DNA from: Brevinematales bacterium
GTDB taxonomy: Bacteria > Spirochaetota > Brevinematia > Brevinematales > GWF1-51-8
DNA: 55,857 nt
Assembly (NCBI GenBank): GCA_013177895.1
Contig: JABLXV010000013.1
Span: 1 to 55,857 of the forward strand
Direction: 5' to 3'
Position numbers and translations under genes: made by a program. The notes below the pieces were generated by a model, which saw only the letters and a program-made list of their open reading frames with translations, made no database searches and had not been told where the DNA came from. Below are positions 1 through 55,857 of this stretch, piece by piece (positions within the stretch are counted from its first letter, which is position 1; every line of letters begins with the position of its first letter).

Positions 1-2
1 TA

Positions 3-563
3 ACCATGTTCGACGTATCCGGTAAGGGTGTTCCCGCCGCGCTCATCATGGTTATGATACGGAGTATCTTACGCACTATCGCGTCGCTCGAAGAGGACAC
101 CAAGGATGTGCTGACTAAGCTGAATAATACCATATCCGAGGAAATAGTCGAAGATCGTTACGCAACCGGATTTTATTTGCTTTTTGATGCGGAACGGGGT
201 ATAATGAGTTACACCAATGCGGGGCATGGGCCTCTCTGCCTGTACCGCAAGAGTAAGGATATATTCGAGTTCCTCGATACGGACGGTATGCCGGTGGGTA
301 TTATGGCGGGAATAGAGTTCGGCCAGAACTATACTACCCTTGAGAAGGGCGATATCGCGATCTTATACACGGACGGTATCACTGAGGCGTTTAATCTGGA
401 GCACGAAGAGTATGGTATGGATCGGATGCAGGCTATGGTTCGCGCATGCAAGAATATGCCCGCGCAGGAAATAGCAAACCGGATACTGGATGAGGTCAAC
501 CACTTTATGGGCACCGCTCCCCAGCACGATGACGAGACATTATTAGTATTGAAGATGAAGTAA
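3..563 (+). CDS. SpoIIE-type PP2C serine phosphatase, C-terminal part (cut by window edge)
   Basis: C-terminal part of a PP2C/SpoIIE-family protein phosphatase; the frame is open to the left edge, so the start lies outside. Visible motifs are DVSGKGVPAAL (metal-binding Asp plus the conserved GKG), TDGITEA about 60 residues before the end and HDDETLLVLK at the end, the last two carrying further metal-ligand Asp residues. Such enzymes dephosphorylate the serine of STAS anti-sigma-factor antagonists. The STAS gene that follows after 32 nt is the obvious substrate candidate. Missing N-terminal sensor domains cannot be judged. The family call is firm; the substrate is inferred from gene order. Confidence 0.9.
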   Translation, partial: TMFDVSGKGVPAALIMVMIRSILRTIASLEEDTKDVLTKLNNTISEEIVEDRYATGFYLLFDAERGIMSYTNAGHGPLCLYRKSKDIFEFLDTDGMPVGIMAGIEFGQNYTTLEKGDIAILYTDGITEAFNLEHEEYGMDRMQAMVRACKNMPAQEIANRILDEVNHFMGTAPQHDDETLLVLKMK

Positions 564-595
564 CTCTAAAAAGGATAATTTTTCAGGAGGACCCT

Positions 596-934
596 ATGGA
601 AATAAACAGAAGAGAGTCGGGCGACGTTGTCATTTTTGACATCAATGGGGAAATCGACCTCTATAACGCCCCCGAAATTAAAGAGAAGATTAAAGAGGAA
701 ATGAATAACGGTAAAGTTAATATTATTATTAACCTTGATAAAGTCAGTTACATCGATAGTTCGGGTATCGGCGTATTGATTTCGAGCCTGTCGAACCTGA
801 AGAAGGTCGGCGGCGCGTTGAAACTTATCAACGTGTACGCGTCGGTACGTAAAGTCTTCGAATTGACTAAGCTTACCAGTTTCTTCGAGATTCATGACAG
901 CGAAGACGATGCGCTAGCTGCATTTAACAACTAG
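596..934 (+). CDS. STAS-domain anti-sigma factor antagonist (SpoIIAA/RsbV-like)
   Basis: A 112-residue single-domain STAS protein, the usual length for SpoIIAA/RsbV. The phosphorylation loop reads YIDSSGIGVL; by family analogy Ser55, right after the Asp, is the serine phosphorylated by a GHKL kinase and dephosphorylated by a PP2C phosphatase. The start is fixed by a strong AGGAGG at about 586-591. It lies 32 nt behind the PP2C gene and is followed by an intrinsic terminator, so the two probably end one operon. The partner kinase/anti-sigma factor is not adjacent; the GHKL ATPase at 7414-8100 is a distant candidate only. Confidence 0.9.
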   Translation: MEINRRESGDVVIFDINGEIDLYNAPEIKEKIKEEMNNGKVNIIINLDKVSYIDSSGIGVLISSLSNLKKVGGALKLINVYASVRKVFELTKLTSFFEIHDSEDDALAAFNN

Positions 935-1031
935 CAGGGTTTTCGTTGAATGGGGATTATAGTATGTCCGCCTCCTTTTGTTTTGCTAATCTCTGATCTT
1001 ATTTCATAAGTATCATTTCGTTGATTATATA

Positions 1032-1062
1032 AGAGGCTGTCTTCGACAGTCTCTTTTTTTTT
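1032..1062 (+). terminator. Intrinsic terminator after the STAS gene
   Basis: A 10-bp stem (1032-1041 with 1045-1054, one G-T wobble) around a TTC loop, followed by a run of nine T. It isolates the partner-switch operon from trpR. Confidence 0.9.
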
Positions 1063-1080
1063 GCCCAAACAAAAAATCCC

Positions 1081-1109
1081 TTTACTAAAAGTATGTTTCC
1101 TGATATAAT
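1081..1109 (+). promoter_or_regulatory. sigma70-type promoter of trpR-trpB2
   Basis: TTTACT (1081-1086), a 17-bp spacer and a perfect TATAAT (1104-1109). Transcription would start near 1116, inside the palindrome that follows and upstream of the trpR start at 1144. Confidence 0.75.
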
Positions 1110-1127
1110 GTTTCTACATATAGAAAC
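1110..1127. promoter_or_regulatory. Palindrome overlapping the transcription start; probable TrpR operator
   Basis: A perfect inverted repeat GTTTCTA-CATA-TAGAAAC abutting the -10 box. A repressor bound here would block initiation. The first gene of the transcript encodes a TrpR-family protein, so autoregulation is the simplest reading. The half-sites differ from the E. coli trp operator apart from the inner CTA/TAG, so the assignment is inference. Confidence 0.6.
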
Positions 1128-1143
1128 ACTTCCCGGAGCGGAT

Positions 1144-1419
1144 ATGGATTTAATAGAAGTTTTCGCCGACATTCAGGATCGGACGGAGATGGAAAATTTA
1201 TTCGACGAGTTATTTACCGCGCCGGAGAAAAAACGGTTGTTTCTCCGATGGAAACTCCTGAAGATGCTGAGGAAGGGGGTGCCCCAGAGAAAAATCGCCT
1301 CAGAACTGGGAATAAGCCTCTGCAAGATAACGCGCGGGGCGAGTATACTGAAACGGAAAAATTCTATTCTATATCGAATATTAAATGAAGGAGATAGAGA
1401 TGGAGATTCAGAAAATTGA
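1144..1419 (+). CDS. trpR: TrpR/YerC-family repressor
   Basis: A TrpR-family helix-turn-helix protein of 91 residues. The diagnostic block is the stretch with [11 protein letters not shown], then [12 protein letters not shown] and [10 protein letters not shown], which corresponds to the DNA-reading helices of tryptophan repressors and YerC proteins. I chose the ATG at 1144, preceded by GGAGCGG: an in-frame ATG at 1093 lies inside the promoter, upstream of the expected transcript start. The gene overlaps trpB2 by 20 bp, so the two are co-transcribed and probably translationally coupled. It likely senses tryptophan and represses its own operon through the palindrome at 1110-1127; the ligand is inferred from family and neighbour. 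Confidence 0.8.
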
Positions 1420-2755
1420 TTTAGCCCAGAAAGACATGCCCCGGAAATGGTACAATATCCAGGCCGATCTTCCTAAACCCCTCGATCCCCCGTTGACTCC
1501 CGATGGAAAACCGGTTACCCCCGATCAGTTGGGCGTGATTTTCCCGATGTCGTTGATCGAGCAGGAAGTATCGCAGGAACGCTGGATAGATATTCCCGAA
1601 CCTGTTCTCGATGTTTACGCGCGATGGAGACCGGCTCCGTTATTCCGCGCGATCCATCTTGAGAAAGCTCTCGGTACTCCCGCTAAGATTTATTATAAAT
1701 ATGAGGGCGCGTCTCCCGCGGGTTCGCATAAACCCAACACGTCTGTCGCGCAGGCGTACTACAACGCGCAGGCGGGTATCAAGCGTATCACCACCGAAAC
1801 CGGCGCCGGGCAATGGGGAAGCGCATTGGCGCTTGCGGGCGCGCTGTTCGGGATTGAGGTTCGCGTTTATATGGTTCGCGTCAGCTATGACAGCAAGCCC
1901 TACCGCAAGATGCTGATGAACACGTGGGGCGCGGAATGTATCGCATCTCCGAGCAATATGACCGAATACGGCAAGAAGGTGCTGGCGGCTGACCCGAAAA
2001 ATCCCGGCAGTCTCGGTATGGCGATTTCCGAAGCGGTGGAAGAGGCCGCGACCCGAAAAGATACCAATTATTCTCTGGGAAGCGTGCTCAATCATGTCCT
2101 CATGCACCAGACGATTATCGGCCTCGAGTGTAAGGAGCAGCTGAAGTCAATCAATGTGTATCCCGATGTAGTAATCGGGTGCGTCGGCGGCGGAAGTAAC
2201 TTCGCGGGCATCGCTTTTCCTTATGTACATGACAAAATAACCGAAAATAAAAAGGTGGATATTGTCGCCGTCGAACCGCGCTCCTGCCCCACGATCACGA
2301 AGGGCGTATTCGAGTACGATTTCGGCGATACCGCCGGTATGGCACCGATTGTGAAGATGTATACGCTGGGGCATACGTTTATGCCGCCCGCCATTCACGC
2401 CGGAGGTCTGCGTTATCACGGTATGGCGCCGCTCGTCAGCGCTCTGGTCGACCAGAAGTTAGCGGAAGCGCGTTCGTACCACCAGACGGAAGTATTTGAA
2501 GCGGGCGTCATGTTCGCGAGAACGGAAGGGATTGTCCCCGCTCCCGAGACTTGTCACGCGGTTAGAGCCGCCATCCATGAGGCGCAAAAAGCCAAAGAAG
2601 AGGGTAAAGAAAAAACCATCCTCTTCAATTTTAGCGGACACGGATTCTTCGACCTCTCGTCCTACGATAAATATCTGACGGGACAGCTTGAGGATTACGA
2701 ATACCCGGAGTCGGCAATAAAAGAAGCCCTACAGCATTTACCTTTTAAAAAATAG
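1400..2755 (+). CDS. trpB: Tryptophan synthase beta chain-like protein, TrpB2 type
   Basis: A 451-residue fold-type II PLP enzyme of the TrpB2 branch, which condenses indole and serine to tryptophan. The PLP lysine lies in the motif AGSHKPNT (about Lys111), and the phosphate-binding glycine loop GCVGGGSN is at about 260-268. The N-terminal extension and length match TrpB2 rather than the roughly 400-residue TrpB1. The ATG at 1400 is preferred over 1385 because AAGGAG at 1388-1393 precedes it. No trpA or other trp gene is in the window, so it may salvage indole. It is preceded by trpR and closed by a terminator. Confidence 0.92.
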
Positions 2756-2756
2756 T

Positions 2757-2783
2757 AAAAAGGGGCTCCGGCCCCTTTTTTTT
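2757..2783 (+). terminator. Intrinsic terminator after trpB2
   Basis: GC-rich stem AGGGGC / GCCCCT (2761-2766 with 2771-2776), loop TCCG, T-run after and A-run before, so it could act in both directions. Confidence 0.9.
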
Positions 2784-2806
2784 ATGCCCAATATAGCGGA
2801 GGGTAT

Positions 2807-5083
2807 ATGAAAGGCCACGATGTGAAAGGAAAAACTCTGATGGTGATCGGCGCGGGGCTATTACAGCTCCCGGTTATCCTGAAAGCCAAAGAATTGGGAA
2901 TGGAAACGGTCGTTGTCGACGCGAATCCGAACGCGCTCGGGGTGAAAGCCGCGAATCATTTTATCCGTTCCAGTACCCTCGACGCCGAAAGTACGGTCTA
3001 CGAGGCGGAAAAATTCCACACGACGGTCAGGAAAATCGACGGCGTACTGACGGTGGGTACCGACGCTTCCTATACGGTCGCGATGTGCGCGAAAAAGCTG
3101 GGGTTGACCGGTATCGAGCCGGAAGCCGCGATGCGCGCGACCGATAAGTACTTGATGCGTAAAGCGCTCCGGGCTGATAATGTACCGGTGCCCGATTTCG
3201 AGATTGTCGACGCGTATAACAAGGCTATCGAAATATTCGAGAAACTCGAGGGCGACTGCGTTATCAAGCCGGTCAGCAGTATGGGCGCGCGCGGGGTACG
3301 GCGTATCACCCATCTCGACGACCTGAAAGAGGCTTACGAGCAGGCTAAGACTTTCTCATCGAACGGGAAAGTCGTCATCGAGAAATATATCGAATCACCC
3401 GAACTTAGCATTGACGCGCTGATCTATAACGGTAAGGTCACGATCACGGGTGTGGCCGACCGCATCATCGAGTACGATCCGTTCTTCGTGGAGACCGGCC
3501 ATATTATGCCGTCGGAACTCCCCGAGGAGCAGTTGAGCTATGCGGCGGAAATATTCGAGAAGGGTATCCACGCTATCGGCATCACAGTAGGCGCGGCGAA
3601 GGGCGATATCAAGATATCGTCGAGCGGATGCTTTATCGGCGAGATTGCCGCGCGCCTCTCCGGCGGATTTATGTCCACCTATACCTATCCCTATTCGAGC
3701 GGCGTCGACCTGATGGAAAACGTCATATATATCGCGCTGGGGCTTCCCCCGGCGGACTTATCCCCCAAAAAGGAATGGGTTTCCATCGAGCGTGCGATCA
3801 TCGCCCCTCCGGGCGTCATACAAAGTATCAGGGGTATCGAAGAAGCGAAGAAGATTCCGCATGTGAAGGAGGTCTTTTTCGACGCGAAGGTGGGGGATAA
3901 GGTGATCTCCCCGCGTAATAATATGGACAAGTCGGGGCACATCATTGTCGCCGCGCCGACCCGTCACGAAGCGATTCTCGCGTCCCATGAGGCGGTACGC
4001 GCAATCCAGATAGAGACTATCGAGGACGACGACCAGAAACTCGCCCAACTCGAGATGGACGAATTCGCTAAAACGCAGTTCAACGGGCGGTGCTTCGTCT
4101 GCGAGGACTGCAACGGAGTGCGCTGTAAGGGGATGCTTCCCGGAATGGGGGGCATCGGCACCGGGCTTGGGTTTATCCGGTCGGTGGAACGCCTTCGCCG
4201 TATCAACCTTGTCCCTAATTATATCAGCCCTACGAAGGAGATCGATACGTCGATCGACCTGTTCGGGATGCATCTCGATATTCCGGTGATGCCCGCGCCG
4301 ATAACCGGGGCGATCACGAACCTCGGCGGAGCGATCACCGAGCTCAATCTCGCGCGGTCGATCGTGAAGGGCGCGAACCATGCGGGTACGGTGGGTTTTG
4401 TCGGAGACGGCGCCACCCCGACCAAGTACCGTATCGGGGTGCGGGTGATCCTCGAGAACTTCGGGATGGCGATCCCGGTATTCAAGCCCCGTTTCGATCA
4501 GGAACTGATTACCCAGCGTATCGACGCGGCGCGCGAGGCCGGGGCGCTTGCGGTGGGGATGGATATAGACGCGGCGTCGTTCAAGACGATGGAGATGAAG
4601 AAACAGAACACCAGCACGAAAACGTTCGACGAACTGAAGGAGTTGGTCGATTACGCCGCGGAGATGCCGTTTATGCTGAAGGGCGTATTATCAGTCGGGG
4701 ACGCTAAAATGGCGCTCAAGGCGGGATGCAAGGCGCTTATCATATCGAATCACGGCGGCCGGGTCAGCGATAATCTGCTCGCGCCGATAGATGCGCTTAT
4801 GCGTATCCGGGGGGCGATCGGCGACGATGCGTTCCTGATCCTCGACGGCGGTGTGCGCAGCGGCAGCGATGTCGCGGCGGCGATCGCGTGCGGCGCGGAT
4901 GCTGTGATGATCGGGCGGCCTGTCACTATCGCTGCGGTCGGAGGTCGTACTCAGGGCGTCCGTCAGTACTTCCAACGGATTGCGATGGAATTGAAGAGGA
5001 TGATGACATTGCTGGGGATCAGCGATATAAAATCGTTGAAGAATAATAAAGACGTGCTGTATTATGAAGACCATGTTATGTAA
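2807..5083 (+). CDS. ATP-grasp / FMN-dependent 2-hydroxyacid dehydrogenase fusion protein
   Basis: A 758-residue two-part protein. Residues 1 to about 410 form an ATP-grasp ligase of the carbamoyl-phosphate-synthase/biotin-carboxylase type: a Rossmann-like N-terminus, DKYLMRKALR, VIKPVSSMGARGV and GEIAARLSGGF. From about residue 425 the protein is an FMN-dependent alpha-hydroxyacid dehydrogenase, beginning with a cysteine cluster CFVCEDCNGVRC (Cys429, 432, 435, 440) followed by GMGGIGTG. It continues with the active-site motif ISNHGGRVSD (His649) and the FMN phosphate motif GADAVMIGRP. GGAGGG precedes the ATG. The dehydrogenase half resembles stand-alone anaerobe proteins of about 340 residues; fusion to an ATP-grasp half is unusual. 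Substrates of both halves are unknown. No frameshift separates the halves. Confidence 0.85.
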   Translation: MKGHDVKGKTLMVIGAGLLQLPVILKAKELGMETVVVDANPNALGVKAANHFIRSSTLDAESTVYEAEKFHTTVRKIDGVLTVGTDASYTVAMCAKKLGLTGIEPEAAMRATDKYLMRKALRADNVPVPDFEIVDAYNKAIEIFEKLEGDCVIKPVSSMGARGVRRITHLDDLKEAYEQAKTFSSNGKVVIEKYIESPELSIDALIYNGKVTITGVADRIIEYDPFFVETGHIMPSELPEEQLSYAAEIFEKGIHAIGITVGAAKGDIKISSSGCFIGEIAARLSGGFMSTYTYPYSSGVDLMENVIYIALGLPPADLSPKKEWVSIERAIIAPPGVIQSIRGIEEAKKIPHVKEVFFDAKVGDKVISPRNNMDKSGHIIVAAPTRHEAILASHEAVRAIQIETIEDDDQKLAQLEMDEFAKTQFNGRCFVCEDCNGVRCKGMLPGMGGIGTGLGFIRSVERLRRINLVPNYISPTKEIDTSIDLFGMHLDIPVMPAPITGAITNLGGAITELNLARSIVKGANHAGTVGFVGDGATPTKYRIGVRVILENFGMAIPVFKPRFDQELITQRIDAAREAGALAVGMDIDAASFKTMEMKKQNTSTKTFDELKELVDYAAEMPFMLKGVLSVGDAKMALKAGCKALIISNHGGRVSDNLLAPIDALMRIRGAIGDDAFLILDGGVRSGSDVAAAIACGADAVMIGRPVTIAAVGGRTQGVRQYFQRIAMELKRMMTLLGISDIKSLKNNKDVLYYEDHVM

Positions 5084-5100
5084 CGAATGCGTGTAAATAT

Positions 5101-5306
5101 AAAAAGGGTTCGCTGAGGGGCGTGTTGACGAAGACGGAAATTCAACTAATTTCCGTCACTGCGATGAGCAAAGCGAAGAAGCAGTCAATCTAACAATATA
5201 CACTATAAACAGATAGATTGCTTCTACCGCGCTTCAATAAGTTTTGTAGCGCGGCATCGCAATGACAAAAAATAGTTCGTCATCAAGCCCTGAGCGAACC
5301 CTTTTT
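5101..5306. repeat. Palindromic intergenic repeat, full copy 1
   Basis: An imperfect palindrome of about 206 bp between convergent genes. The outer arms 5101-5119 and 5287-5306 pair (GGGTTCGCT/AGCGAACCC). Inner arms include GTCACTGCGA / TCGCAATGAC and GAAGCAGTCAATCT / AGATTGCTTC. The outer arms end in A- and T-runs, so the element may also terminate both genes. Related copies or fragments occur near 14669, 43515, 44642 and 54918. Confidence 0.8.
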
Positions 5307-5309
5307 GTT

Positions 5310-5861
5310 TTATTCTTCGTGCTTGACCGGCGTATCCGCGTAAACTTCGGTACTCCCGAAAATCGTATCCATTTTTATCAGCAGGCTGTTAGCGCCTTCT
5401 TTATAGGAAGCCGTAGTGTAAATCTGATCCCCGAATACCGCCTGAGTCCCGTTAGGGAACTTCACTGATCCGAAAACGGCGGTAGCGATAATTTTTACCG
5501 GCATATTCGGGTCGATTTTCAGTTTCGATTCGCCGAATACGGTATCTATTTTAATATTCATCCCGCCCTGAGCCAGATTGATATTTGTCGAGAGGTCGAT
5601 GTTTTTCTGTCCGAACACGATGTCGTACTTTTCATGCAGAGCGGACGTCCATTCGTTACCACCCGCGAATACCTCGACATTTTCCTTCTTTTTTCCGCCG
5701 CCGAAAAGGATATGCAGGCCGATATAAACAAATAAAAGGCCGAAAATAATCCTTCCGACAGGGATTTCAATTTTGAAAACGACGTTTATAACTACAATAA
5801 GTCCGATCAGGATGAGTAAAAGCCCCCAGAATAAACCGCTAAAGAGGAATTCCATTTTCAC
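5310..5861 (-). CDS. LiaF-like membrane protein (cell-wall-active antibiotics response domain)
   Basis: A 183-residue protein with two N-terminal membrane segments (about 5-28 and 35-53) and a soluble C-terminal half with repeated strand motifs ending in phenylalanine-glycine (DIVFG, DTVFGESK, TAVFGSVK, DTIFGSTE). That pattern is typical of the LiaF/DUF2154 C-terminal beta-domain linked to envelope-stress response in Gram-positive bacteria. The start is a GTG with GGGAGG five nt upstream; an in-frame ATG two codons on is the alternative. It follows the HEAT-repeat gene by 18 nt, probably as one operon. No LiaRS-type pair is adjacent, so the role here is open. Confidence 0.7.
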   Translation of the reverse strand: MKMEFLFSGLFWGLLLILIGLIVVINVVFKIEIPVGRIIFGLLFVYIGLHILFGGGKKKENVEVFAGGNEWTSALHEKYDIVFGQKNIDLSTNINLAQGGMNIKIDTVFGESKLKIDPNMPVKIIATAVFGSVKFPNGTQAVFGDQIYTTASYKEGANSLLIKMDTIFGSTEVYADTPVKHEE

Positions 5862-5879
5862 AATTACCTCCCGTGATAT

Positions 5880-6560
5880 TTACTTCAAGTTAATACCTTT
5901 TATAATATCTTTCAAAGTAGCGTGAAAAGCCTCGTCGTCCCGGTTCTGGGAAACTCCCTGCAGGTAGGGGATAGACGATTTATCGCAGATTTCCACCAAC
6001 GCCCATGCGGTAATCCCGCGTTCGACCTCGTTCTCCGCCGAGATACGGTTGAGGAGAATATCGGTCAGATTGATCTCCTTTACCTCCATCCTGTGAAGCG
6101 CGAGGGCTGCGGAAACCACTATCCAGTTCTCTTTTTCTTTCAGTAATTTTTTCAGTACGTCGGTCGAGCGCTGATCCTTAATCCGGCCGATAGCTTCTAC
6201 CGCGCTGTTTTTTACCCACACGCTCTCGTCTTTCTCGATCAGTTCGATCAGATCCTCGAGCGCTTCGGCGGCTTGGAGTTCACCGAGTATTTCAGCGCAA
6301 TACCCGCGTATCTGTTCCTCCTGGGACTTGAGACCCTCCCGTAGTTCGGGGATGGAGTCCTTACCGATACCCACCAACGCAAGCGTCGCGAATATCGCCA
6401 CATCCTCGTGGTCGGATAAGGCTTTTACTAACGGCTTTACCGCGCGGATATCCTTTTCCCGTCCCAGTTCGGTAGCAGCCAGCCTTCTTTCGGATACTTC
6501 GGGGTGATTGAGCAACCTCTCAATCATTTTGTCCAATGGTTCGGATTGATTTTTATCCAT
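5880..6560 (-). CDS. HEAT-repeat (PBS-lyase-like) protein
   Basis: A 226-residue all-helical cytoplasmic protein built of about six HEAT repeats. Recurrent units read like RRLAATELGREKDIRAV, VKNSAVEAIGRIKDQRS and AAEALEDLIELIEKD, each a helix pair with conserved Ala, Leu and Gly-Arg positions. No catalytic motif is visible; such proteins act as scaffolds or in bilin lyases, and the latter is unlikely in this context. AGGAG lies about 11 nt before the ATG. First gene of a two-gene minus-strand unit with the LiaF-like gene. Confidence 0.75.
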   Translation of the reverse strand: MDKNQSEPLDKMIERLLNHPEVSERRLAATELGREKDIRAVKPLVKALSDHEDVAIFATLALVGIGKDSIPELREGLKSQEEQIRGYCAEILGELQAAEALEDLIELIEKDESVWVKNSAVEAIGRIKDQRSTDVLKKLLKEKENWIVVSAALALHRMEVKEINLTDILLNRISAENEVERGITAWALVEICDKSSIPYLQGVSQNRDDEAFHATLKDIIKGINLK

Positions 6561-6661
6561 TCAGGAAACACTCCTATACAAAACCCCCGTACCCCCGTAT
6601 CTTAAGGATAATATTTTGACCTACTTTTTGAAAAAAATCAAGCTATCGGGTTCTTCTTATT

Positions 6662-7417
6662 TCAAGCGTTATAAAAATCTCTATTTAAGTAGCCGAATTT
6701 CGTAATAATTTCCTGATAATTGTAACTGTCGGAAATTGGGCTGATTGAAATAAACCCTTCCTGTACGCAGTCCAAATCCGAACCCGGCGTACTGATATAG
6801 GCGGGATTTTCCCCGTCCAATATGACATATTTCTTTTCGTTCTCGTCCTGATACTGAAGAAAGTCCTTATAAACCCTTCGCCCCGGAAATGTCACCCGAA
6901 TGCCCTTGGGGAGTTCCGAGGCGGGAAAATTGATATTCAGGAACGCCGATTCCTCGATACTGGATTTTTCCAGTAACGATCCGAGGAAATCCCGGATAAA
7001 AAGCGCGCGCGCGGCATAGCCTTTAACCGCATCCCAACTGTCTATGGAAAGGGCGAGCGAGAAAATCCCGTTGAACATCCCCTCACGCGCTCCGGCGACA
7101 GTCCCGGAATAATACATGTCGCTCCCGAGATTAGGGCCGTCGTTAATTCCTGAAATCACCATATCGAATTTGGTATCTGAAAAAAGCCCGATGACCGCGG
7201 ATTTCACGCAGTCCGCGGGCGACCCGTCCAACGCATAACTCCTCGGGCCGGTTTTAATAAGCTCCATCGGCGTCCGCAGATGGAAAGAATGACCCGTCCC
7301 GCTCATCTGGCGGAGAGGCGCGACAGAATAGATCGTATATTCCTCCGATAGAATTTCGGAGAGAATATTCAATCCCTCGGCCTGATAACCGTCGTCGTTA
7401 GTTAATAGTATTTTCAA
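6662..7417 (-). CDS. surE: 5'/3'-nucleotidase SurE
   Basis: A 251-residue SurE-family metal-dependent nucleoside monophosphate phosphatase. The N-terminus MKILLTNDDGY carries the metal-binding Asp pair (Asp8, Asp9). APLRQMSGTGHS holds the conserved Ser, and SGINDGPNLGSD holds the Asn ligand. DGSPADCVKSA is also family-typical. The start is a TTG that overlaps the stop of the upstream GHKL gene by 4 nt, so translation is probably coupled. It is the last gene of the corC-thpR-GHKL-surE operon. Confidence 0.93.
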   Translation of the reverse strand: MKILLTNDDGYQAEGLNILSEILSEEYTIYSVAPLRQMSGTGHSFHLRTPMELIKTGPRSYALDGSPADCVKSAVIGLFSDTKFDMVISGINDGPNLGSDMYYSGTVAGAREGMFNGIFSLALSIDSWDAVKGYAARALFIRDFLGSLLEKSSIEESAFLNINFPASELPKGIRVTFPGRRVYKDFLQYQDENEKKYVILDGENPAYISTPGSDLDCVQEGFISISPISDSYNYQEIITKFGYLNRDFYNA

Positions 7418-8100
7418 ACCGAGTTTCCTTTTATTCGCAGGCAGACGTACTCGTCGTTCAGCGGTATCTCGATACGGGCGAATGTTTGCCCGGCGGGGGT
7501 ATTGCCGATACGGAACAATCCCGGGTCGATCCCCATACCCTTCAGGAGCATCACTATCAGCGCGATACCCATTCCGGCGCCTTCCAGTTCGTCGCCCTGA
7601 TCGATATAAAACTGCGCGATATCCTCGTACTTCATCGCCTTCTTGAGCTTCTCCCTGAGCCGGCGGTCTTCGATAGTGGTGATGTGCGCGTTATTTACAA
7701 TATAAATACGGATACCCGTACAGTTATATTCGAACTTGACGTTGATCCATAGGTCCTTTTCTTTCAGTTCGCCCAGATAGTTATGATACGCGTCCTCGTT
7801 CAACGCGTTCCTGAAGTCCATCATACCCTGTAAATACTGATTCTCGTTATCGATATTGATCTCGTTCTTCTCGAACAATACCCGTTTGAGATTAGCCTTG
7901 GTCCCGTTGATCATGAGCTCCTTCACGCAGGTATAAACGATACCCGGGAGTTCGGGGCGTTCGTAACGTTCGCACAGCATGGAAATCGCGGTCTCGACCT
8001 TTTTCTCGATATCGTCGTTAATGATGAAAAATTTAATATTGAAAACCTTCTCATCGGTCAGTATGTGATCCAGCGATGTAACATATTTATCGAAGCTCAT
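7414..8100 (-). CDS. GHKL ATPase-domain protein (possible serine kinase of a partner switch)
   Basis: A 228-residue soluble protein with a GHKL (HATPase_c) fold: the N-box is KELMINGTKAN (Glu61, Asn65), and a glycine-rich lid/G2 box GAGMGIALIVMLL lies at about 174-186. There is no HisKA dimerisation helix or phospho-accepting His, so it is not an ordinary histidine kinase; a SpoIIAB/RsbW-like serine kinase or an ATP sensor is possible. It is longer than RsbW (about 140-160 residues), with an inserted region at about 75-130. It sits between thpR (4-nt gap) and surE (4-nt overlap) in a four-gene operon. The function is not established by sequence. Confidence 0.65.
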   Translation of the reverse strand: MSFDKYVTSLDHILTDEKVFNIKFFIINDDIEKKVETAISMLCERYERPELPGIVYTCVKELMINGTKANLKRVLFEKNEINIDNENQYLQGMMDFRNALNEDAYHNYLGELKEKDLWINVKFEYNCTGIRIYIVNNAHITTIEDRRLREKLKKAMKYEDIAQFYIDQGDELEGAGMGIALIVMLLKGMGIDPGLFRIGNTPAGQTFARIEIPLNDEYVCLRIKGNSV

Positions 8101-8104
8101 AGCA

Positions 8105-8656
8105 TTAAACCCCCTTCTTGAAGGAGCGGATGATATTATAGGACGGTCCCGACGGCGAAAGTTTGCTCTGGAACAAATGAAATCCGTCGGGAATAAAACC
8201 CCCGAACGTCTTCCGCGGAAACTCTTTGAAAAAATTTAATAATTTAGAACCGATTTTCCCTTTTATTCGCGCGATTGTCAAATGGGGCTTGAAACTTTTT
8301 TCCTCGGGAGGAATACCGAACGAACGGCAAATATCCTCGATCCTGCTTTGAATTTCGACAAGTTCGGGATTAGACTTTAACCCGATCCATAAAATTCTCG
8401 CGCCTGGAAGGTCGGGAAAGCCGCCGATACCCTCGGTTTTTATCCGCGTCGGTTTCCATTTCAGTCCGGCAAGTTCCGCCGAGATGGATTCCGCATCGTC
8501 TTCCTCGATATCCCCGAGGAATTTCAGGGTAATATGGATATTCGCCGCAGGCACATAATTGATTCCGTCGATTTGATGTTTCCCGCATTCGCCGATATAC
8601 TGCGCGATATCTTCCATAATTAGCTCCGGAAGATTGATCGCGATAAACGCGCGCAT
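8105..8656 (-). CDS. thpR: RNA 2',3'-cyclic phosphodiesterase (2'-5' RNA ligase family)
   Basis: A 183-residue 2H-phosphoesterase of the LigT/ThpR family. The two catalytic HxT motifs are visible as HITLKFLG (about residue 43) and HLTIARIKG (about 125). The N-terminus MRAFIAINLPE is typical, so the ATG at 8656 is preferred over a GTG two codons upstream. ThpR hydrolyses 2',3'-cyclic phosphate RNA ends and can join tRNA halves in vitro. It lies 13 nt downstream of corC in the same operon. Confidence 0.9.
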   Translation of the reverse strand: MRAFIAINLPELIMEDIAQYIGECGKHQIDGINYVPAANIHITLKFLGDIEEDDAESISAELAGLKWKPTRIKTEGIGGFPDLPGARILWIGLKSNPELVEIQSRIEDICRSFGIPPEEKSFKPHLTIARIKGKIGSKLLNFFKEFPRKTFGGFIPDGFHLFQSKLSPSGPSYNIIRSFKKGV

Positions 8657-8669
8657 AACCACCCCGAAT

Positions 8670-9389
8670 TTATAGCTTTTTAATCGTGATCTTTTTTATC
8701 CTGCTGCCCTCGGCGCTATGGATGTGGAACAGGTAATTCCCGTACTCGAAACTCTCGCCCGCCTTGGGGACATACCCGAACCAGTCGATAACAAATCCGC
8801 CTATCGTGTCGTATTCCTCGGAATGGATCCGCGTCTTGAATACCTTGTTGAATTCCTCTATACTCATCCTCGGAATGATCGACGTTTCTTTATCGGATAT
8901 AACCGTATAAAAACTTGCTTCCTCTTTATCGAATTCGTCGTTTATTTCGCCGACAATCTCTTCGAGGATATCCTCCAATGTGACAATTCCCAGCATCGCG
9001 CCGTACTCGTTGACGACGATGGCCATATGGATATGGGTATTTTTAAATTTCGTGAGGAGCTCGCCGGATTTTTTATTCTCCGAGACAAAAAGGGGCTTCT
9101 TCAGTATCCTGGATATGTCGAAGTCCTTCTGCGAATCGGAAGTCAGCACATTGAGAAGGCTCTTTGAGTAGAGCACGCCGACAATATTGTCGATCTTCTC
9201 GGAATAGACGGGGAAGCGGGAATGGCCGTCCTTGATGATGACATCGAGGATTTCCCTGAACGGCGACGCAATATTAATCAGCGCTACTGAGGATCGGGGT
9301 ATCATGATCTCCGAGACCTCGATTTTCGATAGCTCGGATATGATAAGCTTACGGCTGATTTTCCCGTTTCGACTGTTTGATTCTTCCAT
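8670..9389 (-). CDS. corC: CorC/HlyC-type CBS-domain protein
   Basis: A 239-residue protein with two CBS domains (about 30-145) and a C-terminal CorC/HlyC transporter-associated domain (about 160-239). Diagnostic motifs are SEIMIPRSSV at the start of CBS1, DGHSRFPVYSE, VVNEYGAMLGIVT and EDILEEIVGEI. There is no DUF21 membrane domain, so it matches the soluble CorC type linked to magnesium/cobalt efflux and ion homeostasis. It is the first gene of the operon, with a promoter at 9430-9458. Confidence 0.9.
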   Translation of the reverse strand: MEESNSRNGKISRKLIISELSKIEVSEIMIPRSSVALINIASPFREILDVIIKDGHSRFPVYSEKIDNIVGVLYSKSLLNVLTSDSQKDFDISRILKKPLFVSENKKSGELLTKFKNTHIHMAIVVNEYGAMLGIVTLEDILEEIVGEINDEFDKEEASFYTVISDKETSIIPRMSIEEFNKVFKTRIHSEEYDTIGGFVIDWFGYVPKAGESFEYGNYLFHIHSAEGSRIKKITIKKL

Positions 9390-9429
9390 AAATTACGGAA
9401 TGCCCTCCGTGTACTTTTCTCGTAAAAAC

Positions 9430-9458
9430 ATTATAAGTTATCGGGAGACTTTCGTCAA
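9430..9458 (-). promoter_or_regulatory. sigma70-type promoter of the corC-thpR-GHKL-surE operon
   Basis: On the minus strand TTGACG (9458-9453), a 17-bp spacer and TATAAT (9435-9430), about 40 nt before the corC start. Structured element copy A ends 30 nt upstream. Confidence 0.85.
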
Positions 9459-9488
9459 AAGCAGGCGGGTTTTCCGGGTAGTATTTAT

Positions 9489-9603
9489 GGGCACTTCTAA
9501 TAATCCTCTTTTCACCATTAAGGTAACTCAAAAAAAGAGGACAAGGAAGTGACCATTGGGCGTGTTTTAAAGATACATCATTATTAATGTTAAAAATGTT
9601 ACT
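9489..9603 (-). repeat. Two-copy structured element, copy A
   Basis: On the minus strand, about 69 bp of this segment match the plus-strand segment 45292-45361 with three or four differences. Beyond that the sequences diverge, yet both keep nested complementary arms: GGTCACTTC with GAAGTG(C/A)CC, and CCTCTTTT with GAAAAGAGG. Copy A lies 30 nt upstream of the corC promoter. The function is unknown: it could be a small RNA, a cis-regulatory hairpin or a miniature mobile element. Confidence 0.7.
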
Positions 9604-9620
9604 TGTTATTAGAACCGCCC

Positions 9621-10796
9621 TTATTTAAAATCCGTACCGAATATGAATACCAGCCCGAGACTGCTATGCGGGAAGTCGAAACTCTCATTACCCGATTTCG
9701 ATGTCCACGAGAAGGAGTAAATCACCCCGATATCGAGGAAAGACATGACATTAAACGTCGCCGTCAGGGTGGGCTCGACGATTACGAATATCCCTGTCGA
9801 TGCGGTTCTATATACGGTCTCGCTGAAATTCGTGCTTTGGACGATAGTAAAATCGTCGATGCTGTATCCGCCGATTCCGATGAGCGCGGACGCCTGGAGG
9901 CGGAGGAAACTGAATAAGCCGAGATTGAATGTCGCGGTGACCCCGCAGTTCCATGCGGTAAAAGCATACTGCTTGCTCGGATTGTTCATAGGAAGCCATG
10001 CGCCCGCCCCGAAACCGAACCCGAAGAACGGCGACGGGAGGAATTCTATCCTGAAACCCAGATCGATCATATTCCCTGAAATCCCGTAGGGATCGAGCTT
10101 AATCGGGTCGAGTCCGTACCGCGCGAAGATACTCCCGTCGAAACCGAAGAATCCCGGTTTATGGGTATCCGGGTTCTGCGGGGGTTCGGGAGATTTCTGA
10201 ATGGGAGCGTCGGTATTCTGAGCGCCCTGAAAGCCCTTGACGATATCGCCGCTCATTTTAGTAATGTTTGTTCCGAATGTCTGATCGATGGCGTTTTGGA
10301 TGAACTGGAACGGGTTTTCCTCGATTTTCGCGGGGGCAGAGTCGCCCGCGGTCAGGGATTTAACCAGACGCTTGACTCCGTCGGAAAGCCCGTCCTCCGA
10401 CGGCACTTCGATAGAATCCGCTTTCTCTATGAGCCCGGTCTGCGCGTCGACAATCTTCGCGCTGATCGAGAAGGTGTTGCCCATCTTGGAGACCGAGCCG
10501 ATCATCAGTTTATCGGCGGCGAGGATTTTCCCGAGCTTTTCGGCGAAATCGCCCCCGGTAAGCCCGGCAAGCTGGAGCTTCTGTTCCTCGATAATACTTT
10601 TCATCTTCGTGCGCTCGACCACCTGATACTGTCCGCTTTTTACCATCTCGATACTCATCTTCTCGGAGATGATATCCGCGATATCGGCGTCCACTTTCTT
10701 AGGCTCGAAGTCCAGCACCGCGATCACGGGCTGCGCGAAGGATAATACGGGAAGCACGAATACAATCAATCCCGCGAATAACCATAATATCTTCAT
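9621..10796 (-). CDS. Exported CsgG-like domain protein with C-terminal beta-barrel-like region
   Basis: A 391-residue protein with a signal peptide (cleavage near FAQ, about residue 22). Residues 23-140 resemble the CsgG/TolB N-terminal-like domain that recurs in spirochaetal exported proteins: IAVLDFEPK, ADIISEKMSIEMVKSG, QVVERTKMKSIIEEQK, GKILAADKLMIGSVSK. A Pro-rich linker follows at about 195-215. The remainder is rich in aromatic, alternating strands (for example GFGFGAGAWLP and the C-terminal SSLGLVFIFGTDFK), as in a small outer-membrane barrel ending in an aromatic-rich strand. GAGGAG precedes the ATG and a good promoter lies upstream. An envelope location is likely; the role is unknown. 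Confidence 0.7.
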   Translation of the reverse strand: MKILWLFAGLIVFVLPVLSFAQPVIAVLDFEPKKVDADIADIISEKMSIEMVKSGQYQVVERTKMKSIIEEQKLQLAGLTGGDFAEKLGKILAADKLMIGSVSKMGNTFSISAKIVDAQTGLIEKADSIEVPSEDGLSDGVKRLVKSLTAGDSAPAKIEENPFQFIQNAIDQTFGTNITKMSGDIVKGFQGAQNTDAPIQKSPEPPQNPDTHKPGFFGFDGSIFARYGLDPIKLDPYGISGNMIDLGFRIEFLPSPFFGFGFGAGAWLPMNNPSKQYAFTAWNCGVTATFNLGLFSFLRLQASALIGIGGYSIDDFTIVQSTNFSETVYRTASTGIFVIVEPTLTATFNVMSFLDIGVIYSFSWTSKSGNESFDFPHSSLGLVFIFGTDFK

Positions 10797-10825
10797 ACCC
10801 GTACTCCTCGATGTTTGTCGGCAAT

Positions 10826-10854
10826 ATTATAGAACGGGTTACATAAATATGCAA
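10826..10854 (-). promoter_or_regulatory. sigma70-type promoter of the CsgG-like gene
   Basis: Minus strand TTGCAT (10854-10849), 17-bp spacer, TATAAT (10831-10826), about 30 nt before the start. Confidence 0.8.
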
Positions 10855-10912
10855 AACCCCTCGGGTATGAAACAATCTCCGTCGTTGAAAATGTTACCTA
10901 TGAAATAAAGGT

Positions 10913-12070
10913 TTATTTCTCCACAAAGTTCAGGTACTCGAATTTGACCGCGCCGGGGACTTTCAATTGCTTAGTCTTTCCGTTCTTCACATCGTAGATA
11001 CCGATGCATTCCGGGTCGTTCTCCGAGGGATAGGAGAAATCCGCATCCGGGTCGACTCTCGCGCCGTATAAAAGATACTTCCCGTCAGCGGAAACCGCGT
11101 ACAGTCCGAGGGTGTTCTCGATCAGGAGCTCCGTTTCCATCGTCTCCATATCGAGGACATAGATATCGGAGAGCTCGTCCGAACCTTTATTCGGCGCGTC
11201 GCGGAAATAGACCACATTATTGACTTTGTCATAGAGCATCGGGGGAAGAGGATACGCGCTGTATTTTCCCTCCGACATCGAAAAATCGAAGATATTTTTC
11301 GTTTTCTTGGTGTTGATATCCACCGCGCAGAGAGTGAATTTTTTAATAAAGTCCTTCATATCCTGAAACTCATAGTAGAGGACCGTATCTCCGAAGAATG
11401 CCAATTCCTTGTCGAGTATCTTCTTGGAGCTGATTATCTTGATCGGGTCTTTTTCCTGGAACGCGACATAAATCGAACCGTTCCCGGAATCGCCGTATAT
11501 GAATGCCACACGCTTCTCATCGTCGGCCATAGCGGTGCCGATGATCATATCGCTTCCTTTACCCTTGAACATTTTCGGCCAGAAGTTATTGAAGTACTTC
11601 GTATACTTCTTCTTCTCGATATCGTAAGTATTAATCGAGGTTACGTACATGAACAGACCGAAACTGTATAATTTTGTACCGTCCTTCGAGAAAAACGGCT
11701 TATGCTCGAACTTGCCCCAATCTGATCCCGCGGCGATAAATCCTTCGAGGCCGGTCTTGACGTTGCCGTATGCGCAGAAATGACCCTTCTTCTTGAAGTT
11801 CAGTTCGCCGACACCCTCGTAGGAGGTCAGGATCGCGAAATTACCGGTGCCCGCATCGGAAGCTACCTCGATCTCCGATGGGTATTTCGCGTGGAAATCG
11901 GTGACCAGTACGGTCGTCTTTTTAATATTCAAATCCTTGATATAACCTATCTCGTCCTTGTTCGCGCCGTAATGCGAGGAACTGACAAAATAAAACACAT
12001 CGGGCATAGCGCCCCAGCCCGTCTGGCTGATTACCATTCCGATAGTCATTAACAGAATTGCGAATTTCAT
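10913..12070 (-). CDS. Exported protein, probable TolB-like beta-propeller
   Basis: A 385-residue protein starting MKFAILLMTIGMV with a signal peptide ending near GWGA. The ATG at 12070 is chosen because GGGAGG lies seven nt upstream and a promoter sits just before it; a longer frame to 12148 would start inside untranscribed DNA. The body repeats short blade-like units such as KPFFSKDGTKLYSFG, YAVSADGKYLLYG and IYVLDMETMETELL, as in TolB/WD40-type propellers that bind peptides or ligands in the periplasm. The fold is inferred from pattern only. Transcribed as a single gene between two promoters. Confidence 0.6.
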   Translation of the reverse strand: MKFAILLMTIGMVISQTGWGAMPDVFYFVSSSHYGANKDEIGYIKDLNIKKTTVLVTDFHAKYPSEIEVASDAGTGNFAILTSYEGVGELNFKKKGHFCAYGNVKTGLEGFIAAGSDWGKFEHKPFFSKDGTKLYSFGLFMYVTSINTYDIEKKKYTKYFNNFWPKMFKGKGSDMIIGTAMADDEKRVAFIYGDSGNGSIYVAFQEKDPIKIISSKKILDKELAFFGDTVLYYEFQDMKDFIKKFTLCAVDINTKKTKNIFDFSMSEGKYSAYPLPPMLYDKVNNVVYFRDAPNKGSDELSDIYVLDMETMETELLIENTLGLYAVSADGKYLLYGARVDPDADFSYPSENDPECIGIYDVKNGKTKQLKVPGAVKFEYLNFVEK

Positions 12071-12095
12071 ACGAGCCTCCCTTTCAGTTTGACAA

Positions 12096-12124
12096 ATTAT
12101 AACACTATTTATCAGGATATTCAA
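12096..12124 (-). promoter_or_regulatory. sigma70-type promoter of the propeller-like gene
   Basis: Minus strand TTGAAT (12124-12119), 17-bp spacer, perfect TATAAT (12101-12096). Confidence 0.85.
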
Positions 12125-12170
12125 ATCGCGGTGAAACCGGATAAACATTTTCTTTTATGCAAATCCGTAC

Positions 12171-12176
12171 TATAAT
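12171..12176 (+). promoter_or_regulatory. -10 box of the DUF58/VWA operon
   Basis: Perfect TATAAT 18 nt before the ATG at 12194. No convincing -35 box is visible (TTTTCT at 12148-12153), so an activator may be needed. Confidence 0.5.
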
Positions 12177-12193
12177 ACTGTAAAGGAAAATGT

Positions 12194-13027
12194 ATGTACC
12201 TAGAAAAAGAAGCGATCGATTTTTTCCGGCGGTACGATCTGGAACTTCCCGCGACCGCGAACCGTCACGGCGACGATCCGTCGCGTATCCTCGGCCGGAA
12301 CCTCGAATTCGAGCAGTATAACCTCTATTATCCCGGCGACGATATCCGCGATATCGACTGGAAGGTCTACGGCCGCACCGATAAACTGTTCGTTAAAAAG
12401 TACGGCAGCGACATATCCGCCAACGTCCGTATCATTATCGATAACAGCGCGTCGATGGGATACCGCGGCAAGCTCGAGACCGCGAAACGGATTTCGGCGA
12501 TTCTCGCGTATCTCCTGCAGTCCCGGAAGGCCGGGGTGTGGCTCTCCACCGTGAATAACGCTTACCGCGATTTGGGCAGGCTGACGCTCGGCACGCTTGA
12601 GGAGACCCTCGGCCGGATAACACCGTCGGAGAGCACCTCGCTCCGCGACATCCCGCCCGCCGGGAATAAGGCCGTGTTTCTCATCAGCGACCTGTGGGTG
12701 ACCGGTCTGGAACCGCGCTTCCTCACCGAAAACCGGGTGCATGTCATCCATCTCCTGACCCCCGAAGAACTGGAGCTCCGCCTGCACGGGAACCTCGAGA
12801 TGATCGATATGGAGACAGATAAACGGCTCCAGATTATCCCTTCGACAATCCGCGAGCTTTACCGCGAGAAGCTCCGGGAACGTACCGACGGATTCCGCGC
12901 TGCGCTCTCCGAGGCCTTCCTGCTCTACGATATATTCTCCACCGAAGTGGTCTACTACGCCAGCCTGAAACGTTTCCTCGACAGGCTCGCGGTGATTCTC
13001 CGCAGGGGGAAACGATGGCATTCCTGA
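12194..13027 (+). CDS. DUF58 domain protein
   Basis: A 277-residue soluble DUF58 protein with a von Willebrand factor A-like core. The DUF58 signature appears as YYPGDDIRDIDWKVYGRTD followed by LFVKKY, and the metal-site motif as IIDNSASMGY (DxSxS, about residues 87-91). Such proteins usually work with a MoxR AAA+ ATPase and membrane VWA proteins in envelope or complex maturation. The next gene overlaps by 13 bp and is a BatA-like VWA membrane protein, but no MoxR gene is present in the window. Confidence 0.88.
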   Translation: MYLEKEAIDFFRRYDLELPATANRHGDDPSRILGRNLEFEQYNLYYPGDDIRDIDWKVYGRTDKLFVKKYGSDISANVRIIIDNSASMGYRGKLETAKRISAILAYLLQSRKAGVWLSTVNNAYRDLGRLTLGTLEETLGRITPSESTSLRDIPPAGNKAVFLISDLWVTGLEPRFLTENRVHVIHLLTPEELELRLHGNLEMIDMETDKRLQIIPSTIRELYREKLRERTDGFRAALSEAFLLYDIFSTEVVYYASLKRFLDRLAVILRRGKRWHS

Positions 13028-14664
13028 ACACGTTCTTCTTATACTTTATCCCGCTTGCGGCGATCCCGCTGATTATTTCCCTGATATTCAATATGAACCG
13101 GAAAAGGGAGCAGTTCCCGTCGCTCGACTTTATCCTGAATATCCTGAAGCGTGAGCTGTCCGATAAACGGATACGAATGCGGATCAGGCAGGTTCTGCGG
13201 ATGCTCGTGTTCCTCTGCGCGATACTGGCGTTCGCGGCCCCGGTACTTTCGCACGGCGGGGGCGAGGCCGGATGGACGGTGATCGCGGACAACAGCGCGA
13301 GCATGTCCCGTTTCGATATAGGCAAGATCATCGCCGGGCTGAAGGGTCAGTACCGGATCGATAAGATATTCTACGGCGGCCAGCCGATGACGCAGGAATC
13401 GTTATCCGAGGGCGGGTACTCCTACGGCGCGGAGACCGATTTCGGGGCGGCGGTCGCGGCGGCGCTCGCGGGAAATCCCGCCCGGAACATCATCCTGATT
13501 TCCGACGCGCAGAAATCCTCCATCCCGAAGGAATTCCGTCTGCCCGCCGGAGTGGAAAACGTCAAGTTCGTGCTGCCGGGCGACACCAACCGGAATCTTT
13601 ATATCGCCGAGGCGTCGGTATATCCGATGGTCGGGCTGCCCGGCGTCAAGTCGGTCATCACGGTCAAGATTGGCGGGGAAATCCATCCCGGCGACCGGGT
13701 GAAAATTCTCGTCTCCGGCAAGGAGATCGCGTCAGAGGAAGCCAAGCCCGTGATACAGCTCACCCGTTTCATCGAGGGCAACGGCGCGCAGTTCGGCGAG
13801 GTGGTGCTCGAGGGCGACGGGTTTACGCCGGACAATCACCATTACTTCCCGCTGATATCGGCGGGAGTCCCGGCGGTTTATACCGACATCAAATCCCCGG
13901 CACTCGCGCGCGTGCTGTCGGCGCTATTCCCCAAGTATTATATGACCCAGAGCTTTCAGAACTCCGACGTAATTATCGCGGGGACGCTTCCCAAGCCGGT
14001 GACGGACAAGCCCGTCCTGCTGTTCTGCGAAAACTCCGACACGTTCGGGCGGGTGATGGAACGCGATCTCAAGATATTCTGCCAGTTCTCGAAGAAGGAT
14101 GTGACGGGCGATATCCAGTCCGTGTACGGGGTGCTGAATATGATCAAGGCGTTCCGGGTGGAGACCGCGTTCGAGAATATCGCCGCGCCCGTGATCGCGA
14201 AGGCCGGGGATACGCCGTTGGCATACCGGGTGAAAAATTACTACCTGTTTAATTTTTCCATCTCCGCCAACGAGGACAGCCTCTCTTCGTCGGTGTTTCT
14301 CCTTCTGCTCTGCAACGAGATATTTATGGAGTATTATTCCGGGCGGTATATCCTCGACACGGAATCCGTCGCGAAGGCGGGGGTGTATTACGATCTGCAG
14401 GGGAATATCGTGACGCCGGTAAAGCCGGGGGTTTACCGCGAGAAGGAGACCGGGAAGTTCGCCGTGAAGAATCTGGGATCGGAGTCGCTGTTCGAATTCT
14501 ATACCCCCGATGAGATCAAGGCGAAAATATCCGTCCCGTCGGAAGTATTGGAGTACGATACCGGTTCGGATGGGCTGAAATCCTTCCGGTGGGAATTTGC
14601 CCTGCCGCTGATGGCGCTCGCGCTGTTATTGATACTGGTCGAGACAGTGTGGGTGAAGGGGTAA
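13015..14664 (+). CDS. BatA-like membrane protein with VWA-like domain
   Basis: A 549-residue protein with two N-terminal membrane helices (about 6-24 and 60-78), the BatA-type layout, and a C-terminal membrane helix (about 525-545). Between the first pair is a basic cytoplasmic loop with KRELSDKRIRMRIRQVLR. The VWA-like domain follows with ADNSASMSRF (DxSxS) at about 92. The rest is a large extracytoplasmic region. It overlaps the DUF58 gene by 13 bp, so the two are coupled. The partner ATPase must be encoded elsewhere. Confidence 0.75.
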   Translation: MAFLNTFFLYFIPLAAIPLIISLIFNMNRKREQFPSLDFILNILKRELSDKRIRMRIRQVLRMLVFLCAILAFAAPVLSHGGGEAGWTVIADNSASMSRFDIGKIIAGLKGQYRIDKIFYGGQPMTQESLSEGGYSYGAETDFGAAVAAALAGNPARNIILISDAQKSSIPKEFRLPAGVENVKFVLPGDTNRNLYIAEASVYPMVGLPGVKSVITVKIGGEIHPGDRVKILVSGKEIASEEAKPVIQLTRFIEGNGAQFGEVVLEGDGFTPDNHHYFPLISAGVPAVYTDIKSPALARVLSALFPKYYMTQSFQNSDVIIAGTLPKPVTDKPVLLFCENSDTFGRVMERDLKIFCQFSKKDVTGDIQSVYGVLNMIKAFRVETAFENIAAPVIAKAGDTPLAYRVKNYYLFNFSISANEDSLSSSVFLLLLCNEIFMEYYSGRYILDTESVAKAGVYYDLQGNIVTPVKPGVYREKETGKFAVKNLGSESLFEFYTPDEIKAKISVPSEVLEYDTGSDGLKSFRWEFALPLMALALLLILVETVWVKG

Positions 14665-14668
14665 TTCC

Positions 14669-14863
14669 GGGCTTGATGATGAACAAAGAAATTCAATCAT
14701 TTTCTGTCACTGCGATACCCCGCGCCGCAATATTTTTTGATACGCGGGGCGAAGCAGTCTATTTTATTCCTTAGATGGTATTAAAATGGATTGCTTCTAC
14801 CGCGCTTCAATAAGTTTTGTAACGCGGCATCGCAATGACAAAAACTGTTAGTCAACACGCCCT
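14669..14863. repeat. Palindromic intergenic repeat, full copy 2
   Basis: About 195 bp related to copy 1 at 5101-5306. The right half (from AGATTGCTTC-like sequence at about 14792 through CGCGGCATCGCAATGACA) is nearly identical to copy 1. The left half carries GTCACTGCGA and an extra hairpin CCCCGCG...CGCGGGG. The ends read GGGCTTGATGATGAAC and GTCAACACGCCC. It lies between two co-directional genes and just upstream of a promoter. Confidence 0.8.
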
Positions 14864-14897
14864 ACGGGGAAAATCCGGGAATAATAGAAAGTTTCGA

Positions 14898-14925
14898 TTG
14901 ACATATCATTTCACTGATATACAAT
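14898..14925 (+). promoter_or_regulatory. sigma70-type promoter at the start of the E-set/PP2C gene
   Basis: TTGACA (14898-14903), 16-bp spacer, TACAAT (14920-14925). The -10 box ends only 5 nt before the ATG at 14931, so the mRNA would be leaderless or nearly so. Confidence 0.7.
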
Positions 14926-14930
14926 GATGA

Positions 14931-17831
14931 ATGCCGAAAAATAACAAAAAAGTATCCATCCTTCACCTACTCATTGGCCATACGGCGGTCGCGGTATATA
15001 TCCGTCTCGGCCTGCTCGCGGTGTTTGTCCTTCTATGGTATTTCGGTAACCAGTACCTGAACTCCTTGAAGAAGGAGATGCTCCAACCGCGAACCGTGAC
15101 ATTCGAACTGCCGTTCCCGGACGACATAGAGGGACGACTCGATATCAACACCGCCGGGGACTATGAGGAATACACGATTGAGAGCGTATACCTGTCGGGG
15201 TTCTTCTGCGACTGGGACGCGCGAAGCCCTAAATATAAGATGACGCAGGTCTCGTCGAATAAGTGGGAAGCGCAGATACCGGTCGATTATGGGGACAACC
15301 AGTATAAATTTGTCGTGTATTTCACGGCCGATTCCCCGCAGTCCCAAATCTGGACATACGATAAGAACGCCCCGCAGAATGTGGACGACCAGTTCGGCGG
15401 GATGAATTCCATCATCCATGTTTTTAATGTCGAGGAATTCTCCTTTCTTTTTAATTTTATCGTCATCGGTTTCGTGGTGGTCATCCTTATCTATACCGTA
15501 CTCCAGCCTCTCCTGATAGTCGTACTCCGGCTGAAACTCTCCTTCGGGCTGAAACTGATCATCATGGTATTCCTCGTGGCGTTATTATCGAATACCGTGC
15601 TGATCTATTATAACCTCCGTCAGAAGACCGAGATGTCGAAATACTGGATGCGCGAGAGCGTCAATCTCCTTCATCTCATGCTTCTGGGAAATTGCGTCAA
15701 CTTCGATCAACTGGATGCTCCCGGAACTATCGAAAGAATACATGTAGAGATACAGAAAACATTTTGGCTTGCCAGAGCCAGGATTGAAAAAGACAAGGTC
15801 TCCAGTACTCAGCTGATGTTCCAGAATTTTATGATCGTGGATACTAATTTTAACTATATTTACGGATCGTCGCGTTTTGAAAACGAAGCGATAATAAAAG
15901 CTCAGATAGAACAAGGACTTGCCACCAGTTTCCAGGACTGGCTATACCGGTTTAATTTCCAGGGAATAATCGATTATGCGAGGGAGAATCCCGACGAGGC
16001 GAAAAAAGGGATTTTTATGGCGCTCCCGATAGCCGGGGACGAATATTTCCGGCCCCTGCTCAATCTGGGCTTATTCAGTTATGACTTCTTACTTTATCCG
16101 ATTATGGTCGATAACGATATAAAAGGATATTACGCGGCCGGTTTCTATCCGGTCATTATCAACGACGAGATGCAGAAGAATCTTTTCTCCAACCTGATCC
16201 TTCTTGCGATATCCATGCTCTTCTTTCTGATTCTTTCCCTTAATATCGGCGGATTTATCAGTAAGTACCTGAACCAGTTGATCGAATGGACGAAACACAT
16301 CATCCACGGTAACTTCGACGTCGAGAAGAAAATCGAGACGCACGACGAGATCGAGGTGCTCGCGAAGAATTTCGACGTGCTACGGCTGACGGTGGGGAGC
16401 AACCTCCGCGACCTCAAGCTGATTAACGAGGTGACCGCAGTTCTGAATACGATCAACCAGATCGACGATCTTTACGCCGTATTCCTGTACTTTATCACCG
16501 CGAATTTCGGGCTGGGGTATAACCGCGCGGCGATATTCCTGATCGATAACGAGCAGCTGATCGGGCATTACGCCATCGGTATGCTGGATACCGGCGAGGT
16601 CGAAAAAACGTTCGGCAGTATGGACAATTACCGGAATTACAAGATCGAGATGCAGGAATTTATCGCGAACTACAAGAATTTCATATCACGCACGGAGAGC
16701 GAATTTTACCGCCGCCTGCGGGAGTTCAGGATACCGAAGTCCGAGCCGTCCGTGCTGTGGAATATTATCCAGCGCAACTGTTTCCTTTATGTATCGCATA
16801 CCGCCGGGCAGGAGTTCGAGGCCGACCGCCGGATACGGGATTCCCTCAAGCTCGAGGATTATCTCCTGATGCCCATATTTAAAGGGCAGGAAGTGATCGG
16901 CGTGCTCCTTACCGATAATATTTTCCATGCCCGCACGATCAAGGATCACGATATCAACCAGCTCCAGATTTTATTGAACGATTTTGCGGCGAATCTGGAA
17001 AACACGTACACCATCCTGAATTTGGAGAAACTGGTGCTCGACCGCACCGCCGAACTGCACCAGATCAATGAGGACCTCAAGCGGAAGGACCGGGTGATAT
17101 CCACCGACCTGAATATCGCGAAACGGATTCAGCAGAGCCTGCTCCCGAAGAAGACCGACCGCATGGGCGGGCTGGCGATCGATACCCGTTATATGCCGAT
17201 GTCCGAAGTCGGCGGGGATTACTTCGATATCACCGAGATCAAGGACGGGCTCTACAGGGTGTTTATCGCGGACGCTACCGGCCATGGGGTTCAGGCGGCG
17301 CTGATAACGATGCTGATCAAAGGGGAATACGACAAGATGAAGATGGTGATCGATAACCCCGGCGAACTGATCGAACTGATCAATAACGGGTTCATGCTGG
17401 ACAGCCGTCACCTTTCGTTCTTCTTTACCTGTGTGGTGGCGGATATAAATATCAGGGAAAATAAAGTGACATACGCGTCCGCCGGGCATCCCACGCAGTA
17501 CATATTTTCCGACAGCACGGCCATCAATATGAAACCGACGGGAAAGGTCGCGGGGATTATCGAGGGGACGCCGTATCAGTCGGTCGAGTGCGCATTCAAC
17601 CCCGGCGATAAAATGGTGCTGTTCTCCGACGGGCTATTCGAGGAGTTTAATTCCGAGGGCGAGGAGCTCAGCGAGGAACGGATGGGTGAGATACTGTTCG
17701 GGTTCCGCGATAAATCGCCGAAGGAGTTGAACGACGCCGCGATCGATGAAATGAACAATTTCATCGGCGGAATGGAAATGAACGACGACCTGACAATGCT
17801 TTGTATTTCGTTTGATAAAAAAATATCTTGA
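14931..17831 (+). CDS. Membrane PP2C phosphatase with extracytoplasmic E-set domain, HAMP and GAF
   Basis: A 966-residue sensor phosphatase. In order: membrane helix at about 25-43; an extracytoplasmic E-set/CBM48-like module at about 78-165 (VYLSGFFCDW, then KWEAQIPVDYGDNQYKFVVY); helices at about 172-198 and 207-227; a second extracytoplasmic region; a helix near 425-445; HAMP; GAF (about 510-690); a short coil; and a SpoIIE PP2C domain (about 725-960) with GGDYFD, IADATGHGVQAAL, FSDGLFEEFN and MNDDLTMLCI. It should dephosphorylate a STAS protein in response to an outside ligand. No Shine-Dalgarno is visible and the promoter touches the start codon. The same E-set fold recurs in the exported protein at 18279-20618. 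Confidence 0.85.
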   Translation: MPKNNKKVSILHLLIGHTAVAVYIRLGLLAVFVLLWYFGNQYLNSLKKEMLQPRTVTFELPFPDDIEGRLDINTAGDYEEYTIESVYLSGFFCDWDARSPKYKMTQVSSNKWEAQIPVDYGDNQYKFVVYFTADSPQSQIWTYDKNAPQNVDDQFGGMNSIIHVFNVEEFSFLFNFIVIGFVVVILIYTVLQPLLIVVLRLKLSFGLKLIIMVFLVALLSNTVLIYYNLRQKTEMSKYWMRESVNLLHLMLLGNCVNFDQLDAPGTIERIHVEIQKTFWLARARIEKDKVSSTQLMFQNFMIVDTNFNYIYGSSRFENEAIIKAQIEQGLATSFQDWLYRFNFQGIIDYARENPDEAKKGIFMALPIAGDEYFRPLLNLGLFSYDFLLYPIMVDNDIKGYYAAGFYPVIINDEMQKNLFSNLILLAISMLFFLILSLNIGGFISKYLNQLIEWTKHIIHGNFDVEKKIETHDEIEVLAKNFDVLRLTVGSNLRDLKLINEVTAVLNTINQIDDLYAVFLYFITANFGLGYNRAAIFLIDNEQLIGHYAIGMLDTGEVEKTFGSMDNYRNYKIEMQEFIANYKNFISRTESEFYRRLREFRIPKSEPSVLWNIIQRNCFLYVSHTAGQEFEADRRIRDSLKLEDYLLMPIFKGQEVIGVLLTDNIFHARTIKDHDINQLQILLNDFAANLENTYTILNLEKLVLDRTAELHQINEDLKRKDRVISTDLNIAKRIQQSLLPKKTDRMGGLAIDTRYMPMSEVGGDYFDITEIKDGLYRVFIADATGHGVQAALITMLIKGEYDKMKMVIDNPGELIELINNGFMLDSRHLSFFFTCVVADINIRENKVTYASAGHPTQYIFSDSTAINMKPTGKVAGIIEGTPYQSVECAFNPGDKMVLFSDGLFEEFNSEGEELSEERMGEILFGFRDKSPKELNDAAIDEMNNFIGGMEMNDDLTMLCISFDKKIS

Positions 17832-17840
17832 TGATATAAT
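17812..17840 (+). promoter_or_regulatory. sigma70-type promoter of the response-regulator cluster
   Basis: TTGATA (17812-17817), 17-bp spacer, TATAAT (17835-17840), overlapping the end of the phosphatase gene. It gives the CheY-type gene its own transcript. Confidence 0.8.
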
Positions 17841-17865
17841 TGAATGTATCTAGGGGAGAGAAGCG

Positions 17866-18234
17866 ATGAAGAAAGTATTAGCTGTGGACGACAAACCTAA
17901 TATCATCATGCTGATAAAATCCAAATTGAAGGCGAACGGGTTCGAGGTGATAACCGCCTATAACGGGACGACCGCGCTCGAATTGGCGTTTTCTGAAAAG
18001 CCCGATTTGATATTACTGGATATTATGATGCCGAATATGGACGGGTTCGAGGTATTCCAGAAGCTGAAAGAAAACGACGGCACGAAGGACGTCCCCGTGG
18101 TGTTCCTGACCGCATCGGGACAGCGTTCGGACGAAAGCCGCGCGATGGAGATGGGGGCTAAGTACTTTTTAACTAAACCGTTCTCGCCCAATCACCTGCT
18201 GGAAATCGTGAATAAGGCGCTTAGCCAGAAATAG
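17866..18234 (+). CDS. Single-domain response regulator (CheY-like)
   Basis: A 122-residue receiver domain with no output domain. Acidic pocket VDDKP (Asp8, Asp9), phospho-acceptor Asp52 in LLDIMMPNMDG, Thr in FLTASG and the Lys in LTKPF. AGGGGAG precedes the ATG. It lies between the E-set/PP2C phosphatase and the exported TPR/E-set protein and upstream of two histidine kinases, which are its likely phosphodonors. Confidence 0.92.
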   Translation: MKKVLAVDDKPNIIMLIKSKLKANGFEVITAYNGTTALELAFSEKPDLILLDIMMPNMDGFEVFQKLKENDGTKDVPVVFLTASGQRSDESRAMEMGAKYFLTKPFSPNHLLEIVNKALSQK

Positions 18235-18278
18235 AACAAGTTATCGAAAGAGGGGAATCGCATTGCGAGGCCTGAAAT

Positions 18279-20618
18279 ATGCGTAAAACCGGATTGATTG
18301 TCTTATCCCTGCTGATGCACCTGTCTGTAAGTGTCCGCCTTTTCGGGGCGAATTCGGCCGCGATGGAGTATATCGGGAAGGGGCTCAACCTCCTGAAAAC
18401 CCAGCCGTATCTCGCCGGACAGGAACTTAAAAAAGCGATCGACAGCGCCCCCCAGTGGGACTATCCTTATATCCTTCTCGCGGACTTATATCAGAAAAAC
18501 TCCCTTTTTACCGAGGCGATCCATAATTATGAAAAAGCCGTTAAAATCGGGCTTTCCCAGAAGGGGCTGGAATTTCAGGTCTATTCCGACCTGGGGCTCC
18601 TGTACCTGAAAACGGGGGATTTCAAAAAGGCCGCGGAACTGCTGAAACTAGCCTCCAAGAAAAAGCCCGGCAAGCTCAACGAGCTTCTCGCCGACCTCGA
18701 CGTCATGATACGCGCGCGGGAAATGATTACCAATACTCCCGCACAGGCGGCGGAGATACTCGCGAAGCTGATCGAACGCCACAGCGACTGGCTGTGCCTC
18801 TACGCGATGCAGGCCGAGGCATTGGCGGCGATAGGGGATACCGACGGCGCGGTCAAAGTTTTAAAAACCGCCCTTCAGTTCAATCCGTTACGGAATATCG
18901 TGCTTTCCGACGGGACGTCCGCGCAAAGCAAGGCCGCGTTTTATTTAATCCGCAACCCACTGAATAACGGGGTATGGTCGCTGACAATGACCCTGCCCAA
19001 GGGGAGTTATTCCTACAAGTATTATATAAATTACGGGCTTTCCGGCGAAAAGGCCGTCCTCGACCCGGGGAATCCTCAAACGATGGAAAAAGCCCCGGGG
19101 CTGATAATCAATACGCTTACAGTCAATCACGAATGGGATAAGAAGACGTTCGCATACTCGACATTCCCAACCGACCCGCTTTTTATCGGGTTCGAACGGA
19201 AGGTCGCGGAAATCCGCCTCGCGGCGCTGACAAACCTTTACCCGGTTCCGGGAAAGTACTTTGTCAACCCGGCGGTCACTGCGAAATATACCACCAACAT
19301 CTCGTTTACCTACTATAACCCGAACGCCTACGCGGTATGGGCGGTCGGGACATTCAACCAATGGGGCAAGGAGAAGAATGCCGCGGGTATTGAGGAGATC
19401 TCCCCCAAGTATTATTGGCCGCTGCAGGGGCCGGGGGCGGACGGAGTGTGGACGCTGACGACGACCGCCGACCTCAATGTTCACGATTACGCGTTTCTGG
19501 TCGACGAGGATCATTTTGAGAAAGACCCTGTCATCAACCAAGGGGCGTTTAAGAAATTTACGAACACCCAGCAGATACTGAGCTATCCCAAGTCGGTCAT
19601 CGGCTTCGACGATCTATACCTGGTCGATTTTACCTTCTTCAGGAAGAACGCGACTACGGTATGGATTGTGGGCGATTTCAACTATTGGGGCGGCACCTAC
19701 TTCACGGTGAAAAAAATCCTTCCCGGGTATTATATCGATATGCAGGATCCCGACCACGACGGGGAATGGCATGCTCTGGTATATCTGACAAAGGGAAAAC
19801 ATCTCTTCAAGTTCGTCGTTAACGGTACCTCATGGATAGTCGACCCGAAGCAGAAAACTGACAGCCAGAACCTGAGCTCCGCTAATAATCTCATCATCGT
19901 CGGGATGGAAAGCAATAAACAGGTTATCAAGGAAACGAACAAGGTGACGGTCGATAAGGACGGTAAGGAAGAAGTCGGATTTGTCTATCACAACCCCACC
20001 GCGCAATCGGTGTGGCTGGTGGGGGATTTTAATTACTGGGGCGGCAAGACCACCGATATGCTGGCGCTCAGCCCGGATTATTACTATGTGATGGACGGCC
20101 CTGACCAGAACGGGGACTGGAAAACGAAAACAAAACTCCCGGTGGGCGCGTATTATTATAAGTATGTCGTTAACGGTAAAAATCTGCTGACGGATAAGGA
20201 TAAACCACTGGTAAAGGTGAAACTGGGGGCGGCGGTAGTTTATAATAATGTGGTCTATATCGGGCTGGAGAAGTTTCCCGCCGGCCAGTATTACGGGACG
20301 GACAAGGATTTCGGTATCCCGACTGTGTTTAAATACGTCTCCGATACGGCCGATGTCACCAACGTATGGGTGATCGGGGATTTCAATATCTGGGGCGGGA
20401 AGTACCTGTTTAAGGATTTTATCGACGGGTACTATTATCCCATGAAGAAGTCGGGGGTTTCCGGCGAATGGAGCGTAACGGTGAAACTGCTTGCCGGACA
20501 TTACCAGTACCGGTACGTCATCAACGGGGTAAAGGAAATAACCGATAAAAACGCCCCTGCCACTGAAAAAGACTCTTATAATAAGTCCGCTTCCGTAGTC
20601 GAAGTCGGTAAAAATTAG
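18279..20618 (+). CDS. Exported TPR protein with four or five E-set (CBM48-like) modules
   Basis: A 779-residue protein with a signal peptide (cleavage near residue 24). Helical TPR-like repeats cover about 28-205 (LLADLYQKNSLFTEAIHNYE, YSDLGLLYLKTGDFKKAAEL). Tandem E-set modules of the AMPK/CBM48 type then begin at about 220 (incomplete), 335, 445, 560 and 680. Each has a variant of VWIVGDFNYWGG, a GEW- or GVW-type strand and LFKFVVNGT/YYKYVVNGK. These modules bind glucan chains in CBM48 proteins; ligand binding here is inference. It shares the module with the sensor phosphatase upstream and is followed after 9 nt by a histidine kinase gene. I know no named family with this architecture. Confidence 0.75.
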   Translation: MRKTGLIVLSLLMHLSVSVRLFGANSAAMEYIGKGLNLLKTQPYLAGQELKKAIDSAPQWDYPYILLADLYQKNSLFTEAIHNYEKAVKIGLSQKGLEFQVYSDLGLLYLKTGDFKKAAELLKLASKKKPGKLNELLADLDVMIRAREMITNTPAQAAEILAKLIERHSDWLCLYAMQAEALAAIGDTDGAVKVLKTALQFNPLRNIVLSDGTSAQSKAAFYLIRNPLNNGVWSLTMTLPKGSYSYKYYINYGLSGEKAVLDPGNPQTMEKAPGLIINTLTVNHEWDKKTFAYSTFPTDPLFIGFERKVAEIRLAALTNLYPVPGKYFVNPAVTAKYTTNISFTYYNPNAYAVWAVGTFNQWGKEKNAAGIEEISPKYYWPLQGPGADGVWTLTTTADLNVHDYAFLVDEDHFEKDPVINQGAFKKFTNTQQILSYPKSVIGFDDLYLVDFTFFRKNATTVWIVGDFNYWGGTYFTVKKILPGYYIDMQDPDHDGEWHALVYLTKGKHLFKFVVNGTSWIVDPKQKTDSQNLSSANNLIIVGMESNKQVIKETNKVTVDKDGKEEVGFVYHNPTAQSVWLVGDFNYWGGKTTDMLALSPDYYYVMDGPDQNGDWKTKTKLPVGAYYYKYVVNGKNLLTDKDKPLVKVKLGAAVVYNNVVYIGLEKFPAGQYYGTDKDFGIPTVFKYVSDTADVTNVWVIGDFNIWGGKYLFKDFIDGYYYPMKKSGVSGEWSVTVKLLAGHYQYRYVINGVKEITDKNAPATEKDSYNKSASVVEVGKN

Positions 20619-20627
20619 GAAGGTAAT

Positions 20628-22406
20628 GTGAAAATAAGGATACAGTATAAAATCTTCTTTCTCTTCGTTTTAATTATCGCGCCGCTGATCGGGGCGATTT
20701 ATCTGGGCATCAATAAATTGTTTATAGATAACTTCACGGCTTATCTCAATAGCCGGGTCGAGCGGTCGGTTGAAATTATCGAGAACGCGCTCGATAATAT
20801 GCAGTCGATCGATATCCAGTTCATCAAGGCGTTCGGTACGATCGCGGAGTTAAACCGCGCGCTGGAAAACCAGGAAATCCTGATATTTCCCTATATCCTC
20901 GAAAAATACCGCCCCGATTACGGGTTCGACTGTCTCCAGTTGTACGCCGTGAACGGTGAAATTCAGGCTGAGGCGGGAAAGAGTTTTCAATTCGAGTCGC
21001 CGGGGTTTCTAAAAAGTTTCGGGAAGACGGGCGCGTTTTCGGGGATTGTCGAACGCGGCGGGAAGGTGTATTTCCTCGCGAGCGCGTACAGTATGAACAA
21101 ACAATCCGCCGTAGTCGGGAAAACCCTTTTTGACGATAAGATCGCCGACCGCTTATCGAAGATGATCGACGCGCAGATACTCGTCTATTCCGGCGGCAAC
21201 CTGATCGCTTCCTCGTTAATCAATTCCGCGGAGGGCACGAACTTTATCACGAGCGCGGAGAACCTTGAAATACAGTTTGATTCAGTGACGAACAGGATGA
21301 TCCGGCACGACGAGGGGACGGGGTTATCGGTCGCGCTGTTCCCGCTGAGGGATTACCAGGATAAAATAATCGGGACAGTGGTGCTGGGGACGTCGTCGGC
21401 ATGGCTGCTCGCCTCACAGAAACAGCAGCAGGGGCTGATTTTCCAAATTGTCATTATAGGTATCGTATTCGCAATGGTGCTGGCGTTTATTTTCGCGAGG
21501 GGCATCACCAATCCGCTGCGAAAAATGACCTTCTGGGCGGATAAGGTCAGCGAGGGCGACCTCGATTATACGGTAGAGATACGCGCTAACGACGAAGTGC
21601 GCGACCTTTCCCGCGCGTTCTCGATGATGATCGGCAGCCTGAAGCAGAGCTTCGATAAGATTAATAAGCAGAATATCGAATTGAAGAAATTGGATCAATT
21701 GAAGAGCGACCTGATATCGAACGTATCGCATGAACTGCGCACCCCGATCACGACTATCTTCGGATCGGTCGAATTCCTGCTATCCGGGGAGATTGAGGGC
21801 GACCCGGAATCGGTACGGGAGTTCTACGGCTCCATTTTTAACGATATCCGCGTCCTCAAGAAAATCGTCGATAATTTCATCATGATATCGGTAATCGATA
21901 AGGACGAGTATTATGTTAAAAAGATCGACCTGAAATCTTTCCTGACGGATATCCGCGAACAGATGGCGGGAATCGAGCTGGCGGCTTGGTCGGACGAACG
22001 CGGGGTGAAGGTGGAAATTCCCGCCCTGAAGACGCTGGGTAAAAAGAGCGTCACTTTAGAAACCGACGAAACCTACCTCCGGCATATCCTCTTCGAACTC
22101 ATGCATAACGCCATCATCTATAACAAGGAAAACGGAAGCGTGAAGCTGGATATCGAAATAGGCGATAAGGACTTGTCGTTCATCGTCGAGGATACCGGGA
22201 TAGGCATAGCCAAGGGAGAATCGGCGAAGATATTCGAGCGTTTCTACCGGGTCGAATCCGAACGGACGTATTCCGTATCGGGTATCGGGTTAGGCCTAGC
22301 GGTCGTGAAAATGATCTGCGACCGTCTGAAAATAAGGATAACAGTCGAAAGCGAGCCCGGTAAGGGTACGTTGATGAGGATAAGCGGAATAAAATACTCC
22401 GGGTAA
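20628..22406 (+). CDS. Membrane sensor histidine kinase (HAMP-HisKA-HATPase)
   Basis: A 592-residue kinase. Membrane helix at about 8-28, an extracytoplasmic Cache-like region to about 262, a second helix at about 265-288, HAMP (about 289-342), HisKA with VSHELRTPIT (phospho-accepting His near residue 367) and an HATPase domain with LMHNAIIY (N-box), VEDTGIGIA and GIGLGLAVVKM. The start is GTG, with AGGAAGG five nt upstream. It is tightly linked to the exported E-set gene (9 nt) and to the next kinase (9 nt). The CheY-type protein at 17866 is the nearest receiver. Confidence 0.9.
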   Translation: MKIRIQYKIFFLFVLIIAPLIGAIYLGINKLFIDNFTAYLNSRVERSVEIIENALDNMQSIDIQFIKAFGTIAELNRALENQEILIFPYILEKYRPDYGFDCLQLYAVNGEIQAEAGKSFQFESPGFLKSFGKTGAFSGIVERGGKVYFLASAYSMNKQSAVVGKTLFDDKIADRLSKMIDAQILVYSGGNLIASSLINSAEGTNFITSAENLEIQFDSVTNRMIRHDEGTGLSVALFPLRDYQDKIIGTVVLGTSSAWLLASQKQQQGLIFQIVIIGIVFAMVLAFIFARGITNPLRKMTFWADKVSEGDLDYTVEIRANDEVRDLSRAFSMMIGSLKQSFDKINKQNIELKKLDQLKSDLISNVSHELRTPITTIFGSVEFLLSGEIEGDPESVREFYGSIFNDIRVLKKIVDNFIMISVIDKDEYYVKKIDLKSFLTDIREQMAGIELAAWSDERGVKVEIPALKTLGKKSVTLETDETYLRHILFELMHNAIIYNKENGSVKLDIEIGDKDLSFIVEDTGIGIAKGESAKIFERFYRVESERTYSVSGIGLGLAVVKMICDRLKIRITVESEPGKGTLMRISGIKYSG

Positions 22407-22415
22407 AGGAACGAT

Positions 22416-25043
22416 ATGCTTTTAATGATTATGGATATCACCGTCATTATTCTATTTTGCTTTCTCTGCGTCCGGGTGCTGATGAAGAATCCCCATAGCC
22501 TGGTAAACCGCGTGTTTTTTATCATCATAGTGATGGCCATTCTCCTGATTGCATCGGTCGATGTGATGCTTTTCTCGAACGATCCCGTTATCATACTATT
22601 TTTTGATAGGCTGACGGACTTATTCAGCGCCCTTATCGTCAGCGGGATATTTATTCTCGCGCTGGTTTTCCCTTCCCGTACTCTCAAGCTGACTACATTT
22701 CAGGGGTTATTAATCGTATCGCCCCTGCCTGTTATGGGAACGATTGCCGCTTTTACTCCATGGGTGATCACATCTGCGTGGGTGGAAAACGGGATTCTAA
22801 TCGATACGACAGCGGAGGGGTTTTATATCTGGATCAGTATGATGCTGATCTATGTTTTTACCGCGCTAGTCCTTTTCATACGGAGTTACCGCCAGACCTT
22901 CTATTCGCGTTTCCGCGCGCGTCTGCTGCTGGTGTTTATCGGGATAATTTTCGCGGCGCTTACCGCTCTTTCGTTTTCAGTACTTCTCCCGCAATTCGGT
23001 ATCCCCGATTTTTATCATCATGGGATATCCTTCGCCGCGATGATGTTTATTTTTTCGATAGGGTATGCGATTATATCGGAAAAGCTGATCGATGTGAACC
23101 GGATACTGCTCGACATTATGAAGTGGCTGTTTACCGCTGCGGTACTGATCGGGATAATCTCGCTGGATATTTTCGTAATCGAGCCCGCGCTGAATTTCGA
23201 TCATGCCTATAAGAAGGTTATTCTCTATAGCGTATCCGCGTTGTTTTTCTACGCGTTCATGGTGCTCTTCGTACCGCTGATGGATAAGGTATTCCGCAGA
23301 AGCCATATGAGCCTCCAGAAGGTGCTGGATCAGTTTCTCGACGATCTCCTGAACCTGCATCATACCGGCGAACTGGTGTTAAAGACCGTGTCTACCGTCA
23401 AGACCGCGCTGGGAATTCAGATGATGGATTTCCTGATCGCTAAGGACAATGTATTAAAAAACCTTTCCGCTTCCGAGAAGGATATAAAAATATCGCAGAA
23501 CCTGATGAAGTACTTTATCGAAAAGAACGAACTGATTGATCTGGAGGAGTTTTTAACACGGCAAAGAAAAACGAGTATCGACAGCGTGATGGAGTCTTAT
23601 TTTGAAAAACATAAAGCCGCGGTGATTATTCCGTTGATCTACAGCGATAACCTGATAGGGGTAATTAATATCGGGCATTCCGACGGAGAAGCGCACCTGA
23701 ACTTCAACCAGTATAAATTTTTAAAAGACCTTCGTAAAACTCTTACCATCGCGCTCAATAACGCGATTCTCGTCGATACCCTCAAGGATATGGTGCAGAA
23801 TAAGACGCAGGAGATCCAGAGCCAGAAATACGCCCTCGAGTATGCGCTGAACACCAACGAGCGTGATATGTATATTTTCCGTTCCATCAACGAGATATCC
23901 CGTCTCCTGCTCTCGATCAACTATTACTCCGCGAAAGACCTCTTTCATACGATCGCCGAAATTTTCCCGGGATTTATCAATATCGAGAACGTCGCGGTCT
24001 ACGAGTATTCGAAGAAGGACGGGCTGTTTACCTTTCTGGTCGCGAATAATATCGATCTCAAAGTAGGCGAATTTTCTAGAACCATCGATTGCCGGAAAAC
24101 GGATATTCTCGGGGCTATTATCGAAACAGGAAAATCGGTGTTTGTCGGGGATATTACCGAGAATAAGGACTTCGACCCCGGCGAGTTTACCAAGTATTCG
24201 GCCAAGAAATCCATTATGGGGGTACCGATCAAGGTACGCGGCGGGATTATCGCGGTGGTGCTTTTTATCGATAAAATATCGAACGAGTCGTTCGATAAGT
24301 ACGATTTCTACTTCGTGAACACCGTGTCGCACCTTCTGAACGTCTCCCTCGAACGGGTCGTCATATTCGAGGAAAAATTGAAGTCGGAACGGTTTACCGC
24401 GATCGGGCAGATGGCCGCGAATATCATCCACGATATCAAGAACCCCATGGCGGGCATCCTCGGATTCGCGGAATGCCTGATATCGCCGGAGTTTTCCGAC
24501 GAGGAGAAGGCCGAGTTTTCACGGCTGATTATTTCCGAGACCGAACGGTTGGTCGACCTCGCCTCGGAAATCCTCGAGTATACGCGCGGCGAGATCAAGA
24601 TCAAGAAAGAACGCGTATCGGCGGCCGATTTTATGAAGGATATCGACGCGCTTCTTCGGATGATGTTCAGGGAGCAGGAAATGAACCTGACGATTGAGAC
24701 CGGGTATGACGGCGAACTGAATTTCGACGCTAACCGGATGAAACGGGTTTTTTACAATATCGCGCATAACTCGATGGATGCGATGAAGAAGGACGGGGAA
24801 TTCAAGATACAGGTCTATAAGAAGGATGACAAGGTCGTCTTTTCACTGAAAGATAACGGAAAGGGTATTCCCAAGGAGATCCGCGAAAAACTGTTCGAAC
24901 CGTTCGTCACACACGGGAAATTCAGCGGGACGGGATTAGGCCTTGCGATAACTAAGGAAATTGTCGAACTCCACCATGGGGAGATCACCTTCGAGACGCA
25001 TACCAACTCCGGTACGACTTTCTTTATCGCCTTCCCGGTATAG
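22416..25043 (+). CDS. Multi-pass membrane histidine kinase with two GAF-like domains
   Basis: An 875-residue protein. The N-terminal third has about eight membrane helices of the kind found in 7TM-type histidine kinase sensor regions. GAF-like domains follow at about 300-480 and 490-650, separated by a coiled segment (KDMVQNKTQEIQSQKYALEY). HisKA has IIHDIKNPMAGILGF (His near residue 671). The HATPase has YNIAHNSMDAM, LKDNGKGIP and GTGLGLAITKEI. Last gene of the 17.9-25.0 kb unit; it ends 16 bp from the convergent rlmN. Confidence 0.88.
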   Translation: MLLMIMDITVIILFCFLCVRVLMKNPHSLVNRVFFIIIVMAILLIASVDVMLFSNDPVIILFFDRLTDLFSALIVSGIFILALVFPSRTLKLTTFQGLLIVSPLPVMGTIAAFTPWVITSAWVENGILIDTTAEGFYIWISMMLIYVFTALVLFIRSYRQTFYSRFRARLLLVFIGIIFAALTALSFSVLLPQFGIPDFYHHGISFAAMMFIFSIGYAIISEKLIDVNRILLDIMKWLFTAAVLIGIISLDIFVIEPALNFDHAYKKVILYSVSALFFYAFMVLFVPLMDKVFRRSHMSLQKVLDQFLDDLLNLHHTGELVLKTVSTVKTALGIQMMDFLIAKDNVLKNLSASEKDIKISQNLMKYFIEKNELIDLEEFLTRQRKTSIDSVMESYFEKHKAAVIIPLIYSDNLIGVINIGHSDGEAHLNFNQYKFLKDLRKTLTIALNNAILVDTLKDMVQNKTQEIQSQKYALEYALNTNERDMYIFRSINEISRLLLSINYYSAKDLFHTIAEIFPGFINIENVAVYEYSKKDGLFTFLVANNIDLKVGEFSRTIDCRKTDILGAIIETGKSVFVGDITENKDFDPGEFTKYSAKKSIMGVPIKVRGGIIAVVLFIDKISNESFDKYDFYFVNTVSHLLNVSLERVVIFEEKLKSERFTAIGQMAANIIHDIKNPMAGILGFAECLISPEFSDEEKAEFSRLIISETERLVDLASEILEYTRGEIKIKKERVSAADFMKDIDALLRMMFREQEMNLTIETGYDGELNFDANRMKRVFYNIAHNSMDAMKKDGEFKIQVYKKDDKVVFSLKDNGKGIPKEIREKLFEPFVTHGKFSGTGLGLAITKEIVELHHGEITFETHTNSGTTFFIAFPV

Positions 25044-25059
25044 ATATTTCTGATATGGA

Positions 25060-26169
25060 TTAAGCCTTGCCCTTCCCGATTCTCTCCTGCAGTCTGCTCA
25101 GACCCAACTGTCCGCAGGCTGCGGCGATCTCCCGGCCCTTCCCGAAACGTTCCACAAACGGTATCCCGTGCTTCCGCAGGAATCCCCTGAACAGCCGGTA
25201 TTCTTCGTCCGTCGGCGGGTTGAGCGGGATAACATCCACCGGATTATAACGGATCAGGTTGAGATGGAACTTGATTCCCGCGAGCTCGCGTTTCATGGAG
25301 AGCACGTCGATCTCCTCGGTGTTGATTCCCCCGATGAGGACATATTCGAAGGTAACGCGGCGGTCGATCTGGGTTTGGTAGTAACGTACCGCGTCGAGAA
25401 CCTGCTCGATGGAATAATTCCGCGCCACCGGCATCAGTACTTTCCGCTTTTCCTGATTGGTACTGTTCAGCGATACCGCGAGACGCACCTGCAGGCCGAG
25501 GTCGGCGAAGTCGCGTATTCTATCCGCGATCCCGGCGGTGGAGATGGTGATATGGCGCGCGCCGATATGGAACCCGCCCGAGAAATTCAGGATTTGCAGG
25601 GCTTTGATGACATTATCGGTATTCAGGAACGGTTCGCCCATCCCCATAAACACGATATTCGTGATCGCGCGGGAGGCGGGGTCTTTCTTATATTTCTTCT
25701 TGGCGTAACGGTCGATCAGGAGGATTTGCGAGATGATTTCCCCGACGGACAGGTTACGGGTTAAACCGAGGCGGCCTGTCGCGCAGAAATTGCATCCGAG
25801 GGCGCATCCGATCTGCGACGATACGCACACCGTGAGCCGTTCCGGGCCGGATGTCTCGGTCTCGTCGTCGATCTCCCCGCCCTGCAGGAGCACGCTTTCG
25901 ATATAGTGCCCGTCGAGAGTGCGGAACAGGAATTTGACCGATTCGCCCGAGGAGTCGGTCTGCTCCTCCACCGGTTCGAGGTCGATGATGCTGAACCATT
26001 CCGTGAGCATGGGGCGCACGGTTTTCGGAAGGTCGGTCATATTCTCGAATGAAAATTCCGAGCGGCGGTAAATCCAACCGAATATCGGGTAGGCGCGGCT
26101 GACCGCGACGTTTTTTTCGATCAGTTTATTTTTCAGTTCGGTGAACGTAAAATCGAGCAAATGCTCCAT
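25060..26169 (-). CDS. rlmN: 23S rRNA (adenine2503-C2)-methyltransferase
   Basis: A 369-residue radical-SAM enzyme that methylates A2503 of 23S rRNA and A37 of some tRNAs. The iron-sulfur motif CxxxCxxC is in GCALGCNFCATGR, followed by VFMGMGEPFLN, STAGIADRI, LAVSLNSTNQEKR and the C-terminal family motif ACGQLG, whose Cys forms the transient methyl link. Length is normal. It lies 38 nt downstream of gatA on the same strand. Confidence 0.95.
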   Translation of the reverse strand: MEHLLDFTFTELKNKLIEKNVAVSRAYPIFGWIYRRSEFSFENMTDLPKTVRPMLTEWFSIIDLEPVEEQTDSSGESVKFLFRTLDGHYIESVLLQGGEIDDETETSGPERLTVCVSSQIGCALGCNFCATGRLGLTRNLSVGEIISQILLIDRYAKKKYKKDPASRAITNIVFMGMGEPFLNTDNVIKALQILNFSGGFHIGARHITISTAGIADRIRDFADLGLQVRLAVSLNSTNQEKRKVLMPVARNYSIEQVLDAVRYYQTQIDRRVTFEYVLIGGINTEEIDVLSMKRELAGIKFHLNLIRYNPVDVIPLNPPTDEEYRLFRGFLRKHGIPFVERFGKGREIAAACGQLGLSRLQERIGKGKA

Positions 26170-26207
26170 GAATCACTCCAGTTTGGTAATCGCGGGTCGA
26201 GAGAGGG

Positions 26208-27638
26208 TTAAAGTTCGATCGCTTTGGCGATATTGAGGATAGTCTCTTCCGCGAGAAGGTTGCCAATCACCTGCGCGCCGACAGGCAGTCCTGCGGCAGT
26301 CGTCCCGGCGGGCACGGATACCGCGGGTATCCCGGCGAGGTTAACGGAAATGGTAAAGATATCGGACAGGTACATCGCAATCGGGTCGTCGGTCTTTTCG
26401 CCGATCTTGAACGCCGGTGTGGGGGATACTGGGGTGAGGATCGCGTCGACGCTCTCGAACGCCTTCTCGAAGTCGCGCTTGATGAGCGTGCGTACCCGAA
26501 GCGCCTTCATATAGTATGCGTCGTAGTACCCCGCCGATAGTACATAAGTACCGAGCATGATACGGCGCTTGACTTCCTCGCCGAATCCGTCGGAGCGCGT
26601 CCGAATATACATCTCGGACAGGTGCTTCGCTTCCATATCGCGCTTGCCGTATTTCACTCCGTCGTAGCGTTCGAGGTTCGAGCTGGCTTCGGCGGTCGCC
26701 ACAATATAGTAGGTCGGCACCGCGTATTCGGTATGCGGAAGACTGATATCGACCATCTTCGCGCCTTTATCTTCGAGTTTCCTGATCGTTGCTTTTATCA
26801 CGCCATCGACTTCCTTATCCATCCCGTCGAGGAAATATTCCCTGGGGATGCCGATTTTCATTCCCTTGACGTCGCCGGAAAGACTCATCGGCTTGCGCTG
26901 GAAATCGAGGCTGGTGGAGTCCTTCGGGTCGTATGCGGAAAGCGCCTCGAATATCATCCGCGCGTCGTCGACAGTACGCGACAGCGGGCCGATCTGGTCG
27001 AGCGAGGACGCGAACGCCACGAGGCCGTAACGGGAGACTGTACCGTAGGTGGGCTTGAGGCCGACCACTCCGCATAGCGACGCGGGCTGACGGATCGAGC
27101 CGCCGGTATCGCTGCCGAGCGCCACGGGGGCGAGCTTGCCCGCGACCGCCGCCGCCGATCCTCCCGACGATCCGCCGGGTATCCGGTCGCGGTCGTAGGG
27201 GTTGCGGGTGATGCCGTAGTGCGACGTTTCGGTCGACGATCCCATCGCGAACTCGTCCATATTCGCCTTCCCGAGCGGAACCATGCCGTGCCCGGTAATC
27301 AGCTTCTCCACCACGGATGCGTTGTAGGTGGCGTCGTATCCGGTAAGTATATCGGACGCGCAGGTCGTGGGGTAACCCTTGATATTCATATTATCCTTGA
27401 TAGCGATAGGTACGCCCGTCAACGGGGTGTGCTTCCCGGAGGCGATTCGTTCGTCGGCTTTTTGAGCGGACTTCATCGCGAGATCGGCCAGGACGTTTAT
27501 ATAAGCGTTGATGGGTTTCGGGTTTTTATTATCTGCCTCGATCGCGTCGAGATACGCTTTTGTAATATCCGCCGATTTAAGTTCCTTTTTCGCGAGCGCG
27601 TCTGAAAGCTCTTTTACGGACAGGTCGAGAATGTTCAT
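26208..27638 (-). CDS. gatA: Asp/Glu-tRNA amidotransferase subunit A
   Basis: A 476-residue amidase-signature enzyme, the glutaminase subunit of GatCAB that converts Glu-tRNA(Gln) and Asp-tRNA(Asn). The Ser-cisSer-Lys triad lies in GVPIAIKDNMN (Lys), GGSSGGSAAA (cis-Ser) and GSDTGGSIRQPA (Ser nucleophile). The start MNILDLSVKEL at 27638 is chosen over a longer frame beginning at 27752: it matches GatA N-termini and has GGGGT upstream. gatB and gatC are not in the window. Confidence 0.95.
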   Translation of the reverse strand: MNILDLSVKELSDALAKKELKSADITKAYLDAIEADNKNPKPINAYINVLADLAMKSAQKADERIASGKHTPLTGVPIAIKDNMNIKGYPTTCASDILTGYDATYNASVVEKLITGHGMVPLGKANMDEFAMGSSTETSHYGITRNPYDRDRIPGGSSGGSAAAVAGKLAPVALGSDTGGSIRQPASLCGVVGLKPTYGTVSRYGLVAFASSLDQIGPLSRTVDDARMIFEALSAYDPKDSTSLDFQRKPMSLSGDVKGMKIGIPREYFLDGMDKEVDGVIKATIRKLEDKGAKMVDISLPHTEYAVPTYYIVATAEASSNLERYDGVKYGKRDMEAKHLSEMYIRTRSDGFGEEVKRRIMLGTYVLSAGYYDAYYMKALRVRTLIKRDFEKAFESVDAILTPVSPTPAFKIGEKTDDPIAMYLSDIFTISVNLAGIPAVSVPAGTTAAGLPVGAQVIGNLLAEETILNIAKAIEL

Positions 27639-27784
27639 GGCAATACCCCATATTTTGTGTCCAAATATTTTAACGCAAAACCCGGAAATTTGCCAGAATC
27701 GGGCGGGACTACTTAAAAAGAATCTGTGTATGGATAGAAAGGATATAGCCATACCCTGGGAACGGAGTACTATGATACGGCTGC

Positions 27785-28168
27785 CTAATTGGTTTGGAAT
27801 AAATGGGGCGCCAGTTCCTCAATACTATCGACGAATTTTTCCGGGTTGAACGGTTTAATGATCCATCCCGCCGCGCCATGCTCTTTTGCGATATTCAATA
27901 ATTGGGCGTTGGATTCGCCGGTCAGAACGACAATCGGCAGATCGGCATAATCCAGATTCTCCTTTACCTTAGTAATAAACTCCAGTCCGTTCATCTCCGG
28001 CATATTCAGGTCGACTATGACTAAATCGATAGGATGAGAATTCAGGATTTTTAAGCCTTCTATACCGTTGACGGCCTCGTAGACTATAAAATTCCTCTGT
28101 TGGAAAACCTTCCCCACGATCCAGCGCACGGATACCGCGTCGTCAACGATTAGAACGGCAGCCCCCAT
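27785..28168 (-). CDS. CheY-like response regulator, distal to the chemotaxis operon
   Basis: A 127-residue receiver-only protein with VDDAVS (Asp9, Asp10), phospho-acceptor Asp53 in IVDLNMPEMNG, VLTGES and IIKPFN. It differs clearly from the other CheY at 35456-35833 but shares the VRWIV/MRWVI helix. Its own promoter lies at 28206-28234, 143 bp after cheB, so it can be expressed apart from the operon. Confidence 0.92.
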   Translation of the reverse strand: MGAAVLIVDDAVSVRWIVGKVFQQRNFIVYEAVNGIEGLKILNSHPIDLVIVDLNMPEMNGLEFITKVKENLDYADLPIVVLTGESNAQLLNIAKEHGAAGWIIKPFNPEKFVDSIEELAPHLFQTN

Positions 28169-28205
28169 TTTATCCCTCGATATATCTTTTTTTATGTTAT
28201 GGTAA

Positions 28206-28234
28206 ATTATATCAAATAAACTGTCCTATGTATA
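28206..28234 (-). promoter_or_regulatory. sigma70-type promoter of the distal cheY
   Basis: Minus strand TATACA (28234-28229), 17-bp spacer, TATAAT (28211-28206), followed by GAGGGA before the ATG. A small palindrome CCTATGTATAGG overlaps the -35 box. Confidence 0.7.
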
Positions 28235-28311
28235 GGGGTTTTTGATTATTTATTACCTTCGTATAACTATATATATTATCGTATTTCAGGAATTCTTAAC
28301 TGCTGGAAATA

Positions 28312-29379
28312 TCACGCGTTCCCGTAGCGGGAGATAATATCGGTGACTATCCTGTCCAGAGACAATACCTTCATTGCCGCGCCCAGTTCGATCGCGGCCT
28401 TGGGCATCCCGAATACCACACATGATTTCTCGTCCTCCGCGATTGTGTACGCGCCCGCTTCTTTCATTTCCAGCAAGCCCTTCGCGCCGTCGTCGCCCAT
28501 CCCGGTCATAATAATCCCCGCCGCGTTCTGCCCGGCGTATCTCGCGGTCGAACGGAAAAGGACGTCCACCGACGGGCGGTGGCGGTTCACGAGGGGACCT
28601 TCGCGCACCTCGATATAAAAACGCGCGCCGCTTCGTTTCAGCAGGGTATGCTTGTTCCCGGGGGCGATCAGCGCAGTCCCGCGAAGCACGTTGTCCCCGT
28701 CGGCCGCCTCCTTCACCGTGATCTTACAAAGCTCGTTGAGACGCTTCGCGAAGGAGTTAGTGAAACCCTCCGGCATATGCTGGACGATGACGATACCGGG
28801 GACTGTAACAGGAAGGGATTCGAGGAAATAGCGCAGGGCTTCGGTTCCGCCGGTGGACGCGCCGACCGCGATCACCTTATCGGTCATTTCCATCGTCGTC
28901 AGCGGTTTCCCCTTGCCGATAACCACGTCGGCGCTGAACTTCGGTTCGATACGGGAAAAGTCCGCGATTTGCCGGGGATTGGTTTTCACCGCGGCCTTCA
29001 CAGCGTCGATAATCCTGATCTTCGATTCCTCCAGAAAAACTTTCGTGCCGAGTTTGGGTTTGGTGATGATATCGGATGCGCCGAGACCCAATGCGCGCAG
29101 GGCGGCCTCCGAACCGCTTTCGGTCAGCGACGAGCAGATGACGACCGGGATGGGGCGCTGCGACATGATTTTTTGCAGGAACGTCAGCCCGTCCATCCGG
29201 GGCATTTCGATATCGAGGATAATGACGTCGGGGAGATCGGTCTTGAATTTTTCCGCCGCATAATAGGGGTCGGACGCCGTACAGCATATTTCTATCGACG
29301 GGTCTTCGGATAGTATCTCCGAGAGAGTCCGGCGGATGCTTGCCGAATCGTCGACGATGCACACCTTGATTTTATTCAT
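28312..29379 (-). CDS. cheB: Chemotaxis protein-glutamate methylesterase/deamidase CheB
   Basis: A 355-residue CheB: N-terminal receiver (VDDSASIRR, phospho-acceptor Asp56 in [11 protein letters not shown]) and C-terminal methylesterase with the Ser-His-Asp triad in [21 protein letters not shown] and [10 protein letters not shown]. It demethylates receptor glutamates and is activated by phosphotransfer from CheA. It lies 17 nt after cheD in the chemotaxis operon. Confidence 0.96.
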
Positions 29380-29396
29380 CGCCCCATACTCCCGGT

Positions 29397-29885
29397 CTAT
29401 TCATATGGATTCTTCATGACGAATTTCCTGTAGACAACTCCCTGCGCGGGATAAAATATCAGTTTTCGGCCGGTATCCCCGCCGGTATCGTTGACGGCGA
29501 GATTTAGCCCTTCCTTCTCGATAATCTCCAGCGCTTTTTGTGCATTTTTTTCGCCGACACGCGGATTAACGCACAGTTCGTCCTTACAGATATTGATACC
29601 GGAACCGCCGAATATTTTCACAATCAGGCGGCGTTTTAACGAACCGCGATCGAGCATTTTATCCAGTAACTTGTGAAAACCCTGGTCTACGTACAGCATG
29701 GGATTCTGCTCCCGCCGTTCCGTAGTGGAATAACTGCTGTCGGGCAACAGAGCATGCGACATCGCGCCGAGTTTTAATTTTGGGTCGTACAGCATGATCG
29801 CGACACATGAACCGAGAATTGTGAATACACGCACATCGCTATCTGAGATAATCGATTCGCCGCTTTTTAAGTATTGGGTCTCCAT
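29397..29885 (-). CDS. cheD: Chemoreceptor glutamine deamidase CheD
   Basis: A 162-residue CheD that deamidates receptor glutamines. The catalytic Cys is in [10 protein letters not shown] and the His in [20 protein letters not shown] is also diagnostic. It starts 1 nt after the cheR stop. No CheC is present, so CheD may act here without its usual partner. Confidence 0.93.
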
Positions 29886-29886
29886 T

Positions 29887-30735
29887 TTAAGTATCCTTCA
29901 CATAAATCGTGGGCTTTATCAGGCGCAACGGGATTTTCATATTGAACAGGGATTCGGAATGTCCGACAAAAAAGTATCCGCCGGGTATCAGGTGGTCGCA
30001 GAGCTTATTCACGATTTTTTCTTTCTCATCGAAATCAAAATAGATCAGCGCGTTCCGGCAGAACACGACTTGCATCTTCTCTTTTATATCGTAACGGTGA
30101 TCCATAAAATTCAGGTATCGGAATGCGACCTTCGCGCGCATTTCGGGAACTACCCGGTACAGGTCAGAATCGGGGTCTTTATTTTTCATCAGGAAACGCA
30201 GCCTGAACTCGGGAGGAACCGGTTCTATCACTTTTTCGGTGTAAACTGCCCTGAAACCCGCGCTCAATGCGCTGGTCGAGATATCGGTCGCAAGTATGCT
30301 GTAATGAAGATTCCCGGTATCGTTGACAGTCAGGTAATTCTCGATGGTCATGGCGATAGAATAAGGCTCCTCACCGGTCGAACAGGCTGCACTCCAGATG
30401 TTCAGGGAGCTTGCGGATAACTCAGGGAGTATAAGATCGCGCAGGTACTCAAAATGGTGGTTCTCCCGGAAAAAATCCGTCTTATTGGTCGAAATCAGAT
30501 TCATCAGCGTTTCAGGTTCCGACTTCATCCCCTCGTCGCTGAAGAGAAAGTCGCAGTATTCCTTAAAGGTGCGCATCCCCAGAACCCTGAGCCGTTTATG
30601 AAGCCGCCCCTCGAGCAGGGCGCGTTTCTCCTCCTTCAGGCGTATCCCGAAATTCGTCTGGATATAAGTACGAAGGCGGTTACTGTCCTCGTCCGTCATC
30701 TTTGTCAACGATAATGGAAAATCCCCCGGCATCAT
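29887..30735 (-). CDS. cheR: Chemotaxis protein methyltransferase CheR
   Basis: A 282-residue SAM-dependent receptor methyltransferase. N-terminal helical CheR domain (to about 85), then the SAM-binding region IWSAACSTGEEPYSIAMT, ILATDISTSAL, VFCRNALIYFD and GGYFFVGHSESL. It starts 5 nt after cheW. Its beta-subdomain should dock the C-terminal HYERF of the operon's chemoreceptor. Confidence 0.95.
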   Translation of the reverse strand: MMPGDFPLSLTKMTDEDSNRLRTYIQTNFGIRLKEEKRALLEGRLHKRLRVLGMRTFKEYCDFLFSDEGMKSEPETLMNLISTNKTDFFRENHHFEYLRDLILPELSASSLNIWSAACSTGEEPYSIAMTIENYLTVNDTGNLHYSILATDISTSALSAGFRAVYTEKVIEPVPPEFRLRFLMKNKDPDSDLYRVVPEMRAKVAFRYLNFMDHRYDIKEKMQVVFCRNALIYFDFDEKEKIVNKLCDHLIPGGYFFVGHSESLFNMKIPLRLIKPTIYVKDT

Positions 30736-30740
30736 AAAAA

Positions 30741-31265
30741 TTATTCCTCCGCGTCGATTGTGACTAGTTCGGAGGTATCCGACACGGAATCCTTGATGGA
30801 CATCAACTCCCCGCCCGTGAACACCCTGTCGGTATTCAGGATTATGATAAAGCTGTCTTCGGTTTTTCCCATCGAGGAGATAAAGTCCGTCTTGATATTC
30901 ATCCCGATTTTCGGAGGCGCTTCGAGCTGGGTGGAATCGAGGTTTACCACCTGCTTGACCGTATCCACCAGCGCGCCCACCTCGATCACCTGTCCCTCGT
31001 ACTCGACCTCCACGATGATGATGGACGTGTCGACTGTTTTCTCCACCGTGGGCATATCGAACTTCAGACGGAGGTCGATAATCGGTACGACATGCCCGCG
31101 AAGGTTGATGACGCCGACCATATACGGGGGGCTTTTCGGTATCCGGGTAATCGCGCCGAATTCCAAGACCTCGCGCACCTTCAGCACGTCTACCCCGTAT
31201 ATTTCTCTGTCTATACCGAATGTGAGGTATTGCCGGATTTCGGCGCCTCTATTTACGTTTTCCAT
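30741..31265 (-). CDS. cheW: Chemotaxis coupling protein CheW
   Basis: A 174-residue CheW that links receptors to CheA. Motifs are YLTFGIDREIYGVDVLKVREVL, seen in parts as FGIDREIYGVDV, then PPYMVGVINLRGHVVPIIDL and GALVDTVKQV. The ATG at 31265 follows GGGAGG by 7 nt and fits CheW length; a longer frame upstream would run into the mcp gene. 16-nt gap from the chemoreceptor. Confidence 0.95.
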   Translation of the reverse strand: MENVNRGAEIRQYLTFGIDREIYGVDVLKVREVLEFGAITRIPKSPPYMVGVINLRGHVVPIIDLRLKFDMPTVEKTVDTSIIIVEVEYEGQVIEVGALVDTVKQVVNLDSTQLEAPPKIGMNIKTDFISSMGKTEDSFIIILNTDRVFTGGELMSIKDSVSDTSELVTIDAEE

Positions 31266-31281
31266 TATTGCCTCCCTAGCG

Positions 31282-32946
31282 TTAAAAACGCTCGTAATGC
31301 TCGTCTTCCGCGTCCTCGGGATTCCCAAGTTTATACTCGTACCCTTTCCCGGCGTTCTGATCGTGATGGAGCGCGATATGGGTAGGGACGGGCTTTGCTG
31401 CGGGCTTGGGGCCGATCTTGGGAATGTGGGTCACCGTTTTCGTATGATTCTGTTCCTCGGAAATCTTGAAGTACCCGATCGTTTCCTTCAACGACTGCGC
31501 CTGCGCGGTGACTTCCTCGGATGTGGAGGCCAGTTCCTCGGAGGAGGATGCGTTCTGCTGGACGACCGTGTTAAGCTGCTGGATGGCGTTGTTGATCTGC
31601 TGGACTCCGCTGCTCTGTTCGCCGCTCGCCGCGTTGATCTCGGTGACGAGCTCGGAGGTCTTCTGGATATCCGGTACGAGGCGGGTCAGCATTTCGCCGG
31701 CGAGTATCGCGATCTCGACGCTGGTTTTCGCGAGCTTGCCGATCTCGGTCGCGGATAACTGGCTGCGTTCGGCGAGCTTCTGTACTCCCGACGCGACCAC
31801 CGCGAATCCCTTGCCATGCTCGCCCGCGCGCGCGGCTTCGATCGACGCGTTCAGCGAAAGCAGGTTGGTCTGCCGCGCGATCTCCTGCACGATCGATATC
31901 TTATCGGCGATCTCGTTCATCGCCTGCACGGTCTGTTTGACAATGTTCCCGCTCTCGGAGGCGTCGCCCGACGACTTGGTGGCGATCTTCTCGGTCTGGC
32001 TCGCGTTATCGGCGTTCTGCCGGATAGTCGCGGTCATCTCCTCGATAGACGAGGAAATCTCCTCCACCGACGAGGCTTGTTCGCTCGTGCGCTGGGAGAG
32101 CTCCTGGCTGGACTGCGCGACCTGCATCGTGGCCGCCGCGATATTTTCCGCGCCGTTGATAATATCCGACGCGATCTTGTTCAGGTCGGTAATCATCATA
32201 TCCATCGCTTTGAGCATACCTCCGACCTCGTCCTTGCTGTTGAGGAAGTTATCGGATATAGTTACCGTCAGGTCGCCCTTAGCGACCCGCGCGAGAACAT
32301 CGGCGGAGTAATTGATCGGCTTCGTGATGCTGTTCGTGATTACGAGCGCGATAACGACCGCAATCGTCAGAACGACCAGCGCGATAATGATGCTGATGAG
32401 GATAATAGCGGCGATAGTATCGGCGATATCCTTTTGGTCGAGTTCCAGTTCCTCATTCACACCGTCCATGATATTATCAAGCGCGGCGCTGAAATCGTTG
32501 ACTATCCCGTCCAATTGAGCGTCAATTTTCTCGATCTCGGCGGAACTGCCGGTCCCGGAGAAAATCAGCGGCAATAGTTTATCATCCACTGTCGAAATAT
32601 AAAGGTTATAATTTTCCATCATTTTTGCATATAATGCCTTCTCATCATCAGTATCGATAATTTTCTTTAATGTGTCCAAATCGGAAACGGATTCGGATTT
32701 TTTAGCAGTCCAGTCCTTTTCCGTCTGTTCTTTATTCTGGTTAATAATCGCGCTGCCGATAATCTCGGCGAACTCGGCTCCCAAGCCGTGAATCTCGGTA
32801 GCCAGAACCGCATTATCGGAATCCAGGACTATTTCATCCTTCTTCTCCTTTATCTGCTGGAGCTGGAAATAGTTAAAGACTACGAACGCCGCGAAGAGCG
32901 CTACGATCAGCCCGAAACCTAAAATCAATTTTTGGCCTATCTTCAT
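31282..32946 (-). CDS. Methyl-accepting chemotaxis protein with C-terminal CheR-docking pentapeptide
   Basis: A 554-residue receptor. Membrane helices at about 6-28 and 186-212 flank a four-helix-bundle-type ligand domain. HAMP follows, then the signalling domain with the hairpin tip [18 protein letters not shown] and [12 protein letters not shown]. The last five residues are HYERF after a flexible tail, matching the aromatic-x-x-aromatic pattern of CheR-tethering pentapeptides (NWETF in E. coli). The start overlaps the cheA stop by 4 nt, with CGGAGG upstream. Confidence 0.95.
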
Positions 32947-35096
32947 TTTTTTCCTCCGTTTAAGGTTTGATCTATGTGCGATCCGTTTTTGTTGATTTCC
33001 ACTCCGCGCGCGATACGCGCGACGTCCAATATCAGCGCGATAGACCCGTCGCCGAGGATAGTCGCGCCGGATATCTCGTCGATATTCGCACCGACCTTAT
33101 CGAGGTTCTTAATCACCGTCTGGTATTGCCCGATGACATAATCCACGATCAGGCCGATTTTTTTATCGTCGAGGCGGACGATCACCATCTGCTCGATCTC
33201 CGGGAGTTCGCCGGGGATATCGAAAAGTTTCCGCAGGTTGATATACGGGATAATTTCCCCGCGGACGACCGCGATATCGCGTCCTTCGGTATTACCGCGA
33301 ATCTCGTCGGTCAGGTCGACGCATTCCTCGATCATCGAAAGATTGACCACGAAGCGCTCGCTGCCGATCTTCAGCAGGAGCCCGTCGATGATCGCGAGGG
33401 TCAGGGGTATTTTCAGCAGGACAGTCGTGCCCTTGCCGGGCTCGCTCTCGATCTCGACAGTCCCGCGAAGCCGTTCGATATTTCCCTTGACGACATCCAT
33501 CCCGACGCCGCGTCCGGAAATATTCGTCGCCTGTTCGGCGGTGGAAAATCCCGGCAGGAATACGAGGGAGAGTATCTCTTTACGGGTGAGTTCGGCGTCC
33601 GGGGCGATAACGCCCTTCTCGACCGCTTTCGCATGGATTTTTAACGGGTCGATACCCGCGCCGTCGTCGGAGATGCGGATATATACCTGTCCGCCGGAAT
33701 GCTCCGCGCTCAGGATAATCGTCCCTTTGGCGGGTTTTCCCTGCCGCATGCGTTCGGCGGGAGTCTCTATACCGTGGTCGAGCGAATTGCGCAGGATATG
33801 CAGAAGAGGGTCTTTGAGAGACTCGATAACCGTTTTATCGAGCTCGGTTTCCGAACCCCGGGTCACCAGATCGGCCTCTTTCCCGAGCTCGCCCGTGAGA
33901 TCGCGGACGAGCCGTTGAAACCCCGCGAACGTCTCGCCGATAGGCACCATCCGAATCTCCATCGCGTTATCGCGCAGTTCGGTGATCAGGCGCTCGAAAT
34001 GCTCGGAGAGGGAGATCAGTTCGATTTCTTCGTTATTTGTCTGGGAGGCGTATTGCGCGAGCGCGGCCTGCAGGGTGACCATCTCGCCGACCAGATTTAC
34101 CAGATGGTCGAGCTTCTCGTACTTCACGCGGATCGTGGATGTTTTTGTCTGATCGAGGCGTTTCTGCCGGAGGTCGCGGATATAACGCTGTTCGGTAAAA
34201 GCGGACTCGATTTTTTCCTCGGAGACAATCCCGCTCTTCTTAGCGATATCCCCGAATTTGACCTGTTCGCTCAGGATTTTCCTGAGGTCGTCCGCCGATA
34301 TATCGCCGCGTTCATAGAGGATATTCCCGATCCGTTTATAATCGGTATATTCCTCGAGTATCCCGTCCGTATCGATTATATCTATATCTAATTTCGAATC
34401 ACCCTCGACGAAAACAAACACATCCCGGAGCGCGTTCGGGTCGGCGCTTGCGGATATGATGATATCCCACCCGACATGGCATTTTTCAGGATCGATGTCC
34501 TCGAGGTAGGGCAGATGATCCAGCCGGATGACCGTTTCTATCCGCCCGAGGGAATTAAGCTCCTCGAGCAGCGAGATGGGATTGATACCCCGGGTGAAAA
34601 GATCGGGGTTTGGGACGAAACGGATACGGTAGGTTTTCAACTCGCCCCCGGGGAGAGGGTTTTCCTGTGCTGCCGGGATTTCCTGAACCGGGGCGGCGGG
34701 TACGGGATTCTCCGAAATTTGCCCGGAGAGCCGTTGAAAATCGGCGATCAGTTCGCGCGTATGTGTCCGGGTAACTTCGTCGGAGACAGGATTATCTATC
34801 AGGAAACGGATATAATCCCGCGACGCAAGCGTCATATCGATAATCTGTTTGGTTACCGGAATTCTACCCTGGCGTATCTTGTCGAACAGGGATTCGATCT
34901 CATGGGTAAATGCGGAAACCTCGTCGAATCCGAACATACTGCCGGAACCTTTTATGGTATGAAGACAGCGGAATATACTATCGATGATTTCATGGTTGGC
35001 GGTATCGTGCTCGAGGGTCAGGAGAAGCTGTTCCATATTCTGGAGGATTTCGTAGGCTTCTTCGATATAAGTTTCCGCCGCGCCGGATAGATTCAT
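32943..35096 (-). CDS. cheA: Chemotaxis histidine kinase CheA
   Basis: A 717-residue CheA. Hpt domain with [14 protein letters not shown] (phospho-accepting His46); a middle region with [15 protein letters not shown] typical of one CheA subgroup; a dimerisation segment [15 protein letters not shown]; an HATPase with [18 protein letters not shown] and [10 protein letters not shown]; and a C-terminal CheW-like domain ([25 protein letters not shown]). The ATG at 35096 with GGAGGGGG just upstream is preferred over a longer frame. It overlaps the STAS gene upstream and mcp downstream by 4 nt each. Confidence 0.96.
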
Positions 35097-35440
35097 ACCC
35101 CCTCCTTTCGGGCAGGATTGAGGAGCGTACAGCTTTTCATGGGGCAGTCCCCGCAATGAACCAGATGCGTTATCCCGGATAATTCCATAGTATGGGATAG
35201 CGCCGGCGAGGGATTGACTACCTCCAGCCTCTTCCCCGCGCGGGCAAACGAGCGGCAGGCGGAAACGATGACCTGCAGAAAGGAAAGATCCGCTGCGGCG
35301 ATTTCCGACCCTTCGATCTGTAAAGATTCAATCGTGCTATCGTTCAGCAGTTTGAGGAGCGAATTTTTTAACGCGGATGTACGTTCGATGGTTGCATTAC
35401 CGCGAATACGAAAGAGTATCCTTTTGTTAGCGTTTGTCAT
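35093..35440 (-). CDS. STAS-like protein with C-terminal cysteine cluster, in the che operon
   Basis: A 115-residue protein with a STAS-like pattern: a strand FRIRGNATIERTSAL, a central LQIEGSEIAAADLSFLQVI where the phosphoserine loop would be, and a helix SACRSFARAGKRLEVVNPS. The usual D-S-S-G is replaced by A-A-D-L-S, so regulated phosphorylation may be lost or use another residue. The end carries HCGDCPMKSC, a possible metal or redox site. It lies 15 nt after cheY and overlaps cheA by 4 nt, so it is made in step with the chemotaxis kinase. Function unknown. Confidence 0.7.
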   Translation of the reverse strand: MTNANKRILFRIRGNATIERTSALKNSLLKLLNDSTIESLQIEGSEIAAADLSFLQVIVSACRSFARAGKRLEVVNPSPALSHTMELSGITHLVHCGDCPMKSCTLLNPARKEGV

Positions 35441-35455
35441 TTTTTACCTCGATAG

Positions 35456-35833
35456 CTATACAAACATGGCGGGGACTAGTTTTTGTATGACGATTAAAAG
35501 TTTTTCGGCGGTAAACGGTTTCATAATCCATGCGGTGGCTCCGGCGTTTTTCGCTTCCTGCTGGAGCTCGGGATTGGCTTCGGTTGTCAGTACTAAGACG
35601 GGCAGATAACGGTATTTCTGATTGGAACGGATATTTCTGATGAATTCGAACCCGTCCATTTCGGGCATATGCAGATCGGAAATAACAAGATCGATATCGT
35701 TGATCGCGAGTTTACTCAATCCGTCCTTACCGTTGACGGCTTCGACTACCTTGAATCCCTTATCCTGCAGGGTCATCCTGATTACCCAGCGCATCGATGT
35801 GGAATCGTCTACGATTAATATAGATTTCCCCAT
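35456..35833 (-). CDS. cheY: Chemotaxis response regulator CheY (operon-proximal)
   Basis: A 125-residue receiver: VDDSTSMRW (Asp9, Asp10), phospho-acceptor Asp53 in ISDLHMPEMDG, VLTTEA and IMKPFT. GGGAG lies before the ATG. It is the first gene of the STAS-cheA-mcp-cheW-cheR-cheD-cheB series, so it is the likely output regulator; no flagellar switch gene is in the window. Confidence 0.93.
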   Translation of the reverse strand: MGKSILIVDDSTSMRWVIRMTLQDKGFKVVEAVNGKDGLSKLAINDIDLVISDLHMPEMDGFEFIRNIRSNQKYRYLPVLVLTTEANPELQQEAKNAGATAWIMKPFTAEKLLIVIQKLVPAMFV

Positions 35834-35963
35834 AAAATACTCCCGCTTTTTTTCTGTGTAATATACTAGTTTAAACGGATGAGAATGTATATCGGGGAAA
35901 CCCTGAAAATAAGCATCGAAAAGTCTGAAAATTAAGCTATTTACATAGTATGATAAAAAAATA

Positions 35964-37385
35964 TCATACGTGCGTATTGGCGGACTTCTGAAGGAGGATA
36001 CCGATCAGGGTGATATCGTCGTTTTTCTGGATGCCGTTCAGGTAGCCCTCGAGACTCTTCATTATCAGATCGATAATCTGGTGGACGGGCAGGGTGACGT
36101 TATCTTCGATAAGCGAACGAATCTGGTCTTCGCCCCAAAGTACGCCGTACTTATCGAATTCCTCGAACAGACCGTCGGTAAAAAGAAGGACGCGGTCTCG
36201 ATAATGGAAGGAGTAGTGCTTGAAGTGATAGGTCAGGTTCTTTTTCATACCGATCATCTTTCCGGTGGGCACGAGGGCGGTGACCTGCTTATTATGGATA
36301 TAGTACTGGTCGGGATGGCCCGCCGAGGCGTAAGTGAGAACTTTATTGTTCATATCGATATCGATAATAATGCACGAGAAGAAGAAATTCAGGGCATAGT
36401 GCTCGATAAACTCGTTATTGAGGATTTCGAGAAGTTCGTCGGGCTGCGAAATCACTTCCTTCATCTTCTCATATTCGCTCTTAATCAGCATGGTCAGAAG
36501 CGCGGCCTGGATGCCATGCCCGGTAGCGTCGGCGAGAAATACCCGGAATACACCGCGCCGCATTTCGATAATATCGTAGACGTCACCGCCGATGAAGGTC
36601 AGCGGGAGATACCGGATGGTAAACTTACAGTTCTGGAATTTTGACAGGTCCTTGGGCAGGATATTCGCCTGAATCTTTTTCGCGATCTGGAGATCGCTAT
36701 TCGTATAGTTGTCCTTCTTCTTGAGTTCGTCGTAGGCTAGGTCGAGGGGTTTGACAAAGACGAAGTAATTGATCAGGAACACGGATAGGAATAATAACAG
36801 GAGTGCGGCGAACATAATAAATACGAACAGCGCGAGAAGGCCTGCGATCTCATCGGAGGCTTTTTCCTCTAACGTATGATAGGATTTTTCGATGATATCG
36901 AAGCCCTCGAGCGCGGGGGTTTCGTCGATTCGCACAAAATCGTTGATTTCCGCCGGATTGAACATTCCCGAACTTTTCAGGCGTATCGCCATCCCGATCT
37001 TCTGCGCGTAAATACCTACCGTATTATAAATTGCCGCCAGGGCGGTATCCTCCTCAGGGGTGATATACGACAGATGCCGGTAATCGAGGATGAGGTTGAA
37101 CAGTTTCTCCTGCTTGTCGCCGAATTTATCCACACTGTCAATATCGAATGTCAGCATATAGATATAATAGTGATGGATCAATCCGCCGAATCCCATCTGA
37201 GACTTCATATCCAGCAGAAATTTCTGGCGCGGGACGATTTCTTCCTGGTAATACGTATTTTTGTTCTGGTAGATGCGGAAGGCTAGAAAAACTACGATAC
37301 CGATGAGGAATAGATTGAGCGCATTCAAAACGGACAAGTACCTGAATTTTCTCGCGGCAGGCAGGTTTTTAAACCATGAAAACAT
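35964..37385 (-). CDS. Membrane-anchored SpoIIE-type PP2C phosphatase
   Basis: A phosphatase of about 473 residues: membrane helix near the N-terminus (VLNALNLFLIGIVVFLAF), an extracytoplasmic helical region, a second helix (FVFIMFAALLLLFLSVFL), then a PP2C domain with IGGDVYD, LADATGHGIQAAL, FTDGLFEEFD and NDDITLIGI. The PP2C half closely resembles that of the 14931-17831 protein. A longer reading from 37430 is possible, but a promoter ends 3 nt before that ATG, so I prefer 37385. It lies 130 bp upstream of cheY; a STAS target is encoded in the same direction downstream. Confidence 0.88.
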   Translation of the reverse strand: MFSWFKNLPAARKFRYLSVLNALNLFLIGIVVFLAFRIYQNKNTYYQEEIVPRQKFLLDMKSQMGFGGLIHHYYIYMLTFDIDSVDKFGDKQEKLFNLILDYRHLSYITPEEDTALAAIYNTVGIYAQKIGMAIRLKSSGMFNPAEINDFVRIDETPALEGFDIIEKSYHTLEEKASDEIAGLLALFVFIMFAALLLLFLSVFLINYFVFVKPLDLAYDELKKKDNYTNSDLQIAKKIQANILPKDLSKFQNCKFTIRYLPLTFIGGDVYDIIEMRRGVFRVFLADATGHGIQAALLTMLIKSEYEKMKEVISQPDELLEILNNEFIEHYALNFFFSCIIIDIDMNNKVLTYASAGHPDQYYIHNKQVTALVPTGKMIGMKKNLTYHFKHYSFHYRDRVLLFTDGLFEEFDKYGVLWGEDQIRSLIEDNVTLPVHQIIDLIMKSLEGYLNGIQKNDDITLIGILLQKSANTHV

Positions 37386-37433
37386 TCGTTTTTCATCCCG
37401 GGAATATTTATTTTTTATTCTTGAAATCATAGT

Positions 37434-37462
37434 ATTCTATCTTCATATTTCACTTTAGTCAA
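37434..37462 (-). promoter_or_regulatory. sigma70-type promoter of the che-adjacent PP2C phosphatase
   Basis: Minus strand TTGACT (37462-37457), 17-bp spacer, TAGAAT (37439-37434). It faces away from the glycosyltransferase promoter at 37500-37528. Confidence 0.75.
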
Positions 37463-37499
37463 TGGTAAATACGTTATATGCGTAGAAGTCATTAGGAGT

Positions 37500-37528
37500 T
37501 TGATTCTTTTTACTCCGCACTTTAAAAT
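37500..37528 (+). promoter_or_regulatory. sigma70-type promoter of the glycosyltransferase gene
   Basis: TTGATT (37500-37505), 17-bp spacer, TAAAAT (37523-37528), 32 nt before the ATG. Confidence 0.75.
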
Positions 37529-37560
37529 ACGAAAGCCCGATAAAGTGAAAGGCAGGTCGT

Positions 37561-39342
37561 ATGCATCCTATTGAGTACAGGGCCGTCCCGGAATATATCA
37601 CCAAATCAAAGAAACTCTCCATATTGATGCCGTTTCTCAACGAAGAAGATGTGATTGTCGCGAATACGCATACTGTTATGAGCATGATGCGCGAGTTGAA
37701 AATCAACTACGAAATCATTCTGATTGACGACGGTTCTACCGACCGCTCGTATGAATTACTTCATGCGGAGTTCGATAAAGAGAAACGGGTGAAACTGGTG
37801 CGCAATCACCAGAACTTCGGGAAGGGGTGGGTGATTAAGACCGGGTACGAATACTCGACCGGGGACTACATCCTTTTCCTCGATTCAGACCTCGAACTAT
37901 CTCCCTATCATATCCCGAATTTCCTGCGGGTGATGGACGATGAGAACGCCGATGCGGTAATCGGGTCGAAGCTCCATAAGGATTCGATACTCGATTATCC
38001 CAACGCGCGGCGTCTTTTCAGCGGCATCTATTATACGATGATAAAGGTTCTGTTCGGGCTGCCGATTATGGATTCGCAGACGGGCATCAAGCTGTTCAAG
38101 CGCGAGGTGCTCGAGCTCTCCCTGCCCCGTTTAATCGTTAAACGTTTTGCGTTCGATATAGAACTTCTGGTTATCCTGCACGAGTATAAAAAGAAAATCG
38201 CTTCCGCCCCGATAGAGCTCAAATTCTCGCGCGGGGCGTTCGGGAAAATCCGTTTAAACAATATCGCGCAGATCATCGTCGATACCCTTTCCATCTACTA
38301 CCGGGATAAAATTCTGCGGTTCTATAAACGCGAACTGGGCGAGAATATCCGTTATCATTATACGTTCATTCTATTTCAGGATACCGGAGACCGTTATGAG
38401 AAAATATGCCTCGAACGTTTCCTCGATATCAGTTATGACGGATATGACGTTATCCTCACGGGGCGAACCGATTTCGGGATCAAGCACCCGAGACTGAAAT
38501 TTATCAAATCGGACGAAGATTCCTATGCAGGCCGTCTGATGCAGGTGCGGGATAAGGCAAAGCTGAAGACCGACTATATCGTGCTCTCCGCGCTGAACGC
38601 ATATCCCGACGGGCGTTTTTTCCTGTCCGCCGGTAGAATCCTCTCCCTCAAGGGAGTCGGGTCGGCGGGGGGATATGTCGTCCTGCGGACAAACGCTTTG
38701 CCCTACGAAACTCTGGCGCATTCGGTATCCAAAAGTATATTTCTGAATGCCAACCTGAATTACCGTTACCGCGCGCTCAATCCGAAAAAGGTATCCGAGC
38801 TTCAATTAAACGGGATGATTATCAAAGCGGATTATCTGAATTCCCTGACCCCGGACGCGAGTACGGGGATGAAGCTCGAAGTACTCCTGGCAAAGGCGGT
38901 CGAGAAGAATAAGGAAATTATCATGTATTCGCCGGACCTGCTTTTATACCAGCGTTTTCCCGAGAGCTACTGGGAATTCATGGAGGGTCTCCAGACTCAG
39001 GTAAACGCCCGGCTCGAGCAGATTTTCTCCGGGAAAAAAGACCGTAAATTAAAGGATTATAAATTCTTTATCTCCATAGGCGTATTATTATTCATCGCCG
39101 CGAGCGTGGCGTCGGTTTTTGTTTTCCGCAAATCGGAGCTGATGATACCGCTATATTCCTACTACGGATTCCTGCTTCTGAGCAGGGTGGTTTTCTTCGG
39201 GCTGATCAACGGTTTCAGGAGTTTTCTGCTATTAGCCTGGGCTCAGCTTTTTTACGGCTTTAGCCTCTTAAAGGGTCTTCTTGTCCGGTTATTAGGCGCG
39301 AAGGTTAAAAAATTCCTTCAGCGTATTTCAGAACATAAATAG
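37561..39342 (+). CDS. Family 2 glycosyltransferase with second GT-like region and membrane tail
   Basis: A 593-residue protein. Residues 15-240 form a GT2 domain of the DPM1/GtrB type: MPFLNEEDVIVAN, LIDDGSTDRSYELL, LFLDSDLEL (DxD-like) and DSQTGIKLFKRE. Residues of about 265-490 look like a second, degenerate nucleotide-diphospho-sugar-type fold (DVILTGRTDFGIKHPRL, then TDYIVLSALNAYPDGRF) without a clear metal motif. Two or three membrane helices follow at about 497-575 and a basic tail. Such enzymes usually charge polyprenyl phosphate. AGG lies before the ATG. No other glycan genes are near. Confidence 0.82.
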   Translation: MHPIEYRAVPEYITKSKKLSILMPFLNEEDVIVANTHTVMSMMRELKINYEIILIDDGSTDRSYELLHAEFDKEKRVKLVRNHQNFGKGWVIKTGYEYSTGDYILFLDSDLELSPYHIPNFLRVMDDENADAVIGSKLHKDSILDYPNARRLFSGIYYTMIKVLFGLPIMDSQTGIKLFKREVLELSLPRLIVKRFAFDIELLVILHEYKKKIASAPIELKFSRGAFGKIRLNNIAQIIVDTLSIYYRDKILRFYKRELGENIRYHYTFILFQDTGDRYEKICLERFLDISYDGYDVILTGRTDFGIKHPRLKFIKSDEDSYAGRLMQVRDKAKLKTDYIVLSALNAYPDGRFFLSAGRILSLKGVGSAGGYVVLRTNALPYETLAHSVSKSIFLNANLNYRYRALNPKKVSELQLNGMIIKADYLNSLTPDASTGMKLEVLLAKAVEKNKEIIMYSPDLLLYQRFPESYWEFMEGLQTQVNARLEQIFSGKKDRKLKDYKFFISIGVLLFIAASVASVFVFRKSELMIPLYSYYGFLLLSRVVFFGLINGFRSFLLLAWAQLFYGFSLLKGLLVRLLGAKVKKFLQRISEHK

Positions 39343-39344
39343 AC

Positions 39345-39373
39345 TTGTGATTTTACCGAAGATGGCTTAGAAT
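39345..39373 (+). promoter_or_regulatory. sigma70-type promoter of the pilB-pilC unit
   Basis: TTGTGA (39345-39350), 17-bp spacer, TAGAAT (39368-39373). The expected transcript start near 39380 supports translation from the ATG at 39399. Confidence 0.7.
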
Positions 39374-39398
39374 AAAGAAAAAGGGATTGGAGAAGCGA

Positions 39399-41087
39399 AT
39401 GCCGAACGTATTCAAGAAAACGTTAGGAGAAATACTGGTCGAGAACGGCATTATCGAGCCCAAGGCGTTGAGCGATGCGATGGTCTCCCAGTTAAAGACC
39501 GGTAAGAAACTGGGTAAGATTCTCCGTGAGAAAGGACTGATAGACGAGACCACCCTTTATTCGTTCCTCCAGACCCAGCTTGGAATTCATTTCGATGAAA
39601 ATATCGACGTCGAACCCAAGGCGGAATATTTCGCGCATCTTCCCCTAAGATACTGTAAAAATAAAGTGATCGCCCCGGTCGAAGTTTCCCCTAAGACCAT
39701 CAAGGTCTATGTGTCCGAGCCGACGAATACGAGCATGCTGAACGAAATATCGTTCCTGTCAGGGCGCGTGGTCGAGGTGGAGTACGCCACCGAAGGCGCG
39801 ATTATTGATTACCTCGAGAAGGCGAGCGCCTCGGGAAGCGGTAAGGTTATCGCGAAGGGCGGGGCATATGCGGAGCCGGAACGTACGCATGAGGAAAAGA
39901 AAGAGGAACTGTCGGAGGACGATTCTCCGGTCGTGCGTTTTGTCGAGGAGACTATCCGCTCCGCGATCGAGCGGAAAGCGTCCGACGTGCATTTCGAGGT
40001 ATATGAGAAAATGGCGCTCCTCCGTTTCCGTGTGGACGGCGTACTCCTGAAGGGCGACGATATCGAACTGCGGATGTATCCCGCCGTCATATCGAGAATT
40101 AAGATTATGGCCGACCTCGATATCTCCGAGAAACGTCTGCCGCAGGACGGCAGAATCATGATCCGGCACGATGAGCGCCAGATCGATATCCGCGTCTCGA
40201 TCATCCCGACCGTGTACGGCGAATGCGCGGTGCTTCGTATCCTCGATAAAGGCAAATCCATGCGTACGCTCGAGGATATCGGGTTCCCCAAGGAAATGGT
40301 GATCGAGATTAAAAAGGAAGCGCGTAAGCCGTTCGGGATGGTGCTTGTGACCGGCCCTACGGGAAGCGGAAAAACCACCACTCTTTACGCCGTGCTCCAG
40401 TACGTCATCCAGTTCGAGAATAAAATTCTGACGATAGAAGACCCGGTGGAATACCAGATCGGCGGGATTTCCCAGGTGCAGGTGCATTCCGAGATCGGGC
40501 TGACATTCGCGGCGGGATTGCGCGCGTTTTTACGCCATGACCCGGATACCATTATGGTCGGGGAAATCCGTGACAAGGAGACCGCCGATATCGCCGTCCG
40601 CGCGGCGTTGACAGGACATCTGGTGCTGACGACCGTGCATACCAACGATGCGGCGTCCAGTCTGACCCGTTTTATCGATATGGGCATTCCCGCGTACCTG
40701 CTCACATCGACCGTGAACCTGATTATTGCCCAGCGTCTTGTGCGTACGATCTGTCAGCACTGTAAGACCGAGAAGGTATTAACCGCCGAGGACATAAAAA
40801 TCTACGGGCTGGGGGTGTTTTTCAAGCCCGGGCAGAAAGTATATTACGGCAAGGGATGCAAATCCTGTAATAAGACGGGGTATCTGGGAAGGCAGCCCGT
40901 ATTTGAAATACTCAAGCTGAACGATACTATCAAGGCGGCGGTTCTGCGGAACGCGTCCTCGTTCGAGATCAGGGAGATCGCCGGGAAAGAGGGGATGATG
41001 ACCCTGCGGGATTCCGGAATTACGCTGATTAAAAACGGGATAACGACTCTCGAAGAGATGGAAAAGATAGTTTCGCTGGGAGATTAG
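39399..41087 (+). CDS. Type IV pilus / type II secretion assembly ATPase (PilB/GspE)
   Basis: A 562-residue secretion ATPase. N-terminal MshEN-type domain (LGEILVENGIIEPKALS), then the catalytic core with Walker A GPTGSGKTTTLYA (about 319), the Asp box, Walker B TIMVGEIRDKETAD, the His box LTTVHTNDA, and a tetracysteine zinc site CQHCK...CKSCNKTG. It powers pilin polymerisation from the cytoplasmic side of the inner membrane. The ATG at 39399 with GGAG six nt upstream is preferred to a TTG at 39387. Followed after 1 nt by the platform gene. Confidence 0.93.
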   Translation: MPNVFKKTLGEILVENGIIEPKALSDAMVSQLKTGKKLGKILREKGLIDETTLYSFLQTQLGIHFDENIDVEPKAEYFAHLPLRYCKNKVIAPVEVSPKTIKVYVSEPTNTSMLNEISFLSGRVVEVEYATEGAIIDYLEKASASGSGKVIAKGGAYAEPERTHEEKKEELSEDDSPVVRFVEETIRSAIERKASDVHFEVYEKMALLRFRVDGVLLKGDDIELRMYPAVISRIKIMADLDISEKRLPQDGRIMIRHDERQIDIRVSIIPTVYGECAVLRILDKGKSMRTLEDIGFPKEMVIEIKKEARKPFGMVLVTGPTGSGKTTTLYAVLQYVIQFENKILTIEDPVEYQIGGISQVQVHSEIGLTFAAGLRAFLRHDPDTIMVGEIRDKETADIAVRAALTGHLVLTTVHTNDAASSLTRFIDMGIPAYLLTSTVNLIIAQRLVRTICQHCKTEKVLTAEDIKIYGLGVFFKPGQKVYYGKGCKSCNKTGYLGRQPVFEILKLNDTIKAAVLRNASSFEIREIAGKEGMMTLRDSGITLIKNGITTLEEMEKIVSLGD

Positions 41088-41088
41088 A

Positions 41089-42276
41089 ATGATCTTTACC
41101 TATGAGGCGTTTAATAAAAGCGGCGAAAAGCTGGTCGGTACTATCGACGCCGACCGTAAAGAGGACGTCGCCGGAATCCTATACGAACAGAACCTGATTG
41201 TCAGTAAGGTCGTTCCGGTGAAGAGCGGCGGGTCGATGAGGGTAAAACCCGAGGAGTTGATCATATTCACACGCCTCCTCGCGACCGCTATCAACGCCAG
41301 CGTCCCGTTGACGCGCGCGCTCGAGATCACGATGGAAGAACTTCCCGTTGCCAGCCATCTGAGGATTATTATCCTGTCCGTCCTGCACCAGTTAAAGACG
41401 GGTAAATCCCTTTCCGATTCGCTCTATATGTACCAGTCCGTGTTCTCCGAACTCTACGTAAATATGGTGCGCGCGGGCGAACGTTCCGGTAAGCTCGGGC
41501 AAGCCCTGAGCGAGGTGCTGAAATATATCCAGAAACGTTACGAACTCAAGAAGAAAATATCCTCCGCGATGCTCTATCCCGTTTTTATATTCGGATTTGC
41601 TGTACTGGTGCTCGGATTTTTTATCGCGGTGATTATCCCGCAGTTCAAGGAAAGCTACTCGAGCTTCGGGGGTGAACTTCCAGAGTTTACCGCGGGACTG
41701 CTCGCGGTTGCCGACTGGTTTAAGGCGAACTTCATCTATGTCGGCATCGGCCTCGCGGTGACAATCTACCTGCTTCGGATGTATATCCGTTCCGAGAAGG
41801 GGCGTCCCGTATACGAGAAATTCCTGTTCGCGCTTCCTGTCGCGGGGGCGCTCTATAAAATGGATTTAGTCTCGCGCTTTACCCGTACCCTTTCGGTGCT
41901 TCTGATGAACGGTATCACGCTGGTCGACGCGCTCGAACTTGTACAGGGTATCGTCAATAATAAAACGTTCGAGGCGACTATCATCGATTCGATACACAAT
42001 CTCACACAGGGTAAAAGTTTTACCGCCTCGCTGAAACAGAACCCGCATATTCCCACCATACTCGTGCAGATGACCGCGATGGGCGAAGAGTCCGGGCGTC
42101 TCGCGCAGCTCCTCGACAACCTATCCGATTTCTATGAGAAGGAGGTGGATGTTTCGGTGGAGAAACTCACGTCGGTGATGACGCCTATCCTGATCGCGTT
42201 TATCGGTGTCCTGATCGGCATTATTGTTATCGGGTTGTTCCTGCCCGTGTTCAACCTGTCGCAAATGGTGAAGTAA
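41089..42276 (+). CDS. Type IV pilus / type II secretion inner-membrane platform protein (PilC/GspF)
   Basis: A 395-residue GspF-family protein: N-terminal YEAFNKSGEKLVGTI, two cytoplasmic GspF helical domains (about 65-190 and 265-390; motifs FTRLLATAINASVPLTRAL and FTRTLSVLLMNGITLVDAL) and three membrane segments (about 165-190, 215-235, 365-390). Forms the inner-membrane platform under the ATPase. Pilins, secretin and prepilin peptidase are not in the window, so pilus and secretion function cannot be told apart. Confidence 0.93.
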   Translation: MIFTYEAFNKSGEKLVGTIDADRKEDVAGILYEQNLIVSKVVPVKSGGSMRVKPEELIIFTRLLATAINASVPLTRALEITMEELPVASHLRIIILSVLHQLKTGKSLSDSLYMYQSVFSELYVNMVRAGERSGKLGQALSEVLKYIQKRYELKKKISSAMLYPVFIFGFAVLVLGFFIAVIIPQFKESYSSFGGELPEFTAGLLAVADWFKANFIYVGIGLAVTIYLLRMYIRSEKGRPVYEKFLFALPVAGALYKMDLVSRFTRTLSVLLMNGITLVDALELVQGIVNNKTFEATIIDSIHNLTQGKSFTASLKQNPHIPTILVQMTAMGEESGRLAQLLDNLSDFYEKEVDVSVEKLTSVMTPILIAFIGVLIGIIVIGLFLPVFNLSQMVK

Positions 42277-42277
42277 A

Positions 42278-43225
42278 ATGCATACGAGGGAAATAGCCGT
42301 ATATCTTACCACGGATATCAGGGCATGCACGGTCCGCGAGGAACAGATATTCCGCATCAGGAACGCGTTCCCCGATTTTAACGTGACGCTCTGCGCGAGC
42401 GTCGACGATTTTGTCACGCACGTCCATAACGCCGATTACGCGGTGACATGGGAGTTTAAGAAGGAATGGTATGCCGGCGCGCCCTTCCTGCACACGGTAT
42501 TTACTCCGGCGGCGGGGCGGGAATGGATCGAACCCGATCCGTCCGGGCGAACCCCTACCATTTTCGGGCGGTTTCATGGGAAACTGATGCGCGAGACCCT
42601 GCTCGCGATGATGCTTTATTTCAACCGCCGAGTAGCGGAAACACTCCAGAACCAGACGGACAGGAAATGGGAGCGGGATGCATACTCGGATACCCATTCT
42701 CTCACCCGCCAGACCGTGCTGATTATCGGGTACGGGAATATCGGCAGGGAATGCGCGAAAGTCCTCAAGGCGCTGGGCGCGAAGGTGATCGGGGTCAAGC
42801 GCGACCTGTCCAAGGGGACGAACGATAATATCGCCGATTCGGTGATAACGTTCGATAATATCGCACCCGCCCTTCGCGAGGCGGATCATGTGGCGCTGAT
42901 ATTGCCTGGGGGACGGGAGACCGACGGTATTATCAACCGGTCGCATCTTGAGAATATGAAAAAAACGGCTTATATCTATAATATGGGACGCGGAAATTGC
43001 ATCGGGGAGGACGACATCGTATGGGCGGTGACCTATTCTAAGATCGCGGGCTTCTGGCTCGACGTGTTCGATAAGGAGCCGTTACCGCTGACGTCGAAAC
43101 TGTGGCGTTTCCCGAATGTGGTCATCACCCCGCACTCCTCCGCGTTCAACGCGGAATACCTCGACCTTTACTTCGACGAACTCATCCAAATCATTAAATA
43201 CCTGGAAACCAAACGAGGAGCCTGA
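42278..43225 (+). CDS. D-isomer-specific 2-hydroxyacid dehydrogenase family protein
   Basis: A 315-residue NAD-dependent oxidoreductase. The Rossmann motif is VLIIGYGNIGRECAKVL (about 144-160), then LPGGRETDGIINRSHL, NMGRGNCIGEDDI (catalytic Arg region), WLDVFDKEPLP (catalytic Glu region) and the catalytic His in ITPHSSAF. The N-terminal substrate domain is short and atypical, so the substrate cannot be named. It starts 1 nt after the pilC stop and may be co-transcribed with it. Confidence 0.88.
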   Translation: MHTREIAVYLTTDIRACTVREEQIFRIRNAFPDFNVTLCASVDDFVTHVHNADYAVTWEFKKEWYAGAPFLHTVFTPAAGREWIEPDPSGRTPTIFGRFHGKLMRETLLAMMLYFNRRVAETLQNQTDRKWERDAYSDTHSLTRQTVLIIGYGNIGRECAKVLKALGAKVIGVKRDLSKGTNDNIADSVITFDNIAPALREADHVALILPGGRETDGIINRSHLENMKKTAYIYNMGRGNCIGEDDIVWAVTYSKIAGFWLDVFDKEPLPLTSKLWRFPNVVITPHSSAFNAEYLDLYFDELIQIIKYLETKRGA

Positions 43226-43229
43226 GAAC

Positions 43230-43502
43230 ATGAGCGTATTCGAAATCGGAATGCTGGTCGGGTTCGGGAGCGCGTGGCCCGTATCGATCTATAAATCGCT
43301 GCGCGCGCGGACATGCAAGGGGAAATCCCTGCCGTTCCTCATCATCGTATTCCTCGGTTACATCAGCGGGATTATCCATAAGGCGCTCTACAGCTTCGAC
43401 GCGGTGATCGGGTTCTATATCCTGAACGCGGTCATGGTGCTGATCGACATCGGGCTGTACTTCAGGAACCGGGAGTTGGATCGAAAGAACGGGGTATCGT
43501 AA
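43230..43502 (+). CDS. Small PQ-loop/SemiSWEET-like membrane protein
   Basis: A 90-residue, three-helix membrane protein (about 3-19, 34-51, 58-79). The stretch VGFGSAWPVSIYKSLRAR followed by TCKGKSLPFLIIVFLGYISG resembles the PQ-loop repeat of SemiSWEET transporters, with Pro in the first helix and a G-K-S loop. SemiSWEETs of this size dimerise and carry sugars; this is a family resemblance, not proof. GAGGAG precedes the ATG 4 nt after the dehydrogenase stop, so the two are probably coupled. Confidence 0.5.
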   Translation: MSVFEIGMLVGFGSAWPVSIYKSLRARTCKGKSLPFLIIVFLGYISGIIHKALYSFDAVIGFYILNAVMVLIDIGLYFRNRELDRKNGVS

Positions 43503-43514
43503 ATAAAAACCGCG

Positions 43515-43550
43515 TGAGGGCATGTAGACGAACTGGTTTTGGTTCTGCTT
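43515..43550. repeat. Degenerate end fragment of the palindromic repeat family
   Basis: GAGGGCATGTAGACGAACTG followed by GTTTTGG corresponds to the repeat end GAGGGCGTGTTGACGAACTG plus TTTTTG seen at 5287-5300 and 44642-44690 (opposite strand). It marks the left edge of an AT-rich segment. Confidence 0.5.
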
Positions 43551-43576
43551 CCGCTCTTTTTATTGATGAACCTAGA

Positions 43577-43726
43577 ATGGTGGTTTTAGCCAACAAATAT
43601 GGATTTGCCGTTCTGCATGAAAATGATCCCGAGCATTTTCATATAAAATATATAAGTAATGATAACATTAATTATTATTATGATGTAACTAAAGCTGTTC
43701 CCTATTTTCCAAATTTCTCATGGTAG
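43577..43726 (+). pseudogene. Short ORF, possible gene remnant
   Basis: A 49-codon frame with protein-like composition (KYGFAVLHENDPEHFHIKY, ending VPYFPNFSW) in an AT-rich stretch. There is no clear ribosome site, and the frame runs back into a repeat fragment, so it may be the tail of a lost gene. No family recognised. Confidence 0.25.
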
Positions 43727-43735
43727 GAGGCAAAT

Positions 43736-44605
43736 ATGAAAATGATAAAATATGTAATTCTATTAACGGTAGTTTTTTCTTTCCAGAATTTATATGCGGT
43801 AAAACCCTACAGCGAACAGGCGAGTAATTTTTCCGCGGCGGTTTCAGTGACAGTCATTCCGAATACGAATTTTACCGAGTATAAATATGAAATTCTATAT
43901 TCTCAAAACAACTTGAGAGATTTAGCTATCATCAGTTTTATTTTTCCGCCTCAGGTTTTAGAGGATACTTTTTTAAATGCCGATGGTTTGGCGGAAGACG
44001 GAGTAAAATGGAAAGGTTTTTATGTAAATTTTGGAAATTTATCCGCAATTTCTTTTGAATCTAAAGGCGGAACTCTTTCACGAGAGTGGATAAATTCGAA
44101 TATGATTTTACAGAAAAAAACTACGGATTTAAAACCGGGACAAAAACTTACGATTTCCTTAATAACAAAGGAAACGGAGACAATCCCGGGTATAATCAAT
44201 CTCCAAGGTTATAGTAGAGTTGCGACATGGGTATTCAATACGAAAAAAGACGGATATCCCGACGCGAGTTATGATGACGGTTTTCATCCCAAGATATTCA
44301 AAGTCGTCGGGCCGGTGCTGAAACCCGACGGGAATACCGGGATGATCGACAAATTGATCGAGATGACGACCGGCGCGTATAGCCTGAAGTGGATATCCAA
44401 ATTAGACGTGTATCAGGGTTTGATGGATAAACTGAACGCCGCAAAACAGCAGATACTGCTGGGGCAATCGAAGTATCATACAGCGTGGAATATCCTCGAA
44501 GCGTATAAACATCTCCTGAACGCCCAACGGTGGAAGGCGATAACCGAGCCGTGCTTCCAGATGCTGTACTTCAATGCGGATTTGCTGATAAGCAAACTGA
44601 AATAA
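43736..44605 (+). CDS. Exported protein of unknown function with mosaic base composition
   Basis: A 289-residue protein with a signal peptide (MKMIKYVILLTVVFSF, cleavage near LYAV). The N-terminal half looks beta-rich, with the pattern SAAVSVTVIPNTNFTEYKYE. The C-terminal 90 residues are helical (LMDKLNAAKQQILLG, NILEAYKHLLNAQRWKA). The first 540 bp are clearly AT-rich, while the last 320 bp have the composition of the neighbours, as if two pieces were joined. AGGAGG precedes the ATG. No family recognised. Confidence 0.6.
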   Translation: MKMIKYVILLTVVFSFQNLYAVKPYSEQASNFSAAVSVTVIPNTNFTEYKYEILYSQNNLRDLAIISFIFPPQVLEDTFLNADGLAEDGVKWKGFYVNFGNLSAISFESKGGTLSREWINSNMILQKKTTDLKPGQKLTISLITKETETIPGIINLQGYSRVATWVFNTKKDGYPDASYDDGFHPKIFKVVGPVLKPDGNTGMIDKLIEMTTGAYSLKWISKLDVYQGLMDKLNAAKQQILLGQSKYHTAWNILEAYKHLLNAQRWKAITEPCFQMLYFNADLLISKLK

Positions 44606-44641
44606 CCCAATGTGAAATAGAGTTTATTTAATGTTCATATA

Positions 44642-44690
44642 TGAGCAATGACAAAAGCAGTTCGTCAACACACCCCTGAGCGGGGCTATG
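44642..44690. repeat. Partial copy of the palindromic repeat family
   Basis: GAGCAATGACAAAAGCAGTT followed by CGTCAACACACCCCTGAGCG matches the right end of copies 1 and 2. It lies between convergent genes and includes CCCC-TGAGC-GGGG, which could help terminate transcription. Confidence 0.65.
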
Positions 44691-44694
44691 ATTT

Positions 44695-45249
44695 CTATTT
44701 TTTCAGGTGATGGTCGCCGATATCATCGGCTTTCGTCAGCGTCCATTTCCCGCCCTTTACCTCATAGGTGTAGATAAAGTCGTAGTTATGCAGCGCGGGC
44801 ATGATATAACGCGCGTAGACGGTCGCTGTATTCTGCACGAGTTTCACATAGAACCGCGCGGTGGGCGGGTTCTGGATATCTCCCTTAGTCGTGCCCTTCG
44901 ATATATCGGAAATATCCGACGCGGGCAGCGGGACGATATCGGTAAAGTATATCCTCCATCCGTATAACGGTTTGCCGGATACCAGCATATTGAACTGCGA
45001 GGCGTAACCGGTCACCCCGACCTCGAGCACGACCCCCAACATGTCGCCGGTGGACGGGTAGGTGTTCGTAATGATATAGATGAATGTCTCGCGGACGTCG
45101 CTGAAAATGGAATTATATAAATTATAATCCGGGCAGTTGCTCTCGTCATAGGGGCGATAGGTATAGGTGTATTTGACAGTTTCCTGGCAGGCGCTTACTC
45201 CGAGAAACAAAATGAGCGCAAGCGGAGCCATTCTCCATATCGATTTCAT
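44695..45249 (-). CDS. Lipoprotein of unknown function
   Basis: A 184-residue protein with a lipoprotein signal peptide: LALILFLGVSAC, lipid-modified Cys at about residue 21. The mature part is Tyr- and strand-rich (YTYTYRPYDESNCPDYN, NYDFIYTYEVKGGKWTL). AAGGAG lies before the ATG. It is divergent from the tRNA-Thr gene. No family recognised. Confidence 0.65.
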   Translation of the reverse strand: MKSIWRMAPLALILFLGVSACQETVKYTYTYRPYDESNCPDYNLYNSIFSDVRETFIYIITNTYPSTGDMLGVVLEVGVTGYASQFNMLVSGKPLYGWRIYFTDIVPLPASDISDISKGTTKGDIQNPPTARFYVKLVQNTATVYARYIMPALHNYDFIYTYEVKGGKWTLTKADDIGDHHLKK

Positions 45250-45291
45250 AGCACTCTCCTTCGATTGATTTATGGGCGGTTCAAAAATCTA

Positions 45292-45424
45292 TTGACATTT
45301 TTAACATTAATAATGATATATCTTTACAATACGCCCAATGGTCACTTCCTTGTCCTCTTTTCCTTCATGTATCATTGTAGAAAAGAGGGCTTGCCGACTT
45401 GAAAAGGAGGTTTTTGAAGTGACC
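45292..45424 (+). repeat. Two-copy structured element, copy B
   Basis: Matches the minus strand of copy A (9489-9603): 45292-45361 is near-identical, then conserved arms with variable loops. Outer arms GGTCACTTC (45340-45348) / GAAGTGACC (45416-45424) and inner arms CCTCTTTTC (45354-45362) / GAAAAGAGG (45380-45388) pair perfectly. A TTGACA at 45292 could be the -35 of its own transcript. It ends 29 nt before the -35 of the tRNA promoter. Confidence 0.7.
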
Positions 45425-45453
45425 TAATAATAGTATACATCAAAACCTTTTAT

Positions 45454-45482
45454 TTGACAAATTACTCGGAAAAAATTATAAT
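45454..45482 (+). promoter_or_regulatory. Consensus sigma70 promoter of tRNA-Thr
   Basis: Perfect TTGACA (45454-45459), 17-bp spacer and perfect TATAAT (45477-45482), 32 nt before the mature tRNA. Confidence 0.95.
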
Positions 45483-45514
45483 CTTTGCCTATGTGATAAT
45501 GATTGATAAAACAC

Positions 45515-45586
45515 GCCGCTTTAGCTCAATGGTAGAGCAGCTGACTTGTAATCAGCAGGTTGAGGGTTCAAGTCCCTCAGGCGGCT
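45515..45586 (+). tRNA. tRNA-Thr (anticodon TGT)
   Basis: A 72-nt cloverleaf. The acceptor stem GCCGCTT pairs with AGGCGGC. The D arm has AGCTCAATGGTAGAGC. The anticodon stem GCTGA/TCAGC encloses loop CTTGTAA with anticodon TGT, and the T arm has GAGGGTTCAAGTCCCTC. The 3' CCA is not encoded. Followed by a terminator. Confidence 0.97.
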
Positions 45587-45596
45587 ATGCACTCAA

Positions 45597-45620
45597 GGGC
45601 GAAGCAATTCGCCCTTTTTT
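45597..45620 (+). terminator. Intrinsic terminator after tRNA-Thr
   Basis: Stem GGGCGAA / TTCGCCC, loop GCAA, then six T. It separates the tRNA from the next gene, whose ribosome site begins a few nt later. Confidence 0.9.
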
Positions 45621-45635
45621 ATTGAGGAGGCCACT

Positions 45636-47030
45636 GTGAAAATCGCTCTTTTATTTCTGCCGGTTCTCTTTTTGCTATCCTGCGGGACTGCGCCGTCGAA
45701 TAAGACATTCCCGGTACCGGAGGATTATCCCCCGGTCACGAATACGGGCACTGCCTATTATATCGACAGCGCCGCCGGTAACGATACCAACGACGGGCTG
45801 ACCGCGGGGTCGGCGTGGCGGACGGTCGCGAAGGCGAATGCCCATACGTATGCGTCTGGCGACAGTATCTTGTTCGCATGCGGCGGGGTATGGCGCGAAC
45901 GGATTATCCCGCAATCGGGCGCGAAGGACGGATGGCTGGTGTATGGGTCATACGGAAGCGGGGCGAAGCCGCTCTTCATCGGGTCGGTAGAGTTGAATAC
46001 GACGAACGATTGGATATGGGTCAGCAACCAGATATGGAAATCGCCGCTTACGTTCGGTGAGGACGCGGGGAACCTGATATTCGATAACGAATCGTCCTGC
46101 GGGGTGAAAAAGTGGACTTACGCCGAGTTGAGCGCGCAGGGGGATTTTTACTATGACAAGTCCGGCGACACCCTGTATATGGTTTCGTCGACCAATCCCG
46201 CGGCGGTCTATTCGGATATCGAATGCGCGTTAGGACAGCATATGATCTATCGGTTCAATCCCACCTATCCGCATATGGGGGCGCACGGTATCTCCAACGT
46301 TATCTTCTCCGGGCTGGCATTCCGTTACGGCGGGGCGGCCGCGTTGAGGTTCCAGGGGGTGCATCATATTTATATCGAGGACTGCGATATCGCGTGGATG
46401 GGCGGAGCGGAGGTCGACGGCCAACCGCAGACCCGTTACGGTAACGCCGTCGATTTTTTCGGTATCGCGTACTATTGTAAAGCGTCCGGCAATAAAATGT
46501 CACAGATATACGACTCCGGGATATCATACCAGGCAATCAGCAGCCCCGCCGAGGGAATCGGCCTGACGTTTATCAGCAATACTATCGAAAAATGCGGATA
46601 CGCGGGGTATGAACTCTGGATTACGACACCGGAAGGGATAATGAACGGCATCGATTTCTCGTACAATATCCTTTCCAATATGGGCGGGGGATGGGGCGGT
46701 TTGGCCGACCAACGGAAGCCCGGCGCGAACTGGGGGTTCGGCTATCTCCTCGACAGTACGCCCGGACAGGCAATTGGTATAAAAATCTGCAATAACGAAA
46801 TATTCGGGACTAACGCCGCGATGTTCGCGCTGAGCAGTTATTTCACCGGATTCGCCGGGGTTTCAATCGACTCGAACAGTTATGACAGCCTGTCGAATAA
46901 CACCCTTTTTGTGAAATTTACCCCGTCCGGCGGGAGTGTTACGATAGTCACGCAATTCCTGATGACGGAAAGCGCCGCGTACCGGAATTATACCGGAAAG
47001 GATACCCACTCGGTGTTCGCGGCATACTAA
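45636..47030 (+). CDS. Lipoprotein with predicted right-handed beta-helix
   Basis: A 464-residue protein with a lipoprotein signal (LPVLFLLSCG, Cys about 16). The mature N-terminus YYIDSAAGNDTNDGLTAG plus SAWRTVAKAN is the typical opening of secreted parallel beta-helix proteins (pectate-lyase/NosD-like). Later short repeats such as ISNVIFSGLAFRYGG, IYIEDCDIAWMGG and LTFISNTIEKCGYAG fit helix turns. Catalytic residues cannot be assigned; a carbohydrate-acting or binding surface protein is likely. The start is GTG after GAGGAGG. The tRNA terminator lies immediately upstream, so its promoter is unclear. Confidence 0.75.
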   Translation: MKIALLFLPVLFLLSCGTAPSNKTFPVPEDYPPVTNTGTAYYIDSAAGNDTNDGLTAGSAWRTVAKANAHTYASGDSILFACGGVWRERIIPQSGAKDGWLVYGSYGSGAKPLFIGSVELNTTNDWIWVSNQIWKSPLTFGEDAGNLIFDNESSCGVKKWTYAELSAQGDFYYDKSGDTLYMVSSTNPAAVYSDIECALGQHMIYRFNPTYPHMGAHGISNVIFSGLAFRYGGAAALRFQGVHHIYIEDCDIAWMGGAEVDGQPQTRYGNAVDFFGIAYYCKASGNKMSQIYDSGISYQAISSPAEGIGLTFISNTIEKCGYAGYELWITTPEGIMNGIDFSYNILSNMGGGWGGLADQRKPGANWGFGYLLDSTPGQAIGIKICNNEIFGTNAAMFALSSYFTGFAGVSIDSNSYDSLSNNTLFVKFTPSGGSVTIVTQFLMTESAAYRNYTGKDTHSVFAAY

Positions 47031-47047
47031 AAATAATCAATTTCCGC

Positions 47048-47077
47048 TTGCGTGTTTTTCCTTCCCGGGTGTATAAT
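47048..47077 (+). promoter_or_regulatory. Probable promoter of the HExxH protease gene
   Basis: TTGCGT (47048-47053), 18-bp spacer, perfect TATAAT (47072-47077), about 43 nt before the ATG. Confidence 0.6.
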
Positions 47078-47119
47078 GTCCTGATCGGGTGAGCGTTTTT
47101 ATCCGTTCAGGAGGCGTGT

Positions 47120-48421
47120 ATGAAAAAATGGGGAGCGTATCTTTTTGTATCGGCATCACTTATACTCTTTTCGTTCATTAACGTTCTTCATGCGGACGAC
47201 CCCAAGGGGCTGATTAAAGAGGGCAGTGTCGCGGAGGGGAAATCCCCGAATGCCGATGCAGGGGAAGACCTTCTCGCATACGGGAAAAGCGACCTATCGA
47301 AATATCTCTATCTGGTCGAGCCCGCGGACGACGAGATGCCGTCCTCCGACCTCCAACCGCTCGAGGATACCGGCAAGGTCTCCTACCTCATCAAGGAAAT
47401 CCAGAAAAGCGAAGTGATTAAGGAATCCTTCGAGTTATTCGCTTATTCGGCGCAGGTATCGTCCAAGCCGAACAAGATATTTTATCTTGCCATGTGCGAG
47501 AAGGATTCGCCTGTGGGCGTCCCGTTTGTCCAGCACTATACGGGAAAATATTCGTTTAAGCTAAACGGGAAAAAAACGCAGGGCTCGATATTTTTCCTGC
47601 CTATCCATCAGGAGTACGGCGATAAGGAATCGATAAAAACGGGAGCGTTCCAGACGGGGTTTATCCATGAGCTCGCGCATATCATGCTTGCGAATCTGGT
47701 GCCGGACTTCCCCCAACGCGAGGTGCAATCCGAGGGAGTCACGTCGATAACCGACCCCAATGTGGCGTTCGACGAGGGATTTGCCGAACTGTTCGAGATT
47801 TTCTTCATGCTTCGGATGCCGCAGTACAAGTCCGGGCATTTCCTCGAAAATATCCCGTTCTGGCATCAGGTGGAGTTCGGGTACTTCCGCGGTTTCGGCG
47901 TGATGAACAATCTGTTCGTGTGGGACGAGTGGGGGAGTAAGACGCTCAAGAAGATCGATACGCAGGGGATCGATATCCTGCTGAAGGGCAAACTCCTGCC
48001 GATGAAAAAGCTCCGCACTCAGGACGATATGCTCGCCTGCGAGGGCGTGGTCGTGCGGGTGCTCCTCGATATCATTAAGGCGCAGATCGAGACCGACACC
48101 GGGAAAACGATCGATATCCAGACTTACAATCAATGGGATAAAATCAGCGCGGCGTTCCAGCGTCTGATGAAAACGATCGCGAAATATAAAGTGACCGGCT
48201 TGCAGGAATTATGGACGGCGATCGCGAAAGACCCGTCGTTCGCGAAGTATCGCGAGGCGGTCTGGCGGGCGTATCTCGAGGATTCCTACTACGCGTTCGG
48301 TTCGGCCGATTACGCGAAGATGTACCAGAAGTACAGCGCGAAAAAGATTTCCGCGAAGGAATACCAGAAATGGAAGGACGAGATATTCGCGCAGAATATG
48401 GCGAATGTGAAAGGGAAATAA
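47120..48421 (+). CDS. Exported HExxH zinc-peptidase-like protein
   Basis: A 433-residue protein with a signal peptide (SLILFSFINVLHA, cleavage about residue 26). The zinc site is FIHELAHIML (His183, Glu184, His187). A likely third ligand is a Glu in FDEGFAELFE (Glu219 or Glu223), which would make it a gluzincin. Residues 300-433 are helical. GGAGG precedes the ATG. It is convergent with the two flagellin-like genes, separated by a shared terminator. Substrate unknown; a surface or periplasmic protein is likely. Confidence 0.75.
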   Translation: MKKWGAYLFVSASLILFSFINVLHADDPKGLIKEGSVAEGKSPNADAGEDLLAYGKSDLSKYLYLVEPADDEMPSSDLQPLEDTGKVSYLIKEIQKSEVIKESFELFAYSAQVSSKPNKIFYLAMCEKDSPVGVPFVQHYTGKYSFKLNGKKTQGSIFFLPIHQEYGDKESIKTGAFQTGFIHELAHIMLANLVPDFPQREVQSEGVTSITDPNVAFDEGFAELFEIFFMLRMPQYKSGHFLENIPFWHQVEFGYFRGFGVMNNLFVWDEWGSKTLKKIDTQGIDILLKGKLLPMKKLRTQDDMLACEGVVVRVLLDIIKAQIETDTGKTIDIQTYNQWDKISAAFQRLMKTIAKYKVTGLQELWTAIAKDPSFAKYREAVWRAYLEDSYYAFGSADYAKMYQKYSAKKISAKEYQKWKDEIFAQNMANVKGK

Positions 48422-48426
48422 TGAAA

Positions 48427-48452
48427 GAGGGGGAGCGTTCACGTTCCCCCTC
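48427..48452. terminator. Bidirectional terminator between protease and flagellin-like genes
   Basis: An 11-bp stem GAGGGGGAGCG / CGTTCCCCCTC (one G-T pair), loop TTCA, with A- and T-rich flanks; suits both converging genes. Confidence 0.75.
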
Positions 48453-48466
48453 GTATTTTATCAGTC

Positions 48467-49363
48467 CTATTTTTTCACATCGGCGAATTTTTTCGCCATC
48501 AGTATCATCAACGCTTCGGAGTCCTTCTGTGTGAGCAGGGTGGGATTTTTCAGGTCGGCGAACATCCCCTTGATACCGGTAATTTTCTCATAACGTTTCA
48601 GTTCGTCGAAAAGTTCTTTGAAATGAAAATCGATTTCCCACCGGTCTTCAGCGCCCCAAATCCCGTTCGCGCTTCCGAGGGCAAGTTTAAATAAGAAAGT
48701 ATCGGCATCGAAATAGAGTTTTTTCATTTTTTCCTGAAACACTTCGTCAGGATATCCCATTGAAAGGATTTCCGTAAAACGGATTGCGTAGTCCAGTCGG
48801 GTTTGGTAAGCGTTGATTATTGCGCATTCGTCGCTGACGGCTTGGATGAGTTTATTCACCTGTCCGATCCCGTAGTTCATACTCATCTCCGACGGCAATA
48901 ATTCGTTACCGAGCTTGGTGAACGCTTCGGGGTTGAATTTATCCGCGGACAGGATGATTTTATAGGTTGGATCGGATGGACTAAGCGTGACCGGGTACTC
49001 CCGCGTGTATTCACCCGTGTCGGGATTAAAGAACACAGGGTATTGGTTGAATCCCGCGAATTTAACGGTGCTAGCACATTTATCGAGGAGTTTTTGAATT
49101 CTCTTTAATAACTGCTCGGCGGCATTTGGATTATCCACACCCTGCTTTAAGAAATTCCATGATACATCCAAATCATGATGAATATCGGTCAGGATCAGTC
49201 GTGCGTTTTCCAGCATCGCGTTCATATCCTCAAGGTTTTGGATGATTTTTGCATATACCTCGGGAGAAAAATCCTTCACCGATGGGACTGTGTTTGCGTG
49301 CGACGATGCATTAATTGCCGTTAATAATAAAACAATCCCCATCGAAAAAATGAGTCTTCGCAT
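48467..49363 (-). CDS. Sec-exported flagellin-core-like protein A
   Basis: A 298-residue protein with a signal peptide (MRRLIFSMGIVLLLTA, cleavage about residue 23). Paralogue of the next gene upstream. Residues 168-200 resemble the C-terminal D1 helix of FlaB (INAYQTRLDYAIRF; flagellins have LGAYQNRLE). Residues 226-262 resemble the N-terminal D1 helix hairpin (LALGSANGIWGAEDRWEI; flagellins have QAANGIYSDEDR). The first D1-like segment (50-110) has decayed compared with its paralogue. The D0 segments needed for flagellin export and polymerisation are absent. The last 47 residues are almost identical to the paralogue. AAGGAGG precedes the ATG; 27-bp gap from the upstream gene. Confidence 0.7.
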   Translation of the reverse strand: MRRLIFSMGIVLLLTAINASSHANTVPSVKDFSPEVYAKIIQNLEDMNAMLENARLILTDIHHDLDVSWNFLKQGVDNPNAAEQLLKRIQKLLDKCASTVKFAGFNQYPVFFNPDTGEYTREYPVTLSPSDPTYKIILSADKFNPEAFTKLGNELLPSEMSMNYGIGQVNKLIQAVSDECAIINAYQTRLDYAIRFTEILSMGYPDEVFQEKMKKLYFDADTFLFKLALGSANGIWGAEDRWEIDFHFKELFDELKRYEKITGIKGMFADLKNPTLLTQKDSEALMILMAKKFADVKK

Positions 49364-49390
49364 CGCTTCCTCCTTACCGTGAAAATCCGG

Positions 49391-50296
49391 TTATTTTTTC
49401 ACACCGGCGAATTTTTTCGCCATCAGTATCATCAATGCTTCGGAGTCCTTCTGGGTGAGCAGGTTGGGATTTTTCAGGTCGCTGAACATCCCCTTGATGC
49501 CGGTGATTTTCTCGTAACGTTTCAGTTCGTCGAATAGCTGGTCGAACTCCATCTGGATTTGCTTACGGTCGTCCGAACAGTATATTCCGCTCGCGCTCTG
49601 GACAGCCAATGTGAACAGGCGGGTGTCGAGATCGAGGTTGAGCTTGATAAGGTAATTTTCTAATGAACCCGCCGTAGCGTCGTTGGCGAGGATATTCGCG
49701 AAACGGGCGGCATATTCCATCCGGGACTGGTATGCCCCGAGTTTCGCCGCTTCCATATTGACGGCGGTAAGAAGTTCGTCAACCTTTGCTATCCCGTCGG
49801 TCATACTCTGCGGGGTGGGTTTTAGGCTATCGGTGAATTTTTTCAGCGCGGCGGCATTGAATTTCTCGGACGATATCGTGACTTTAAACGTAGTTTCCGA
49901 GGGGTTCAGAGTCACCGGATAAACATGGAAGCTCTCGCCCGTCTCGGGATTATCGAAGACCTTTAACCCGTTAAACCGGGCGTGTTCGAGGATCAGTTCG
50001 CATTCGCCGATGCATTCGTTAACCTGCTTTATCAAATCCCAGCGGTCGCCTTCATCGTAGATACCGTTCGCCCCGCGTACCATAAGCTCGCGGATTTTGC
50101 ATAGAACTTCACGGTACTGGCTCAAATATCCCTGCGCGGTGTCGAGAAGCCACCCGGTGTCCTGGATATTTTTGACAATCCGTGTCATCACCTCGGGCGA
50201 GAACGGGACGACGCTCTGGCTCGCGGATACAGGCGCGGACGCCGCGAGGATAACCGCCGATAAAACAGCCCCCATGATAAACCCTAACTTCTTCAT
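49391..50296 (-). CDS. Sec-exported flagellin-core-like protein B
   Basis: A 301-residue protein with a signal peptide (VLSAVILAASAPVSASQ, cleavage about residue 26). Residues 44-115 align by eye with the flagellin N-terminal D1 region: LLDTAQGYLSQ, IRELMVRGANGIYDEGDR, FNGLKVFD. Residues 120-150 recall the FlaB segment after it (PSETTFKVTISSEKFNAAAL). Residues 168-200 match the C-terminal D1 helix (LGAYQSRMEYA). Residues 225-270 repeat an N-terminal D1 hairpin (LAVQSASGIYCSDDR). The N-terminal D0 helix is replaced by a signal peptide. The ATG at 50296 has GGAGG upstream. First gene of a two-gene unit. Confidence 0.75.
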   Translation of the reverse strand: MKKLGFIMGAVLSAVILAASAPVSASQSVVPFSPEVMTRIVKNIQDTGWLLDTAQGYLSQYREVLCKIRELMVRGANGIYDEGDRWDLIKQVNECIGECELILEHARFNGLKVFDNPETGESFHVYPVTLNPSETTFKVTISSEKFNAAALKKFTDSLKPTPQSMTDGIAKVDELLTAVNMEAAKLGAYQSRMEYAARFANILANDATAGSLENYLIKLNLDLDTRLFTLAVQSASGIYCSDDRKQIQMEFDQLFDELKRYEKITGIKGMFSDLKNPNLLTQKDSEALMILMAKKFAGVKK

Positions 50297-50391
50297 AATT
50301 CCTCCATATGAAAAATGATACGTCCCTTCAATTTTCGGAAGATACAAAGAAATAATAAGCGATAATGGCGGTAAATCATTTAAAATAGATA

Positions 50392-50847
50392 TTACAATTG
50401 GCGGGTGTTTTCCTCAATCATTGCTTCAATTACTTGCGCGGCGGAACCGACATATTCGCGGCATCTATCGGCCATTCCTTCCGATTTAAAACGAGTCTGT
50501 CCCTCGGGCGTCAGGAGTTCGCACCCGTCGAGAAGCGACTTACAGTTGACGGTACCGTGCTTCGCGCTGAATTTATCCATAAACTCCCTAACTTTAGCGT
50601 AGGTAATATCCTGCTGAGGCCGCCCGTCGTTTTCCCCTCTGCCGTAAAGCATGCCGAGCACGAGGATTCCCCCCGAAACCGCCCCGCAGACTTCCTGCAT
50701 CCGGCCCATACCGGCTCCGAACCCGGTCGCGAGTCTTAACGCTGTATCGGCGGGAATTTGCAGCCGGTCGGCGAAGCTGAAAAAGACGGACTGCGCGCAG
50801 TTATACCCTTCTTTAAACTGATTGACTGCGGTTTCGGAATTTCCCAT
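50392..50847 (-). CDS. C_GCAxxG_C_C family protein
   Basis: A 151-residue redox-family protein. The motif set is visible: YNCAQSVF (Cys about 17), VCGAVSGGILVLG (the C-G-A-x-x-G signature), then VNCKSLLDGC and DRCREYV. The spaced Cys residues suggest disulfide or metal binding; the function of the family is poorly known and it is common in anaerobes. GGAG lies before the ATG. It lies 12 nt after the GIY-YIG gene on the same strand. Confidence 0.85.
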   Translation of the reverse strand: MGNSETAVNQFKEGYNCAQSVFFSFADRLQIPADTALRLATGFGAGMGRMQEVCGAVSGGILVLGMLYGRGENDGRPQQDITYAKVREFMDKFSAKHGTVNCKSLLDGCELLTPEGQTRFKSEGMADRCREYVGSAAQVIEAMIEENTRQL

Positions 50848-50859
50848 GACCGGACTCCT

Positions 50860-51123
50860 TTAGGATGATGATTGCGATTCCCCGGGGTTTTTCAGCCCGG
50901 CCTTCCGTAGGTGTGAGTACTTCTTGATCTTCGCTTCGAGCTTGAGGGTGTCGCCCCAGTTCTCTCCGGTGGGCTCTGTATAATGCAGTTCGACCGGGAG
51001 ACGCATGCGGGTATACTTCGCGGCGCGCCCGGCGTTATGCTCGGCGAGCCTCCGTTCGATATCTTTTGTCGCGCCGGTATAGAATGTCCCGTCGGCGCAC
51101 CGGAGAATATATACGCAGAACAA
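50860..51123 (-). CDS. GIY-YIG domain protein (YhbQ/URI type)
   Basis: An 87-residue single GIY-YIG domain: [16 protein letters not shown] (the two catalytic Tyr clusters), Arg in [11 protein letters not shown], and the Glu region [11 protein letters not shown]. Such small proteins are predicted nucleases of unclear role. The start is TTG, placed 1 nt after the stop of the polyphosphate phosphotransferase gene, implying translational coupling. Confidence 0.85.
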
Positions 51124-51124
51124 A

Positions 51125-52612
51125 TCAGCCCCGTTCGACCGCTTTTTCCACCACGTCGATGAACGTCTTGAGCGCCTTGATTCTCGCGTAGTACTTGCAG
51201 TTCGCCTCGAGCACCGTCCACGGCGCGTTATCGGTCGACGTGCGGTAGATCATCTCGTCTACGGCGATTTTATACTTATCCCATTTCTCGCGGTTCCGCC
51301 AGTCCTCTTCGGTAATCTTCCATTGCTTGTAGGGGGTTTTCTGACGTTCCTCGAAACGCGCGAGCTGTTCCTCGGGGCTGATGTGGAGCCAGAACTTCAG
51401 GAGCACCGCGCCGAAGTCGGTCATATGATGCTCGGCTTCGCTTATCTCACGATAGGCGCGCTTCCAGTCGTTATCGGAGCAGAACCCCTCGATACGCTCG
51501 ACCAGCACCCTGCCGTACCATGTCCGGTCGAAGATGGAGATATGCCCCGCCTTGGGGATAGCGTTCCAGAAGCGCCACAGGTAGTGGTGCGCGAGCTCCT
51601 CCGCGGAGGGCGCGGCGACCGGGATCACCTCGTACCCGCGGGGGTCCATATTCTGCGTGAGCCTGCGGATATTCCCGCCCTTCCCGGCGGCATCCCATCC
51701 CTCGTACATCACGATCACCGGGATACGCTTTTCGTATATCTCATGCTCGAGGTCGCGGATTTTTTTCTGGTACTTCTTCAGCAGGCCGGAGTATTCCTCT
51801 TTTTCCAGAGTTTCCGTAAGATCGGCCTCGTCGAGCGCGGAGGTCTTTAACGGGCCGAGGATAATCTCCGGCGCGGGGCGTTTCTTATGCTCGTGGGCGT
51901 GGATATCGTCTATACGCTTCTGCAGGACGTCGATCACCGTGTTGTACACCTTCGCGGTGGCGTGACGCTGATCCTCCGCCTCGATCACCGTCCACGACGC
52001 CGACGCGGTATCGGTGCTTTCGATCATCTCGTCCGCCGCCTCGAAATAACGGTCGTACTGTTTATGGGTGCGCCAGTCTTCCTTAGTGACTTTCCACTTG
52101 GTGGAGGAATTGCGCTCGAGCTTCTCGAAACGCTTCTTCTGAGTGGATTTAGAGATATGCAGGAAAAACTTGATGATGACATACCCGTCGTCGGCGAGCA
52201 TCCGTTCGAACGAATTGATGTCGCGGATGGAGGCTTTCGCGGTATCCTTGCCGATCAGCTTATCGACCCGTTCGACTAAAAGCCGTCCGTACCATGAACG
52301 GTCGAAGATCGCGATACGCCCTTTGGCGGGAATTTTCGTCCAGAAGCGCCACAGGAATGGACGGTAACGCTCCTCCTCGTTGGGGGCGGATGTGGGGTTT
52401 ACCCTGAACCCGCGCGGGTCGAGCGGCATAATCAGTTGATTGATCAGCGTGCCCTTTCCGGCGGCGTCCCATCCCTCGAACAGGACGATGACCGGGATAT
52501 TCAGGTCTTTCGCCTCGCGCTGGAGTCCGGCGAGCTTAATCGCCATCTCCGGCATCATTTCACGGTACTCGTCTTTCCCGAGTTCCTTCGATAAATCGAT
52601 ATTTTCCAGCAT
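51125..52612 (-). CDS. pap: Polyphosphate:AMP phosphotransferase (duplicated PPK2, class II)
   Basis: A 495-residue protein with two tandem PPK2 domains (about 10-240 and 265-490). Each has a Walker A-type GWDAAGKG (followed by TLINQL or GNIRRL), then a DPRGF/DPRGY motif, WRFW, an Asp lid motif IFDRSWYGR / IFDRTWYGR, and EDWR. Fused double PPK2 proteins phosphorylate AMP to ADP from polyphosphate; usually only the C-terminal copy carries the full catalytic set. First gene of a three-gene minus-strand unit. Confidence 0.92.
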
Positions 52613-52631
52613 TGTTCCGCCTTTCTTCTAT

Positions 52632-54647
52632 TTAGTTTTGTAAATAATGATCTATCCATTTCTTTAATGCTTTTTGAATATTTATTCTAAGCTTAAAAAT
52701 GTTTAAACCAAAAGTGATTTCATAAAGTAAAAGAAAAAATCCTGAAATAAAGTTTAACCAAAAACCTAAATTGAAGCTATTTTTTTCTAAATTAGGAATA
52801 ATACTAAAAATTAATTGAATTACCAGCGCGGCTAAAAACACAGAAAATATCACCCATGAAATAAAACCTGAAAAGCGCAATGCAAGTTTATTCGCGTTTT
52901 TTATAATCCTTTCACTTTTTTCATTCTTTTCTTTAGTTACCTTTGATATTTTTTTTATATATTGATTAAAAACATCTTCATCACCACTATTAGGATTTTC
53001 ATACTTAATTTTATTTAACTCATAGGGTAATACTAAATTGCTAAAAACATTATCAAGTATATTTTCTTCAGAAGGTTGTAAATCTATATAATGCTTAACA
53101 AAATCATAGAATTTATTTAAGTAATCGTATTCAAGAAAATTTGATGCTTGAAAAGCGGCAAGAACCTGTTTGATTGGGACATCACCAGTTATTGTAGGAT
53201 TATATGACCATAAAATGTTTGTTACTAATCTATCTAACATTACCTCAGGAATAGTTTTATTATAAATATGGTTCTTATTATTAAATTTAAAAAGAGTATT
53301 ATCACTAGTTAAATAGAATAATTTACAATCCGAAAAATTTGTAAAATTTTTCATTCGTTTTTCTTTTATATACTTTATTACTTTTACTGAAAGAGCAGAA
53401 TGGAAACCATAGTTTTCTTTAATTGTATCAGTAATAGACTCATAAAATGTTTTAAAATCTGGTATATCAATTGCTTTTTCATCTATACATTTTTCAATAA
53501 TTCTTTTTTTTATATCGTCAACTAGTTCATTTGGATTTTTATATTCAAGAAAGTCAGATTCAAAAAGTAAATCATCCTTAATAAGATCTTTATTTTTTGC
53601 TAATATTTTACAATAGTAATCTTTATAAATCTTAACACGAGTTAAGGCGTTTTCTAAACTTTCAAATTCCCCTACAGTTTCTAATATACTTGAAGATACG
53701 ACTTCGATTCCTAATTTTTTTAATTTTTCATTCAATTCATCAATAAATTCATCAAGTAATGCAAATGATTTGAAATTTCGTAATATTGATCCTTCTAAAC
53801 CATCAATATTATTAAAATCATCATAATAGTTTTGTTCGTATTTATTTTCTAACATCTTTTTTCGAATATAAATTAATTTACTTCTAAGTTCATTATAATT
53901 CTGTTCAAAAATAAAAAATTTAAACTTATGCTTCTTCATTATTTCAAATAATTCTTTTGCTGCTGAATTAAAAAACGGGTTTTGAAGTTCTAGAATTCTA
54001 AATAAATAACTTGTATCTAGATAAACTGCTAACGAATTTTGGAGCTGGGTGTTTTCTCGATGTGTATTTATTAGATTTAATAAAAGTCCACCGAAGAATA
54101 TATTTTTAAATATCGTAAATAGATGATCATTATTATTCCTTATATCGATAATATACTGAACTAGTTCATGAAAAACTGGATTAAAAACCGCATTTGCGGG
54201 AATATCCTGTAATAAATTAAAATACTTTATACTATACAATACGAAATCGTTTATTAGTTTAAGAACTTCTTCATCTTGTATCTCTTGGCTAGAGTAATTA
54301 TTTTTATAGAAAATAATAAATTCATTTAAATCTCTTTTACTTTTTTCATAATACTTTATGTATTCTTCATTTTGACTTTTCATATCACGTTGAATGATTA
54401 TGTCTTCTCCTTTAATTGAAATTAGATTTTTTTTCTTTAGACTATTTAGTATTGTTGTTAAAGTGTTTTTTGGAATTTCAATTTTGTAATTATCAATAAT
54501 GAAATTTTGTAATAAAGAAACACTTAATGATTCTTTATGCTGATATAAACAATGTTCTATAAAAGGAATATATGAATCAAGAATATTTTTTTTCTTGTCA
54601 TGAATTGTTTTTATCGTAGCATATAAAACAATAGTTGGATTATCCAC
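52632..54647 (-). CDS. AT-rich PIN-like nuclease-domain protein with two C-terminal membrane helices
   Basis: A 671-residue protein in a strongly AT-rich gene, unlike all neighbours. The N-terminal 75 residues resemble a winged helix (NTLTTILNSLKKKNLISI). A PIN-like core seems to start near AVYLDTSYLFRIL (first Asp, about residue 210), with an acidic helix FEQNYNELRSKL and a late LTSDNTLFKFN. A long helical region follows. Two membrane helices lie near the end (WVIFSVFLAALVIQLIF, and NFISGFFLLLYEITFGL). The start is GTG with GGAGG five nt upstream, under its own promoter. The composition points to recent acquisition. A defence or toxin role is possible but not shown; PIN assignment is by motif only. 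Confidence 0.55.
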   Translation of the reverse strand: MDNPTIVLYATIKTIHDKKKNILDSYIPFIEHCLYQHKESLSVSLLQNFIIDNYKIEIPKNTLTTILNSLKKKNLISIKGEDIIIQRDMKSQNEEYIKYYEKSKRDLNEFIIFYKNNYSSQEIQDEEVLKLINDFVLYSIKYFNLLQDIPANAVFNPVFHELVQYIIDIRNNNDHLFTIFKNIFFGGLLLNLINTHRENTQLQNSLAVYLDTSYLFRILELQNPFFNSAAKELFEIMKKHKFKFFIFEQNYNELRSKLIYIRKKMLENKYEQNYYDDFNNIDGLEGSILRNFKSFALLDEFIDELNEKLKKLGIEVVSSSILETVGEFESLENALTRVKIYKDYYCKILAKNKDLIKDDLLFESDFLEYKNPNELVDDIKKRIIEKCIDEKAIDIPDFKTFYESITDTIKENYGFHSALSVKVIKYIKEKRMKNFTNFSDCKLFYLTSDNTLFKFNNKNHIYNKTIPEVMLDRLVTNILWSYNPTITGDVPIKQVLAAFQASNFLEYDYLNKFYDFVKHYIDLQPSEENILDNVFSNLVLPYELNKIKYENPNSGDEDVFNQYIKKISKVTKEKNEKSERIIKNANKLALRFSGFISWVIFSVFLAALVIQLIFSIIPNLEKNSFNLGFWLNFISGFFLLLYEITFGLNIFKLRINIQKALKKWIDHYLQN

Positions 54648-54696
54648 ATAGGCCTCCGAATTTTTAAAAATATCCTAGTTCTAAATAAACTACTCT

Positions 54697-54725
54697 ATAC
54701 TATTATATCTACTAAGAAATGTCAA
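54697..54725 (-). promoter_or_regulatory. sigma70-type promoter of the AT-rich PIN-like gene
   Basis: Minus strand TTGACA (54725-54720), 17-bp spacer, TAGTAT (54702-54697), with a TATAAT offset 5 nt upstream as an alternative -10. Confidence 0.75.
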
Positions 54726-54917
54726 CAGCAACATGTATTAAAAAGCGTAAAAAAACCGCCCCTACGATTGGCTATATATAGGGAAGAAGTAACAGACAAG
54801 TAACGAGCGACACCTCCGTTGTATCCGTCTTCGTCAATACAGCCTTCGACAAGCTCAGGGTGATAGTCTTGCACTTCGGCGGGCTCGATGACGAATACTG
54901 AAGAATGGCAAATGCAT
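54726..54917. other. Gene-free stretch with a short dispersed-repeat motif
   Basis: No credible gene. It contains GCCTTCGACAAGCTCAGGGT at 54843-54862, which I recall as a short palindrome-type motif dispersed in many unrelated bacterial genomes. Together with the next element it makes up the 423 bp between the PIN-like gene and the gene at 55071. Confidence 0.4.
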
Positions 54918-55012
54918 GTCACTGCGAAACGCAACGCGGTGAAGCAGTCTATATAATACATTATATGATAATATAATAGATTGCTTTATTCCCTGCGGCC
55001 GCTCGCAATGAC
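54918..55012. repeat. Palindromic repeat family, short divergent copy
   Basis: Starts GTCACTGCGA with GAAGCAGTCTAT and ends ATAGATTGCTTT...CGCAATGAC, the inner arms of the family, but with different loop sequence and without the outer arms. It lies between two divergent genes. Confidence 0.7.
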
Positions 55013-55070
55013 GGGGTGTTTTCACTTGGCGCTTGTTACTTTAACTTTTCACTATCTGGGGAGCGGAAAT

Positions 55071-55529
55071 ATGAAATTCGAACGGTTTATCGGCGCGATG
55101 AGCGCGGACGAGAAGATTTTTATTACAGGTTTATTCGACAATTACCTGAAGGACGCGGATACCCCTTTGATTGAGGGGGATGCCGGGCGGCTTTCGAGTA
55201 TCACCGCGAAGGCGGGGAAGACTCTGCCGGATATGCCGCTGCGGAAACTGATATTCGCGGTCGCGGATATTATGAAGGACAAGCGGGCGGCGGAGAGGAA
55301 GTTTCTGCCGGTGCGGCGGGAGAATATGGATCTGGTGGCGCATTCCAAGGCCGCGACCGCTATCCGGGATTTCCTGATGACTATCGAGAGGTTGATCCGG
55401 CGGGACAAGTTCCCGTTCCTGACCCCGGCACGGTTCGGCGCGATCCTGCGGAAATTCACCCTGCCGGAACTTCTCCGCGACGGGTGCGAGCATCGGGTAT
55501 TGAAGGAACTCTTGTCCCCGGATTGCTGA
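55071..55529 (+). CDS. Conserved-looking protein of unknown function
   Basis: A 152-residue, mostly helical soluble protein (MKFERFIGAMSADEK, PLRKLIFAVADIMKDKRAAE, IERLIRRDKFPFLTP). No signal peptide, membrane segment or known motif. The ATG at 55071 has GGGGAG upstream; an upstream in-frame extension to 54981 runs through the repeat and is unlikely. Codon use is like the main chromosome, not like the adjacent AT-rich gene. Confidence 0.55.
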   Translation: MKFERFIGAMSADEKIFITGLFDNYLKDADTPLIEGDAGRLSSITAKAGKTLPDMPLRKLIFAVADIMKDKRAAERKFLPVRRENMDLVAHSKAATAIRDFLMTIERLIRRDKFPFLTPARFGAILRKFTLPELLRDGCEHRVLKELLSPDC

Positions 55530-55575
55530 GCGATGCCTATCTTGCCACACCATGAATAGGGTTTACGATTGCATT

Positions 55576-55857
55576 GATATCGGGATTAGCCCACCGCTCC
55601 GCATCTTGACATCCCCTCCCGTAGGAAACGGAAGGCAAGCTGTCGCTGCGGGGCTTCCCCCTCCGTGGGTCACTGAGTGACGTCTATTCCGGCTTACCCT
55701 TTCATCACGGGCTATTTTTGAATTTCAATGCAAGCTCGATATCGGGATTAGCCCTCCGCTCCGCATCTTGACATCCCCTCCCGTAGGAAACGGAAGGCAA
55801 GCTGTCGCTGCGGGGGTTCCCCCTCCGTGGGGTCACTGAGTGACGTCTATTCCGGCT
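55576..55857. repeat. Direct repeat of 119/120 bp, period 162 bp, at the right edge
   Basis: Copies at 55576-55694 and 55738-55857 differ at only three positions, separated by 43 unrelated bp. Each contains small hairpins: CTCCCGT-AGGAA-ACGGAAG and GTCAC-TGA-GTGAC. The array may continue beyond the window. Gene-free 328-bp stretch. Confidence 0.9.

Follow-up and report, generated by a model that had tools for sequence, protein, structure and literature searches.

Does the row of five genes led by a membrane-bound PP2C phosphatase form one system that senses something outside the cell and, if so, what does it sense? An earlier note had raised this possibility from the E-set modules shared by the phosphatase and an exported TPR protein encoded two genes downstream, naming glucans or the E-set protein itself as the signal, and serine partner switching together with a phosphorelay as the outputs. 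We examined the locus in a 55,857-nt stretch of DNA (hereafter, the window) from a genus placed in the Spirochaetota, Brevinematales (named records GWF1_49_6, DeMMO6_14 and GWF1_51_8), and compared it with relatives in other Spirochaetota.

Layout and conservation of the five-gene block

The five ORFs lie on the same strand, are separated by gaps of 9-44 nt and face the convergent gene rlmN (25060-26169) at their 3' end (Table 1). All four genomes of the genus have the order DUF58-BatA-PP2C-CheY-TPR/E-set-HK1-HK2-rlmN, with the block split over two contigs in one of them; most of the block proteins are 60-95% identical across these genomes. Judged by its layout, PP2C-CheY-TPR/E-set-HK1-HK2 is one operon-like block, whose genes are presumably co-transcribed. 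HK1, HK2 and the CheY-like protein carry HisKA/HATPase and receiver domains with the canonical two-component residues (Pfam, motifs). The extracytoplasmic region of HK1 has no Pfam match, and the HisKA_7TM match of HK2 is sub-threshold.

A promoter-like site precedes the phosphatase gene, and its hexamers, their spacing and the distance to the ATG are the same in 4/4 genomes of the genus. Since the -10 box lies only 5 nt from the ATG and no Shine-Dalgarno sequence is visible before it (14898-14930), the phosphatase mRNA is probably leaderless. Because the phosphatase has this conserved site of its own, we excluded the upstream DUF58 and BatA genes from the system despite their being conserved neighbours.

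Two further observations concern the DNA upstream of the block. The gap between BatA and the phosphatase gene (14665-14930) measures 266 nt in the window and 62-68 nt in the three relatives; the extra ~200 nt contain a GC-rich inverted repeat and resemble an inserted dispersed repeat. Farther away, at 2807-5083, one reading frame encodes both an ATP-grasp/L-amino-acid-ligase region and an FMN-dependent dehydrogenase domain, an unusual fusion.

Table 1. Genes, domains and modules of the five-gene block, in positions of the window.
Feature	Position	Strand	Details and basis
Promoter-like TTGACA-N16-TACAAT	14898-14925	+	-10 box ends 5 nt before phosphatase ATG
PP2C receptor phosphatase	14931-17831	+	966 aa; ORF position confirmed, Pfam
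AMPK-beta/CBM48-type E-set, residues 84-165	15180-15425	+	Pfam, PDB phmmer, Foldseek
Cache-like domain, second extracytoplasmic, residues about 295-405	15813-16145	+	AF2, weak fold match
HAMP, residues 441-485	16251-16385	+	Pfam, below curated cut-off
GAF, residues 605-687	16743-16991	+	Pfam, below curated cut-off
SpoIIE/PP2C phosphatase domain, residues 772-961	17244-17813	+	Pfam E 1.1e-39
CheY-like receiver, stand-alone	17866-18234	+	122 aa; Pfam E 1.9e-31, canonical residues by motif check
Exported TPR/E-set protein	18279-20618	+	779 aa; Pfam, hydropathy, orthologues 65-92% identical
E-set E1, degenerate, without GxFxxW strand	18933-19130	+	X25-like Pfam match; HMM match to repeats
E-set E2, contact residues lost except first W	19314-19589	+	Sequence comparison
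E-set E3, glucan-contact set kept (W470, K511, W519, L532, N536)	19644-19913	+	Sequence
E-set E4, L in place of second W	19992-20264	+	Sequence
E-set E5, E in place of second W	20349-20612	+	Sequence
HK1: TM, extracytoplasmic region, TM, HAMP, HisKA, HATPase	20628-22406	+	Pfam, H-box SHELRTP
HK2: multi-TM (7TM-like), two GAF, HisKA, HATPase	22416-25043	+	Pfam, H-box IHDIKNP

The phosphatase and the exported protein share one class of E-set

The phosphatase has the order TM, E-set, two TM, Cache-like, TM, HAMP, GAF, SpoIIE/PP2C. Hydropathy places the E-set between the first TM segment and the TM pair, consistent with a location outside the cytoplasm. At the other end of the protein, the catalytic motifs GGDYFD, DATGHG, SDGLFE and DDLT and the metal-binding aspartates are intact (motif check). 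An AF2 model of residues 1-500 reached a pLDDT of 68; within it, the Cache-like region, which is found in every receptor of the family, is built of blocks mostly at pLDDT 67-92 and matches the WalK receptor model 9a5d weakly in fold.

The 779-aa protein has one hydrophobic segment, at the N terminus (residues 4-24, hydropathy), as expected of an exported protein. Pfam recognised in it three AMPK1_CBM stretches (E 2.3e-24, over the cut-off), a CBM_48 match (1.8e-15), a partial X25 match and TPRs, and we counted four clear E-sets plus one degenerate. BLAST clearly shows modules E3, E4 and E5 to be repeats of one another (E 1e-14 to 1e-17), to which E2 is related. The AF2 model of this protein, made from a three-sequence input, had a pLDDT of 45, and the modules were therefore judged by sequence alone.

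Do these modules and the receptor E-set belong together? Pairwise BLAST between the two gave nothing significant (best E 0.14). The receptor module has diverged too far for that comparison, so we based the common class on profiles, PDB sequences and fold. Residues 84-165 of the receptor match Pfam AMPK1_CBM with an E of 1.6e-4, below the curated cut-off, and a phmmer search of PDB sequences found 1z0n (AMPK beta) with an E of 7e-4. When the AF2 model of the receptor was searched with Foldseek, the first 28 PDB matches were AMPK or SNF1 beta domains, cyclodextrin complexes included (E from 6e-4, target TM up to 0.71). The receptor E-set and the modules of the TPR protein are thus one fold family, and the claim that both proteins carry E-sets was confirmed; neither unrelated folds nor an unconserved gene order, which together would have spoken against the proposal, was found.

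Glucan-contact residues are conserved in most receptors

In AMPK, cyclodextrin is stacked on W100 and W133, hydrogen-bonded to K126 and N150, and touches L146 and T148 (PMC9788615), and in the plant CBM48 protein PTST the two tryptophans are likewise required for starch binding (PMC4339375). The receptor equivalents of AMPK W100, K126, W133, L146, T148 and N150 are W95, K126, W141, F155, G157 and N159, so that W100, K126, W133 and N150 are identical in the window receptor, as they are in module E3. Among the modules of the TPR protein the contact set is complete in E3 only, being incomplete in E2, E4 and E5, and that of E3 is conserved in four orthologues (with K to R in G003).

The W, K, W and N are also identical in the receptors of the genus, in a paralogue from G002 and in all LuxR-type receptors (described below), at an overall identity of only about 20%. 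When the E-sets of five diverged receptors were aligned, 11 of 88 columns were invariant, all four glucan contacts among them. In the G025 and G037 receptors, three of these contacts are replaced (K to R, W to F, N to R), and glucan binding is therefore not universal in the family; the lipoproteins encoded beside these two receptors keep W, K or R, W and L.

The contact set is not a default of the E-set fold, since the strict set was present in only 35 of the 156 E-set modules that we collected from the phylum (about 22%; some of the modules are duplicates). As most of them are without it, many E-sets of the phylum may serve something other than glucan binding. Many spirochete genomes (L101, L111, L114, L115, L022, L023 and others) also encode ~240-aa proteins with two E-sets, in which the glucan contacts are mostly lost.

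Receptor relatives exchange outputs and adjoin an alpha-amylase gene

Across about 420 Spirochaetota genomes we counted 12 occurrences of the receptor module (TM, E-set, two TM, Cache-like, TM). Searching 393 genomes of the phylum with a profile of the sensor half gave full-length matches to only 9 proteins. A scan of named genomes with a single HAMP-region pattern, which was also the search made beyond the Spirochaetota, returned only the genus, its paralogue and G025/G037; the LuxR-type receptors came from whole-genome searches. In the order of G380 these searches added three receptors, of which one is truncated by a contig end; in the orders of G025 and G083 they added none.

Three outputs follow the module: PP2C in the genus, G025 and G037; HisKA-HATPase-receiver-PP2C in one chain; and a C-terminal LuxR/GerE helix-turn-helix DNA-binding domain in G083, G380, G401 and G406. 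The host of the G083 receptor is less certain, because the gene lies on a 3.4-kb contig and the genome has 6% contamination. The fused chain is the G002 paralogue (G002:C51, L074 792-4289), whose 1165 aa comprise the E-set receptor, HAMP, HisKA, HATPase, receiver and PP2C; its gene is two genes from that of a lipoprotein with two CBM21 starch-binding modules.

Directly 3' of the LuxR-type receptor gene in G380, G401 and G406 lies the same gene, for an exported GH13 alpha-amylase of 927-934 aa with Glucodextran_C. This is the case in 3/3 LuxR-type genes whose downstream sequence is known, and the genes upstream of the receptor in G401 differ from those in G380 and G406. In G380, a pullulanase and CBM48-type exported proteins are encoded within about 10 kb of the receptor. 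No E-set gene is directly adjacent to the LuxR-type genes, only the amylase. In G025 and G037, the gene for the small E-set lipoprotein lies directly upstream of the receptor gene, and the ORFs overlap as called.

Genome background

E-sets are common in this phylum: the domain is present in 31/31 genomes searched nearby, and 17 ORFs of the host genome carry it at E up to 1e-3. With 16 other genes among roughly 3,400, the chance of finding another E-set gene within two genes is about 2%, a rough estimate. We nevertheless rejected E-set sharing alone as proof of one system, given how frequent these domains are in genome and phylum. The host genome also has about 29 GH13 ORFs, several of them longer than 1000 aa and with lipoprotein-type signals, and, with 17 E-set ORFs present as well, chance should bring some members of the two groups close together; the five-gene operon of the window genus contains no amylase gene. 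Some E-set lipoproteins adjoin MalK-type or solute-binding sugar transport genes.

Other arrangements were seen along the way. Three tandem lipoprotein-type ORFs of about 1200-1270 aa have GH13 matches (L227 2709-13806, G000:C7). An ECF sigma factor, a small hypothetical protein and an exported E-set protein are encoded in a row (L162 549-2213, G000:C28), a further case of an E-set gene next to a signalling gene, and about four small E-set proteins are encoded in tandem next to an RND-type pump gene (L079 711-3045, L161 3892-5776).

The cluster contains no STAS or anti-sigma gene, and the nearest STAS gene on the 3' side is at 35156-35428. Since the genome has 34 SpoIIE matches and 17 STAS, many PP2C genes must be orphans, and a cluster without a STAS partner is for that reason compatible with a partner-switching role.

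A putative receptor for external alpha-glucans

On balance, we lean towards the view that the phosphatase is a receptor for external alpha-glucans that acts through PP2C switching, with the TPR/E-set protein as a partner and the kinases and CheY as a second input. The conserved contact residues, and the exported alpha-amylase encoded beside relatives of the receptor, make glucan sensing the best guess, and starch-like sugars outside the cell are probably what the receptor family senses. In this model, alpha-1,4-glucans (pieces of starch, glycogen or maltodextrin) would bind the AMPK-type E-set in the periplasm, and the signal would pass through the Cache-like domain, the last TM helix and HAMP to switch the PP2C domain, whose target would probably be a STAS protein encoded elsewhere. 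The TPR/E-set protein would be a periplasmic glucan-binding partner or scaffold in which E3 holds the glucan, while the TPR and the degenerate modules would dock to the receptor or the envelope. HK1 and HK2 would act through CheY on the same phosphatase by a putative CheY-to-PP2C contact, and a single path for kinase, receiver and PP2C is best supported by the fused HisKA-HATPase-receiver-PP2C paralogue. The earlier idea of a glucan signal from outside thus stands as a best guess; of its two outputs, the link between phosphatase and phosphorelay gained backing from the paralogue, and for serine partner switching the cluster offers neither a STAS nor an anti-sigma gene.

Could the receptor E-set instead bind no sugar and recognise the TPR/E-set protein by module contact, leaving the latter alone to meet the glucan or another ligand? 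The exported E-set protein in the genus operon and, in a distant lineage, the E-set lipoprotein gene immediately upstream of the receptor gene would suit such an arrangement, all the more as the G025/G037 receptors have lost the contacts that their neighbours retain. However, in the genus and in all LuxR-type proteins the receptor itself has the complete contact set, and what directly adjoins the LuxR-type genes is an amylase gene rather than an E-set gene, which makes this reading unlikely. It is quite improbable, in our view, that the E-sets are ligand-free spacers or envelope anchors, with sensing left to the Cache-like domain and the TPR protein as an envelope scaffold. CBM48-type E-sets frequently have a structural role in amylases, E2, E4 and E5 are without the full contact residues and every receptor has the Cache-like region; yet the contacts are among the best-conserved positions of receptors that are only about 20% identical, and the operon linkage of relatives to amylase also argues against mere spacers.

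That the five genes are neighbours without a common function, with E-set sharing a by-product of a large family, would be in keeping with 17 E-set ORFs in the genome and with E-set genes in many contexts. We hold this to be very improbable in view of the 9-44 nt spacing, the order retained down to 60-65% identity, the like pairing in separate lineages and the fused HK-receiver-PP2C paralogue. We retain the alpha-glucan receptor as the preferred reading. A bolder extension, in which a whole transmembrane family senses alpha-glucan by the AMPK-type fold, swaps its outputs and has exported E-set proteins present the glucan by module contact, is tentative and rather doubtful.

Relation to known systems

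Most bacterial PP2C receptors have unknown signals, and the contact residues together with the amylase linkage give one family a specific, testable ligand class. If the proposal is true, bacteria would be shown to use the AMPK-type glycogen-binding fold for sensing outside the cell, coupled to three kinds of output, and the large E-set protein families of spirochetes, so far unexplained, would in part gain a function. We found no publication on an AMPK-type E-set/CBM48 receptor in the open-licence literature.

External sensors of the CBM type are already known from the RsgI anti-sigma factors of Clostridium thermocellum, in which an extracellular CBM acts as polysaccharide sensor (PMC4711584). 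The likeness lies in a carbohydrate-binding module outside the membrane that is coupled to the control of gene expression and to degradative enzymes. RsgI, however, binds the sigma-I factor directly and has CBM3, PA14 or GH10 sensors, whereas the receptor described here has an AMPK/CBM48 E-set plus a Cache-like domain, with PP2C, HK-REC-PP2C or LuxR HTH outputs; by Pfam, the RsgI N-terminal domain and a cognate sigma gene are absent from the cluster. The 7TM receptors of Leptospira (7TMR-DISM type) were proposed as carbohydrate sensors (PMC1592074) and are likewise spirochete membrane receptors with varied cytoplasmic outputs. Our receptor differs from them in its extracytoplasmic domain and in having four TM segments in place of seven, and gave no Pfam match to 7TMR-DISM or DISMED domains. 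By its predicted domain content, it is neither an RsgI nor a 7TMR-DISM.

With the partner-switching phosphatases of the RsbU/RsbP/SpoIIE type it shares a catalytic domain with intact motifs and an N-terminal sensor region, but its input is an extracytoplasmic E-set plus a Cache-like domain and no STAS/anti-sigma gene lies alongside. In fold and in glucan-contact residues, its E-set resembles the glycogen-binding domain of AMPK beta (1z0n, 4yee). AMPK beta is an intracellular regulatory subunit of eukaryotes, whereas here the domain is fused to a bacterial transmembrane receptor.
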